Assembly (NCBI GenBank): GCA_016875025.1
Contig: VGSH01000005.1
Location: 1-52,261, forward strand
DNA: 52,261 nucleotides
DNA from: Deltaproteobacteria bacterium
GTDB lineage: Bacteria; Desulfobacterota; WTBG01; CAIYCZ01; CAIRTM01
Direction of reading: 5' to 3'
Shown here: positions 1 to 52,261 of the stretch, piece by piece
How the letters are laid out: each line of letters opens with the position of its first letter
How positions within the stretch are numbered: position 1 is the stretch's first letter
The notes under the pieces: generated by a model
What the model was told of the DNA's origin: nothing
Databases searched by the model: none
The model's input: the letters and a program-made list of their open reading frames with translations, nothing else
Position numbers and translations under genes: made by a program

Positions 1-30
1 CAGTGCCGATTTTCATTGAACACCTGCTGA

Positions 31-50
31 GTGCAAAAAATTTTTTGCAC
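31..50. repeat. Perfect 20-bp palindrome
   Basis: GTGCAAAAAATTTTTTGCAC is a perfect self-complementary 20-mer about 180 bp upstream of the first gene. It could be an operator for a dimeric regulator or the tail of a terminator for a gene outside the window. Bases 51-229 otherwise show no recognisable feature; an in-frame extension of the first gene back to 107 is possible but lacks a good ribosome binding site. Confidence 0.6.
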
Positions 51-229
51 GACCGGCGTTAAAACGTACCACCCCGGCACACAGCAGCGAAAATGAGCTG
101 AGATGTTTGATTAAAGAGAGTGCCGGGCGACAAATCGAAGATTCAACAGGCGGGAAAAATCAATTTCAGCTGCTTGAAATCTGCAGTTGCGTGCAAAATT
201 CAGGTATTCAGGTGCAATCAAGGATGGTT

Positions 230-1588
230 ATGCGCAGGGTTGAGAATCAGAATACGGAGTTCAAGCAGGCCTGGAATGATAACTGTTTGAAAACTATTTG
301 CGCCTTTGCGAATACCGCAGGCGGCAAACTCTTTATCGGCATTAACGATACGGGAAAACCGGTGGGCGTGAAGGCTGCGGATACATACCTTGACGACATC
401 CCCAATAAAACAAAAGACATTCTGGGCATTACTCCCGATGTAACCATCAAGAAGAAAGCCGGTAAGGATATTATTGAAGTAGCGGTTGCTCCGTCTTCCG
501 CGCCGATTTCTTATCATGGCCGTTTTTTTACACGCAGCGGCAGTTCCTCGATTGAAATCAAGGGTCACGAGCTTGTGGAACTGCTGATGCAGAAATCCGG
601 GCGATCCTGGGACGGCTTTATCGAAGAGGGAGCAACACTCAAAGACATCGACACAGCCGCCATCAACAAATTTCGCAAGCTGGCCGTTAAAAAAATTCCG
701 CAGATTACTGGCGAAAAAAGCGCTCCGGCAATACTCCAGAAGTTAAACCTTCTGGAAAAAGGCAAACTGCGCCGCGCCGCCATTTTGCTTTTCGGGAAAA
801 ACCCAAAGAAATTTCACACAACCGCTTATATCAAAGTCGGCAAATTTGTAAGCTCCACTGATCTGATCAGCACAGATGATATTGAGGGTAACCTTTTCGA
901 CCAAGTGGATAAGGCGATTGAAGTGTTACGGGTCAAATATCTGCTTTCCAACATCACCTATGATGGCATTTACCGCAAAGACAATATGGAATATCCGGAA
1001 GAGGCCTTGCGTGAAGCTATTATCAACGCCGTGATTCATCGCAATTACATGGGCGCGCATACTCAGCTTCGCATTGATCCGGAAAGCCTCAATCTCTGGA
1101 ATGAAGGCGGACTGCCGCCCGGCATTGGCGTGGACGATTTAAAGAAATGGCATCTGTCCCGACCGCGCAATGAGCTGTTGGCCGATGTCTTTTTCAAGGC
1201 GGGTATGATTGAAGCCTGGGGCCGCGGCACAGTCAAGATTGTGGATGAATGCAAAAAAGCCGGATTGCCCGAACCGGAATTTCGCGAAGAGTTCGGAGGG
1301 CTTTCTGTCCATTTTTGCAAGGCGGCGCCGGGCGAAAGCGGGGAGAAAAAGGTCGGAGATAGGGTCGGAGGAAAGGTCGGAGATAGGGTCGGAGAAAGAC
1401 TTTCATTAAACCAGCAAAAAATGATTGAGCATATCAGGAAAAAACCATCAATCTCCGCACGGGAATTGTCTGGTTTGATTGGCATATCACAAAGAAAAAT
1501 CGAAGACAATATTGCTAAATTAAAAGCAATGGGGATTCTTGAGCGCACAGGGTCTGCTAAAAAAGGAGAATGGAGAGTCAATGGCTAA
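230..1588 (+). CDS. AlbA_2/Schlafen-type ATP-binding protein with C-terminal winged helix
   Basis: The N-terminus (TEFKQAW...FANTAGGKLFIGINDTG) is the AlbA_2 (Schlafen-like) signature of bacterial putative transcriptional regulators or ATP-dependent helicases of the COG2865 group. The middle (EALREAIINAVIHRNYMG, then NEGGLPPGI and the GRGT segment) matches their degenerate HATPase_c_4 ATP-binding domain. The last 60 residues form a winged helix (SARELSGLIGISQRKIEDNI). I chose ATG 230 (MRRVENQ) because AAGGA lies 5 nt upstream; ATG 224 is an alternative, and the upstream extension to 107 has no homologous look. The gene overlaps mod by 8 bp, so it is the first gene of the restriction-modification operon. 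It may regulate the operon or act as an accessory defence factor; that role is inference. Confidence 0.8.
   Translation: MRRVENQNTEFKQAWNDNCLKTICAFANTAGGKLFIGINDTGKPVGVKAADTYLDDIPNKTKDILGITPDVTIKKKAGKDIIEVAVAPSSAPISYHGRFFTRSGSSSIEIKGHELVELLMQKSGRSWDGFIEEGATLKDIDTAAINKFRKLAVKKIPQITGEKSAPAILQKLNLLEKGKLRRAAILLFGKNPKKFHTTAYIKVGKFVSSTDLISTDDIEGNLFDQVDKAIEVLRVKYLLSNITYDGIYRKDNMEYPEEALREAIINAVIHRNYMGAHTQLRIDPESLNLWNEGGLPPGIGVDDLKKWHLSRPRNELLADVFFKAGMIEAWGRGTVKIVDECKKAGLPEPEFREEFGGLSVHFCKAAPGESGEKKVGDRVGGKVGDRVGERLSLNQQKMIEHIRKKPSISARELSGLIGISQRKIEDNIAKLKAMGILERTGSAKKGEWRVNG
1351..1394 (+). repeat. In-frame minisatellite encoding a VGDRVGxx linker
   Basis: A 24-bp unit beginning GGTCGGAGATAGG occurs almost twice in tandem and encodes the linker VGDRVGGK-VGDRVGER between the ATP-binding and winged-helix parts of the first gene. 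Slippage would change the linker in multiples of eight residues without a frameshift. Confidence 0.8.
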
Positions 1589-3512
1589 AGTTAATCTAAC
1601 ACCGGATGAAAAAGCCAATCTTATTGAGGCGATTAATAAGGGCGTTGAGCCCAAGCCGGACTTGCTGCCAAAACTTTTCCCCGGCACAGCGGAAAAGTTT
1701 GACGTGCAGGCGCTCGACCGCGCGAAAATCCCTACACTGGAATACGCAGGCAAGCGCTCAAAGGCGGCCATCCTTGCGGAAGCCCACGCCGGCATCGGCG
1801 CCGCGCCTTTGCAAACCGTGCGTTGCCTGGGCGAAACGAAAAACGGTGAATGGAAGAACATGATCGTTCAGGGCGACAATCTCCAATTTTTAAAAACCTG
1901 TTACCGCAATGTTGATCTGCTGATCAAAAACAAAGTCAAAGGCAAAGTGAAACTTATCTATATTGATCCGCCGTTTGCGACGAAGAGCGATTTTGGTGGT
2001 AAAAACGGTGAACGAAGTTATAGCGATAAAGTTGCAACAGCTGAGTTTATTGAGAGCTTGCGTGAGCGTTTGATATTTATGCGTGAACTGTTGGCCGATG
2101 ACGGAAGCATTTATCTACACCTTGACCAGAAAATGAGCCATTATGCGAAGATCATTATGGATGAGATATTTGGGAAAGATAATTATTTAAATGAGGTGAT
2201 ATGGTTTTATAAAACAGGTGGCGCCTCAAAAGACAGGTGGGCTCAAAAACATGATACTTTATTATTTTATGCAAAGTCTGTCCAATGGGTGTTTAATCCA
2301 CAGCAAGAAAAATCTTTTATGATGCATAAATATGGTTTTAAAAAGTCGGATTTTAAAATCGACCCTGAAACCGGTTTACAGTACTCAATGGTTTATAGTA
2401 GAGATGTTTGGGACTTGCCATCAGTAGGTTCCGCTACCTCTGAGCGAGTTGATTATCCAACGCAAAAACCAGAAGTACTTCTCGAAAGAATGATAAATGC
2501 TTCATCAAACACTGGCGATTTAGTAATGGACATTTTCGGCGGTTCTGGCACAACTGCTGCAGTAGCCGAAAAGCTTGGTCGCCGCTGGATTACCTGCGAT
2601 TTTGGCAAGCACGCCATTTACACCATGCAAAGGCGTTTACTGCGCATCGGCGAGTCCAAGGCGTTGGTGGATGAGCAGGATAAAGACGGCGAAGTCATCG
2701 TGAAAAAAGGCGATCCCTATAAGAAAGCACCCAACCCATTTTGCGTTGTCTCCTCCGGCGCGTATGATTTTTCGCATGTCATGGATTTGCGCAAGCATAA
2801 GGAAACCTATATCGATTTTGTGCTGGGCTTATTCGGCTTGGTGCGCGATGAAGAAAAAGCAAAGAAATACCGTCTGGCCAATATCTACGCTCTTTGGGAT
2901 AACCATCCGGTGGAAGTCTATCCGATCTGGGACGACGAGTTCCTCAGAAAGGTTAAAATTGATGAGACCTATCTGCGCGGTATTGCCACGCAGGCAGGCG
3001 GGCGTTTGAAGGGTGACTACTACATCATCACGCCGGAGAGCTGCACCAACGTGGGCGATACGACGATTAAAAATCAGGAAGGCAGAGATATCCATTTTCT
3101 GATCAAACCGTTCCCCTACAAAGTGCTGGAAGACATCTCCCGCAATTTTGTGCTCTGTGAACAACCCAGCTCACAGGCCAATGTGAACAATCTCATCACC
3201 TCCACCGCCTTTTACTTCAACGACGATGTCAAGATCAAGGCCAAGCGCTGTGCCAAAGGCTTTAAACTGTGCACGTTTGAAACAAAAATACTGGACAGGG
3301 AAGGCAGGAAGTTTCCGGGCTTTTCGGGTCTGGCAATGCTGCTGGTTGATCTGGATTATGAACCCGGCAAACCCTTTGATATGGACAGAACCATTTTTGC
3401 AACAGACATTGCCGAAGACGGCAAGGTCATTTTTGAGGGACTCACGAAAAGCGTTGGTATTATTGCCATTGACCGTCACGGCAACGAATCCAAACCCTAT
3501 AATCTGGAATAA
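1581..3512 (+). CDS. mod: Type III restriction-modification system DNA methyltransferase subunit (N6-adenine, beta class)
   Basis: This methylates the recognition site and is the specificity subunit of a type III R-M complex. The catalytic motif IV is DPPF at residues 129-132 and the AdoMet motif I is FGGSGTT at about 319-325. This IV-before-I order defines the beta class, with the target-recognition region between them (about 133-318). A 300-residue C-terminal extension follows motif I and includes a beta-rich tail. The start at 1581 (MAKVNLTP) has AAAAGGAGAATGGAG upstream and overlaps the previous stop (ATGGCTAA), indicating translational coupling; res follows after 2 bp. The protein has 643 residues, normal for Mod. 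Its target sequence cannot be read from the gene. Confidence 0.9.
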   Translation: MAKVNLTPDEKANLIEAINKGVEPKPDLLPKLFPGTAEKFDVQALDRAKIPTLEYAGKRSKAAILAEAHAGIGAAPLQTVRCLGETKNGEWKNMIVQGDNLQFLKTCYRNVDLLIKNKVKGKVKLIYIDPPFATKSDFGGKNGERSYSDKVATAEFIESLRERLIFMRELLADDGSIYLHLDQKMSHYAKIIMDEIFGKDNYLNEVIWFYKTGGASKDRWAQKHDTLLFYAKSVQWVFNPQQEKSFMMHKYGFKKSDFKIDPETGLQYSMVYSRDVWDLPSVGSATSERVDYPTQKPEVLLERMINASSNTGDLVMDIFGGSGTTAAVAEKLGRRWITCDFGKHAIYTMQRRLLRIGESKALVDEQDKDGEVIVKKGDPYKKAPNPFCVVSSGAYDFSHVMDLRKHKETYIDFVLGLFGLVRDEEKAKKYRLANIYALWDNHPVEVYPIWDDEFLRKVKIDETYLRGIATQAGGRLKGDYYIITPESCTNVGDTTIKNQEGRDIHFLIKPFPYKVLEDISRNFVLCEQPSSQANVNNLITSTAFYFNDDVKIKAKRCAKGFKLCTFETKILDREGRKFPGFSGLAMLLVDLDYEPGKPFDMDRTIFATDIAEDGKVIFEGLTKSVGIIAIDRHGNESKPYNLE

Positions 3513-3514
3513 TT

Positions 3515-6400
3515 ATGCCACCTCGACGAACGCGCAGGATTCAGTCGGTCGAAAAGCTCAATCTTTCCGAACATACGCTGGATGTTAATCTGCGCAAATG
3601 CAGCTACGACAAGTTCCGCTTTTCCGATATTGAAGAATATGTTCGCGCGGTGACCGGCGGGCGCGAGTATCAATATGACGCTATCAAGACCACGATGATC
3701 TATCTGTGGGGCGGCGGGTATAAAAATGTTGCCGCTCTGGCCAGAGAAAACTTTGCCCGTAAAGAGCATATCCGGGAGCGGTTCGGCTCCGAAGAAATGA
3801 TGCTGGGTCATTTGCCGCTGGCCGACCGTCTTTCCGGCGTTGTGCACATGGCTACCGGCACGGGAAAATCCTATGTCATTTTTGCTGTGGCTTATCTTTC
3901 CGTCGTGATGGGACTCACCAAACGGGTGTTAGTGCTGGGGCCGTCATCCACAATCATCGAAGAGGGTTTGCGCGATAAGTTTGAAGATTTTATGAACCGC
4001 AAAGCCTGGAATGACCTGCTGCCCAAAGAATATCAGGGCAAAGCCATTGACCTTTTGACCAATAACGACGCTATTCCCGACGGTAGCATCACGATTGAAA
4101 ATATCAACGCCATTTATACCGTGGGCGGCATCCGCGATACGCTTTTCAAAAACACCAAAGAAGTGCTGGTGCTGGGTGACGAAATCCATCATGCCTATTC
4201 GCACCTGAATTTTAACGCCATTCGGCACTCTCTGGAGCTTGATCAGGAAGTAGAAGCGGGAGGTGGCCGGGAGACCGATGAAAAGGCCGAACGGCTCTGG
4301 ATGCAGTTTCTGAAAAAGAATAATGAAATTACACGGCATATCGGCTTTACGGGCACACCCTACAATCAGAACGATTACTTTGCCGATGTGATTTTTGATT
4401 ACAATATCCGCACTGCGATTAATGAAAAATATATCAAAGACGTCAATCCCATCATCAATGTGGAAACGGATAACGGAGAAATGGAATGGACAACGGATAA
4501 GCGCTTTGCCGTAGTCCTGCAAAAACACTTCGAAAATGCTGAAACGTATGCCTATAAAAGAAAAGGCCAAAGGCAGGTTAAGCCCATTACGGTTTTTTAT
4601 TGTCCCACGCAGGCCAATGCCAAAACGCGTTCCGAGGAGTTCATTCGTTTTCTGGCCAAATGGGAGAAAGAAGAAAATGGTGTTCAAGGCTCAGAAGCGG
4701 AACTCGACCAGATGGCGAGGGCGCGTGTGATTTGCGTCATTAGCAATGTTTCTTCATCGGAGTATAAGCAGGAGCTGGACAACATCGAAGAAACAAACCC
4801 GGATAAAGTGGGCGGCAAGGTCGAATTTATTTTTTCAGTCGGCAAGCTGCTGGAAGGCTGGGATGTGGACAACGTTTTTCAGATCGTTCCGATGGAGGAG
4901 CGCATTTTCAATTCAAAATTGCTGATCTCGCAGGTGCTGGGACGCGGATTACGTATTCCGCGCAAGGTTTTGGCCGTTGATATTCAGCAGATATATCCGA
5001 TGCTGACGGTGACCAATCACGAAAGGTTCGCCAATCATATACGCGAGCTGATGGACGCGGTCACCAATGCGGATATGTATATCACCACGGAACCGCTCAA
5101 AAAGCTCGATGATGAAAACTGGCGGGGTCGGCACCACTTTACGCTTTTTAATCTGAACTACCTTTCCGGTACGCGCCTGGAAGATAATACGCTGCCGGAA
5201 GAGCCCACGTTGTTCATGCGCGAATTAATCCTGACCAAATACAGCGTTGACGAAAACGTGACCATTGAGCGCATTAAGGGTACGGATAAGTATGTTCTGC
5301 AAAAGAAAACCGTCACGGTGGACAGTATGGTTGATGAACGCTACCGCCGTTTTAAGATGCGTGAATTTGAGGGCATTCATTTTGATTTCGGCAACGGTGA
5401 ACACGACCGTTGTCCCGAAGAAGATGATATACGCGACGCGATTCTGGCGGCGATGGCAAAGGCAGACATTCCCTATGACGGTTTGACGGACGATAACCGG
5501 AAACAGATTGAGCTGTATTTCAACCAGTTCCTGCCGCGCGGCACGAAACGACGCGTATTTGAAAACGTCACAGGCGACCTTGTTCCGGCCGTTACGGCAG
5601 ACATGGAACGTGGATCGCTGCGCATAGGCGAGTTGGAACGCGACGCCACGGCTTTTATCAGTGAATCTTATGAAGATGAACTTGATGATCGCTCAATAAT
5701 CCTGATCAAATATCTGATGGCAACTCGCGCACCAAAAGAACAGCCAAGCCGACAGCAAGCCTTTAGCTTTATTGATTCTACCGGCCTTTTGGCAAAACAT
5801 GGCGAATATGTGCGGGCGATCATAGAAAATGACGACCGGCCGCCATACATCGTTAATCCATCGGTTTTGAAATCACCGCAAAGCACTGTGTTAGTTTCAC
5901 ACTATCCTGAGAAGGAATTTGTTTTCCGGCTGCTGGAACATGAGCAATATCTGGACGCCTGGATCAAAGCGCCCGATAAAGGTTTTTACTCTATTGATTA
6001 TGAATACTGGAAAGGCGGCAAAGACCGCGTGCGCCATGGGTTCAATCCTGACTTTTTCATCAAAATAAATCTGGATTACTATATTGCCCTGTTAAAGAAA
6101 AAAGCCGAAGCTGACTATTTGGTGGAACTGAGAGATCTGCAAGATAAGGGCTGCGAAACACTGATTCGTGTTGTGGAAATAAAATCCGATGACGATCAGG
6201 ACGAAGCCACACCGGCCAAAGCCGAATGGGCAAAAGCGCATTTTAAATCAGTGAACGCAAAGCTGCTGGAACCATTGCCGGGAAACTTTCCGGCAGAATA
6301 TAAGCCCGATACAAAGCAATTCTATACATTCGATCTGCTAAAGCCAGCTGGGTATGTTACATGGTTTGGTGATTTGCGGGTGGGGAGGATCAATTATTAG
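3515..6400 (+). CDS. res: Type III restriction endonuclease, helicase/nuclease subunit
   Basis: The ATP-driven helicase-nuclease partner of Mod. Walker A is MATGTGKSYV near residue 115-119, the DExH box is GDEIHH at about 221-226, motif III is FTGTP, and motif VI is SQVLGRGLRIPR. The PD-(D/E)xK nuclease core lies near the C-terminus (NPDFF about 845 and VVEIKSDD about 886-890), as in Res proteins. The length of 961 residues is within family range and no lesion is visible. The start ATG at 3515 is 2 bp after the mod stop. The complete set of motifs suggests an active system. Confidence 0.92.
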   Translation: MPPRRTRRIQSVEKLNLSEHTLDVNLRKCSYDKFRFSDIEEYVRAVTGGREYQYDAIKTTMIYLWGGGYKNVAALARENFARKEHIRERFGSEEMMLGHLPLADRLSGVVHMATGTGKSYVIFAVAYLSVVMGLTKRVLVLGPSSTIIEEGLRDKFEDFMNRKAWNDLLPKEYQGKAIDLLTNNDAIPDGSITIENINAIYTVGGIRDTLFKNTKEVLVLGDEIHHAYSHLNFNAIRHSLELDQEVEAGGGRETDEKAERLWMQFLKKNNEITRHIGFTGTPYNQNDYFADVIFDYNIRTAINEKYIKDVNPIINVETDNGEMEWTTDKRFAVVLQKHFENAETYAYKRKGQRQVKPITVFYCPTQANAKTRSEEFIRFLAKWEKEENGVQGSEAELDQMARARVICVISNVSSSEYKQELDNIEETNPDKVGGKVEFIFSVGKLLEGWDVDNVFQIVPMEERIFNSKLLISQVLGRGLRIPRKVLAVDIQQIYPMLTVTNHERFANHIRELMDAVTNADMYITTEPLKKLDDENWRGRHHFTLFNLNYLSGTRLEDNTLPEEPTLFMRELILTKYSVDENVTIERIKGTDKYVLQKKTVTVDSMVDERYRRFKMREFEGIHFDFGNGEHDRCPEEDDIRDAILAAMAKADIPYDGLTDDNRKQIELYFNQFLPRGTKRRVFENVTGDLVPAVTADMERGSLRIGELERDATAFISESYEDELDDRSIILIKYLMATRAPKEQPSRQQAFSFIDSTGLLAKHGEYVRAIIENDDRPPYIVNPSVLKSPQSTVLVSHYPEKEFVFRLLEHEQYLDAWIKAPDKGFYSIDYEYWKGGKDRVRHGFNPDFFIKINLDYYIALLKKKAEADYLVELRDLQDKGCETLIRVVEIKSDDDQDEATPAKAEWAKAHFKSVNAKLLEPLPGNFPAEYKPDTKQFYTFDLLKPAGYVTWFGDLRVGRINY

Positions 6401-6422
6401 AATTTTATTTTTTGAAACGATG

Positions 6423-6482
6423 TTTGTATCGGGGGCGGACCAGGATTGTTTGAGGCAACCTGCCGTCATTCCTGAAGAAGAG
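6423..6482 (+). repeat. Intergenic repeat, copy 1 (paired with 10557-10605)
   Basis: The stretch GCGGACCAGGATTGTTTGAG with CAACCT and CCTGAA following matches 10557-10605 (TCGGACCGCGATTTTTTGAG, then CAACCT and CCTGAA) at most positions. No coding potential is visible. It opens the roughly 450-bp gene-free gap after res, which is otherwise filled with the repeats listed next. Confidence 0.55.
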
Positions 6483-6505
6483 ACAAGGGGACAAAATATG
6501 TCTTT
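6483..6505 (+). repeat. REP-like unit GGGGACAAAATATG
   Basis: A shortened member of the GGGACAGGCAAAATATG family that recurs at 6773, 7569, 7634, 7903 and 8763. Confidence 0.55.
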
Positions 6506-6513
6506 GGGGTATA

Positions 6514-6579
6514 GGGGTATAGGGGACAGCGCCCTTTAAAGACCACGGGGTATAGGGGACAGCGCCCTTTAAAGACCAC
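6514..6579 (+). repeat. 33-bp tandem repeat, two exact units
   Basis: Units 6514-6546 and 6547-6579 are identical and start GGGGTATAGGGGACAGCGCC. A partial GGGGTATA sits just upstream. The GGGGACAG core ties them to the REP-like families nearby. Confidence 0.85.
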
Positions 6580-6597
6580 AGAAAAGGGATGGCGAGC

Positions 6598-6625
6598 GGG
6601 ACGCCCTTAAATAAGTAAATAAGTT
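6598..6625 (+). repeat. Repeat unit GGGACGCCCTTAAATAAGTA
   Basis: Shares CTTAAATAAGTAAATAA with copies near 10311 and 10412 (GGGACATCCCTTAAATA). Probably the same REP-like family as the GGGACAGG units. Confidence 0.6.
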
Positions 6626-6643
6626 TTTCGGGAATGAGAAATA

Positions 6644-6694
6644 AGGGGGACGGATTTATTTTGCGATTTCGATAGCGATCCCGATAGCGATGTA
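6644..6694 (+). repeat. GGGGGACGGATTTATT unit plus CGATAGCGATCCCGATAGCG motif
   Basis: A GGGGGACGG core is followed by TTTCGATAGCGATCCCGATA; the same CGATCCCGATAGCGATG motif reappears in the hairpin at 23359-23430. Confidence 0.6.
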
Positions 6695-6772
6695 ACAAGG
6701 TTGAACCCGGAAGGAAGAGGGGGACGTTGTTGAATTAGTTGAATAACTATAAACATAAAGAGAAAGGACAAA

Positions 6773-6794
6773 AAGGGACAGGCAAAATATGCCT
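6773..6794 (+). repeat. REP-like unit GGGACAGGCAAAATATG
   Basis: Consensus copy of the dispersed family, just downstream of the PIN toxin gene. Confidence 0.6.
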
Positions 6795-6846
6795 TTCTGC
6801 ATCAAAAAGGCTGGTTTAACGATGTGCCGGGCAGGCTGCGGCAGGA

Positions 6847-7251
6847 TCAATCCGAGAAAAGCATTTCAAAGTCGCGGGGCCGGATGATGGGCTTGCCGGC
6901 GAATGTTTTCAACGTGAGCAGATCGGCATCACCGGTAACAAGATAATCGGCGTCGGATGCGATAAGGCAATCGAGCACATTATCGTCATCGCTGTCACGG
7001 CATGTACCGGCGGCGGTATGCTCAGGATGCACCACACTCTGCGCAGCCTCATGCAGCAGCTGAAGAGCTGCCTCGATTTCCGCTTTTGTGGCCTTGAGTT
7101 TGCCGTGAAGTATGCTCTGGAATTCGCCAAGAATAAAGGGGCAGGTCGTGAGGAGAAACTGACGTTTGCGGGCCCGCACAAGCAGCTTTGAACACACGCC
7201 CTCGGCAACGAATGCCGAGATCAGCACATTGGTGTCGAAGACCGCCTTCAC
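6847..7251 (-). CDS. PIN-domain toxin (putative RNase of a toxin-antitoxin pair, COG1569 type)
   Basis: The 134-residue protein opens with the PIN signature MKAVFDTNVLISAF (Asp6) and ends its core with DCLIASDADYLVTGDADLL, which supplies the remaining acidic metal ligands. Proteins of this group cleave RNA when not bound by their antitoxin. The start codon overlaps the stop of the upstream RHH antitoxin gene (ATGA), the usual antitoxin-toxin arrangement. Confidence 0.88.
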   Translation of the reverse strand: MKAVFDTNVLISAFVAEGVCSKLLVRARKRQFLLTTCPFILGEFQSILHGKLKATKAEIEAALQLLHEAAQSVVHPEHTAAGTCRDSDDDNVLDCLIASDADYLVTGDADLLTLKTFAGKPIIRPRDFEMLFSD

Positions 7252-7466
7252 GAAACAGCTCTGAAGATATCTTCGTCGGTGACAAGGCCCGCTTTTTTCG
7301 CCTTTGCGCCGAGGCTTTTGCGCACGGCTTTATACTTTGTCTCCCACAGGTACTGGCTGATCGACTCTTTAACGATGTCGCTTTTGTTCCTACCCGTTGA
7401 TTTTGCGCAGGCATCAAGCTCTGATGCAATTTTGCCGGGCAGGCTGATTGAAAGAACGGTTCTCAT
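7248..7466 (-). CDS. Ribbon-helix-helix (CopG-type) antitoxin
   Basis: The 72-residue protein starts with the RHH beta-strand and helices (MRTVLSISLPGKIASELDACAKSTGRNKSDIVKE in sequence order, about residues 1-35). The C-terminal tail (about 40-72) would bind the PIN toxin. A strong ribosome site (AGGAGGTG) precedes the ATG. It is the first gene of the pair and likely autorepresses through the adjacent inverted repeat. Confidence 0.88.
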   Translation of the reverse strand: MRTVLSISLPGKIASELDACAKSTGRNKSDIVKESISQYLWETKYKAVRKSLGAKAKKAGLVTDEDIFRAVS

Positions 7467-7475
7467 GGCGCACCT

Positions 7476-7497
7476 CCTGTATTACAATCTACTACAT
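7476..7497 (-). promoter_or_regulatory. Candidate operator of the RHH/PIN pair
   Basis: TGTATTACA (7478-7486) is a 9-bp palindrome immediately upstream of the antitoxin ribosome site, followed by a TGTA half-site on the minus strand (TACA at 7493-7496). This suits a short RHH operator; it is inferred from position. Confidence 0.4.
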
Positions 7498-7568
7498 CAG
7501 CCGGATTGCGTCAATCCATTATTGCGGCGCTGATTCAACAGCCCGACTTTCAGGCGGCGAGAAAGAAT

Positions 7569-7592
7569 AAGGGACAGGCAAACTATGTCCTT
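7569..7592 (+). repeat. REP-like unit GGGACAGGCAAACTATG
   Basis: One of two close copies in the 7467-8051 gap between the antitoxin and RhuM genes. Confidence 0.6.
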
Positions 7593-7633
7593 TGTTTTGA
7601 ATGTATATAAAATCCGCAAATCCAGGAAAGAGA

Positions 7634-7660
7634 ACAGGGGACAGGCAAACTATGTAAAAA
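7634..7660 (+). repeat. REP-like unit GGGGACAGGCAAACTATGTA
   Basis: Second close copy. Downstream (7717-7750) GGGTCAAATCTTCATATGTC and ATTTGA form a short stem (TCAAAT/ATTTGA). The stretch 7785-7845 loosely resembles 10640-10700 (GCTCTTTT, TGGCAT, GTGCTGACTCG in the same order). Nothing coding is visible in this gap. Confidence 0.6.
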
Positions 7661-7902
7661 GTTGTGAACTGCATAATTTACCTTGCCTGTTTTTTTGAAG
7701 AATAAAACCATGGGTTCTGGGGGTCAAATCTTCATATGTCATATTTGATGGTGATTCTACTGGTGCTCTGACGATGAGGCCTTTTTACCCCACAAAGACG
7801 CTCTTTTCTGGCATAAGGAAGTGCTGCTGACTCGAGGTGAGTTTGAATTAAACGAAAACTAAAAAAGCAAATGGTTCATACATTGCAGATCGAAAATCAA
7901 AC

Positions 7903-7930
7903 AACAGGTGACAGGCGCGTTATGTCACTA
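7903..7930 (+). repeat. REP-like unit AGGTGACAGGCGCGTTATG
   Basis: Diverged member of the GACAGGCAAAATATG family upstream of the RhuM gene. Confidence 0.5.
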
Positions 7931-8051
7931 TATTTTTCACCGCATGAGAAAACATGCAAGTATTCCGGCCGGATTGCGACTATTATCTGAGAAATGTCCG
8001 GCGGGAAGTTGGAGCCGGTGAACCTTGATGCAGCAAACCAGAGAAGCGTCT

Positions 8052-8768
8052 ATGACAAATTCGGAAATTATTATCTACCAGAATCCTGATGGAAACATCC
8101 GGCTCGACGTCCGGCTTGAGGACGAAACGGTCTGGCTCACGCAGGACCATATGGCCCGGCTTTTTGGAAAAAGCAAAAAAACCATTTCCGAGCATATCCG
8201 TAATATTTTTGCCGAGAGTGAACTGGATGAGCATGTGGTTGTCCGGAATTTCCGGACAACCACTCCACACGGGGCAATGGCAGGCAAAACACAGTCCCGT
8301 GATGTTCAATTTTACAATCTTGATGTGATCATTTCGGTCGGCTACCGGGTGAAATCCCTTCAGGGCACTCAGTTTCGCATCTGGGCCACCCAGCGCCTGC
8401 GGGAATACATCGTCAAAGGATTCGCCCTGAACGACGAACGATTCAAAACCGGCAACTCCATGAACTATTTTACGGAGCTGCAGGAACGCATCCGGGAAAT
8501 TCGGATCTCCGAGCGGTTTTTTTATCAGAAGATCAAGGACATATACGCGACAAGCATTGATTACGATCCGGGGGATGAAAAAACCATCGAGTTTTTCAAG
8601 ATTGTGCAGAACAAGCTTCTCTGGGCCATCAGCCATCAGACGGCCGCAGAATTGATTTATCGCCGGGCCGATGCCGCGCTGCCGCTCATGGGGATGCAGT
8701 CTTTCGATAAAAAGGGAGCATTGGCGGTGCGCAAGTCAGATGCTGCAATCGCAAAGAGTAACAGGTGA
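8052..8768 (+). CDS. RhuM-family protein, C-terminally truncated
   Basis: The sequence EIIIYQNPDGNIRLDVRLED, the VWLTQDHMARLFGKSKKTIS helix-turn-helix-like segment and FYNLDVIISVGYRVKS are the hallmarks of the virulence RhuM family (PF13310). Family proteins are usually about 330 residues. This reading frame ends at 239 residues in the middle of the conserved region (VRKSDAAIAKSNR), exactly where a GGTGACAGGCAAAATATG repeat begins. The truncation therefore looks secondary and the gene is probably non-functional or altered. RhuM function is unknown; it is common on mobile islands. Start ATG 8052 (MTNSEII) is preceded by AGAGAAG. Confidence 0.82.
   Translation: MTNSEIIIYQNPDGNIRLDVRLEDETVWLTQDHMARLFGKSKKTISEHIRNIFAESELDEHVVVRNFRTTTPHGAMAGKTQSRDVQFYNLDVIISVGYRVKSLQGTQFRIWATQRLREYIVKGFALNDERFKTGNSMNYFTELQERIREIRISERFFYQKIKDIYATSIDYDPGDEKTIEFFKIVQNKLLWAISHQTAAELIYRRADAALPLMGMQSFDKKGALAVRKSDAAIAKSNR
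8235..8263 (+). repeat. 29-nt near-perfect palindrome inside the RhuM gene
   Basis: GTGGTTGTCCGGAA and TTCCGGACAACCAC are perfect 14-bp arms separated by one T. They encode VVRNFRTT. The hairpin would be very stable in mRNA. Confidence 0.9.
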
Positions 8769-8787
8769 CAGGCAAAATATGTAAAAA
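8763..8787 (+). repeat. REP-like unit at the RhuM truncation point
   Basis: GGTGACAGGCAAAATATGTA overlaps the last codons and stop of the RhuM frame and matches the copies at 7634 and 6773. Confidence 0.65.
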
Positions 8788-8842
8788 AGTTGGGAAGAAT
8801 AAAGAAATGTTGGATGTTAAATGGTTAATAATTCCGCTAAAC

Positions 8843-8980
8843 TTGACACACTCGTAAAAAGTCATAATCAGTCTGTTTTGTCATTCTGAGCGAAGCGAAG
8901 AATCTCGTCTTTTCAATGCGTTAGGAGACCCTTCGCTTCGCTCAGGGTGACAGCTGGGACTTTTTACGATTCCATCAAAC
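8843..8980 (+). repeat. MITE-like element A, copy 1
   Basis: An element of about 138 bp bounded by inverted ends (CGTAAAAAGTC 8853-8863 and GACTTTTTACG 8958-8968) with inner arms TGAGCGAAGCGAAG and CTTCGCTTCGCTCA. It matches 29061-29195 almost throughout. It encodes no protein. Confidence 0.85.
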
Positions 8981-9000
8981 TTGAATAATCCTCTTTTTTT

Positions 9001-9036
9001 GCCCGTGCTATTCAAGATTACTTGAATAGCACGGGC
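9001..9036 (+). promoter_or_regulatory. 16-bp-arm palindrome, operator of the fic gene
   Basis: GCCCGTGCTATTCAAG and CTTGAATAGCACGGGC are perfect 16-bp arms around ATTA. The right arm contains the -35 box of the fic promoter. A second weaker site CTATTCA(8 nt)TGAATAG lies at 9049-9070 over the expected transcription start. Together they suggest repression, perhaps by the winged-helix tail of the Fic protein itself. Confidence 0.7.
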
Positions 9037-9050
9037 GTTTAGGCTATACT
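9022..9050 (+). promoter_or_regulatory. Sigma-70-type promoter of fic
   Basis: TTGAAT (9022-9027) and TATACT (9045-9050) are separated by exactly 17 bp, and the fic start codon lies 34 bp downstream of the -10 box. Confidence 0.65.
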
Positions 9051-9084
9051 ATTCAAGTAATCATGAATAGCGAGCAGGTTAAAC

Positions 9085-10227
9085 ATGAATAGAAGTGGTT
9101 CATATATACAGCAACCAACAGGTTATAAGGCTTTTATACCAGCCATACTTCCGCCCATGCCGCCGGTAAAAATAGAAGGCGAGCTTCAAAACCTTCTTTC
9201 CAGGGCGGATATGAGCCTGGCGCGCCTTGACGGCATGGGGTACATACTGCCCAATGTTGATCTTTTCATTTCCATGTATGTGCGCAAAGAGGCATTGCTG
9301 AGTTCCCAGATCGAGGGCACGCAGGCATCCCTTGAGGATCTGTTTGAATATGAAAGCGGCGAGAAACCGGAAAACATCAACGATGTGTCCGAAGTAATCA
9401 ATTATGTTAAGGCGCTGAATTACGGCATTGAGCGGCTTGGCAGTTTTCCCATGAGCATCAGGTTGCTGAAGGAAATCCATGCCGTGCTGCTTGACGGGAC
9501 CCGGGGTAGAGGAAAAACGCCCGGAGAATTTAAAAAATCACAAAACTGGATAGGCCCTGCCGGCCGTATGCTGAGTGACGCAACCTTTGTTCCGCCGCCT
9601 CCGTATGAAGCTGAAAAGGCAATGGGCGAGCTTGAAATATACCTCCACCAGGCGCAGGCCCTGCCCGTGCTTATAGACTGCGCGCTGATCCATTACCAGT
9701 TTGAAACGATACATCCGTTTCTTGACGGCAACGGGCGGCTGGGGCGGCTGCTTATAACATTGTATCTTTACTGGAAAGGTGTGCTGCACAGGCCGCTTTT
9801 ATATCTCAGCTATTTTTTTAAGAGAAACCGGCAGGAATACTATGACCGGCTCACCATGGTGCGCCAATCCGGCGACTATGAGCAGTGGCTCGCCTTTTTT
9901 CTCAAGGGTGTTTCGGAAACGGCGGAGTCGGCCATGGAAACGGCAAAAAAAATTCTTGAACTTCAGGGTGCTCATAGAAGCCTGCTGTGGCGGAAAAAGA
10001 TATCTTCGCCCCTTGCGGTTGGTATTCTTGAACAGCTGTTCTCCACGCCCTATGTTGCGGTGAAAGATATTGCCCGCGAGTTCAACGTATCTTTTCAATC
10101 GGCTTCTACGCTTGTAGCGCAGCTTGAGAATGCGGGGATTTTGAAAGAAATAACGGGTCGAAAAAGGGATAAGCGGTATGTCTATGAAAACTACCTTGCA
10201 ATCCTTTCTGAGGGAACAAAACCTTAA
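9085..10227 (+). CDS. Fic family protein (AMP-transferase) with N-terminal inhibitory motif and C-terminal winged helix
   Basis: The catalytic Fic motif HPFLDGNGRLGR occupies residues 210-221, with His210 as the general base. The inhibitory motif (S/T)xxxE(G/N) is present as SSQIEG at 73-78, so this is a class II Fic with its own N-terminal brake. The last 70 residues (AVKDIAREFNVSFQSASTLV) form a winged helix typical of the roughly 370-residue Fic/DOC subgroup, supporting DNA binding and autoregulation. Fic enzymes transfer AMP from ATP to hydroxyl side chains of target proteins; the target is not evident. The gene is intact and stands alone. Confidence 0.9.
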   Translation: MNRSGSYIQQPTGYKAFIPAILPPMPPVKIEGELQNLLSRADMSLARLDGMGYILPNVDLFISMYVRKEALLSSQIEGTQASLEDLFEYESGEKPENINDVSEVINYVKALNYGIERLGSFPMSIRLLKEIHAVLLDGTRGRGKTPGEFKKSQNWIGPAGRMLSDATFVPPPPYEAEKAMGELEIYLHQAQALPVLIDCALIHYQFETIHPFLDGNGRLGRLLITLYLYWKGVLHRPLLYLSYFFKRNRQEYYDRLTMVRQSGDYEQWLAFFLKGVSETAESAMETAKKILELQGAHRSLLWRKKISSPLAVGILEQLFSTPYVAVKDIAREFNVSFQSASTLVAQLENAGILKEITGRKRDKRYVYENYLAILSEGTKP

Positions 10228-10241
10228 TACATAGTTTCGGC

Positions 10242-10328
10242 ATGGTCACTCAAAAAATCATACAGACCCTGCAGCAGCTTTATGAAGAGAAAAAGCATCG
10301 GGAGGTGACCGGGACATCCCTTAAATAG
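10242..10328 (+). CDS. 28-codon ORF cut by a repeat, probable gene remnant
   Basis: ATG 10242 opens a helical-looking peptide (MVTQKIIQTLQQLYEEKKHR) that runs straight into the GTGACCGGGACATCCCTTAAA repeat and stops there. It may be the head of a lost gene or chance. I cannot assign a family. Confidence 0.25.
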   Translation: MVTQKIIQTLQQLYEEKKHREVTGTSLK

Positions 10329-10335
10329 GTAAAGA
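10302..10335 (+). repeat. Repeat GGTGACCGGGACATCCCTTA, copy 1
   Basis: Matches 10412-10445 and the 6598 unit (CTTAAATA(A/G)GTAAA). Confidence 0.65.
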
Positions 10336-10411
10336 CGGTTTTTTGCCTGAGGAGTCACAGCCTGTGCCCGGACTTCCGGACAAGGCCCTTAGTTGCGCAA
10401 CCATGCTAGGC

Positions 10412-10445
10412 GGTGACCGGGACATCCTTAAATAAGTAAATAACC
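10412..10445 (+). repeat. Repeat GGTGACCGGGACATCCTTAA, copy 2
   Basis: Second copy about 110 bp after the first. A further GGGACATCCTATAG fragment is at 11471. No gene is seen in the 10329-10796 gap. Confidence 0.65.
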
Positions 10446-10556
10446 GGGGGCGTCCATACATTGATAAACCAGGCGACTATCACGAATTGTGAGACACATC
10501 CGGCAGAGAGCTGTGATCGATTGCGGCGTGGCGGTAGCTGCCATGCTCGCGGTCTT

Positions 10557-10605
10557 CGGGTCGGACCGCGATTTTTTGAGACAACCTTTCAGAATACCTG
10601 AATAA
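10557..10605 (+). repeat. Intergenic repeat, copy 2 (paired with 6423-6482)
   Basis: Contains TCGGACCGCGATTTTTTGAG, CAACCT and CCTGAA in the same order and spacing as the copy downstream of res. Confidence 0.55.
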
Positions 10606-10796
10606 AAATTTTAAAATCAGCCGATTTCTGGGTTTAGAGTGCTCTTTTTGGCATCAAAAAGACGGCTGTAAGTGCTGACTCGGCTGAGCGGAGACACGGG
10701 GCCTGTAAAAAAATGCATGATAGGTTTGCCGGACCCGTGTTAAAAATCCGGCTGAAATTATTTTAAATTAGATTGTACATGTGTTAGGCTTATGCC

Positions 10797-11255
10797 ATGC
10801 AGGAAGGCAGACCAAAAATACTATACCTCGATGTATGCACGCTGTGCCGGCCGTTTGATGATCAAAATATCATGCGAACCCGCCTGGAGACTGATGCATA
10901 CTACCTTATCCTCCAGGCTGTACAAAACGGCCAATATCAGATGGTGGCTTCACCGGTTCATAGAGAAGAGATTAATGCAATTGCGGATATGCAGGAACGG
11001 CATGAGCTGCTTGCCCTGCTGAAAAAGTACAGTAAAGAAGCAAAAGGCGATATAAGAAAAATGAAAGCGCGCGCAGAACACCTTCATGCACAAACGTTCG
11101 GTGTCGCTGATGCCGCCCATATTGCCTTCGCTGAAGCAACAGCAGATTATTTTATATCATGTGATGACAGGCTTTTAAAAAAATGCCGACGCCATGGTGT
11201 GGAAGTTGTCGCAGTAAGCCCTGTAGAATTTGTTTCCAGTGAGGATGTACTATGA
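10797..11255 (+). CDS. PIN-domain protein, probable toxin
   Basis: The 152-residue protein starts ILYLDVCTLCRPFDDQ, where the first PIN aspartate lies, and continues with HREEI, GVADAAHIAFAEA and DYFISCDDRLLKK, which carry the other acidic residues. This architecture is found in PIN proteins paired with a small downstream partner. The stop overlaps the start of the next gene by ATGA. The upstream region shows no clear ribosome site, so the start could be a few codons away. Confidence 0.8.
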   Translation: MQEGRPKILYLDVCTLCRPFDDQNIMRTRLETDAYYLILQAVQNGQYQMVASPVHREEINAIADMQERHELLALLKKYSKEAKGDIRKMKARAEHLHAQTFGVADAAHIAFAEATADYFISCDDRLLKKCRRHGVEVVAVSPVEFVSSEDVL

Positions 11256-11449
11256 GAACCAGCACGTATGTAAAAGAGGAAAAGCTCATCAGTGATGCCG
11301 TCAATACTCTTCTGAACAGGTTCGGGGCGGTTGAAACAAACCGGTTTCTTGCCCTGATGAAGAGCAGAGATATTGATTCTGTTAAAAGGCATCGGGCCTG
11401 GCAGTCGAAACTTGCAAAGGATGCTTTTTTTGACGCTGTCTTTAAATAA
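11252..11449 (+). CDS. Small helical protein, probable antitoxin of the PIN pair
   Basis: A 65-residue, highly charged protein (VKEEKLISDAVNTLLNRFGA, then SVKRHRAWQSKLAKDAFFDA). It contains no RHH or other DNA-binding signature that I recognise. Its tight coupling to the PIN gene supports an antitoxin role, but here the toxin is encoded first, opposite to the usual order. Confidence 0.6.
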   Translation: MRTSTYVKEEKLISDAVNTLLNRFGAVETNRFLALMKSRDIDSVKRHRAWQSKLAKDAFFDAVFK

Positions 11450-11953
11450 CGGTCAGGACGGATGTTAATCGGGACATCCTATAGTGCTCCTGTCAAGCAA
11501 AAAAAATTATGTAATGTCAAAGAGATAGAAATTTTATTTTTTTCAAGGCGCACCACTGCTGTGTGCCGAAAACGGCATTTGTAAAAACGGCGAGATCTCA
11601 CCTGCGCGAACCCTGCACCTGATCGTTATCATTATCCGGCATGCCGATTGCGGCCACCAATCATCCTTTATCCAGATTGCAAAATTCAGTGAGAGGCCCA
11701 GTAGTGTCCCGCCCGAGGTCATAGTGCCTCAACGTCCTTGCGCGTGTAATAGGGGGCATGTGACCCCAAATCTCTTTCCCGCCGCCGTGCCCGGATGCTT
11801 CCGGCGGGGCACAACCGCCTTGATTTTGTACGCTTGAGTGGTTATTGTTGTTGTGCGTTCCGCTTGGCGGGCGCACGGGAAACGGCAATCCCGGATGCAG
11901 ATCGCTGCACACCTGCTCGGCGACTGGGCCGGGCGGACAGGAGACATGCGCAG
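11450..11953. other. Gene-free gap upstream of lon
   Basis: Holds a GGGACATCC repeat fragment (11471-11483), an A/T-rich stretch near 11505-11545, and a short inverted pair (CCGAAAACGG at 11577). An in-frame extension of lon reaches 11795 but has no family resemblance. No heat-shock operator is recognisable. Confidence 0.4.
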
Positions 11954-14397
11954 ATGGCTGAAAAAGAAACCGAAAGCCCGCAGGCAGATCAGGAAACCCC
12001 GTCTGAAAAAACCGGCGCGCAGGAACTGGTGCTGGTATCGGAAGTGCTGCCTGACCGCATACCGGTCATGCCCGTCTACCCGCGCCCCGTTTTTCCGCAT
12101 TTCATGCTGCCGCTGACATTTTCCGGCGAAAAGTTCCTGGAAATAATCCGCGAGGCGATTGAAAAACACAACGGGCTGCTGGGCCTTGTGATGATTTCCG
12201 GGCTTAACGAACAGAATTATCTTGCATCCGGCCTGCACACGGTCGGCACGGTTGCGCGCATTTACCGCTGCAGCCAGGTTTCCGAGGAAAGCGTGCAGAT
12301 TGTGGTGCAGGGCCTGCAGCGCTTTGAACGGGTTCGTGTTGCTGTCCGTGAGCCGGTACAGCTCTGGGAGGTGCGCTATCACAGTGACGACCGGGCCGTA
12401 TCCGTCGAGGAACTCAAGCCGCATATCCTTGCCATTATGGCCTCGGTCAAGGAGCTGCTCAGCGTCAACCCGCTGCTGCAGGAACAGCTCAAGGCCCTGC
12501 TGCAGCAGGTGTCCTATGAGCGCCCCCACATGCTTGTCGATCTCGTCTCCTCGGTCCTGACCGCTGAGCCCGCAAAGCTGCAGGATCTGCTTGAAACCTT
12601 CGACATGCGCAAACGCTGCGAGAAGCTTCTGCTGCTGCTTAAGCAGGAGATCGAAGTCTTTCAGATGCAGGATAAAATCCACAAGCAGATCGGCGAAAAA
12701 GTCGGCCGCCAGCAGAAGGAATATTTTCTGCGCGAACAGCTCAAGGCCATCAAGAAGGAACTGGGCCTTGAAAAAGACGACAAAATGCAGGAAATCGAAA
12801 AATTTGAGGAACGGCTCAAGAACCTTGATGTGCCCCGCGACGTGCTCGATGTTATCCGCGAGGAAATCGACAAGCTCAAGATGATCGACACGCATTCGCC
12901 CGAGTACCATGTGTCGCGCAACTATCTCAACGAGCTGACCCTGCTGCCCTGGGGGGTGTATTCAAAAGACAACATCAACATCAACCGCGCGCGCAAAATT
13001 TTGAACAGCGATCATTACGGCCTTGACGATGTCAAAGAGCGCATCCTTGAATTTATCAGCACCATTATCAAGAAGGGCTCGGTTTCCGGGTCAATCATCT
13101 GCCTGCAGGGTCCGCCGGGCGTGGGCAAAACCTCGGTCGGCCGCTCAATTGCCAATGCCCTCGGGCGTAAGTTTTACCGTTTTTCCGTGGGCGGCATGCG
13201 TGATGAGGCCGAGATCAAGGGGCATCGCCGCACCTATATCGGTGCCATGCCCGGCAAAATCATCCAGAGCCTCAAACAGACCAAAACCGCCAACCCGGTT
13301 ATCATGATCGATGAAATCGATAAAATCGGCATGAGTTTTCAGGGTGACCCTGCCAGCGCCCTGCTGGAGGTGCTCGACCCTGAGCAGAACCGTGATTTTC
13401 TGGACCACTACCTGGACGTGCGCTTTGATCTTTCCAAAATTCTGTTCGTCACCACGGCCAATCAGCTCGACACCATCCCGCGGCCACTGCTCGACCGCAT
13501 GGAAGTCATCAACCTTCCCGGCTACATCATGCAGGAAAAAGTCAAAATCGCCCAGCAGTACCTGATCCCGAAGCAGGCGCGCGAGCACGGCCTTTCAGCC
13601 GTCGAGGTCAGCGTTCGAGCGGGGGCCCTGCGCACCATTATCGACCGGTATGCCCGCGAGGCCGGCGTGCGCGGCCTTGAGAACCAGATAAAAAAATCAT
13701 GCGCAAAATTACGCTCAAACATGCCGAAGGCCAATCCGGCAGGGTTGCTATCGGCGCAGCCGATATCGAGAAGTATCTGGGAAAACCGGCCTTTACCACT
13801 GAAGAGCTTTACCGCCGCGCTCAGGTCGGGGTGGCGCTCGGGCTGGCCTGGACCGCGCTTGGCGGAGCAACACTCTATATCGAGGCAACAGCTGTTCCCG
13901 CAAAAACCGGCGCATTCAAGCAGACCGGCCAGCTCGGCCAGGTCATGCAGGAGTCCTCTGAAATCGCTTATTCGTATGTGCGCTCGCTGGTTGACAAAAC
14001 CGAGCCGGGTTTTTTCAACGACCATGCCGTACATCTGCATGTGCCTGCCGGGGCCACGCCCAAGGACGGGCCATCGGCCGGTAGTACCATGGCGCTGGCA
14101 CTCTATTCGCTGGCAACCGGAAAGCCGGTGCGAACCGGCGTGGCCATGACCGGTGAGCTGACCCTGACCGGCAGGGTGCTGCCCATAGGAGGAGTGCGCG
14201 AAAAAACCATTGCCGCCCGGCGGGTTAACATCAGGGAGCTGATATTTCCCCGGGAAAACAAGAAGGATTTCGACGAGTTGCCGGACTATCTGCGCGCTGG
14301 CATCAGCGCCCATTTTGCCGACTATTTTGACGATGTGCTCGACATCATCTACCGCCACAGGGGCGGCCGCACAGGATTGAAAAAAACGTCACCCTGA
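11954..14397 (+). CDS. lon: Lon ATP-dependent protease, frame interrupted by a -1 shift at an A7 run
   Basis: Lon degrades misfolded and regulatory proteins in the cytosol. The first frame (11954 to 13696) carries the N-terminal substrate domain, a coiled coil, Walker A GPPGVGKT at residues 386-393, Walker B MIDEIDK and the sensor regions. It then leaves the Lon frame at an A7 run, reads nonsense and stops at 14149. The rest of Lon continues in the -1 frame from 13697 to 14397: catalytic Ser in DGPSAGST (codon 14074) and Lys in VREKTIAARR (codon 14203). Joined, the product is about 813 residues, normal for Lon. ATG 11954 follows CAGGAG. The last codons and TGA lie inside a dispersed repeat. 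The gene may be a pseudogene, a sequencing artefact, or expressed through slippage. Confidence 0.9.
13690..13696 (+). other. A_AAA_AAA slippery heptamer at the lon frame change
   Basis: The zero frame reads ATA AAA AAA TCA. Re-reading one A gives AAA ATC ATG CGC (KIMRK), which restores the conserved Lon sequence exactly. The heptamer is in the phase needed for -1 slippage. No stable downstream hairpin stands out to me. Confidence 0.75.
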
Positions 14398-14457
14398 GCG
14401 AAGCGAAGGGTCACACATGCCGAAATAAAACGAGATTCTTCGCTGCGCTCAGAATGG
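14388..14457 (+). repeat. Core of element A at the lon 3' end
   Basis: GTCACCCTGAGCGAAGCGAAGG and the inverted partner GATTCTTCGCTGCGCTCAGAAT form the inner arms of element A, here in opposite orientation to the core of 8843-8980. It provides the lon stop codon. Confidence 0.75.
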
Positions 14458-14509
14458 CAAAATCGCCTGCCGACGACTTTCCTCATCGCCATCAAAGAAG
14501 CAACACAAA

Positions 14510-14598
14510 CCCGTTCGTGGTGAGCCTGTCGAACCATGAACGAATTACATCCATCCGCCCGGCCCCGTTCTGCCTTCGACAGGCTCAGGGTGAACGGA
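14510..14598 (+). repeat. GAGCCTGTCGAA palindromic repeat, copy 1
   Basis: CCCGTTCGTGGTGAGCCTGT with the inverted partner CTTCGACAGGCTCAGGGTGA. Same family as 28221, 41309 and 48553. The remaining gap 14599-14956 shows two DnaA-box-like words (TGTCCACA 14688, TGTGGAAAA 14712) and no gene. Confidence 0.8.
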
Positions 14599-14956
14599 AG
14601 GATACTGTACTCCAAACTCCGAACTGCAGGGCAGCTTCAGGGGGCTGCTCATTCTGCAAATCAGACCGTGTTTTCTTTGAACACTGCTGTCCACAGAAAT
14701 TGTTTAAAGGTTGTGGAAAAGTTTGTTGGAAAAGTCATAAAACCGCATAAACAGGCCTCTGCGAGCTGATTGCTCCGTTTTTGAACACAAACATGCAAGT
14801 AAAGGAAATACAGTAGGTTAGCGCGAATAAACGGATTTCAAACAATTAAGGTGCCTGAATTATTGAGGAAAATGCATGCGATTTCAACAGGATAAAAAAT
14901 ACACCCCTGTTTTACCCCTTATTTTTCAGTGCGAGACCCTGCATCTGCTTGAAATT

Positions 14957-17101
14957 TCATAGTCTTGCAGTCAGCACATCAATCACGTTGGCGATCAGTT
15001 TCAGCCCGGCATCATCCTGCAGTGTCAGAATCGACTCGGGGTGAAACTGCACCGAATAAACCGGCAGGTCACGGTGCCGCAGGGCCATGATAATACCGTC
15101 ATCGGATTCAGCGGTTATTTCAAGGCAGGCAGGCAGACCGTCCTTTTTGACATACAGGCTGTGATAGCGCCCGGCGGGCATGGGGCTGGGCAGATTTTTG
15201 AATATTCCCTCCGCCGTATGCGTGACAGCAGTTTCCCTGCCGTGCATGGGCCGGGGCAGCAGGCCCAGCTCGGCGCCGAAGTACTGCGCAATGCCCTGAT
15301 GTCCGAGGCACACACCGAACAAGGGCAGGCCGCGTGCAACGGCCTGGCCAACAAGTTTTACTACGCCCATTTTCTCGGGCGTACAGGGGCCCGGCGAGAT
15401 AACCAGCGCGTCCGGGTGCAGTTCATCGAGTCGCTCTTCAGCGAACCCCCCCCGCAGGGTGATGACCTCAACACCGGTCTGGCGCACGTAGTTGGCAAGT
15501 GTGTGGACAAAACTGTCCTGATTGTCGACAAACAACACCATGCCGGGCCGCTTCACGTACGGGCGCGGGCCTTCGGGCGCGCTTTGTGCAACTGCGGGCA
15601 TGGTGACCGCGCTCAGGAACGCCGAGGCCTTGACACGCGTTTCCTGCTCCTCCTCCTCCGGCACCGAGTCATACAGCAGCGTGGCCCCGGAGCGCACCCG
15701 GGCGGTTCCGTTTTGCACATGAATGGTGCGGATCGTAATGCCGGTATTGAGCTGCCCGTTAAAGGTGAACAGGCCCACGCAGCCGCCGTACCAGCGCCGG
15801 GCGCTGTTTTCAAGGTTTTCAATAGTCTGCATGGCGATCGGCTTGGGAGCACCCGTGAGGGTGCAGGCCCACATGTGCGACAGAAACGCATCAAACATAT
15901 CGCAGCCGGGCAGCAGCATGCCCTTGACATGATCAACGGTGTGAAACAGCCGCGAATAGCTCTCCACCATGCGCCTGCCGACCAGCTCGACCGAGCCGGG
16001 CACGCACACCCGTGATTTGTCATTGCGGTCCACATCCGTGCACATGGTCAGCTCGGCTTCATCCTTGCGGCTGGTCAGAAGACGCCTGATCTGCTCGGCG
16101 TCCTGCATGGGGCCGGCACCGCGCTTGACCGTACCGCTGATGGGGCAGGTTTCAACTTCTCGGCCGCTGACCCGCACGAACATCTCAGGCGAGGCGCCGA
16201 TCAGCTGCTCGGCCCCCAGATTGATTATAAAATCATACGGGCTGGGATTGGATGAACGCAACCGGTTGAACAGCGCTTTGGGTGTGTGCGCGCAGGCCGT
16301 GCTGAACTCCTGCGAGAGCACCACCTCAAAATAATCGCCCTGCAGGCATCCCTGCCGGATGCGCTCGACTTTGCGGGCGTATTCGCCCGGTTCGTGATCG
16401 CAGACTACGCCTGACAGGGGGGCCGGCGGAGGCAGTTGAATGCGCGCGCCGGTTACCGGACTGCCTGCAGTTGTAAGGCCGCCGGACGTGCTGAATTCGT
16501 AGGACAGCCTGAAGGCGGTTTTTTTCTGGTGATCGATGGCGGCGATGCGGTCGGCAAAAAATAGATGGCAGTCCGGGCCTGCGCTGCTGCGCTCATGCCG
16601 GAAGACTATCGGCTCGAACTGGAACACCAGATCATAACCGAACGCGCCGAACATGCTCAGGTATTCATCCTCGCAGGCCAGTGTGTCGCACAGGGACCGG
16701 AGCACGGAAAAAATGCTGGGCTGCCGGCTGCGCTGCTCCTCGGCGAATCCCGGCTGCATCGGGCGCACCCGGCCGCTGATCAGGCCCTCTGATTGTTCGA
16801 ACCGTTCAACATCCGCGCAGCCGGTAACGCAGGCGCCGAGCATTTCAAGCAGCACGCTGCCGCGCCGGTTGAGCGCGCGCAGGCTGAAATCGCGTCCGCG
16901 GCTCACCAGTTCAACCGGCGGGTCGATGAAACCTATATCCCAGCGCGAATAGCGGCCCGGATACTCATAATCGCTTGCCAGAATACAGCCCCGGGCGCGG
17001 TCGATGGACGCGTACACTTCGTCCAGGGCCGTTTCCACAGCCACCGGTTCCTGCAGGCGCTCAACGCGTATGCCGCCCCGGGTAATAAACGTTTCCAGCA
17101 T
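14957..17101 (-). CDS. trpE(G): Anthranilate synthase, fused components I and II (TrpE-TrpG)
   Basis: Converts chorismate and glutamine to anthranilate, the first step of tryptophan synthesis. The TrpE half (about 1-510) carries CPISGTVKRG, DRNDKSRVC, YSRLFHTVDHVKG and MWACTLTGAPKPIAM. The TrpG half (from VLFVDNQDSFVHTL) carries the glutaminase nucleophile in FGVCLGHQG (Cys598) and the FHPES dyad. ATG 17101 was chosen for the GAGGAG site 6 nt upstream; a longer frame to 17179 lacks one. The 714 residues match rhizobial-type TrpEG fusions. The gene is transcribed alone, divergent from the kinase gene, and other trp genes are absent here. Confidence 0.93.
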   Translation of the reverse strand: MLETFITRGGIRVERLQEPVAVETALDEVYASIDRARGCILASDYEYPGRYSRWDIGFIDPPVELVSRGRDFSLRALNRRGSVLLEMLGACVTGCADVERFEQSEGLISGRVRPMQPGFAEEQRSRQPSIFSVLRSLCDTLACEDEYLSMFGAFGYDLVFQFEPIVFRHERSSAGPDCHLFFADRIAAIDHQKKTAFRLSYEFSTSGGLTTAGSPVTGARIQLPPPAPLSGVVCDHEPGEYARKVERIRQGCLQGDYFEVVLSQEFSTACAHTPKALFNRLRSSNPSPYDFIINLGAEQLIGASPEMFVRVSGREVETCPISGTVKRGAGPMQDAEQIRRLLTSRKDEAELTMCTDVDRNDKSRVCVPGSVELVGRRMVESYSRLFHTVDHVKGMLLPGCDMFDAFLSHMWACTLTGAPKPIAMQTIENLENSARRWYGGCVGLFTFNGQLNTGITIRTIHVQNGTARVRSGATLLYDSVPEEEEQETRVKASAFLSAVTMPAVAQSAPEGPRPYVKRPGMVLFVDNQDSFVHTLANYVRQTGVEVITLRGGFAEERLDELHPDALVISPGPCTPEKMGVVKLVGQAVARGLPLFGVCLGHQGIAQYFGAELGLLPRPMHGRETAVTHTAEGIFKNLPSPMPAGRYHSLYVKKDGLPACLEITAESDDGIIMALRHRDLPVYSVQFHPESILTLQDDAGLKLIANVIDVLTARL

Positions 17102-17187
17102 GGCAGACTCCTCATTACAGCTTCCGGTTACCTGCATCGCCACAGCATTGCCGCAGCCGGCTGATCTGCGTTTGGACACACATATGC

Positions 17188-17216
17188 ATATTACATTGCC
17201 CCTTACAAGGAAGCAA
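17188..17216 (-). promoter_or_regulatory. Candidate promoter of trpE(G)
   Basis: On the minus strand, TTGCTT (17216-17211), 17 bp, TAATAT (17193-17188), about 87 bp upstream of the start codon. I see no run of Trp codons indicating an attenuator. Confidence 0.5.
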
Positions 17217-17285
17217 TTTTTTTATGCGGCGCTGCATCCTTCGCAAACAGAATTTCTTTTTACATTCACATAAATTTGTATTAGC

Positions 17286-19136
17286 ATGCCAGCCATGGAT
17301 GCGCGCGATCAGGACTACACCACTGCGGACCGTCGCAGGGAGGCGGCTGTTTTTTTGCAGAAACACCCATCGGTGCTGGATCTGCTGTGTGATTCGCAGA
17401 TGCAGACCTTTGTCGACACCATGGGCGATCAGGGCCTGGCGCGTATCGCTTTTCTGGTACACAATCCCTGGCTTGACCTTGAGCGCATCATCCGCATTGC
17501 CGACAGCATCGTCAACATTTCCCCTGATATCTCGCAGGAGGAGTTGCTGCAGGTGCTGTGCCGCGACACGGCCATGATCTGCCAGGCCCACAGCGCCACC
17601 TGCCGCACCTACGACCCCCTGCGCAACAGCATGATCGCCGCCGGTCAGTACAACTGGGATGACGAGCGCGCCGAGGAGATCCCCTACGAAGACTCCCTGG
17701 CCGGCTTGACCATCAAGCAGAACGAGCACTACTGCGTTCCTGACATAAGCGCGGAGCCGCTCTACCGCGAAAAAGAGAAAATTCTCGCGCGCGGGTTCAA
17801 TTCCATGCTGGCCCTGCCGGTGCGTCTGACCGATTACGACGGAGCCCGGAAAATCGACGTGCTTGTGGGTACTCTGCAGCTGTACTTCAAGGAAAAGAAC
17901 AAGACCTTTTATCCCGAACAGATCAAACTCCTTAACAGCATCGTCAGCCGTTTCAACTACGTGCTTTCGCAGCAGCGCAAGCGCGAGCTGCAGAAACGCT
18001 CGCTCGTGCTGCAGGAAAGCCGCCAGGCGCTCATATCGATTCTGAAGCGCACCGAGTCGCTTGACCAGGTGCTCAGTTTCCTGATCGCGCGTATTGCCGA
18101 GTCCATCAACGTAAAGCGCTGTTCGCTGTTCAGCATTGAGCAGTCTCCCGGCGAAGAGGCTGTGGCGGTGCTGATCGCAGGCTATCCGCTGGACGCGTTC
18201 GAGCACCGCTACGGCGTTACCCTGCCGTTTCATCAGCATCCGGCTTTCGATGAGGTATGCCGCCTGGGGGTTCCCCTGCTGATTACCGACGCGCGCAATG
18301 ACCCCCGCATGCGGGCCAGCCTTGGACTGTATCTGCATCATCAAATCGACAATGTGTATTTCGTACCGATCAAGGACGAGAATAACTCGGTTACCAATAT
18401 CATCGTGCTTGATGCCGATGAAACCCATCCGCTCAGCAATGATGATCTGTTTTTCTGCAACGCGCTGGCCCGTGATATCGAGCTGTGCATTCAGGTGTCG
18501 ATCCGCTCGCAGGAGCGCCATGATTTCTTCAACCAGATGCTCTCCTTCGGTGCGATCGCGAAGGTCTATGCCAAGCGCCTGAGCTCGCCCGACACAACCG
18601 CCGAAGAGCTTACCATGCTGTACAAAAAACTGTACCGCAGCATGCTGACCGTCAATGATATTATTACCGACCGTGTGCCGTTTGCGCGCAAGGAGCAGTT
18701 CGACATCATTGAACTTATAGCTGAGCGTCTTGAGGGGTATTATTTCCCCCCGCAGGTCGAAATCGTACAGAATATCACGGTGCACGACAGTACCATCACG
18801 GCCGACCGCAAGAAAGCAGGCCGCATTATCGGTAACCTGCTTGATAATGCCCACAAAAAACTTGAGGAGCTCAGGCAGGGCCGTCTGCAGATAGATGTGT
18901 ATGCCGAAAATGAGTTCATCGTGATCGCGATCGGTAATACCGGAACCATACCGGACGGGGCCCGCGAAAAAATTTTTAAAGAGCGATCAGGACCTCTGCG
19001 GCCCGGTTTGGAAACCGGAGGGCAGGGCCTTACCATCGTCAAGCTGTTTACCGTCATGCACAACGGCATTGCCGAGTTTGAAAGCCGGCCGGAATCCAAC
19101 TGGACCGTTTTCAGGGTTAAGCTGCCCCGGGAATAG
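17286..19136 (+). CDS. Cytosolic sensor histidine kinase with two GAF domains
   Basis: A 616-residue protein without membrane segments. GAF-like domains occupy about 70-230 (ending LLNSIVSRFNYVLSQQ) and about 250-410 (SLDQVLSFLIARIAESINVK to DIELCIQV). The helical region that follows contains SQERHDFFNQML, a possible phospho-acceptor His. The HATPase part has N box GNLLDNAHKK, G1 box GNTGTIPDG and G2 box GGQGLTIVKL. It probably senses a small cytosolic ligand and phosphorylates a response regulator; the diguanylate cyclase regulator 1.3 kb downstream is a candidate, by inference. The dimerisation/H-box is diverged. Confidence 0.78.
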   Translation: MPAMDARDQDYTTADRRREAAVFLQKHPSVLDLLCDSQMQTFVDTMGDQGLARIAFLVHNPWLDLERIIRIADSIVNISPDISQEELLQVLCRDTAMICQAHSATCRTYDPLRNSMIAAGQYNWDDERAEEIPYEDSLAGLTIKQNEHYCVPDISAEPLYREKEKILARGFNSMLALPVRLTDYDGARKIDVLVGTLQLYFKEKNKTFYPEQIKLLNSIVSRFNYVLSQQRKRELQKRSLVLQESRQALISILKRTESLDQVLSFLIARIAESINVKRCSLFSIEQSPGEEAVAVLIAGYPLDAFEHRYGVTLPFHQHPAFDEVCRLGVPLLITDARNDPRMRASLGLYLHHQIDNVYFVPIKDENNSVTNIIVLDADETHPLSNDDLFFCNALARDIELCIQVSIRSQERHDFFNQMLSFGAIAKVYAKRLSSPDTTAEELTMLYKKLYRSMLTVNDIITDRVPFARKEQFDIIELIAERLEGYYFPPQVEIVQNITVHDSTITADRKKAGRIIGNLLDNAHKKLEELRQGRLQIDVYAENEFIVIAIGNTGTIPDGAREKIFKERSGPLRPGLETGGQGLTIVKLFTVMHNGIAEFESRPESNWTVFRVKLPRE

Positions 19137-19179
19137 ACCGGTCAACCAGCGCAACGTTTTTGTTTGAAAGGACTTTGTT

Positions 19180-20304
19180 ATGACATCCAGAACCACGCTT
19201 ATTACGCAGGCAGGCCAGAGCCTGTGGCTTGACAATATTCAGCGCAGGGAGCTCGCCGACGGCACTCTGCAGCGCATGATCGTCGAAGACGGCGTCAGCG
19301 GGATTACGTCGAATCCCACCATTTTTATGAACGCGGTTTCAAAGAGCAGTGATTATGATGACCAGATACGCCTGCTGCGCAGCCGGTCGAACAGCACGGC
19401 TGAAATCTACGAGGCCATTACCGTGGATGACATCAAAGCCGCGGCAGCGCTGATGCTGCCGGTATTCCGGTCAGGCGGCCATGCCGACGGCTTTGTGTCC
19501 ATCGAGCTCAATCCGCGCCACGCGTTCAGGATCGAGGAAAGCATCGCCGAAGCGCAGCATCTGATGAGCCTGATCGCCATGCCCAATATCATGGTCAAGG
19601 TTCCCGGCACGGCTGAAGGCATTCGCGTGGCGCAAAGCCTGCTCGAGCAGGGCATCAATGTCAACATAACCCTGCTGTTTGATCCGGAATGCTATCGCCG
19701 CGTGGCCCTGGCCTGCATCACCGCGCTGGAAGCCCGGCTGGAGCGCGCGCAGAGTATTGATGACATACACTCGGTCGCGAGTTTTTTTATCAGCCGCCTC
19801 GATACGCAGGTTGACCGCCGGCTGGACGCCGTCATCGAGCGCGGCGAAGAACGGGCGCAGCAGGCTGCAGCCCTGCGGGGCCGGGCGGCTGAAAGCATCG
19901 CCCGGGTCACCTACGGCATTTATCAGGAGCTTTTTGGAAGCGAGCGCTTTCAAAAACTTTCCGCCGCCGGCGCCCGGCCGCAGCGCCTGCTGTGGGCAAG
20001 CACCGGCACCAAGGATCCCGCCTACAGCGACGTCAAGTACGTTGAAGGCCTGATCGCACCCGGCACTATCAACACCCTGCCGCCTCAGACAATCGCGGCC
20101 TTTAAGGATCACGGAACAGCCGGCAGCATTCAGAACGGGCTGGCTGAGGCCCCGCAGCACCTGCGCGACATAACAGCGCTGGGTGTCGATCTGCGGCAGG
20201 TGTATGATGACCTGCTTGCAGACGGTGTCGCCGCATTTGAAAAATCCTACCTTGATCTGCTGGAAACGATTAATGCGAAGGGTGCGGCCCTGACAGGTTG
20301 TTGA
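19180..20304 (+). CDS. tal: Transaldolase
   Basis: Transfers the dihydroxyacetone unit between sugar phosphates in the non-oxidative pentose phosphate pathway. The sequence has QSLWLDNIQR, SGITSNPTIF, the Schiff-base lysine in IMVKVPGTAEG (about residue 147) and LWASTGTKDP. The length of 374 residues fits the long Tal type of actinobacteria and cyanobacteria. GAAAGGA precedes ATG 19180. The last codons and the TGA are contributed by a dispersed repeat that begins at 20296, so the C-terminus was probably altered by its arrival. Confidence 0.92.
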   Translation: MTSRTTLITQAGQSLWLDNIQRRELADGTLQRMIVEDGVSGITSNPTIFMNAVSKSSDYDDQIRLLRSRSNSTAEIYEAITVDDIKAAAALMLPVFRSGGHADGFVSIELNPRHAFRIEESIAEAQHLMSLIAMPNIMVKVPGTAEGIRVAQSLLEQGINVNITLLFDPECYRRVALACITALEARLERAQSIDDIHSVASFFISRLDTQVDRRLDAVIERGEERAQQAAALRGRAAESIARVTYGIYQELFGSERFQKLSAAGARPQRLLWASTGTKDPAYSDVKYVEGLIAPGTINTLPPQTIAAFKDHGTAGSIQNGLAEAPQHLRDITALGVDLRQVYDDLLADGVAAFEKSYLDLLETINAKGAALTGC

Positions 20305-20445
20305 AAAAGTCCTTTTTTAAAGGCTGTTCAAAAAGGCCCAGATGCAAGGCACGCGAAATCATGAGGAATGAGGCGTACTTTGCGGTACGCCGCAGTGACG
20401 AATGATGAGCGCAACGCAGAAGATGGGCGTTTTTCAACAGCCTGC
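20296..20445 (+). repeat. Dispersed element B, copy 1
   Basis: Bounded by GGTTGTTGAAAAAGTCC and TTTTTCAACAGCCTGC, with AGGCTGTTCAAAAAGGC, ATGAGGAATG and GGCGTACTTTGCGGTACGCC inside. The same modules occur inverted at 41085-41270, and a fragment is at 27374-27416. Confidence 0.85.
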
Positions 20446-20486
20446 TAATCGGGCAGGTGTAATATACACGGAGGGGCAGCGCGGGA

Positions 20487-21398
20487 TTACTCAAACAGCA
20501 CCACACGGTTTTTGCCGAAGGTTTTTCCGCGGTAGAGGGCGAAATCCGCGGTTCTGATCAGGTCGCGCTTGTTCATGGCCCGTTGCGGCAGTGAGGAAAT
20601 GCCGATCGTCACGCTCAGGTGCGCGATCTCATTCTGCCTTTCATCGACAAAAACATGGCGCTCGATTTCGGAGCGGATGCGCTCGGCGACCGCCATGGCT
20701 TCGGGTTCTTCTGTTTCGGGCAGAACAGCAAAAAATTCCTCACCGCCGTAGCGGGCGATGAAGTCAGATCCGCGGGTACTCTTTTTTATGAGACCGGCAA
20801 TCTGTTTCAAGGCTGAGTCGCCCGCCAGGTGGCCGTAGGTGTCATTGCATTTTTTAAAATCGTCAATGTCGATCATCAGCAGGGCCAGGGGGCGGTCATA
20901 GCGCAGCGCGCGCTCAATTTCGCGCTGAAACGTTTCATAGAACGCGCGATAGTTTGCCAGCTGCGTCAGCTCATCGCTGTGGGAGAGCTGACGGTAGAAC
21001 TCGCTCTCGCTGGCAAGCTGCCGCAGCCGCTTGGTTTCAAGCGCCTTTGCAATCGTCAGTTTGATCTGCTCAAAATTAAACGGCTTGGTGATAAAATCAA
21101 ACGCCCCGGCCTTCATTGATTCGACCGCGTATTCAATGGTCGCGAATCCCGTAACCACAATAATGGGCACGTCAATGTTCAGGCTTTTGATATTCTTGGT
21201 AAGGGCAATGCCGTCGACCCGCGGCATGATAAGATCGGTTATGACGAGATCATAGTGGTCCGATCCGAGCATCTCCAGCGCAGCGGATCCGGAATCGGCT
21301 CCATGCACATCGTAGCCCTCTTCGGTTAGAAGCTCAGCCAGGGTATCCCGGGGGTCCTTTTCATCGTCGACAATCAGAATGGAAATGTTTTTTTTCAT
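20487..21398 (-). CDS. Response regulator with diguanylate cyclase (GGDEF) output
   Basis: The receiver domain (1-120) has the acidic pair Asp11/Asp12, the phospho-acceptor Asp55 in VITDLIMP and the Lys in FITKPF. The GGDEF domain (about 165-304) has the active-site motif GGEEF and an RxxD I-site (RGSD) five residues before it, predicting product inhibition by c-di-GMP. It synthesises c-di-GMP from two GTP when phosphorylated. The start at 21398 (MKKNISILIVDDE) puts the receiver at the N-terminus; the upstream extension to 21461 lacks a ribosome site. It is divergent from cooC. Confidence 0.9.
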   Translation of the reverse strand: MKKNISILIVDDEKDPRDTLAELLTEEGYDVHGADSGSAALEMLGSDHYDLVITDLIMPRVDGIALTKNIKSLNIDVPIIVVTGFATIEYAVESMKAGAFDFITKPFNFEQIKLTIAKALETKRLRQLASESEFYRQLSHSDELTQLANYRAFYETFQREIERALRYDRPLALLMIDIDDFKKCNDTYGHLAGDSALKQIAGLIKKSTRGSDFIARYGGEEFFAVLPETEEPEAMAVAERIRSEIERHVFVDERQNEIAHLSVTIGISSLPQRAMNKRDLIRTADFALYRGKTFGKNRVVLFE

Positions 21399-21557
21399 GT
21401 GCGTTGCATGGGCATCCGCATTCAATCGTAACCGTATATCTGCCGGAGTGTGTTTTTGCACTGTATTTCAAATGGTATTTTTTTGCAATATTTTTTATCA
21501 GAGCTGTCCGATCAATATACTTTGAACAGCGAGACAGTCCCCGGCCGGCAGGGCCTG

Positions 21558-21573
21558 TCCAAAACATTTTGGA
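21558..21573 (+). promoter_or_regulatory. Inverted repeat TCCAAAACATTTTGGA
   Basis: Seven-bp perfect arms in the 400-bp divergent region between the GGDEF regulator and cooC. Possible operator; the factor is unknown. Confidence 0.35.
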
Positions 21574-21715
21574 AACTACTGATTTTTTATATTCCCGCAT
21601 GGAGATTTCTTCGCAACCGGCAGCTGTCGCCCGGCGGGGAACCCGCACTGACAGGGGCAGGGTGCCGGACCGCGCACGGCCCGGACTTGCTGTTGAGCGT
21701 CCAGTATGTTAAAAA

Positions 21716-21741
21716 TAAGAAATATAAGCGCAGATTTCTTA
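21716..21741 (+). promoter_or_regulatory. Inverted repeat TAAGAAAT-N10-ATTTCTTA before cooC
   Basis: Perfect 8-bp arms with a 10-nt spacer, 60 bp upstream of the cooC start. Possible operator. Confidence 0.4.
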
Positions 21742-21801
21742 ACGATCAGCCAGGCAGCAGGTGTAAACCGGAGCATCCGCTCTGAAAGGAACGGCGTCGG
21801 T

Positions 21802-22587
21802 ATGGATACAGCCCTGAAGATTGCCGTAAGCGGTAAGGGGGGGGTCGGCAAAACAACGGTGGCGGCTCTGCTGTGCCGCGCGCTCGTGGAGAGCGACCGC
21901 TCGGTTATCGCACTTGACGCCGATCCGGACGCAAATCTTGCCGCAGCAATCGGCATTCCGTTTGATGACGGCATCGTTGCACTGGCCTCCATGCAGGAAC
22001 TCATTCAGGAGCGCACCGGCGCAACTTCCGGCACGGTCGGGACATTTTTCAAGATCAATCCGCACGTGGCTGACCTGCCGGAAAAACTCTGGCAGGAGAA
22101 GGGCGGCATCCGGCTGCTGAAAATGGGAACGGTGAAGCAGGGCGGCAGCGGCTGCATCTGTCCGGCTAGCGCTGTTGTCAAGGCCATGATGCAGCACCTG
22201 GTTTTATACCGCAATGAAGCCGTGGTAATGGATATGGAAGCCGGCATCGAGCATCTGGGCCGCGCGACCGCGCAGGCTGTCAATCATCTGCTCGTGGTCG
22301 TGGAACCGGGCATGCGCAGCATTGAAACCGCGCACGCCATCCGCGCACTGGCCGGAGATCTCGGCCTTACGCGTATCAGCCTGATCGCTAACAAAATTCG
22401 CGGTAAGGCTGATGAGGATTTTATAAATGCGCATGCCGACGGTCTTGCTATACTTGCTCGACTGCCGTTTGACGACAACTTCATGCAGGCTGACCGGCAG
22501 CGCCTGGCCGCATGGGAGTTGTGCCCGGAAGCGCTCGCCGCCATGCGCGCCGCGTGTGCGCGCCTTGTGCCGCCGGACATGGGCTGA
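21802..22587 (+). CDS. cooC: CooC-type carbon monoxide dehydrogenase maturation ATPase
   Basis: A MinD/ParA-like P-loop ATPase that helps load nickel into the C-cluster of CO dehydrogenase. The deviant Walker A is GKGGVGKTT (residues 11-19). The metal-binding CxC pair is GSGCICP (Cys118, Cys120). DMEAGIEHLGR and VVVEPGMRSIETA are typical of the family. Start ATG 21802 follows GAAAGGA; the longer frame from 21706 does not resemble CooC. No CO dehydrogenase gene is in this window, so the client enzyme must be encoded elsewhere. Confidence 0.9.
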   Translation: MDTALKIAVSGKGGVGKTTVAALLCRALVESDRSVIALDADPDANLAAAIGIPFDDGIVALASMQELIQERTGATSGTVGTFFKINPHVADLPEKLWQEKGGIRLLKMGTVKQGGSGCICPASAVVKAMMQHLVLYRNEAVVMDMEAGIEHLGRATAQAVNHLLVVVEPGMRSIETAHAIRALAGDLGLTRISLIANKIRGKADEDFINAHADGLAILARLPFDDNFMQADRQRLAAWELCPEALAAMRAACARLVPPDMG

Positions 22588-22617
22588 AACATCAACCGCT
22601 TTGCAGGGAAAGGATGC

Positions 22618-23319
22618 ATGACCATGAGGGACTTAATGGACATTCACGGTCTCGTTCAGGCGGAAATGCGTAAACGCTATGAGCTTGCACCGGTTGCCTT
22701 GAAACATCCCTTTCCCGAGCGCCCGCTGCGCGCGCTCGGCCTGATGAAAATCGACGGTGAGGTCTTCAGCGCCGAGCGGCTGCTGCGGGTGGTGTTTATC
22801 CGGCCGCAGCTGCCCTTCTATTTTGCCGTGCGTTCACACTTCATCCGCCCCCGTGTTGAATATGACCTGCCGGTGTTTGCGGGCGAGGTCATGCGCACCG
22901 GGAAGAAAAAAATGCTGATCGTCGATATTCACCGCACCGGCAAGACCCATCATGACGACAACAATCTGTTCTACCGCATGCTTGCCATCCGCAACCGCTA
23001 TCCCGATCTGATGGACCATGAAAAAAAGCAGAAGGGCCAGGTGCAGGACGTGTTCTCGCCGGCCGCCTGCCAGGTGGTTATTCCGCCCGAACTCGACGAA
23101 CAGGCCGCTGACATTTATATCGAGTACCTGAATCTGTTTTGCGACCTTGTGGACGTGGCCGAGGCAAAGTCGGGCGATGAACTGCGCAGCACCCAGACTG
23201 TTTTTCAGCAGTATCTGAAAACGCTGGTCGACCATGACCCAGGCGTGAAGATATGGCAGGTGCTCTTCGGCAAAAAGGGTGGCATCGAGCGCTCATTCGA
23301 CATGCATTTCGGCCTGTAG
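22618..23319 (+). CDS. Uncharacterised protein, possible ferredoxin-dependent bilin reductase-like fold
   Basis: I do not recognise this 233-residue protein with certainty. The order of features resembles ferredoxin-dependent bilin reductases: a central YDLPVFAGEVM strand and loop (82-92), then MLIVDIHRTG with Asp103 and His105 where the family has its conserved Asp-bearing strand. The C-terminal helix-rich part ends FQQYLKTLVDHDPGVK, then LFGKKGG and MHFGL, comparable to the QxxY...N/DP...FG...LFD pattern of that family. It lies 30 bp after cooC with a GGGAAAGG ribosome site, so the two are probably co-transcribed. Alternative: an unrelated CODH-linked protein. Confidence 0.4.
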   Translation: MTMRDLMDIHGLVQAEMRKRYELAPVALKHPFPERPLRALGLMKIDGEVFSAERLLRVVFIRPQLPFYFAVRSHFIRPRVEYDLPVFAGEVMRTGKKKMLIVDIHRTGKTHHDDNNLFYRMLAIRNRYPDLMDHEKKQKGQVQDVFSPAACQVVIPPELDEQAADIYIEYLNLFCDLVDVAEAKSGDELRSTQTVFQQYLKTLVDHDPGVKIWQVLFGKKGGIERSFDMHFGL

Positions 23320-23358
23320 CAGGCTGTACAGAACAGCAGACCTGCTGGAAACATCCCT

Positions 23359-23430
23359 TTCACAATTGCTATCGGTATCGCAATCGAAATCGAGAATTTA
23401 AAAAACCGATACCGATCCCGATAGCGATGC
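23359..23430 (+). repeat. Hairpin repeat of the CGATAGCGAT type
   Basis: GCTATCGGTATCGCAATCG and CGATACCGATCCCGATAGCG face each other across an A/T-rich loop. Related to the motif at 6660-6690. Confidence 0.65.
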
Positions 23431-23451
23431 GCCCCAAAGGCGCTCCGCAGA

Positions 23452-23480
23452 TTGACACAATCCCGCGGACATGTTACAAA
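23452..23480 (+). promoter_or_regulatory. Candidate promoter of the Gld-type ABC operon
   Basis: TTGACA (23452-23457), 17-bp spacer, TACAAA (23475-23480), about 120 bp upstream of the ABC ATPase start. Confidence 0.5.
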
Positions 23481-23600
23481 TTTAACCCTTACACTGCGGT
23501 CTGCGGCCCGCCATCGCCATGTATGCATATGACGGCTTGCGCCGTCGACTGGGGCCGCTACAGCTCACTACAGCACCATACCAGCACGGTTACCGAATTC

Positions 23601-24554
23601 ATGCCCGCGATTGAAGTTGAACATCTGACGAAAATGTACGGCCCCGCCCGCGGCATTCAGGACATATCCTTCAGCATTGAAAAGGGTGAGATCATGGGGT
23701 TTCTGGGTCCCAACGGGTCCGGCAAGACCACGACCATGCGCATCCTGACCTGTTTTTTCCCGCCCACCAGCGGACGAGCGCGCATATGCGGCCATGATAT
23801 CTTCGACGATCCGTTTGCCGTGCGCCGCTCAGTCGGCTATCTGCCCGAGAGCGTGCCCCTGTACCGCGACATGACGGTAGCGGGCTATCTCAGCTTTTTT
23901 GCCGGGATAAAGGGCGTGCCGCGCCGCGCGCGCCCGGCCGCTGCAGCGGAGGTCATGGAGCGCTGCGGGCTTGAGCGCCATGCGCGCCGCATGATCGGCA
24001 TGCTCTCCAAGGGGTTTCGCCAGCGGGTCGGTATCGCCCAGGCCCTGCTGGGCAACCCCGAGGTCCTGATCCTGGATGAGCCGACCGTCGGGCTTGATCC
24101 CCGCCAGATTGCCGATATCAGAAGCCTGATCAAGGGCCTTGGCGGCACACAGACCGTTATCCTGAGCACGCATATACTGCCCGAGGTCAGCATGACCTGC
24201 GACCGGGTGATTATTATCTACGAAGGCCGTCTGCTGGCCGTGGATACGCCGGCCAACCTGGTTCATCGCATTCAGGCCCTGCCGCGCCTGTACCTTGAGG
24301 CTGACGGCCCGGCCGATGTGCTTGCCGCGGTTCTGTCCCGGGTGGACGGCGTGCGCGCGGTCAATCCGGCGGGCGGCGCAAGCGGCACATCCGCGTTTAT
24401 CATTGAAACCGAGCCTGAGGCCGCAATCGTGAACGACCTTGCGCGCTGCGTCTATGAACAGGGCTGGACCCTGCGCAGCCTTGGACCGGCTTCCATGACG
24501 CTGGAAGATATTTTTATTCAGCTCATCAGCGATCAGGAGCGCATCCGGCCATGA
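23601..24554 (+). CDS. ABC transporter ATP-binding protein, GldA type
   Basis: The NBD has Walker A GPNGSGKTT, signature LSKGFRQRVGIAQ, Walker B VLILDEP and the H-loop STHIL. The LYRDMTVAGYLSF segment and a C-terminal extension (about 220-317) are typical of GldA/CcmA-like exporters. It is the first gene of a four-gene operon in which every junction is an ATGA overlap. ATG 23601 begins the conserved MPAIEVEHLTKMYG; the frame is open further upstream but without similarity. It probably energises an uncharacterised envelope export system; true gliding is not implied. Confidence 0.87.
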   Translation: MPAIEVEHLTKMYGPARGIQDISFSIEKGEIMGFLGPNGSGKTTTMRILTCFFPPTSGRARICGHDIFDDPFAVRRSVGYLPESVPLYRDMTVAGYLSFFAGIKGVPRRARPAAAAEVMERCGLERHARRMIGMLSKGFRQRVGIAQALLGNPEVLILDEPTVGLDPRQIADIRSLIKGLGGTQTVILSTHILPEVSMTCDRVIIIYEGRLLAVDTPANLVHRIQALPRLYLEADGPADVLAAVLSRVDGVRAVNPAGGASGTSAFIIETEPEAAIVNDLARCVYEQGWTLRSLGPASMTLEDIFIQLISDQERIRP

Positions 24555-25291
24555 ACATGCTGACCATTTTTACAAAAGAGCTGCGCTCCTATTTTTCATC
24601 CCTGATCGCGTACGTGGTTATCGCCATGTTTCTGGTGGTGGCCGGCTATTCCTTTTACACCTATCTCGTGATGTTTCTCACCTTTGTGGGCGCTGATTTG
24701 AAGGTCGGGTTGTGGCAGTACACGTTTCACTACCTGCGTTTTGCGCCGCTGACCCTGATTCCGCTTCTGACCATGCGCCTGTTTGCCGAGGAAAAAAAGA
24801 TGGGCACGATCGAGCTTTTGTTCACCGCTCCCGTGCGCGACCTTGACATTATCCTGGGAAAATACTGTGCCTGCCTGCTGGTGTACTCGCTGATGCTGGC
24901 CCTGACCCTGCTGTATCCGGCCCTGATCGGCCTGTATTTCAGCGTTGCGCCGGGTCCGCTGTTTGCGTGTTACCTCGGGCTGTTCCTGCTGGGCGCGGCC
25001 TGCATAGCCTGCGGCACGTTTGTTTCATCGCTCACGGAAAATCAGATCGTTGCCTCAATCGTCACCGTTGCCGTGCTGCTGACCCTGTGGAACCTTGACT
25101 GGAACGAGGGTGTTGCGGGCAGTCAGGTCATTGCCGTTTTGCACCAGATATCGCTGTCCGAGCATTTTCTCAATTTCATCAAGGGTGTGATCGATACCGA
25201 TTCAGTCGTATATTACCTGAGCCTGGTTTTTTTCTTTCTTTTCCTGACGCGCTGTTCGCTGGCAGCGCGCACGTGGCAGGGCCTGAAATGA
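24551..25291 (+). CDS. ABC transporter permease, GldF type
   Basis: A 246-residue protein with about six hydrophobic segments (for example LIAYVVIAMFLVVAGYSFYT, YLGLFLLGAACIACGTFV and VVYYLSLVFFFLFLTRC). The cytoplasmic motif EEKKMGTIELLFTAPV is characteristic of ABC-2/GldF permeases. It overlaps both neighbours by 4 bp. Confidence 0.87.
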   Translation: MNMLTIFTKELRSYFSSLIAYVVIAMFLVVAGYSFYTYLVMFLTFVGADLKVGLWQYTFHYLRFAPLTLIPLLTMRLFAEEKKMGTIELLFTAPVRDLDIILGKYCACLLVYSLMLALTLLYPALIGLYFSVAPGPLFACYLGLFLLGAACIACGTFVSSLTENQIVASIVTVAVLLTLWNLDWNEGVAGSQVIAVLHQISLSEHFLNFIKGVIDTDSVVYYLSLVFFFLFLTRCSLAARTWQGLK

Positions 25292-26661
25292 GCACCTTCC
25301 GCGCAGCCCGTAAATATATCTATGTGATTGAACTGGTGCTGCTGGTGAGTCTTGTGACCGGCAGTCTTGTGCTCGTTAATTATATCGCCAGCCGCCACCG
25401 GGTGCGCTTCGATCTGACACCGCAGCAATCATTTACGCTGGCGCCCCTGACCCTGCGCGTGCTGGAGGGCCTGCGTGAGCCCCTTCAGATAACGATTTTT
25501 CATAAGCGCGACGAAAAAAATGAATTTCAGGACCTGGTTGATCTGCTCAAACGCGCATCCGGCCTGCTCGCATTCCAGTTCATCGATCTGGACAAAAACC
25601 CCGCGCGCGCGGCCAGCTTTGATATTTCCAACTACGGGGCGGCCATCGTCGAGTACGGGGGCCGGCGCGAACGCGTCAGATATTTCACCGAAGAACATCT
25701 GGTGACGGCCCTGATCCGGCTGACTGAAAAAAATGAAAAAATCGTGCGCTTCGTTACCGGGCACGGTGAGAAAAGCTTTGATGCGCCTGAGCCGGTCAAC
25801 AGCTTCAGTCAGGTCAGGCATGCGCTCGGCCTTGAAAATTACCGTGTGGAGCCGCTGCTGCTGATGAACGCTTCCGCCGTTCCTGAGGATACGCTGATTC
25901 TGGTCGTCGCCGGTCCGCAGGAGGACTTTCTTGCGCATGAGCTTGAGCTGATTGAGCGCTACATCCGTCAGGGCGGCCGGGTTCTCATGCTTTTTGACTC
26001 GTTTCCCCTGCCGCGCGTGGAGGAGTTCCTGCGTGAGCGTTTCGCCATTGACATGCCGCGCGATTACATCATCGATACGCGCAGCACCCTGACGGGTTTT
26101 GACATGCTGACGCCGGTCATCACCCCGGATAAACGCCATCCGATCGCGGCATTCATGAATAAAAGCGTTGTTTTTCCCTATTGCCGGTCGATTCTGCCCC
26201 GGTCGCACCATGATGCCGGGATGACACAGACGGTGCTGGCTGTCTCAGGACCTGACAGCTGGGCCGAGCGCAACCCGCACAGCGTGCGCGACGGTGTCGT
26301 GCGTTTTGACCCGGCCGAGGATATGGCCGGGCCGGTGCCGGTGGCTGTGCTCGTCGAGACCGCGCCGACTCAAGCTGATGTCTCCGGGGGGTGTCTGCTT
26401 GTGGCGGGCAACTCGAATTTCGCCTCTGATCACTACATTAACATTGTCGGCAACAGGGATTTCTTTTTGAATATGGTCGGCTGGCTGGCCGAACAGCAGG
26501 ATCTGCTCGGATCCCGGGGCAGCTCGCCGGCTGCGCCTGAAATGTATTTCATGACCAGACGGCAGGGGCAGCTCATCTACTGGCTGTGTGTTGTCGTGCA
26601 GCCGGTGCTTGTGCTGCTGTGCGGCGCGCTTGTCGTCTGGTGGCGGAGGCGGCGCGCATGA
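25288..26661 (+). CDS. GldG-type periplasmic auxiliary protein of an ABC system
   Basis: A 457-residue protein with an N-terminal membrane anchor (about 10-32), a large extracytoplasmic part containing the GldG/ABC_transp_aux domain (VLEGLREPLQITIFHKRD, FVTGHGEKSF, GGRVLMLFDS) and a C-terminal membrane segment (LIYWLCVVVQPVLVLLCGAL) ending in WWRRRRA. It acts with the ATPase and permease encoded upstream. ATG 25288 overlaps the permease stop (ATGA). Confidence 0.85.
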   Translation: MSTFRAARKYIYVIELVLLVSLVTGSLVLVNYIASRHRVRFDLTPQQSFTLAPLTLRVLEGLREPLQITIFHKRDEKNEFQDLVDLLKRASGLLAFQFIDLDKNPARAASFDISNYGAAIVEYGGRRERVRYFTEEHLVTALIRLTEKNEKIVRFVTGHGEKSFDAPEPVNSFSQVRHALGLENYRVEPLLLMNASAVPEDTLILVVAGPQEDFLAHELELIERYIRQGGRVLMLFDSFPLPRVEEFLRERFAIDMPRDYIIDTRSTLTGFDMLTPVITPDKRHPIAAFMNKSVVFPYCRSILPRSHHDAGMTQTVLAVSGPDSWAERNPHSVRDGVVRFDPAEDMAGPVPVAVLVETAPTQADVSGGCLLVAGNSNFASDHYINIVGNRDFFLNMVGWLAEQQDLLGSRGSSPAAPEMYFMTRRQGQLIYWLCVVVQPVLVLLCGALVVWWRRRRA

Positions 26662-27191
26662 ACTGGAAGCGCCTGGCATTCTGGGCGGTGCTGTTTTGCG
26701 GACTGCTTATCTACGTGGTGCTGTTTGAAAGACATGAGCAGCCCCGGCCTGCGGCAGTGCTGCCCGCTGAAACATTCGCGCGGGTGCTTCCGCTGGAGGC
26801 CGCAGACATAACCGGGCTGCTTGTCAGCGATGGAGAAAAAACCGTGCGCCTCTCGCTGCGGGGTAAGGAGCTGCGCGTGGTTGAACCTGAAGGCGCACGG
26901 GTCGCACCCGACATCATCGCCAGCATGCTGAGCGCAATCACCGAGGCAGTCATAGTTGACGAGATTGAGCCGGGTCAGGATCAGGCGGAATACGGTCTCA
27001 GCCCGCCCGCCTTTACCCTGCAGGTGCAAGCGAGCGCCGGGGCCGAACCCGTGACCCTGCTGCTGGGAGCAAGCGCTCCCAGCATGATCAACCTGTACGC
27101 CAGCCTGCCGCAGCAGAACCGGACCATTCTGCTTGGGACCTACCTGCGTTTTTCCCTGCGCACATTCCTGGATAACGTAAAAACAGAGTAA
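26658..27191 (+). CDS. DUF4340-domain membrane-anchored protein
   Basis: Residues 5-22 form an N-terminal anchor (WKRLAFWAVLFCGLLIYVV), followed by a DUF4340-like extracytoplasmic domain (EAADITGLLVSDGEKTVRL, YGLSPPAFTLQV). DUF4340 proteins regularly close Gld-type ABC operons. At 178 residues it is shorter than many homologues but shows no lesion. ATG 26658 overlaps the previous stop. Confidence 0.8.
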   Translation: MNWKRLAFWAVLFCGLLIYVVLFERHEQPRPAAVLPAETFARVLPLEAADITGLLVSDGEKTVRLSLRGKELRVVEPEGARVAPDIIASMLSAITEAVIVDEIEPGQDQAEYGLSPPAFTLQVQASAGAEPVTLLLGASAPSMINLYASLPQQNRTILLGTYLRFSLRTFLDNVKTE

Positions 27192-27262
27192 CGTCGGGAT
27201 TCCGGGGTTGGGACTCGGGCGTTCGGGGCTCGCAGTGCTGTGCCCCGTCCCTTGGTTTAACA

Positions 27263-27283
27263 TTGATACACGTGTAAAAAGTC
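27263..27283 (+). repeat. Solo terminal end of element A
   Basis: TTGATACACGTGTAAAAAGTC matches the left end at 29061 (TTGACACACTTGTAAAAAGTC) but no right half follows. Confidence 0.6.
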
Positions 27284-27373
27284 CGGATGCACGCGTTGCG
27301 TGCCGATTCATCGGGATTGTTGTGGAGTACGACAAGGACCACTCGTTCCTTCGGGGCTGCGCGCCGTGTGCCC

Positions 27374-27416
27374 GCATTTTTTTGAGCAGCCTGTATAAAA
27401 ATATTTTTTCAACCAC
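27374..27416 (+). repeat. Fragment of element B
   Basis: TTTTGAGCAGCCTGTATAAA and TTTTTTCAACC match the end of the copy at 41228-41264. Confidence 0.65.
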
Positions 27417-27419
27417 GCA

Positions 27420-28169
27420 TTAAAGCTGTTCGAGGATTTCAAGCGAGCGGGGGCGCCGTCCCATGTGGTATTCCAGAAACCGCGTGAACAGTTTGTGGGT
27501 TTCCTCCTGTGAATCGCGTGAAAAATACAGGCGGTTGAGCTTGAGCAGGGACAGATCGCGCGCCTGCTGGAACAGGCGGATGGTGCCGTTTGAAATCGGC
27601 AGCATGTTGTGCAGCGGCGGCTCGCAGCGCGGGCACACGATGCCGCCGCGCTGGATTGAGAAGTGGTAGGCAGCGCTTATGTCGAAGGGTGTGTTGCAGG
27701 CAACGCAGTGCATGAACTGCGGCTCATAGCCCAGCAGGCCGAACAGGCGCAGCTCGAACAGGTGTATCATCGATTCGCGAAATCCGGTCTGGGTGAGCTG
27801 ATCGATATAATACACCAGCAGGCGGTATACTTCGGGATGAGCTTCGCGCTCCGGGCTCAGGCCAAGCACCAGTTCGAGCAAATAGGCCCCCAGGGCCACC
27901 CGGCGCACGTTTTGCGCGATTTCAGGAAATGCGCGCACGATGCGGCAGCGCTCAAGGCGCACCAGGTCCTGATGCTCACGGGCGAAATAGGTGACTTCAT
28001 TCAGGGTAAAGGGCTCAAGCGCGCTGCCGAAGCGCTTCAGGCTGCGTTTGGCTCCCTTGGCCACACCTCGCAGCAGGCCGAAGTCCTTCGTATAGAATGA
28101 CACCAGCCGGTCGGACTCGGCAAAGTCGTGGGTGCGTAAAATCACTGCCTGGGTGGTATGCTGCGGCAT
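27420..28169 (-). CDS. recO: DNA repair protein RecO
   Basis: RecO anneals ssDNA and loads RecA with RecR. The OB-fold N-terminus reads QAVILRTHDFAESDRLVSFY, FGLLRGVAKGAKRS and LEPFTL. The C-terminal part has a four-Cys zinc site (CVACN...CPRC). The 249-residue length is normal. ATG 28169 (MPQHTTQAV) was chosen because the conserved OB strand starts there; the longer frame passes through a dispersed repeat. The ribosome site is weak. Confidence 0.92.
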   Translation of the reverse strand: MPQHTTQAVILRTHDFAESDRLVSFYTKDFGLLRGVAKGAKRSLKRFGSALEPFTLNEVTYFAREHQDLVRLERCRIVRAFPEIAQNVRRVALGAYLLELVLGLSPEREAHPEVYRLLVYYIDQLTQTGFRESMIHLFELRLFGLLGYEPQFMHCVACNTPFDISAAYHFSIQRGGIVCPRCEPPLHNMLPISNGTIRLFQQARDLSLLKLNRLYFSRDSQEETHKLFTRFLEYHMGRRPRSLEILEQL

Positions 28170-28220
28170 GAATAAACCTGACAAGCCAAAGTTGCGGCAT
28201 AGCCTGCGATACAGCAGCGT

Positions 28221-28312
28221 CCGTTCGCCCTGAGCCTGTCGAAGGGTTGAACGGACAACGCACGTCACGCTGAACCCCGTTCATGGTTCGACAAGCTCAC
28301 CACGAACGGGGT
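28221..28312 (+). repeat. GAGCCTGTCGAA palindromic repeat, copy 2
   Basis: CCGTTCGCCCTGAGCCTGTC with inverted partner GGTTCGACAAGCTCACCACG, just upstream of recO. The rest of the gap (28313-28442) holds no gene. Confidence 0.85.
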
Positions 28313-28429
28313 TGCTTTATTTTGAAAATGGGTACATCAGAAAAAAAGTTAAACGCTCCAAAGTTGCTGCTCAAGGGGAAAACTGCAAAACGATCTTTTG
28401 GGATTATACGGCCGGGTGGGGCAAAAGAC

Positions 28430-28459
28430 AAAGAAAAAACCGGCGGCAGGCCCTGCCGC
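28430..28459 (-). terminator. Intrinsic terminator after the flavin reductase gene
   Basis: Stem GCGGCAGG/CCTGCCGC (28443-28459) followed on the minus strand by GTTTTTTCTTT, directly after the stop codon. Confidence 0.7.
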
Positions 28460-28461
28460 AG

Positions 28462-29034
28462 TCATTTCTTTTTTTTGCGCACGGAAAACCCGAATTTCCC
28501 GATCATGTGTCCCAGGCCGAAGTAATGGCCGTGCAGGAAGCACATTGGCCGGGAGTGCGAGAGCTTGAAGGCTCCCGTGGCCGGGTTGATCAGCAATTCA
28601 TCCGCATGTACGGCGACAACCTCCGCAATGAACATGTCGTGTGATCCCATCGGGCGAATGTCGGTTACGCGGCATTCGATATTCAGGGGCGATTCGGCTA
28701 TCAGGGGAGCTTTCACCTTTGAGGCTTTTAACGGTGTAAGCTTCATTTCGTTAAATTTGTCGAATTCGCGGCCCGATTTTACGCCGCACCAGTCGGTTGC
28801 GCGCGCCAGACGCTCGGTGGTGAGGTTGATAACGAATTCTTTATGCCTGCTGATAATGGCGTGGGAGCAGCGCTCGGGCCGCACGGAGATGTAGCACAGG
28901 GGCGGGTCCGTGCACAGGGTGCCGGTCCAGGCAATGGTGATGATGTTGAACCCGTCTTGCTTCGTGCCGCAGCTGACCAGCACCGCGGGCACGGGGTAGA
29001 TCATGGTGCCGGGTTTCCAGAGGACTTTGGGCAT
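28462..29034 (-). CDS. Flavin reductase family protein
   Basis: A 190-residue FMN-binding split-barrel protein of the DIM6/NTAB type. KPGTMIYPVPAVLVSCGTK opens the fold, followed by NIITIAWTGTLCTDPPLCYI and the SRHKEFVINL helix region that contact flavin. Anaerobes often carry such genes as flavoredoxins or flavin:NAD(P)H reductases. The tail is very basic (SVRKKKK). It stands alone with its own terminator. Confidence 0.82.
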   Translation of the reverse strand: MPKVLWKPGTMIYPVPAVLVSCGTKQDGFNIITIAWTGTLCTDPPLCYISVRPERCSHAIISRHKEFVINLTTERLARATDWCGVKSGREFDKFNEMKLTPLKASKVKAPLIAESPLNIECRVTDIRPMGSHDMFIAEVVAVHADELLINPATGAFKLSHSRPMCFLHGHYFGLGHMIGKFGFSVRKKKK

Positions 29035-29060
29035 AAGGCGTTCGGTTCAACGTTCAAAAG

Positions 29061-29195
29061 TTGACACACTTGTAAAAAGTCTGAATCAGGCTGTTTTGTC
29101 ATTCTGAGCGAAGCGAAGAATCTTGTCTTTTCAATATGTCAGGAGACCCTTCGCTTCGCTCAGGGTGACAGCACGGACTTTTTACGACTTCATCA
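29061..29195 (+). repeat. MITE-like element A, copy 2
   Basis: Nearly identical to 8843-8980, including TGTAAAAAGTC and GACTTTTTACG ends and the inner TGAGCGAAGCGAAG hairpin. Confidence 0.88.
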
Positions 29196-29259
29196 AGAGT
29201 TCAAGGTTTAGAATCATTAAGGTTACTGGTTATGGTTCTCTAACCCTCCCTCACTGTGT

Positions 29260-30186
29260 TTAATCAGGTGTAGACTGCGTCGGCAGCACAAGGCCGCGGG
29301 TTTCAGGGTATATGGCTATTCGGGAATCGGCGCGCGCGGCCGGGCCGTTGATGTAGGGATATGCCTCGGGATTGTCTCCGGCATAGGCTTCGATCATAGC
29401 GGTTGCGTAGCGACTGATGGCGTCGTTGCGGTCGCTGTTCCATCTGCCCATGCACACGAGAGAACACCCGAGGGACGATTGCGGCTCAAAATCACAGTGG
29501 TTTGCGCCTTTGATATGCAGTGCATAGGTCGGGCCGGCGGTGTTTTTGAATATGACCTTACCCTTGCCCCGGCCGTTGCAGATGCCGTTATCAGCGTGCA
29601 GCATGATTGAGGGAGTAGTGATTTTACGCGCAAGCGCGGCCGCATGTTCCGCATCGACCGGGTAGGGGTCGTAGAGTACCATTGCGGCGCAGGTGAAGTT
29701 CCCATCACCCAGGGCATGATTTTTATGGGTTGCGATTAATGCCGTGTAGCCTCCTGCAGAATAGCCTCCGATAACGACCGCTTCGGGCTGGATTACACCG
29801 TAGAGATAATGACCCGGCTCGGCGCTTTTGCGCACAGCCCAGTCGGCGCAGTCGATCATGTCGCAAGGGTCCCGGTCGGCATAATCCGGCCACAGGCTGC
29901 GCGCATCGTTTAAAATCACGGTAAACCCGCGCGTGGCCCAGTGTTCGCCGCAGGCATCAAGCGATTCTTTGCGCCGTGAAAACCCATGGCGGAAAACAAT
30001 CAACGGACGGGCGCCCGAAGCGCCTGTTGTGTAGACCAGGGTTGAAATCGTGCCGCCGTCGCGGGCAGGAATGGCTTCTGCATAGCGCGTGAATGCATGC
30101 GGGCCTTTGTCATCAGGCGCGGCCCAAACGGGGGCGTATGCAGGCAGAAGCAAGAACGCTATAAAAACAGGGATTGTTTTTTTCAT
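29260..30186 (-). CDS. Secreted alpha/beta hydrolase
   Basis: A signal peptide (MKKTIPVFIAFLLLPAYAPVWA, cleavage after AWA-like VWA) is followed by an alpha/beta hydrolase of the dienelactone hydrolase/platelet-activating-factor acetylhydrolase type. FRHGFSR is the oxyanion-side loop, GGYSAGGY the nucleophile elbow, and GANHCDF contains the catalytic His. Six cysteines suggest disulfides in the periplasm. ATG 30186 has GGAG 9 nt upstream. Substrate unknown; probably an esterase. The gene has no operon partner. Confidence 0.82.
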   Translation of the reverse strand: MKKTIPVFIAFLLLPAYAPVWAAPDDKGPHAFTRYAEAIPARDGGTISTLVYTTGASGARPLIVFRHGFSRRKESLDACGEHWATRGFTVILNDARSLWPDYADRDPCDMIDCADWAVRKSAEPGHYLYGVIQPEAVVIGGYSAGGYTALIATHKNHALGDGNFTCAAMVLYDPYPVDAEHAAALARKITTPSIMLHADNGICNGRGKGKVIFKNTAGPTYALHIKGANHCDFEPQSSLGCSLVCMGRWNSDRNDAISRYATAMIEAYAGDNPEAYPYINGPAARADSRIAIYPETRGLVLPTQSTPD

Positions 30187-30364
30187 TATTTCGAACTCCC
30201 GTGCGGCCGGGGGCAGCGTTTTGTGCTGTGCTGCTTGTAGCCGGCAGTCGGTGATACTCTGGACGGTCAAAAAACGGCCATGACTTATTATTCAATCATG
30301 ACCGGCTGTTTGTCAAACGGTATCAGGGTTTTTGGCGGAGAGGTTTTGAGCGACGGGCACCGGC

Positions 30365-31114
30365 TCAGCCGAAGCGTCCGGTGATATAGCCGTCGGTGCG
30401 CTCATCCTGCGGCGCGGTGAATATTTTTGGTGTTTCGCCGAATTCGATGAGGTCGCCGAGCAGCATGAAGCCGGTGTAGTCGGAAACGCGGGCCGCCTGC
30501 TGCATGTTGTGGGTAACGATCAGGATCGTGTAGAAGCGCTTGAGCTCAATCATGAGCTCTTCGATTTTCATGGTGGCGATGGGGTCCAGAGCCGAGCAGG
30601 GCTCGTCAAGCAGGATGATCTCAGGCTCAACCGTGAGCACCCTCGCCACACACAGGCGCTGCTTCATTTCCTCAGAGAGGCTCAGGGCCGGGGTGTTCAT
30701 TTTATCCTTGATGTCGTCCCACAGTCCGACGGCCCTCAGGCAGCGCTCCATGATGTCGTCGTAGTCGCTTCTTTTGTAGCCGTGCACCTTGAGCCCGTAG
30801 ACAAGGTTTTCACGCACCGAAAAGGGAAAGGGGTTGGGCCGCTGAAATACCATGCCGACCTTTTTGCGCAGCTCGATGATGTCGATTTCTTCGAGGGGCC
30901 GGTTGTTGACCAGCACTGAGCCGTTGACCGACACGTCGTCGATAATATCGTTCATGCGGTTGAAGCAGCGCAACAGCGTTGACTTGCCGCAGCCCGAGGG
31001 CCCGATCAGCGAGGTTATCGCGTTGCGGTACACGCAGAAGTCGACATTCTTGAGACCGTGAAACGTCCCGTAGAAGAGGTTCAGCTTTTCGGTTTTGAGG
31101 GCGCAGTCCATCAT
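30365..31114 (-). CDS. pstB: Phosphate ABC transporter ATPase PstB1 (degenerate signature motif)
   Basis: Walker A GPSGCGKS (38-45), Q-loop VGMVFQRPNPFP (Gln91), Walker B IILLDEP and the H-loop His202 (IVTHNMQQAARVSD) are canonical PstB. The ABC signature, normally LSGGQQQR, is LSEEMKQR (146-153), losing the two glycines that contact ATP. The partner PstB2 keeps the signature but has lost Q- and H-loop residues. The two would form one consensus and one degenerate ATP site. It is the last gene of the pst operon; its start overlaps the pstB2 stop (ATGA). Confidence 0.93.
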   Translation of the reverse strand: MMDCALKTEKLNLFYGTFHGLKNVDFCVYRNAITSLIGPSGCGKSTLLRCFNRMNDIIDDVSVNGSVLVNNRPLEEIDIIELRKKVGMVFQRPNPFPFSVRENLVYGLKVHGYKRSDYDDIMERCLRAVGLWDDIKDKMNTPALSLSEEMKQRLCVARVLTVEPEIILLDEPCSALDPIATMKIEELMIELKRFYTILIVTHNMQQAARVSDYTGFMLLGDLIEFGETPKIFTAPQDERTDGYITGRFG

Positions 31115-31866
31115 CCGAATTTTCCCTGAATGTAGTCCTCGGTCTGCTTGACTCTGGGATTGGTGAAGATCTTTTCGGTCTGGTCGAATTCAACGAGCGT
31201 GCCCATGTAGAAAAAAGCCGCAAAATCGCAGGCCCGGGCGATCTGCTTGGTGTTGTTGGACACCAGGATGATGGTGTAGTCTTTTTTGAGTTCGTTGAGC
31301 GCCTCTTCGATTTTTGCCGTGGAGATGGGATCAAGGCCCGAGCAGGGCTCATCAAGCAGGATGATTTCAGGCCGGAGCGCCAGTGTGCGCGCCAGGCACA
31401 GGCGCTGCTGCTGGCCGCCGGAGAGTTTCAGGGCCGAGACGTGCAGGCGGTCGCACACCTCACTCCAGAGTACGGCCTTCTTTAAACTTTCTTCGACGAT
31501 GTCATCAAGGTCGGATTTTTTATTGATGCCTTTCAGCCGAGGGCCGTAGGCGATGTTTTCAAAAATCGAGCGCGGCAGGGGCAGCGGCACGGCGAACACG
31601 GTGCCGACCCGGCGCCGCAGGCCCACCACGTCAACGGATGTGCCCAGTATGTCCTCGCCGTCAATCGACAGGCCGCCCTCGATGCGCACGCCGTCTTCGA
31701 AATCGATCATGCGGTTTATAAGCGATATCAGTGTCGATTTGCCGCTGCCGGCCGGGCCCATGAAGCCGGTAATGCTGTTTTTGCAGACGTCAAGATCAAC
31801 GCCTTTCAGGGCCTCGTTGTTTCCAAAGCGGACGGTAAGTTTTTCCGTGCGTATCTTGACGTTCAT
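31111..31866 (-). CDS. pstB: Phosphate ABC transporter ATPase PstB2 (degenerate Q- and H-loops)
   Basis: Walker A GPAGSGKS (37-44), intact signature LSGGQQQR (148-155) and Walker B IILLDEP are present. The Q-loop Gln is Ala92 (VGTVFAVPLPLP in place of VGMVFQKPNPFP), and the H-loop His is Asn204 (LVSNNTKQIARACD in place of VTHNMQQAARVSD). The 251-residue length and C-terminus TEDYIQGKFG are PstB-like. ATG 31866 is 8 bp after pstA; the longer frame to 32184 is a pstA overlap without PstB similarity. Confidence 0.92.
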   Translation of the reverse strand: MNVKIRTEKLTVRFGNNEALKGVDLDVCKNSITGFMGPAGSGKSTLISLINRMIDFEDGVRIEGGLSIDGEDILGTSVDVVGLRRRVGTVFAVPLPLPRSIFENIAYGPRLKGINKKSDLDDIVEESLKKAVLWSEVCDRLHVSALKLSGGQQQRLCLARTLALRPEIILLDEPCSGLDPISTAKIEEALNELKKDYTIILVSNNTKQIARACDFAAFFYMGTLVEFDQTEKIFTNPRVKQTEDYIQGKFG

Positions 31867-31874
31867 GGCGTGTA

Positions 31875-32711
31875 TCAGGAGTATTTGGCGATGACGCGGT
31901 TCATGGTGTAATAGGCGAGGATATTGATGGCCAGAATGCTTACCACCAGCACCAGGGCGGTTGCATAGGCCTTCTCCATCGAGATGCCTTCGCGGGCAAG
32001 GATATAGAAGTGCACTGCCATGGTGCGGCCCGAATCCATGAGCGATGCGGGCAGCCTGAGCGAGCTTCCCATGGTGAAAATGACCGCGGCGGTCTCGCCC
32101 ACGGCCCGGCCGATGCTGAGCATGATGCCCGTTAGTATGCCTGGAGCGGCCGAGGGCAGCACTACCTTCACCGTGGTCTCCCACTTGGTGGCGCCCAGAG
32201 AATGGCTGACGATGCGCAGGTTCCTGGGCACTGCCTTGATCGCCTCCTCGCTGGTGCGGATGATGGTCGGCAGTATCATGATGGTCATGGTGAGCGCGCC
32301 CGAGAGCAGCGACCAGCCCATGCCGAGCTTGATCACGAAGAAAATGAATCCAAACAGCCCGTAAATGATTGAAGGTATGCCGGCAAGGGATTCGACGCCG
32401 AAGCGGATGATGGTGGTCAGGCGCGACTCGCGTGTGTATTCGGTCAGGTAGATAGCTGTTCCCAGGCCAAGGGGCGTGGCAAATACGATTGAGAGCGCCG
32501 CCAGGAAAACCGTGCCCATGATGGCCGGGAAAATGCCGCCGTGGCGGCCCATGTCTTCCGGGTAGGTGAGCATGAAGCTCAGGCTGCAGTTGGAGATGCC
32601 CTTGATGAAGATAATGAACACAATAACCACCAGCAGGCCGACCGTGAAATAAGCCTGCAGGTTGAGAAAGTGCCTGACAAGAGCGTCGGTAAAGCGCGGG
32701 TTGACCCTCAT
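31875..32711 (-). CDS. pstA: Phosphate ABC transporter permease PstA
   Basis: A 278-residue inner-membrane protein with about six segments. The EAA loop region reads PRNLRIVSHSLGATKWETTVKV, and GRAVGETAAVIFT is the usual PstA/PstC signature. It forms the translocation channel with PstC. Start overlaps the pstC stop by 4 bp. Confidence 0.93.
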   Translation of the reverse strand: MRVNPRFTDALVRHFLNLQAYFTVGLLVVIVFIIFIKGISNCSLSFMLTYPEDMGRHGGIFPAIMGTVFLAALSIVFATPLGLGTAIYLTEYTRESRLTTIIRFGVESLAGIPSIIYGLFGFIFFVIKLGMGWSLLSGALTMTIMILPTIIRTSEEAIKAVPRNLRIVSHSLGATKWETTVKVVLPSAAPGILTGIMLSIGRAVGETAAVIFTMGSSLRLPASLMDSGRTMAVHFYILAREGISMEKAYATALVLVVSILAINILAYYTMNRVIAKYS

Positions 32712-33574
32712 TTAATGACTTTCCTCCTGATAACCACGTTGGCGAAATAGTTCAGCACCATGATGATCGACAGCAGCACCACGCCTGTTGAGAAAAGTCC
32801 CATGCGATGATCGCCGCTGGCGTAGGACAGTTCAAGGGCGATGTTGCTGGTGAGCGTACGCAGGGGGTCAAGCACGCTGCCGGGTATTTTCAGCGCGTTG
32901 CCCGCAACCATGATAACCGCCATGGTTTCGCCCACGGCGCGGCCCATGCCCAGAATGCAGCTTGCCAGAATGCCGGATTTGCCGGATGGTATGACCACCC
33001 GCCAGGTCGTCTGCCACTTTGTGGAGCCCATGGCAAGGGCGCCTTCGCGATAGCTGCGGGGCACGCTCATGAGCGCGTCGTAGGATATGCTGATGACCGT
33101 GGGCAGTATCATCACGCCCAGGACGATCGAGGTCGCCAGCAGCGAAAATCCCGAACCGCCGACGAAGTTCCGGATAAACGGAACGATATAGAGCACCCCG
33201 AGAAAGCCGTACACAACCGAGGGGATTCCCGCCAGCAGCTCCAGCGCGGGCTTGAGAAACATTTTCTGGCGTTTGCCGGCATATTCGGCCAGGTACACCG
33301 CGCAGCCAAGGCCCAGCGGAGCGCCGATGATCAGCGCTCCGAAGGTCACCAGAAATGAGGAGACAATCATGGGGAATATGCCGAAAAAACCCTTGGTGGG
33401 GGCCCACTTCATGCCGAAGATGATGCTGTTCACTCCGGCCTTGTAAAACAGCGGCAGGCCCTCTACGAGAATGAAGGCAAAAATAAGAAACAGGAACAGG
33501 ATCGATGAAAAAGCAAAAACCGTCAAAACCTGTTTGATAATACGTTCTTTGAGGACCGCTGTTTTAGAACTCAT
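32708..33574 (-). CDS. pstC: Phosphate ABC transporter permease PstC
   Basis: A 288-residue inner-membrane protein with ELLAGIPSVVYGFLGVL, the EAA loop PRSYREGALAMGSTKWQTTW and GRAVGETMAVIMVAGN. It partners PstA. The start lies inside the end of pstS (11-bp overlap). Confidence 0.93.
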   Translation of the reverse strand: MSSKTAVLKERIIKQVLTVFAFSSILFLFLIFAFILVEGLPLFYKAGVNSIIFGMKWAPTKGFFGIFPMIVSSFLVTFGALIIGAPLGLGCAVYLAEYAGKRQKMFLKPALELLAGIPSVVYGFLGVLYIVPFIRNFVGGSGFSLLATSIVLGVMILPTVISISYDALMSVPRSYREGALAMGSTKWQTTWRVVIPSGKSGILASCILGMGRAVGETMAVIMVAGNALKIPGSVLDPLRTLTSNIALELSYASGDHRMGLFSTGVVLLSIIMVLNYFANVVIRRKVIK

Positions 33575-34373
33575 ACACCGGTATCAACCCTTCTTTTTTC
33601 AAGAGCATCTGGCCGTCTTTTGACAGTACGTAGTCAATAAAAGCCCGGGTATCTCCGCCGGGCGTTCCATTGGTGAGGTAGAGGAACGGGCGTACGATTT
33701 TATATTGTTTATTTTTGATGGCCTCTGCCACCGGCCGTACGCCGTCGATGGTAACGGCTGATACGCGCTTGTCAATCATCCCCAGAGATACATAGCCGAT
33801 GGCATAGGGGTCGGTGGCGACAACCTCTTTCACCGAGCCGTTTGAGTCCTGCACCATGATGCCGTCGTCAATCTCGCGGCCGCCCATCACCAGTTCTTCA
33901 AAGGCCCCGCGTGTGCCCGAGCCTTCCTCCCGGGTAACCGCGTCAATCTGGCGGTCGACCCAGCCCAGATCTTTCCAGTTTTTTAAAGTTCCGCTGAAAA
34001 TATCCTGTATCTGGCAAAGCGTCAGATTGGCTACAGGGTTTTCAGGATGCACCACCATGGCGATACCGTCCAGGCAGATTGTGATCTCGTCGAGTTTTTC
34101 TTCATCGGGTTTGAGCTCGCGGGAACTCATGCCGATTTCAACCGTTTTGTTGATGCAGGCCTGGATGCCCGCGGTTGAGCCGCCTGACTGCACGTTGATG
34201 ACGAAGGTGGGCTGCTCCAGCATGAAATGCTCGGCAAGTTTTTCGGTAAAGGGCATAACCGAGGTCGAACCGGCGATATCGACAACGTGTTTGCCGGAGG
34301 CGCCCTGTGAGCCCGGACTTCCGCAGGCAGCGGCGCACAGGCACAGTCCGGCAAGCATCAGCAGCGCGCGCAT
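33564..34373 (-). CDS. pstS: Phosphate-binding protein PstS
   Basis: Periplasmic phosphate receptor. IAGSTSVMPFTEKLAEHF and TREEGSGTRGAFEEL are the phosphate-binding loops of the PstS family. The N-terminus (MRALLMLAGLCLCAAACGS) looks like a lipoprotein signal with Cys at 17, though the lipobox is not ideal. About 269 residues. ATG 34373 shares a base with the phoU stop; a GTG one codon earlier (34376) is also possible. Confidence 0.92.
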   Translation of the reverse strand: MRALLMLAGLCLCAAACGSPGSQGASGKHVVDIAGSTSVMPFTEKLAEHFMLEQPTFVINVQSGGSTAGIQACINKTVEIGMSSRELKPDEEKLDEITICLDGIAMVVHPENPVANLTLCQIQDIFSGTLKNWKDLGWVDRQIDAVTREEGSGTRGAFEELVMGGREIDDGIMVQDSNGSVKEVVATDPYAIGYVSLGMIDKRVSAVTIDGVRPVAEAIKNKQYKIVRPFLYLTNGTPGGDTRAFIDYVLSKDGQMLLKKEGLIPVYEF

Positions 34374-35059
34374 CACTGCGCCTCCCCCTCGTGATGTTTG
34401 TGGTGCCGCAGAATTTTGCCTTCAACCATGAACACGACCAGCTCGGCTACGTTGACGGCGTGGTCGGCGATGCGCTCAAGATACTTGGAAATAAACAGAA
34501 GGCGCGTAGCGCGGGGTACGCAGCCGTAGTCGGTGGCCATGAGGTTCACCAGTTCGTGGTAGATCTGCTGCAGGGCGTGGTCGACTTTCTCATCCTCGTT
34601 TATGACGCTGCGGGCGGCGGCAGGGTCTTCGTTGACGAAGGCGTTGAGGCTTCCCCGGAGCATCTGCTGTACGGTCTGGGCCATCTGCGGCAGGGTAATG
34701 TAGGGCTTGAGCTGAGGCTCTTTGTTGAGTTCCAGTACCCGTTCGGAAATATTCACGGCCATATCGCCGATGCGCTCCAGATCGTAGTTGACCTTCATGG
34801 CGGTTGTGATGAAGCGCAGGTCGCGGGCCGCCGGCTGCCGCAGGGCAAGCAGGCGCAGGCAGAATTCGTCGATTTCAATCTCTTCGGCGTCCACCACATC
34901 ATCATCATCAATGATGCGCTGCGCTGTTTCGGAGTTGCGCTCCTCAAGTGCTCCTATCGCGTCCCGGATGGACTGCTCCACGCGGCCGCCCACTATCAGC
35001 AGCTTTTCTTTTAAATCGTGCAGCTCTTTATCGAATGATTTGTAGATATGGCCGTCCAT
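34373..35059 (-). CDS. phoU: Phosphate transport regulator PhoU
   Basis: A 228-residue all-helical protein with two PhoU repeats. Each carries the metal-binding E/DxxxD pattern (NYDLERIGDMAVNI and SKYLERIADHAVNV). PhoU restrains Pst and the PhoR kinase when phosphate is plentiful. Here phoU is the first gene of the operon rather than the last as in E. coli. No phoR or phoB is present in the window. Confidence 0.93.
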   Translation of the reverse strand: MDGHIYKSFDKELHDLKEKLLIVGGRVEQSIRDAIGALEERNSETAQRIIDDDDVVDAEEIEIDEFCLRLLALRQPAARDLRFITTAMKVNYDLERIGDMAVNISERVLELNKEPQLKPYITLPQMAQTVQQMLRGSLNAFVNEDPAAARSVINEDEKVDHALQQIYHELVNLMATDYGCVPRATRLLFISKYLERIADHAVNVAELVVFMVEGKILRHHKHHEGEAQ

Positions 35060-35132
35060 GTGCCGGTTCTCCCTGGGCTGGGCTGTGATTGCTGGCGGTT
35101 TGCCGGGCTCTGCGAGCCGGTTTGAAATGCTC

Positions 35133-35180
35133 TTATATAAAATTGCTTTGCATTAAATCAACATTAACTGAAGATTAACA
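35133..35180 (-). promoter_or_regulatory. Candidate Pho box and -10 of the phoU-pst operon
   Basis: ATTAAA, ATTAAC and ATTAAC start at 35152, 35163 and 35174, an exact 11-bp period (GTTAAT-type repeats on the minus strand). A TATATAA-like -10 lies about 13 bp downstream on the minus strand (near 35133-35139). This is how PhoB/PhoP sites replace the -35 box. Confidence 0.6.
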
Positions 35181-35581
35181 TTTTTGCCCTTCATAAAGCA
35201 AGTCTTAACATTCCGGGATCATCCGGAGAAGGGGGTTTAGAGTCCGTGCGCGACTGGTTTCGGCAGCGTTAATTGCCCTTCATGTGCCGGCGGAACTGCG
35301 CATAGCGCAATCAGTAAGCTTGAAGGTTTTATCTGCTGCTGAAGGCGAACACGTGCTCCGGGCTTGCCTGGCATGCCAGCGGCGGGCAGCTATTTCAAGA
35401 CATATAATAAATAAAGACAACTTTAAATTACAAATAATGACTATTTATCCTTGATTTTGTTTTTCCGTAGCCGCATAATCCGCTTTGCAGTATATGAGTC
35501 GCCCTGCTCTGGCCATACCGTGGGGCGAATGAATGGAAAGGGGTTGTTGACATCATCAACTTTAAGCAGAAGGAGGCTCGT
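35181..35581. other. Intergenic region between phoU and tupA
   Basis: Divergent control region. It contains an A/T-rich stretch (35400-35450), a CGCCC...GGGCG hairpin at about 35502-35529 and an AGAAGGAGG ribosome site before tupA. A structured leader is possible, but I could not match it to a known riboswitch. Confidence 0.4.
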
Positions 35582-36436
35582 ATGAAACGATGCATGTGTA
35601 TCACCTTTGCGGTTATCGCGGGGCTGTGTCTTGCCGTGGCAGTGCCGCGCAGCCAGGCTGCTGAAACGAAGAATATCATTCTCGCCACCACGACGAGCAC
35701 GCAGGATTCAGGCCTTCTGGATGCCCTGCTGCCGGTCTTTCAAAAACAGACGGGCTATTTTGTTAAGACTATTGCCGTCGGCTCCGGGCAGGCCATGGCC
35801 ATGGGCGCCCGGGGTGAGGCTGACGTGCTGCTGGCGCACTCGCCTGCCGATGAGAAGAAGTTCATGGACGAGGGCAACGGCTCGCGGCGCCAGCTCGTGA
35901 TGCACAATGATTTCATCATCATCGGCCCGAGCGATGACCCCGCGGGCGTAAAGGCGGCCAAAGACGCTCCCGAAGCTTTTAAGCTGATCGCTGGGAAAAG
36001 CGCCCTGTTTATATCCAGGGGGGATAATTCGGGCACGCATGCAAAAGAAAAGAAGATATGGGAGTCCGCGGGTGTAAAGCCGGACGGGCAGGGCTGGTAT
36101 CAGCAGACAGGGCTGGGCATGGGCCAGACTCTGGCGGTTGCCGCGGAGAAAAAAGGCTATACGCTCGCCGACCGGGGGACCTGGCTTTCCCAGCAGAAAA
36201 ATCTCGGCCTGCCGATTGTGTGCCAGGGCGATACAAGCCTTCTGAACGTGTATCATGTTATTGAAGTCAGCCCGCAGAAATGGCCCAGGGTGAACGCGGC
36301 AGGCGCGAAAGCGTTCGCCGAATTTATGGTGGCCCCGGCCACACAGAAGCTGATCGGCGCCTTCGGCGTTGAAAAGTTCGGCGCGGCCCTTTTCACCCCC
36401 GATGCGGGTAAAAGCTTGGAGAGCCTTGGTAAATAA
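35582..36436 (+). CDS. tupA: Tungstate-binding periplasmic protein TupA
   Basis: A signal peptide (about 1-26, ending SQA) is followed by the TupA signature ILATTTSTQDSGLLDALLP, where the TTTS loop binds the oxyanion. AVGSGQAMAMGARGEADVL and SRGDNSGTHAKE are typical of TupA rather than ModA. The 284-residue length is normal. It delivers tungstate to TupBC, but here tupBC is 1.8 kb downstream, behind restriction-locus remnants. Confidence 0.92.
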   Translation: MKRCMCITFAVIAGLCLAVAVPRSQAAETKNIILATTTSTQDSGLLDALLPVFQKQTGYFVKTIAVGSGQAMAMGARGEADVLLAHSPADEKKFMDEGNGSRRQLVMHNDFIIIGPSDDPAGVKAAKDAPEAFKLIAGKSALFISRGDNSGTHAKEKKIWESAGVKPDGQGWYQQTGLGMGQTLAVAAEKKGYTLADRGTWLSQQKNLGLPIVCQGDTSLLNVYHVIEVSPQKWPRVNAAGAKAFAEFMVAPATQKLIGAFGVEKFGAALFTPDAGKSLESLGK

Positions 36437-36546
36437 GTTTGGTTTATCTATAAATCTATAAATCATTACAACGCAAGACCCTGCCATGCGCCGGGGCTTT
36501 CGTTTTGCAGTTAAAAAATTGCTTTTTCAAGCAGATAAAGTTATCA

Positions 36547-36723
36547 ATGCATAACACATCCCCCGGTCGTTATGTCGGTGCAGCCGATGAGGCAGACGAC
36601 GGCGAACCCTTTGCTGAAAAAATGGAGCGGTTGACGTCTCAGCTGAAAGCGCAGTTTAACGAAAGCGCCCGGCTGGAGGAGCACATTAAAAAAAATCTGG
36701 GCATGCTCGGCTATGATGTTTGA
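36547..36723 (+). pseudogene. hsdM: C-terminal remnant of type I methyltransferase HsdM
   Basis: The 58-residue frame (SPGRYVGAADEADDGEPFAE, then KMERLTSQLKAQFNESARLE and IKKNLGMLGYD) corresponds to the extreme C-terminus of HsdM, whose usual ending is PGRYVG...DGEPF...KM..L...L..QF..S..LE..I..NL..LGY. The catalytic domain is absent. It is left over from a type I R-M locus. Confidence 0.78.
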
Positions 36724-36745
36724 ACCATGTATCACTTAGCAAAAA

Positions 36746-36849
36746 GCCGGACACGAACCTGACGTTATGTAGTTTTTGGCCGGACAAAGAGAAGCGTGTC
36801 CGGCGATAACGGAGGCATTCAGTAAAAATCAGTTTCTTTGTCCGGCCAA
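36746..36849 (+). repeat. Two interlocked inverted repeats (possible pseudoknot)
   Basis: GCCGGACACG (36746-36755) pairs with CGTGTCCGGC (36795-36804). TTGGCCGGACAAAGA (36776-36790) pairs with TCTTTGTCCGGCCAA (36835-36849). The arms alternate A-B-A'-B', so the transcript could form a pseudoknot or two exclusive hairpins just upstream of the DUF1016 gene. Confidence 0.8.
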
Positions 36850-36957
36850 ACAGAATAAAGCGGTCGGTGGAGAGTCATGCTCCGTCGTGGCCCTATGAAA
36901 CAGACGCGACAAAGAAAAATCAGCACATAGCGCACAATCCGTAAAGACATTGATTGT

Positions 36958-38127
36958 ATGAAAAAACCGGAAAAAATTTCTCTGACCTTTGATTTCCTTG
37001 TCGCTTCTATTCGGGAGGTGCATGATCGTTTTGCCGCGCAGGCCGGCAAGGCGGTAAATATAAGCTTGTCACTGAGAAACTGGGCAATTGGTTATTGTAT
37101 CCGCGAATATGAACAGAAGGGCGCTGATCGGGCCGCATATGGCGAAAAGCTGCTGGAAAAGGTTGCCGCACGTCTGGCACAAACCGGTTTGAAGCGGGTT
37201 GATGCCCGGGAACTCCGGCGCTATCGCCTGTTTTGTCTCTCCTATCCCCAGATTTGGGAGACAATGACTCCCAAATTCAAAGCACTTTTGCATAGCAGCG
37301 GCCTGCCGACGATTCGGAAATCGCTGATTTCCGGTTCTACACCAGGCGCGGTCAAAAAACGGGAGACAGCGTCTCCCGAATTGCTGCAGCCGGGTAAAAT
37401 GCTTCTGGAACGCCTGTTTTTTTCTCATTTTGCTGAATTGCTGACCCTGGATGATCCTCTCACGCGTGCCTTTTATGAGATTGAATGCATCCGGGGCAAC
37501 TGGTCGGTGCGGGAACTGAAACGCCAGATTGCCAGCTTATATTATGAACGTTCGGGCCTTTCCAAAGATAAAAATAAACTGGCGGCGCTGGTGAAAGCGG
37601 GGGCGGAAAAAGCGGAATCGCGACTTACCATCCGCGATCCCTATGTGTTTGAGTTTCTCGGCCTGAAGTCAAAAGAAGTCATGGCCGAGTCTGATCTTGA
37701 AGACGCGCTGCTGGACAAACTGCAGGATTTCCTGCTTGAAATGGGCCACGGGTTTTGCTTTGAGGCCAGGCAGAAGCGCATTCTTATAGGCAGCAGGCAT
37801 GGTTTTGTTGATCTTGTGTTCTACCACCGCATTCTGAAATGCCATGTGCTCATAGAGTTTAAGGTCGACGAATTCACCCACGAACACCTGGGCCAGCTTA
37901 ACACCTATGTAACCTGGTATAAAAAGCATCAGATGACCAAAGGCGACAATCCGCCGGTTGGGATTCTGCTCTGCACGCAGAAAGACCATGCCCTGGTTGA
38001 ATATGCCCTTGCGGGGATGGACAATAAACTTTTCGTTTCCAAATATCAGCTTGAGCTGCCGAAGAGGGAAGATATGCAGCGGTTTGTGGAAGAGCAGATG
38101 AAAAAGCGGCTGGGGGGTGGGGAATGA
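36958..38127 (+). CDS. DUF1016 (YhcG-type) PD-(D/E)xK nuclease domain protein
   Basis: A 389-residue protein. The N-terminal DUF1016 part has SLRNWAIGYCIREYEQKGADRAAYG and RRYRLFCLSYP. The middle motif is FYEIECIRGNWSVRELKRQI. The C-terminal nuclease-like domain has GFVDLVFYH (Asp) and HVLIEFKV (Glu-x-Lys). Such genes commonly sit as cargo in type I R-M loci. Here HsdM and HsdR stubs flank it, supporting that origin. The frame is intact. Role unknown; perhaps a modification-dependent or anti-phage nuclease. Confidence 0.88.
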   Translation: MKKPEKISLTFDFLVASIREVHDRFAAQAGKAVNISLSLRNWAIGYCIREYEQKGADRAAYGEKLLEKVAARLAQTGLKRVDARELRRYRLFCLSYPQIWETMTPKFKALLHSSGLPTIRKSLISGSTPGAVKKRETASPELLQPGKMLLERLFFSHFAELLTLDDPLTRAFYEIECIRGNWSVRELKRQIASLYYERSGLSKDKNKLAALVKAGAEKAESRLTIRDPYVFEFLGLKSKEVMAESDLEDALLDKLQDFLLEMGHGFCFEARQKRILIGSRHGFVDLVFYHRILKCHVLIEFKVDEFTHEHLGQLNTYVTWYKKHQMTKGDNPPVGILLCTQKDHALVEYALAGMDNKLFVSKYQLELPKREDMQRFVEEQMKKRLGGGE

Positions 38128-38133
38128 AATTAG

Positions 38134-38265
38134 ATTCTTCTTTTATATGCACTTGTTCGCCGCACCCTGCAGCGCTGGAAATATCCTCCCGACAAGCAGC
38201 AGGAAGCGATTGATCTGGTGATGAAGCAAGCTGAAGTTTTAGCTGATTCATGGAGCATTAATTAA
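38134..38265 (+). pseudogene. hsdR: C-terminal remnant of type I restriction subunit HsdR
   Basis: An open frame without start reads LVRRTLQRWKYPPDKQQEAI, then DLVMKQAEVLADSW and stops 1 bp before tupB. YPPDKQ..A...V..QAE.L...W is the conserved C-terminal tail of HsdR proteins. Only about 43 codons remain. Confidence 0.75.
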
Positions 38266-38266
38266 T

Positions 38267-38965
38267 ATGGATTTGATTTTTGACGGCATCCGGCATGCAA
38301 TTGTGCTGCTTGTCACGCTTGACCGCGAGACCTGGGGCATAACGTTTCTGTCGTTGCAGATATCGGGTGCGGCAACGCTGGTGAGCCTGCTGATAGGCAT
38401 GGGCGCCGGCACCGCGCTTGCCCTGGCCGATTTTCGGGGCAAGCGCCTGCTGGTCAGCATCATCAATACGGGCATGGGCCTGCCGCCGGTCGTGGTGGGC
38501 CTGTTCGTTACGATCATGCTGTGGCGCAACGGGCCGCTGGGTTTTCTTGAAATGCTCTATACCCCCGGGGCTATCATCCTGGCGCAGTCCGTTATAGCGA
38601 CGCCGATTGTAGCGGGCATCACGGTTGCTGCCATTCAGAACCTGCCGCGCAACCTGCGACTGCAGATACTGGCGCTTGGGGCAACGCGCCTGCAAATGCT
38701 GTGGCTGCTCATGCGTGAAGCGCGCCTGCCCCTGCTTGCAGCCGTGATGGCCGGTTTCGGCGGCGTTATCTCCGAGGTGGGCGCCTCGATCATGGTGGGC
38801 GGCAATATCAAGGGCTATACCCGCGTGCTCACCACGGCAACGGTCATGGAAACCGGCATGGGTAACTTTGACATTGCCATTGCTCTGGGCATTATCCTGC
38901 TGGGTCTGACCTTTGCTGTTAACTATGTTCTTACCCTTGTGCAGCAGCACGACAGGCCCCGATGA
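38267..38965 (+). CDS. tupB: Tungstate ABC transporter permease TupB
   Basis: A 232-residue inner-membrane protein with five to six segments (starting ISGAATLVSLLIGMGAGTAL). The EAA loop is QNLPRNLRLQILALGATRLQ, and AVMAGFGGVISEVGASIMVGG is typical of TupB. It pairs with TupC (ATGA overlap at 38962). No ribosome site is visible between the HsdR stub and the ATG; expression may depend on read-through from upstream. Confidence 0.9.
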   Translation: MDLIFDGIRHAIVLLVTLDRETWGITFLSLQISGAATLVSLLIGMGAGTALALADFRGKRLLVSIINTGMGLPPVVVGLFVTIMLWRNGPLGFLEMLYTPGAIILAQSVIATPIVAGITVAAIQNLPRNLRLQILALGATRLQMLWLLMREARLPLLAAVMAGFGGVISEVGASIMVGGNIKGYTRVLTTATVMETGMGNFDIAIALGIILLGLTFAVNYVLTLVQQHDRPR

Positions 38966-40056
38966 GCGCATCTTCCGTCATTCTTGAACTGAACAATGCC
39001 GATGTGCGGCGCGGCGGCGTGCGGGTGCTGGATGTGCCGCGCCTGTGCCTGCGGCAGGGTGAAATCCTGTGCCTTGTGGGCCCGAACGGCTCGGGCAAGA
39101 CAACCCTGCTGCTGACGCTCGCCTGCCTGCTGGAGCGCGCTGCGGGCGAGCTCTCCTTCAGGGGGCGTACGGTTGCGGACCGCGCTGCGGTGCTTGCCTA
39201 TCGCAGGAGTACGGCCACTGTTTTCCAGGAACCCCTGCTGTTTGACTCGACCGTGTATGCAAATGTGGCCGCAGGGCTCAAGCTTCGCGGCACCCCCCGG
39301 CAGCAGCTGCGCATGCGGGTGGAGGAAAACCTCAAGCGTTTTAGTATCGCTCATCTTGCGCACCGTGCGGCGCGCAAGCTCTCTGGCGGCGAGGCCCAGC
39401 GCGCAAGCCTTGCGCGGGCGCTGGCGACCAGCCCGGACATTTTGTTTCTGGACGAGCCCTTCTCAGCCCTTGATCCGCCCACGCGCGAAGCGCTTCTTGA
39501 TGATCTCGAGCATGTCATCCGGGATACCGGCATTGCCGTGGTCATGTCCTCGCACGATCAGGCCGAGGCGCTCAGGCTGGCCGACACCATGGCCGTAATG
39601 CGGCAGGGACTGGTCGTGCAGGCCGGGCCGCCTGAGCACATCATGAACTTCCCCGCGGATGAGTTTGTGGCATCCTTTGTGGGCATGGGTACGGTGCTCA
39701 AGGGACGTGTCATCGATGCCGGTTCGAATATGCTGCGGGTGGCGGTTGCCGATACGATGATTGAATGCGTGGGCAATATTCAGACGGGCAGGCAGGTCGT
39801 ACTGTGCATACGGCCGGAAAACGTGACGCTTGCCGCGCCGGGCAGCCATGACGGCGACAGCGCGCGCAACCATTTCACCGGCACTATCACCCGCATCATC
39901 CCCATGGGCCATTTTCTGAAGGTGCAGCTTGACTGCGGTTTTTTTCTTGCGACCCACATCACCCATCATTCGCGGGAGGCGCTGGGGCTTGTTGAGGGCG
40001 GCACGGTTGTCGCCTCTTTCAAGGCCACGGCCGTGCACCTGATACCTCATGCTTAA
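38962..40056 (+). CDS. tupC: Tungstate ABC transporter ATPase TupC with C-terminal TOBE-like domain
   Basis: The NBD carries Walker A GPNGSGKTT, Q-loop TVFQEPLL, signature LSGGEAQR, Walker B ILFLDEP and H-loop SSHDQAEA. The last 130 residues (KGRVIDAGSNMLRVAV, CIRPENVTL, TGTITRIIPMGHFLKVQLDC) are a TOBE-like oxyanion-sensing domain. All ATPase motifs are intact, in contrast to the PstB pair. Confidence 0.9.
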   Translation: MSASSVILELNNADVRRGGVRVLDVPRLCLRQGEILCLVGPNGSGKTTLLLTLACLLERAAGELSFRGRTVADRAAVLAYRRSTATVFQEPLLFDSTVYANVAAGLKLRGTPRQQLRMRVEENLKRFSIAHLAHRAARKLSGGEAQRASLARALATSPDILFLDEPFSALDPPTREALLDDLEHVIRDTGIAVVMSSHDQAEALRLADTMAVMRQGLVVQAGPPEHIMNFPADEFVASFVGMGTVLKGRVIDAGSNMLRVAVADTMIECVGNIQTGRQVVLCIRPENVTLAAPGSHDGDSARNHFTGTITRIIPMGHFLKVQLDCGFFLATHITHHSREALGLVEGGTVVASFKATAVHLIPHA

Positions 40057-40099
40057 GAGACGGGACATGTTTTGATACTTTTTTAACAGGAGTGTTGTC

Positions 40100-41011
40100 A
40101 TGGCCAAAGAGATGCTGAATACCAAAGAGGTGGCCGAATATCTGAACATCAATGAAAAGCAGGTCTACAAGCTTATTCAGGACAAGAAGATTCCCGCAAC
40201 CCGTATTACGGGCAAATGGACATTTCCAAAACAGCTCATTGATGCCTGGATTATTAAAAACGCGGAAGAGAATATATCGCTGAAAGGGAAAACGACTGAG
40301 CCGGGAAGCCATATCGTGGTCATGGGCAGCCATGATTTCTGCATGGAGCTGCTCTCCCATGAGCTGAGCCGGGAATTTCCGGAGCTGAGTCTTTCGGTTT
40401 CAAATGCGGGCAGTTTCGGCGGCCTGCTCGCGCTTAGCCGGGGCATCTGCCACGTGGCCTGCGCGCACCTGTTCGACCCTGAAACCGGCACCTATAATGT
40501 ACCCTATCTGGCGCAGCACCTGCCGGACACGCCCGTTGTGGTGATAAATCTTGTCTACCGCGACCTTGGCCTGATCGTGCAGCGCGGCAATCCGCTGAAC
40601 ATACAATCGGTTGCCGACATTGAGCGCTCGGGCGCGCGCATTATCAACCGCCAGAGCGGCTCGGGAACGCGCCTGTTTTTTGATGCCGAGCTGAAGCGGC
40701 TGGGCATTGCGGCGGAGCGCATACCCGGGTACGAGAGTGAGGTTTCCACCCACAATGAGGCGGCCCTTGCGGTGTTCGGCGGGTCAGCCGACGCGGCCGC
40801 AGGTATTTTGAGCGCGGCAAACATGCTGGGGCTTGATTTTGTGTATCTGACAAAAGAGCGCTTTGACCTTATCATCCCGAAAGAGCATATCTCACATGCT
40901 GCCATTGACGCCCTGCTGCAGGTAATGCGCTCCCCGGATTTCAAACAGAAGGTCAATGCCATGAGCGGCTACGACACAGCGGCAACCGGTCAGCTCATAG
41001 CCGCAACGTAA
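40100..41011 (+). CDS. HTH regulator with periplasmic-binding-protein-like domain, probable tungstate/molybdate regulator
   Basis: Residues 1-55 are an excisionase/MerR-like HTH (MLNTKEVAEYLNINEKQVYK, ITGKWTFPKQLID). Residues 70-300 are a cytosolic substrate-binding domain (PF12727 type): SHDFCMELLSHELSREFPE, SGSGTRLFFDAELKRLGI, ESEVSTHNEAALAV. Proteins of this design neighbour molybdate/tungstate transporters. It follows tupC after 43 bp with an AGGAG site, so it is probably co-transcribed and senses the oxyanion. Confidence 0.85.
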   Translation: MAKEMLNTKEVAEYLNINEKQVYKLIQDKKIPATRITGKWTFPKQLIDAWIIKNAEENISLKGKTTEPGSHIVVMGSHDFCMELLSHELSREFPELSLSVSNAGSFGGLLALSRGICHVACAHLFDPETGTYNVPYLAQHLPDTPVVVINLVYRDLGLIVQRGNPLNIQSVADIERSGARIINRQSGSGTRLFFDAELKRLGIAAERIPGYESEVSTHNEAALAVFGGSADAAAGILSAANMLGLDFVYLTKERFDLIIPKEHISHAAIDALLQVMRSPDFKQKVNAMSGYDTAATGQLIAAT

Positions 41012-41084
41012 TACTGCGTCATTTCTCCATCAAACAAATTCCGCCGCAGCTGAGATCCACCGCACAATCAGTTACTGTTCTATC

Positions 41085-41270
41085 AGGCTGTTGAAAAACG
41101 CCCAACTGCTGCGTTGTGCTCATTCCCGCCATGGCGGGATCACTGCGGCGTACGGCAAAGTACGCCGCATTCCTCATGATTGCCTGCAAGCAGGTGTCAG
41201 AGACCACGCACGCCTTGCATCCGAGCGTTTTTGAACAGCCTGTATAAAAGGATTTTTTCAACACCTGCCA
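41085..41270 (-). repeat. Dispersed element B, copy 2 (inverted)
   Basis: On the minus strand it reads like 20296-20445: TTGAAAAAATCC, AGGCTGTTCAAAAACGC, ATGAGGAATG, CGTACTTTGCCGTACGCC and TTTTTCAACAGCCT. It carries an additional insert (about 35 bp) around 41180-41215. Confidence 0.85.
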
Positions 41271-41308
41271 GAGCATTTTTCTAAATACCATAGCCTCAAG
41301 CGCATCGA

Positions 41309-41397
41309 CCGTTCGCCCTGAGCCTGTCGAAGGGACGAACGGATCATATATGGCACGACATACCCGTTCATGGTTCGACAAGCTCACCACGAACGGG
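41309..41397 (+). repeat. GAGCCTGTCGAA palindromic repeat, copy 3
   Basis: CCGTTCGCCCTGAGCCTGTC and GGTTCGACAAGCTCACCACG as in the copy before recO. After it, 41400-41670 is A/T-rich and gene-free. Confidence 0.85.
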
Positions 41398-41673
41398 TTT
41401 TCTCGCCGCCAGGGTTACAGAAAAAATAAAAATGCTCTAACCACCATGCAGACGCCCCTGTAGCGGCATCTTTGCGCCCAGGCTGCAAAACTATTTTATG
41501 GGTTTTTAATAACTTTTAATAACTTAAAATTACCAATAATAACAAATTAAGCTTTACATTTCCCTTTGCTTCCTATATCTTGAAAATGCATCATCGGAAT
41601 GGCTCCCTGAGAAAAATGTGATATTACGCGAACGGTGCGGCACACAGGGGGAGTGTTTTTTCTAGAATGACAG

Positions 41674-41696
41674 AGCAGAGCTGAACGGGCTCTGCT
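41674..41696 (+). terminator. Hairpin AGCAGAGC/GCTCTGCT followed by TGATGATTTTT
   Basis: Perfect 8-bp arms with a 7-nt loop; the weak T-run is 7 nt downstream. A terminator or the first stem of the porin leader. Confidence 0.4.
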
Positions 41697-41718
41697 GATG
41701 ATTTTTAATCTCCGAGTT

Positions 41719-41860
41719 GCGATGTTCTACGGGCTTTGAGCCTATGAAAGCGCGACCGACAGGGTTTGGCTTGAAAAGGCGATGCCTCCCGTGCCGGGTA
41801 AGGAGAGATACTACGGTTGCCTGCGCGCAAGCCGGTTACCTGCCTTGGCACGGAACCGGC
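41719..41860 (+). ncRNA. Structured leader, candidate riboswitch of the porin-diheme operon
   Basis: A G/C-rich, highly self-complementary stretch (CCGTGCC..AAGG against CCTTGGCACGG; GCCGGTTACC against later segments) ends directly in an intrinsic terminator placed before the porin start. This is the layout of a transcriptional riboswitch or attenuator. The 3' part AGCCGGTTACCTGCC resembles the B12 box, but the GGTGxxAATCC core of cobalamin aptamers is missing. The tungstate genes next door would suit a Moco/Tuco aptamer. Ligand undetermined. Confidence 0.45.
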
Positions 41861-41872
41861 TTTTTTTTCGTC
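41839..41872 (+). terminator. Intrinsic terminator in the porin leader
   Basis: AAGCCGGTT and AACCGGCTT form a 9-bp stem enclosing the B12-box-like CCTGCCTTGGCACGG, followed by a run of T. It lies about 15 bp before the porin start codon, so it must be controlled for the operon to be expressed. Confidence 0.75.
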
Positions 41873-41887
41873 TTAGGAAAAAGGGAA

Positions 41888-43297
41888 ATGCGCAAACTAT
41901 ACGGCACTATTCTTTTCTGCCTGTGCCTGCTGCCCGCAGCAGCTTCTGCCGGACCCCTTGCCGATCAGAAGCTGCTTGATTTTTTAAAAGCAAATGGCGC
42001 GCTTACCGAGCCGCAGGTCCGCGAAATAAAAGCAACGCTTGATCAGGAAGACAAACAGGCCCAACAGATTCAGGCTGAAAAAGAGGCCAGGGAAGTCAAG
42101 GTCCGCTATGACGAGGGCTTAAAGATCGGCCTGCAGGACAAAAGTTTTGAAATGCGCATCGGCGGGCTCATCCAGACAGATTTCCTGATGTTTCAGAACA
42201 GCTATCCTATTAAAAATGACTTTGACATACGCCGGGCGCGCCTGTCGGTCGAAGGCCGTCTGTACCGCGATTTTTCCTATCGACTTGAGGCCGAGCTGGA
42301 GGGCTCAAACAGCGACCACCTGATCGATGCCTATATAAATTATGACGCCGTGCCGTGGCTGCAGGTGCGCATGGGGCAGTTCAAGGAGCCTTTCAGCTTC
42401 GAGCAGCTTACGGCCGATAAAAATCTCGTTTTCACCGAGCGCTCCTTCGGCTTTTACCTCACCCCCGGCCGTGATGTGGGTCTCATGCTGCATGGCAGTG
42501 TGTATGATGAAGCGATCATGTATGGTGTCGGCGTTTTCAACGGTGACGGCACCGATGCCAACCGCCGCAGCCAGAAGGACGCTAAGCAGGTTACCGGCCG
42601 GCTGGTGTTTAAGCCGCTGCAGCACCTGGGCCCTGATTTTCTGAAATCGCTCCAGATCGGCGGTTCCTATTCTTCTGCCCGCCTCGACACATCGGACTTC
42701 AATGTAAAGGTTAAAACCCCGGCCCGCACAACGTTTTTTACTGTCCAGCCGCGGGCGAAATTTCACATGACAGAGGAGATCGATGACCTGAACAGATATG
42801 GCGCCGAGCTTGCCTATACGCTCGGGCCCGTGGCGCTGATGGCTGAGTATATCAAAAATGACTACGGCGGCGTGAAACTCTCCGACACCGAGCCCTTCGA
42901 TTTTTCCATGCGTTCGTGGTACGCGGGTCTGTTGGTTATGCTGACCGGCGAGCGGCCTGAACTGAAAGGAGGTGTTCTGGGGAAAATTCGGCCTATCAGG
43001 GATTTTAATATTCGCACCGGGTCCTGGGGCGCCTGGGGCCTTGGATGTATGTATCAGCAGTTCGAGGCGGATAAAATCGTATATGAATCGCTGGTGTATG
43101 CCGGCAACAGCGTGCGGAAAGCAGACTCGTTCTCCGCAGCCATCAACTGGTACCTCAATGCCATGGTCAGGTTTTCCCTTGACTACAGCCGCACCCGTTT
43201 TCGCGATCCGCTGTTTCTGGGCTTTGATGACTCTGGCGCAGCCTATTACGAGGACATCGAGCATGCCTGGATGGCGCGCCTGCAGCTTGAATTTTAA
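41888..43297 (+). CDS. Phosphate-selective porin O/P-type outer-membrane protein
   Basis: A signal peptide (MRKLYGTILFCLCLLPAAASA) is followed by a coiled coil (about 30-70, LTEPQVREIKATLDQEDKQA) that may reach the peptidoglycan. The porin barrel follows: IGGLIQTDFLMFQ, FDIRRARLSVEGRLYRDFSY, WLQVRMGQFKEPFSFEQL, PGRDVGLMLHG, and a terminal phenylalanine (LQLEF) for BAM recognition. The 469-residue length fits the OprO/OprP family. Substrate may be phosphate or another oxyanion. It is co-transcribed with the diheme gene after 24 bp. Confidence 0.88.
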   Translation: MRKLYGTILFCLCLLPAAASAGPLADQKLLDFLKANGALTEPQVREIKATLDQEDKQAQQIQAEKEAREVKVRYDEGLKIGLQDKSFEMRIGGLIQTDFLMFQNSYPIKNDFDIRRARLSVEGRLYRDFSYRLEAELEGSNSDHLIDAYINYDAVPWLQVRMGQFKEPFSFEQLTADKNLVFTERSFGFYLTPGRDVGLMLHGSVYDEAIMYGVGVFNGDGTDANRRSQKDAKQVTGRLVFKPLQHLGPDFLKSLQIGGSYSSARLDTSDFNVKVKTPARTTFFTVQPRAKFHMTEEIDDLNRYGAELAYTLGPVALMAEYIKNDYGGVKLSDTEPFDFSMRSWYAGLLVMLTGERPELKGGVLGKIRPIRDFNIRTGSWGAWGLGCMYQQFEADKIVYESLVYAGNSVRKADSFSAAINWYLNAMVRFSLDYSRTRFRDPLFLGFDDSGAAYYEDIEHAWMARLQLEF

Positions 43298-43321
43298 TAT
43301 TAACCGGACAGGAGGACGTGT

Positions 43322-45205
43322 ATGGAACGACTGCGAACAATGTGTTTAGGTATTGCCGCGTTTGCGCTTTTCTCAGGCACGGCATTTGGCGCCTACCATC
43401 ATATGGATGAACAAGACGCCCCGAAATTTCTTAAGGCCTACCCCGACAAGGCGGGCACCAAGCTTGACGACTGCGCCTCGTGCCACAAGGGCAATACGTA
43501 CACGACAAAATCGGGGGCCGTGGTCACCGAGAGCGCATGCCAGTATTGCCACAAAGAATATGGGTATGATGGATCGGGTGATATCGCCAAAACACTGAAC
43601 CCCTTCGGCGCAGATTATAATACGGCGGGCAGGAATGTGGCAGCCCTCGAAGCAATTGAGGGCCTTGATTCCGATAATGATACCTACAGCAATATAACGG
43701 AAATCAATGCCATTCGCTATCCCGGGGACAAGCTCGACACGCCGGCAAAAGTGCCGGCCCCGCATATTATCTTGAGCCTTGATGAGCTTGAATCAATGTT
43801 CACGCCCCATGAACAGTTTATGCTTATGAACACCAGCCGGGGCGGAGAAAGCGGCTTCGACTATTATGTCACATATACCGGATTCATTATGCAGGAGCTG
43901 CTTGCGGGAATGGGCTGGACGGCTGCCAGCAGCGGCATAACCGTTACCGCACCCGACGGGTACAGCTACACCTATGCACGCACAAGCACCGGAACTAATT
44001 ACCCCATTGAGGGAACATATCCGCAGGCGCAATATTTTTATGATGCGACGGCAGACGAAGCCAATGGCGGCTGGGTCGACTACAGCGCGCCGGGCTGCGC
44101 CGGCAGGAACAATGGCGATATCATAGCGGTTCCTGGTGGTTTGAAGCTGCTGCTTGCCCACAAGGCCAACGGCGCCTATCTCGACATTGCCTACCAGGAC
44201 GACGCCAACAAGCTTGTGGGCGAAGGCCCGTTCCGGGCTGTGCCGCCGCAGTGGAGGCCCGGCTATCCCGACCGTCAGGCAACCTCGGCAACACCTGGTG
44301 CTGAACCCTGGCCCTATGATAAAAACGAGGTCTATACCGACCATAATGCGGGTTTTTCAGCCCGCGGTGTCGCCGCCATCCGGGTCGATCCGCTGCCTGA
44401 AGGGACAACTGAATATGACTGGAGAAACAGCCAGACCGATGCGGGCTGGGGCCTGCTCAATGACCAGAAGATAGTTATTTACGGCAATCTGCGCAATGGC
44501 AATATCAAGGGTACAGTGGTCTCGCGGGTACTGCAAAAGCCTATTGCGAATGCGCTGCTGAAAACCGATATGGGCGGCTATGAAACGCGTACCGACACCA
44601 AAGGCCAATTCATGTTAATGGGCGTGGTGTCCGGCCCTGAAAATGATGAAAAAAGCTATACCCTGACGGTATCTGCCGAAAACTATCGCAGCCAGACCGA
44701 GGATGTGACCGTGAGCCACGGTGATAACCAGACGGTTGCGTTCAGCCTGGAGTATGTAGAGTGCCTGCAGGATAGTGACTGCCCGGATGACAGTCTGTAC
44801 TGCACCGGTGCGCCGGTCTGTACGGATGAGGTGTGCGGGTTTGCAGCCGGTCCCTGTGGGGCGGGTGAAATCTGCGATGAGGGTAGTGATGAGTGCATCT
44901 GCGATGTAGAATGGGACCTGGACGGAGACTGTGACGTTGATAAATACGATTCCAGCATTCTCAAGCTCCGGCAAAAGAACGAAAAGACCGCTCTGTCGAA
45001 TCTGCATAAAGCTGAAAAAGCGGCGATGAAGGCTGCCCTAGGTTCCTCCGGGGACTGTGATGCAGAATGGGACCTGGACGACGACTGTGACGTTGATAAG
45101 GACGATTCCAAGCTTCTTAAGCTGCGACAAAAAGGCGAAAAGACCGCTGACAAGGAACGGCACAAAGCTGAAAAAGAGGCGCTCAAGGCTGCATCAGTTC
45201 CCTGA
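43322..45205 (+). CDS. Secreted diheme protein with possible molybdopterin-fold region, carboxypeptidase-like domain and two dockerin-like repeats
   Basis: A signal peptide (about 1-23) is followed by two c-type heme sites, CASCH (51-55) and CQYCH (73-77). Residues about 190-330 contain VTAPDGYSYTY and VGEGPFRAVPPQ, reminiscent of sulfite-oxidase-like molybdopterin domains but without a clear cofactor Cys. A carboxypeptidase regulatory-like segment (IKGTVVSRVLQKPIANALLK) and a Cys-rich stretch (CLQDSDCPDD...CICD) follow. Two C-terminal repeats of about 50 residues carry dockerin-like Ca-binding loops (WDLDGDCDVDKYD and WDLDDDCDVDKDD) with a charged helix. Probably an extracellular or outer-membrane redox protein acting with the porin. 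The whole architecture is new to me. Confidence 0.6.
   Translation: MERLRTMCLGIAAFALFSGTAFGAYHHMDEQDAPKFLKAYPDKAGTKLDDCASCHKGNTYTTKSGAVVTESACQYCHKEYGYDGSGDIAKTLNPFGADYNTAGRNVAALEAIEGLDSDNDTYSNITEINAIRYPGDKLDTPAKVPAPHIILSLDELESMFTPHEQFMLMNTSRGGESGFDYYVTYTGFIMQELLAGMGWTAASSGITVTAPDGYSYTYARTSTGTNYPIEGTYPQAQYFYDATADEANGGWVDYSAPGCAGRNNGDIIAVPGGLKLLLAHKANGAYLDIAYQDDANKLVGEGPFRAVPPQWRPGYPDRQATSATPGAEPWPYDKNEVYTDHNAGFSARGVAAIRVDPLPEGTTEYDWRNSQTDAGWGLLNDQKIVIYGNLRNGNIKGTVVSRVLQKPIANALLKTDMGGYETRTDTKGQFMLMGVVSGPENDEKSYTLTVSAENYRSQTEDVTVSHGDNQTVAFSLEYVECLQDSDCPDDSLYCTGAPVCTDEVCGFAAGPCGAGEICDEGSDECICDVEWDLDGDCDVDKYDSSILKLRQKNEKTALSNLHKAEKAAMKAALGSSGDCDAEWDLDDDCDVDKDDSKLLKLRQKGEKTADKERHKAEKEALKAASVP
44899..45199 (+). 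repeat. Duplicated dockerin-like module
   Basis: Two units (about 44899-45052 and 45056-45199) share GAATGGGACCTGGACG and TGTGACGTTGATAA and encode matching loop-helix modules, showing a recent internal duplication. Confidence 0.8.
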
Positions 45206-45251
45206 CACTATAGTACCGAGCGCACTGGAAGCAAACACGGATAACCACACA

Positions 45252-45285
45252 GGCAGGGCCGGCACATGGCCCTGCCTTTTTTTTT
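45252..45285 (+). terminator. Intrinsic terminator of the porin-diheme operon
   Basis: Perfect stem GGCAGGGCC (45252-45260) / GGCCCTGCC (45268-45276) followed by nine T. Confidence 0.92.
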
Positions 45286-45329
45286 GAGAGCCAGAGCATT
45301 TTCCTTTTTATTATAACCGTAACTGTAGT

Positions 45330-45475
45330 GTCATCTCGACCCCTTCGACTGCCCTCAGGGCAGGCTCCGGGAGAGATCTTGCCGTTTTGTTTGTGCAAAA
45401 AGAAAGATTTCTCACTCGCTCTTCATCCTCCGTAGCAGGCTACTGCGGAGGACGGGTGCTCGTTTCGAAATGACA
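45330..45475 (+). repeat. GTCATCTCGACCCCTTCG repeat
   Basis: Starts GTCATCTCGACCCCTTCG and ends CGAAATGAC, with TCCTCCGTAG/CTACTGCGGAGGA as an inner near-palindrome. Related to the core of 48841-49019 (CTCAGGGCAGGCTCCGGGAG in both). Confidence 0.75.
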
Positions 45476-45513
45476 ATCCGGCTGGCTGCGGTATTTAGAA
45501 AAAGGCGCTAGAT

Positions 45514-46698
45514 TTACTGCTTCCCAGCCCGTTCCCGCTCCTGGCGTATGATGCCCTCTTTTTGCTCAGGCCTGCCCATGTCGGGGAAAAAGCCCTGTTC
45601 CACGCACTCCCGGTAGCTCCAGTCCGGAGACGCCTGCGTGCGATAGGTCCAGAAGAACCAGCCGGCGTATTTCTCAAATGTCAGCAGCTGGGCCGCGGCA
45701 AAGGCCCGGTAGGCAGCTGAGAGCCGGAATTCATCCATTGCCTGCCGGGCATAGTTGCAGGGTTCTTGCGCCCAGCGCTCGGCCATCTTCTGATTCAGCC
45801 CGAGGCTCCATTCGCCGCAGTAGACCTGGTAGCCCGACTCGCGGACGATCTCGTCGGCCTCGGCGCGCAGGTCAACGGCGCTCTTGCAGATGTGGCTGAA
45901 AATGTCCCGATTGATGTCGTTGGGATCAAAGCATTGATAGCGGTGAATATCGATGGCCACGTTGCGAAACTCCGGCTCCTGCAGAAAGCCTGCATACTCC
46001 CGGAAGCTGCGGAACCCGTCGTGGAATACAAACGTCACGCGCTCGGGCGGGCAAAGGCGGCGAATGCGCTGATAGGCATCCAAAGTGTAGCGCTTCAGCA
46101 AATCGGTGGGCAGGTCCCAGCCCGGCTCATTGAGCGCCTGAATGCCATGCAGCGCCGGGTGATCCTTGTAGCGTTCAGCCATCAGCTCAAGCACATCGAG
46201 CGAGTGCTGAATGTATTCATCTTTCGTATGCCACTCGCACACGCCCAGGATACCGCCGTTGTCAAAGCCGTTCTGGCAGCCGGGCGCGGCATGCAGGTCA
46301 AGGACCACCCGCAGGCCGAACTCCGCGGCCCACTGGAACACCTTGTCCACGGTCTCGATGCCGCCGACCACGAACGGATAGCGCACATCCTTATAGCTTG
46401 CGTGATAGGGATAGTTGTTGCCGAACAGCCAGTGGCCGATTGGCAGGCGCACGGCATTGATGCCCGTACGCTGCAGCCAGGCAAAATCATCGCGGGTGAT
46501 GAAGGTGTTCCAGTGATGGTGCAGGCGCCTTGTTGCCTCGGCCTCGCCCAGTTCGACGCAGTAGGTGGTCTCATCGTTAGCCTGCAGGCCCTCGAACAGG
46601 CTGGGGGTGATCCATTTTTCCAGCACCAGCCAGCCGCCGAGATTGACGCCGCGCAGGTTGCCGCCGCGCAGGTTGCCGCCGCAGGCATGAACAATCAT
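45514..46698 (-). CDS. Glycoside hydrolase family 5-type enzyme, exo-beta-1,3-glucanase-like
   Basis: A 394-residue (beta/alpha)8 enzyme. RGVNLGGWLVLEKWITPSLF, TGINAVRLPIGHWLF and VVLDLHAAPG resemble fungal EXG1-like GH5 enzymes. The acid/base is Glu191 (LNEPG) and the nucleophile Glu296 (GEWS). There is no signal peptide, so it may act in the cytoplasm. ATG 46698 has GGAGG 7 nt upstream. The N-terminus is preceded by a GGNLR-GGNLR duplication (15-bp tandem, about 46651-46683). It lies 22 bp after the ABC gene, suggesting one operon. Confidence 0.85.
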   Translation of the reverse strand: MIVHACGGNLRGGNLRGVNLGGWLVLEKWITPSLFEGLQANDETTYCVELGEAEATRRLHHHWNTFITRDDFAWLQRTGINAVRLPIGHWLFGNNYPYHASYKDVRYPFVVGGIETVDKVFQWAAEFGLRVVLDLHAAPGCQNGFDNGGILGVCEWHTKDEYIQHSLDVLELMAERYKDHPALHGIQALNEPGWDLPTDLLKRYTLDAYQRIRRLCPPERVTFVFHDGFRSFREYAGFLQEPEFRNVAIDIHRYQCFDPNDINRDIFSHICKSAVDLRAEADEIVRESGYQVYCGEWSLGLNQKMAERWAQEPCNYARQAMDEFRLSAAYRAFAAAQLLTFEKYAGWFFWTYRTQASPDWSYRECVEQGFFPDMGRPEQKEGIIRQERERAGKQ

Positions 46699-46720
46699 AG
46701 CAGATCCTCCGGGAAAGGTT

Positions 46721-48418
46721 CTACAGCTCCAGGCGGCGCGAGAAGAAAGACGCGCCGTTGGCCATATGCGAAATCGCAATCAGCGTGGCATCGGGCAGCT
46801 GTTCGCAGATCAGGCGCAGCATGTGTTCCTCTTCCTGCTGGTCCAGGGAGTCGAAGGACTCCTGCAGGAATATCCACTGGGGCCGGTTGAGCAGCAGGCG
46901 CACCATGCCCAGCCGCTGCTGCTCGGCCCGTGCAAGGGTTTTGGCCCAGGTGTCCTTCTGGTCGAGCTGATCGATCAGGTCTTCAAGACCTGCCAGGCGC
47001 AGGGCCTGCTCGACGCTGTCCCGGGGGAAGACCCGGCGGCAGGCGGGGTAGGACGGGTAGCAGATGGCGTCGTGCAGCGTGCCGGTGGGCAGATGCGGCC
47101 GGGGCGGCATGAAGAAGAGCCGGCCCTGGCCGGGCAGTTCGATGACGCCGCTGCCCCAGGGCCGTATGCCGGCGATGGCGCGGAACAGCTTTGCCCCGGT
47201 CAGGGCGTTGCCGGTGATCAGTACATGCTCGCCCGTGCTGATCTCAATGTTGATATCGCGGGCCACGACCGTCCCGCCGTACTTGACGATACTGAGATCG
47301 CGCAAGGCCAGTACCGGCCGCTCCCCCCGCTTCACCTGAATCCAATGGTCCGGTTTGGCAAGCTCTTCGTCCAGGCTGTCCAGAACCTTCAGGAGGCTTA
47401 CAATGCGCTCCACCGAGGCCCGCCACTCGGCGATTCCCCCCAGGTTGCTGACCGGCCAGGAAAGGGCGGAGACCATCTGCTGGAAGGCCTGGGCCGACTG
47501 CATCAGCGCGCCCAGGGTGATTTTCCCCAGGATGTAGCGTGGGGCGGAAATCAGCAGCGGAAAGGCCATATTCAGCACGCCGTAGCCCTCACCGAACATC
47601 ACGATATTGCGCCATGCCGCGGTTTGCGCGTTCCAGGCCGTCCGGAGTTTGCCGAACAGCTCCTGGAACTGCAGCCGCTCACAGCTCTCGGCATGGATCA
47701 GCGCGATGGCCTGGCTGTTTTCCTGCGCCTCCAGCAGGCCGGCGCGAAAATTCGCCTCCGCAGACTGGCGGGCATTGGTGGCGCCGGTCAGGGGCTGGCT
47801 CACCCGCCAGCCGAGCCATGAGGCCAGGGCCGCGTAGATGATCGCGATCCAGATCAGATGCCCGTAGACCGGGACCTGGGCAAATCCCAGCTCAAGCGTC
47901 ACCACGCCCGAGCGTGACCACAGCACCTGCGTGAAGCCGATCAGCAGCAAAATAGAGTAGAGCAGCGAGTGGCCCATGACAACCGCCGACTCGGCGGCGA
48001 CACGGCAATCCTCTGCGATGCGGCCGTCCGGGTTGTCGTGTTCGCCCGGCAGGTGAGTGATCAGATAGTGGCGGCTGTCCGTCATCCAGCGGGAGAAGAC
48101 ATGCTCCGTCAGCCAGTTGCGCCAGTAAATCTGCAGATTGCGCTTTATGGCCAGATGCGAGCCGGTCAGTATCACGTTGACGGCAAACAGGATCGCTATC
48201 ACGCCGATCTGGGTCACGAGGCCGCGCATGGAGTGCTGCTCCAGGGCGTTGAACAGATCAGCGCTCCACTGCGTGAAAAGCACGGCCATGACCATTTGAA
48301 ACACGGTCAAAACAGCCAGGATGATGACCGTGCCCCGGATTTTCACCTTCCGGTCCGAGTACCAGAACTGCTTCGTCAACCGGAGAAACTCGACGAAAAA
48401 ATTGCTGGATTCAGGCAT
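46721..48418 (-). CDS. SbmA/YddA-like ABC membrane protein with degenerate ATPase domain
   Basis: The membrane half (about 1-330) has the SbmA/BacA-YddA signature: KRNLQIYWRNWLTEHVFSRW and HDNPDGRIAEDCR plus about six hydrophobic segments. The NBD half keeps the fold but not the catalytic residues. Walker A is GNALTGAK (403-410), one residue short with the GKS core lost. The Q-loop Gln is Pro (FFMPPRPHLP). The signature is LARAE (495-499), and the Walker B Asp is Gln519 (FLQES). Glu520 and the H-loop (AISH) remain. The 565-residue frame is uninterrupted. It may work without ATP hydrolysis, as SbmA does, or the NBD may be regulatory. Confidence 0.85.
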   Translation of the reverse strand: MPESSNFFVEFLRLTKQFWYSDRKVKIRGTVIILAVLTVFQMVMAVLFTQWSADLFNALEQHSMRGLVTQIGVIAILFAVNVILTGSHLAIKRNLQIYWRNWLTEHVFSRWMTDSRHYLITHLPGEHDNPDGRIAEDCRVAAESAVVMGHSLLYSILLLIGFTQVLWSRSGVVTLELGFAQVPVYGHLIWIAIIYAALASWLGWRVSQPLTGATNARQSAEANFRAGLLEAQENSQAIALIHAESCERLQFQELFGKLRTAWNAQTAAWRNIVMFGEGYGVLNMAFPLLISAPRYILGKITLGALMQSAQAFQQMVSALSWPVSNLGGIAEWRASVERIVSLLKVLDSLDEELAKPDHWIQVKRGERPVLALRDLSIVKYGGTVVARDINIEISTGEHVLITGNALTGAKLFRAIAGIRPWGSGVIELPGQGRLFFMPPRPHLPTGTLHDAICYPSYPACRRVFPRDSVEQALRLAGLEDLIDQLDQKDTWAKTLARAEQQRLGMVRLLLNRPQWIFLQESFDSLDQQEEEHMLRLICEQLPDATLIAISHMANGASFFSRRLEL

Positions 48419-48552
48419 GCGGGATCAGGGTTCAGTGAGTGGTTGAAAGGAACCGTTGAGATGGGCAAACTATAAAACAGGGCCGTTTGTGAGTCAAGAG
48501 TAATGTCGGCGCCCGCTGCGCGGGTCTACCCTGCGGTTGTGACAAAAAGCAT

Positions 48553-48643
48553 CCGTTCGTCCTGAGCCTGTCGAAGGGCAGAAAGGATCAGGTATCACAG
48601 GGCAGCCCCGTTCATGGTTCGACAAGCTCACCACGAACGGGGT
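48553..48643 (+). repeat. GAGCCTGTCGAA palindromic repeat, copy 4
   Basis: CCGTTCGTCCTGAGCCTGTC and GGTTCGACAAGCTCACCACG. It starts the roughly 730-bp gene-free region upstream of the SbmA/YddA-like gene. A further GTCATGCCGGACCCCGATCC palindrome follows at 48668-48695, echoed inverted at 49022-49046. Confidence 0.85.
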
Positions 48644-48840
48644 TGAAAGTCAAAAGCCAAAGACCTGTCATGCCGGACCCCGATCCGGCATCCATTTTTT
48701 ATGTTTGAGGTTCTATGTTCTAAAAAACCCGTTGCAGCGACGCCGAACAAAAGGCATGGGCAGGGGTGCCGGCGGCGCGCATGTCCGTAGGGGCGGTCCC
48801 CCCGTGCCTGCCCGGGTACGAAACCTTTTTTGATTCCTGG

Positions 48841-49019
48841 ACTCCGGCCTGCGAGACTGTGTCGCAATTCATTTTTTCGGTCATTTCGACCCCTTCGGCT
48901 GCGCTCAGGGCAGGCTCCGGGAGAAATCCTTGGTTCAAGAAAATCAACTACTTAAGATTCCTCACATTCGTTCGGAATGACATATTTGGCTATTGCGACA
49001 CAGTCTCTGCGCCGGAGTG
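48841..49019 (+). mobile_element. MITE-like element with long terminal inverted repeats
   Basis: ACTCCGGC-ctgc-GAGACTGTGTCGCAAT (48841-48868) is matched inverted by ATTGCGACACAGTCTC-tgc-GCCGGAGT (48992-49019): 24 of about 28 bp pair, including a perfect 16-bp block. The interior holds a GTCATTTCGACCCCTTCG...CGGAATGAC hairpin. No transposase; about 179 bp. Confidence 0.8.
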
Positions 49020-49084
49020 ACGGGCATGCTGGATGCCGGATGGGGGGGCCGGGCCACCGGATTGCAGATTGCTTGCAAAAAGCA

Positions 49085-49117
49085 ACAGCCCCTGTGCATG
49101 ATTCGCACAGGGGCTGT
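49085..49117 (-). terminator. Bidirectional terminator hairpin downstream of groEL
   Basis: ACAGCCCCTGTGC (49085-49097) and GCACAGGGGCTGT (49104-49116), 13-bp arms, with TTTTTAT on the plus side and TTGCTTTTTGC on the minus side. Confidence 0.85.
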
Positions 49118-49148
49118 TTTTATATCAAGGCAGCGCGGCTTGTATTGA

Positions 49149-50822
<1,674 letters not shown>

Positions 50823-50844
50823 TCATAAAAATAGATAAAATTCA

Positions 50845-51135
50845 TTACTTTTCAATAACGCCCAGGATATCGTCCTCGCGCATGATCAGATGTTCCTCGC
50901 CTTCGATTTTGACTTCAGTCCCCGCGTACTTGCTGAACAGCACGACATCTCCGGCTTTGACGTCAGGAGCGGTGCGCTCGCCCTTGTCATTGAGCTTGCC
51001 TTTGCCGACAGCGATGATCTTGCCTTCCATCGGCTTTTCCTTGGCGGAATCAGGAATAATAATGCCGCCTTTTGTCTTTTCTTCGCTTTCCAGCCGTTTG
51101 ACAATAATACGGTCCTGCAACGGTCTGATTTTCAT
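50845..51135 (-). CDS. groES: Co-chaperonin GroES
   Basis: A 96-residue lid subunit. [20 protein letters not shown] starts the fold, the mobile loop is [18 protein letters not shown], and [20 protein letters not shown] follows. AGGAGGAAGC precedes ATG 51135; groEL follows after 40 bp. No CIRCE element is visible upstream. Confidence 0.98.
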
Positions 51136-51381
51136 GGGTGCTTCCTCCTGTCAACGAACATTAAATGGTTGTTAATAAAAAACAGAACAAACTCTGCTGG
51201 ACAATTACCTTGCTTCCGACAGCCGTGTTTCTGTTGTCCTGTTCCGGCCCTGGTCTCGTGTGTGCCGGAATAATCACAAACTATAAGAACAAAACAGTTA
51301 AAGTCAACCGGCCGGACAAAAAAATAAGGTTTTTGTGCTTTTGTTCGGGCGGGTATGCGCAGGCGATGACGCGGCGTGCTG

Positions 51382-51990
51382 CTAATCTTCCCCGGGCGCT
51401 GCCGGGGCGCGCGAAACAAGCACCCGCGCCGGCCGGAGCAGTTTATCTCCAAGCATATAGCCTTTCTGGACTTGTTCAATAACCGTATTGTCTGCATGGT
51501 CAGGATGGTCCTGCTGGGCCATGGCCTCATGAAATGCAGGGTCAAACGGTTCGCCGACTGCATGCAGCGGTTTAATATCGAATTTCTCAAGGGCTGAGAG
51601 CAGCTGCTTCAGGATCATTTCCAAGCCCGTTACAACCGGCTCGATTTCGGTTGCCTGCCGCGACTGCTCAAGGGCCCGCTCAAAGCTGTCGACCACCGGA
51701 AGTATTTCAAGTGCGATTCGCTCGGTTCCGTATTTAACAAGTCCTTCTTTTTCGCGGGTCACGCGTTTGCGGTAATTGTCAAACTCGGCCATGGCGCGCA
51801 ACAGGCGGTCGGAGAGGTCATTTTTTTCCTGTTCAAGCGCCTGTACGCGGTCTTGCACTTCAGCGCAGGCCACCGGGGGGGCGTCACAAAATTCATCCTG
51901 CATGATGCTGCCGTCTGCCTGCGAGGCTGCATTGTCCATATCACAAGTTCCGTCAAGGTCGGGGTTGGTTCTTTTCTTTTTATGACTCAC
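51382..51990 (-). CDS. grpE: Nucleotide exchange factor GrpE
   Basis: DnaK nucleotide exchange factor. The N-terminus (1-45) is acidic and disordered. A long coiled coil starts at about 45 (QDRVQALEQEKNDLSDRLLR) with AEFDNYRKRVTREKE. The beta domain carries GEPFDPAFHEAMAQ and VIEQVQKGYMLGDKLLRPARV. 202 residues. dnaK and dnaJ are not in this window; an adjacent hrcA may lie beyond the right edge. Confidence 0.96.
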   Translation of the reverse strand: MSHKKKRTNPDLDGTCDMDNAASQADGSIMQDEFCDAPPVACAEVQDRVQALEQEKNDLSDRLLRAMAEFDNYRKRVTREKEGLVKYGTERIALEILPVVDSFERALEQSRQATEIEPVVTGLEMILKQLLSALEKFDIKPLHAVGEPFDPAFHEAMAQQDHPDHADNTVIEQVQKGYMLGDKLLRPARVLVSRAPAAPGED

Positions 51991-52160
51991 CTGATCGCTC
52001 CATGCTCAGGGGGTATTTGCCATGTCTGCAGGCTTTGTACCTGTTGAGGCCTGTCCTGCCCGGATGTACCGTTAAAAATAAGACCGTCCTGCAAAAAGTC
52101 AAGTCCGCGACCCGTGGAAAAATTAAAGAATAGACCGGCAAAAACGATAATAATCACAGG

Positions 52161-52185
52161 TAAACCCCCGGCTTTGCCGGGGGAC
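52161..52185 (+). repeat. Strong hairpin near the right edge, possible insertion-sequence end
   Basis: CCCCCGGC-TTT-GCCGGGGG (52164-52182) is followed about 75 bp later by CCGAAAGGAG at the very end, which looks like a ribosome site for a gene beyond the window. Subterminal hairpins of this kind mark IS200/IS605-type ends. It could also be a terminator for grpE-antisense or upstream genes. Confidence 0.35.
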
Positions 52186-52261
52186 TCACAGAGTTTGACA
52201 TTTGCGGGAATATAAGAAAACCTCCTGATTCGGTGAACCGCTCAAAGTTAACCGAAAGGAG

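Follow-up and report, generated by a model that had tools for sequence, protein, structure and literature searches.

A gene on the reverse strand of the window (the whole 52,261-nucleotide stretch of DNA analysed here) encodes a 565-residue protein (46721-48418) in which a membrane domain is followed by an ATPase domain with degenerate motifs. The locus raises the question of whether this domain is simply decaying, marks a step towards the ATPase-free transporters SbmA and BacA, or is kept for a role other than ATP hydrolysis. The open reading frame, Pfam, and sequence and fold matches identify a pseudo-ABC half-transporter. Its transmembrane domain (TMD; residues 1-345, 47384-48418) was delimited by a Pfam match over residues 23-338 and by alignment of its model to SbmA (9g3g), and scored 115 bits for ABC_membrane_2 and 66 bits for SbmA_BacA. 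The nucleotide-binding domain (NBD; residues 366-556, 46751-47323) reached only 18.9 bits for ABC_tran, below the Pfam cut-off of 25. The closest solved relative by sequence was Rv1819c (6tqe, E 2.7e-56), which aligns co-linearly across the two domains, and the fusion of an ABC_membrane_2/SbmA-type TMD to an NBD is the architecture of the YddA/BclA/Rv1819c type. The coupling-helix motif of that type is retained as DNPDGRIAED (residues 128-137, 48008-48037) in an alignment with YddA, Rv1819c and SbmA.

The earlier note had described losses at four ATP-site motifs within an intact 565-residue frame, and alignment against 61 intact relatives confirmed each of them. Walker A reads GNALTGAK (residues 403-410, 47189-47212), one residue short and with its lysine displaced, so that the Lys column is gone. 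In the Q-loop region, FFMPPRPHLP (residues 435-444, 47087-47116), the Gln has become Pro (P439), and the signature LARAEQQR (residues 495-502, 46913-46936) has LARAE where LSxGE is expected. The Walker B/D-loop segment WIFLQESFDSLD (residues 515-526, 46841-46876) carries FLQES in place of FLDEA, an Asp to Gln change that leaves the catalytic Glu. The frame is open throughout. The note's wording that all key motifs had decayed went too far, because three elements survive in the window copy: E520 as catalytic Glu, SLD in the D-loop and H551 (46766-46768) as the His of the H-switch, though the H-switch His or the D-loop Asp is gone in several relatives. Judged from these motifs, the ATP site (Walker A Lys, Q-loop, LSGGQ and Walker B Asp) is no longer functional, and the protein is a YddA/Rv1819c-type half-transporter with an NBD that has no working Walker A, Q-loop, signature or Walker B.

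The same lesions are found well beyond the window. In an alignment of 109 sequences, which included the 61 intact relatives and 42 members of the window protein's clade (35 of them core members), every intact relative (61/61) had K in the Walker A Lys column, and every clade member (42/42) had a gap there, from the same one-residue deletion. The Q-loop Gln and the Walker B Asp were likewise present in 61/61 intact relatives; among the 35 core members, 91% had Pro at the former position and 94% had Gln at the latter. The 42 non-redundant clade sequences (43-92% identity) come from Desulfobulbales, Gammaproteobacteria and Azospirillum. A contig scan of genomes returned 27 relatives (58-92% identity), mainly from Desulfobulbales metagenome-assembled genomes and isolates but also from records labelled Gammaproteobacteria, Thiosymbion and Nitrosomonas, and every one that covers the NBD shows the same degenerate motifs. 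The Walker A deletion is shared by Azospirillum plasmid proteins at 43-46% identity, by L051 and by the L008/L120-L122 group.

Trees built on the membrane domain alone placed these ATPase-dead sequences in one clade, both with 75 rows (SH-aLRT 99) and with 37 rows (UFBoot/SH-aLRT 100/99), nested among intact YddA-type ABC transporters. Since only the membrane domain was used, the grouping is not an artefact of NBD decay, and the trees and alignment show that the ATP site was lost once, in the common ancestor, and that the loss is clade-wide. This loss is either older than the split of the lineages that carry it or was spread by transfer. The Q-loop Gln persists in some members of the L051 and L008 branches, which suggests that the Walker A deletion preceded the loss of the remaining motifs. 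Four Azospirillum members (L042, L043, L143 and L144) carry the annotation 'ABC transporter ATP-binding protein/permease' despite the missing ATP site, a label that recognition of the clade corrects.

A second ATPase-dead YddA-type clade (L011-L014, with the wider loci L134-L137) was observed in the window's own family and class. It is independent, with its own motifs (Walker A GxDETART, Q-loop E/S, LPLAEQ, FLDRP and H to E), and a single inactivation for all dead YddA-type clades was rejected by an AU test of union with L011-L014 (p 3e-6). One of its genes, in L135, adjoins an RND efflux pump together with the pump's adaptor. A third, milder case (L111 / L139, genome G362) has an intact Walker A with the Q-loop RER, the signature LALDEQ, Walker B LDDA and a lost His; a GH3-like gene lies nearby.

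Is the dead domain still under selection? With a codon model (MG with kappa, F3x4), omega for 21 Desulfobulbales-type genes was 0.170 in the NBD and 0.182 in the TMD. The corresponding values were 0.10 and 0.09 for the gammaproteobacterial four and 0.14 and 0.14 for the L008 group, and intact controls gave 0.09-0.13 and 0.08-0.12; pairwise estimates were on a similar scale. These values show that the dead NBD is under purifying selection, with constraint comparable to that of the TMD. Several positions of the replaced site are themselves under constraint, since the Walker A (0.89), Q-loop (0.95) and Walker B (0.91) stretches exceed the mean conservation of the NBD (0.82); N404, R419, P439, Q519 and F522 are constrained and positions 405, 406 and 496 are variable.

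Plain pseudogenisation, by which NBD function was lost recently and the domain is drifting in a frame left open by chance, would account for the degenerate motifs, and within the window alone the open frame is the sole visible sign of function. It can scarcely be credited given the same lesions across 42 sequences, an NBD omega of 0.17, motif stretches more conserved than the rest of the domain, and a loss that predates the split of the carrier lineages or was spread by transfer. Neither relaxed selection nor a broken frame was found by alignment and omega, and simple decay is rejected by the clade-wide conservation together with omega. The earlier note had named intact close homologues with relaxed selection here as the outcome that would overturn it; the relatives share the lesions and omega is low, and its proposal of an NBD retained as a pseudo-ATPase gains support from the purifying selection found by the dN/dS check.

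Structure prediction points the same way. The AlphaFold2 model of the full protein, made with 27 sequences, had a mean pLDDT of 77, and Rv1819c was its first Foldseek match (VIA-align rows tied); the TMD model matched SbmA 9g3g over 306 residues (Z 23.1, 3.9 A). A model of the NBD alone (pLDDT 89.6, pTM 0.87) was closest to ABCD1 (Z 23.4, 2.2 A, 207 residues) and also matched Rv1819c (Z 20.1, 2.4 A, 209 residues), showing a predicted NBD fold that is kept complete. In this model a strand ends at residue 402 and a helix starts at 405, which leaves only Gly-Asn at the position of the phosphate-binding loop, and the shortened loop may close the ATP pocket.

If ATP is not hydrolysed, transport may draw on protons, on another gradient or on none. 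SbmA is described as proton-driven through a glutamate ladder (E193, E203, E269, E276, E287 and E378), as having neither coupling helices nor an NBD, and as a proposed descendant of a YddA-like protein after NBD loss (PMC13316013). By alignment, the ladder equivalents in the window protein are E136, V146, T214, E221, Q232 and E331, so that three of six glutamates are kept and those matching E203, E269 and E287 are absent; a full SbmA-like ladder was tested for and is not there. The predicted complete NBD fold also sets the protein apart from the SLiPT family (SbmA/BacA), which has none. The three retained glutamates are not diagnostic, because E. coli YddA, with an intact NBD, has the same three, and E331 is missing in 8/42 clade members.

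A proton-driven secondary transporter of the SbmA kind, in which the NBD persists as a scaffold or mere dead weight, is a possible, if rather doubtful, reading. It draws on the closeness of the TMD fold to SbmA, on the equivalents of E193, E276 and E378 (E136, E221 and E331) and on four conserved titratable residues specific to the clade (E60, H88, E143 and H150); it is weakened by the V, T and Q at the other three ladder positions, by the same three glutamates in YddA and by the variable E331. With the full ladder absent, SbmA-style proton coupling is not indicated, and E60, H88, E143 and H150 are put forward as candidate residues for energy coupling. The idea of an evolutionary intermediate towards SbmA/BacA, also raised in the earlier note, fared poorly: the clade nests inside the NBD-bearing YddA/BclA-type transporters and away from SbmA, whose own long-branch position in the tree is unsure. 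Because the ladder is incomplete, lacking the E203, E269 and E287 equivalents, and the DNPDxRI coupling helix is kept, it is not a step towards SbmA, and it seems to have left ATP dependence by a parallel route, separate from that of SbmA.

What such a transporter might carry is suggested by its neighbour. The ATG of a gene for a 394-residue enzyme (45514-46698, reverse strand) stands at 46698, 22 nt downstream of the transporter stop and preceded by GGAGG. Its Pfam match (PF00150), its best solved relatives, the glucan 1,3-beta-glucosidases 8z2w and 1cz1, and the NEP and GEW motifs with the catalytic Glu residues (acid/base and nucleophile) of the barrel mark it as a GH5 exo-beta-1,3-glucanase-like enzyme. 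No signal peptide was apparent on inspection, with 8-24 residues ahead of the barrel in most members, and the enzyme is apparently cytoplasmic. Among 146 Desulfobulbales genomes the transporter clade gene was found in 25; all of these also have the GH5 gene, which otherwise occurs once, as a contig-end fragment. At the fetched loci, GH5 lay near 55/63 clade genes (duplicates included) and near 0/62 intact relatives, many of which have short flanks in which an adjoining GH5 would still appear at least partly. Distances for the two proteins correlate with r 0.91, a value that, like the linkage counts, is uncorrected for shared ancestry and would fit the inheritance or transfer of both genes together. 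The genes are adjacent yet convergent in the L008 group, so the pairing outlived a rearrangement. These counts show a tight genomic link between the transporter and the GH5 gene, and the glucanase-like partner proposed in the earlier note is real, widely conserved and of the exo-beta-1,3-glucanase type.

The transporter is missing from nearly all sampled relatives in the window's family and class, and on the tree it nests inside Desulfobulbales sequences; this suggests that the pair (45514-48418) was acquired by horizontal transfer. Other frequent clade neighbours are an Exo_endo_phos protein, GH1, GH30 and GH3, with GH16 in one case. GH1 lies about 100 bp upstream of the transporter in three Azospirillum species, and Azospirillum and L051 members have GH1 with no GH5 next door; L043 and L120 are clade members without an adjoining GH5. 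A Pfam scan of 52 flanking ORFs, made for further conserved neighbours, gave scattered housekeeping families only, and no GH16 laminarinase was found in the window's own genome. Two further observations concern the surroundings of the pair: the intergenic stretch before groEL (48420-49150) holds three pairs of inverted repeats, among which are a 14-nt hairpin and a perfect 16-nt pair whose arms lie 123 nt apart, and a 627-residue protein (43322-45205) has two CxxCH haem-binding motifs near its N terminus and, at its C terminus, an acidic repeat that resembles a dockerin.

Because the GH5 partner is conserved and of the exo-beta-1,3-glucanase type, a glucan or glucoside substrate is favoured, in line with the sugar-linked substrate considered in the earlier note. 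A transporter whose dead motor has been kept for so long, nearly always beside a sugar-cutting enzyme, probably carries glucose-based sugars independently of ATP. Among the TMD residues specific to the clade, Gln and His are frequent (Q41, Q70, Q265, Q310, Q313, H88 and H150), at positions where the intact relatives mostly differ and often have a hydrophobic residue; this composition would suit a polar substrate. We consider it fairly probable that the clade comprises homodimeric importers of beta-glucosides or beta-glucan oligosaccharides that work without ATP hydrolysis and keep the NBD for structure or regulation. The lack of a GH16 laminarinase in the window's own genome and the clade members with no adjoining GH5 weigh against this reading. 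The ancestral NBD would have become an ATPase-dead pseudo-domain once; the homodimer would enclose a water-filled cavity like that of SbmA and Rv1819c, and transport would be proton-coupled or downhill. Beta-glucosides or short beta-1,3-glucan oligosaccharides would be taken into the cytoplasm and cut there by GH5 and by the GH1, GH3 or GH30 enzymes encoded nearby, and the pseudo-NBD may hold and couple the cytoplasmic ends of the dimer or serve as a regulatory or docking surface.

The inward direction is inferred from enzyme localisation judged by eye. The type IV fold usually exports and beta-glucan exporters with this fold exist, so the protein might export a glucan-linked compound that the glycoside hydrolases trim on the cytoplasmic side. 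This is unlikely, as the linked enzymes belong to degradative families, no glycan synthase was seen among the conserved neighbours, and the closest functional relatives, SbmA, BclA and Rv1819c, are importers (PMC13316013, PMC12003926). The tight pairing with GH5 and the high conservation of the NBD would also be expected of a protein that no longer transports and acts as a membrane sensor or anchor, recruiting or regulating GH5 through the pseudo-NBD; this too seems improbable with a TMD that is equally constrained and holds conserved polar residues, and with GH1 instead of GH5 next door in Azospirillum and L051 members. Heterodimeric type IV ABC exporters often have degenerate sites, and three genomes (G601, G617 and G641) also carry an intact YddA-type gene, which could fit a protein that is the inactive partner of an active half-transporter or of a separate ATPase. 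Such a heterodimer is quite unlikely: at the threshold used, most clade genomes lack an intact YddA-type paralogue, the window's own genome yielded no second full-length YddA-type protein that could contribute ATPase activity, and there is no ABC gene among the conserved neighbours. Both composite sites would also be non-canonical, because Walker A, the Q-loop, the signature and Walker B are all degraded. A dedicated active partner was rejected on the absence of such paralogues from the window's own genome and from most clade genomes.

The transition from ATP-driven ABC transporter to a secondary transporter such as SbmA is an open question, with NBD loss as the current proposal (PMC13316013). 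The present clade has a dead ATPase and a still fully constrained NBD, and includes the cultured, tractable genera Azospirillum and Desulfoprunum, which allows a direct test of NBD roles other than ATP hydrolysis. More tentatively, and with chances a little under even, it may be a separate, long-lived ABC-fold class that abandoned ATP, retained its two NBDs as a pseudo-ATPase module by a route independent of the one on which SbmA discarded its NBD, and was recruited for intracellular use of beta-glucans or beta-glucosides, with L011-L014 as a convergent case. No ATPase-dead YddA clade or pseudo-ATPase ABC transporter was found described in the literature searched, and the available portions of two family surveys do not mention degenerate NBDs; within that literature the clade is apparently undescribed.

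Among known systems, Rv1819c, a multi-solute and cobalamin importer of Mycobacterium tuberculosis (6tqe), and YddA/BclA resemble the window protein most, with full-length co-linear homology, the same domain order and coupling-helix motif, and the best sequence and Foldseek matches. Their ATP sites are complete, whereas throughout the clade a deletion has removed the Walker A Lys column and three more motifs are altered; BclA requires ATP hydrolysis (PMC12003926). SbmA/BacA share with the clade the TMD fold, a proposed independence from ATP and a place in or near the YddA radiation, but SbmA is described with a full ladder and neither NBD nor coupling helices (PMC13316013), whereas the clade protein has both an NBD and a coupling helix and an incomplete ladder. 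The partner has the GH5 fold family and both catalytic Glu motifs in common with fungal-type exo-beta-1,3-glucanases (1cz1, 8z2w) and differs in being bacterial, apparently cytoplasmic and operonic with a transporter. Degenerate nucleotide sites also occur in the type IV ABC exporters TAP, TmrAB, CFTR and BmrCD, in which each dimer retains one canonical site and ATP is bound at both; in the clade, by contrast, every copy of the sole NBD would be inactive, apparently within a homodimer.
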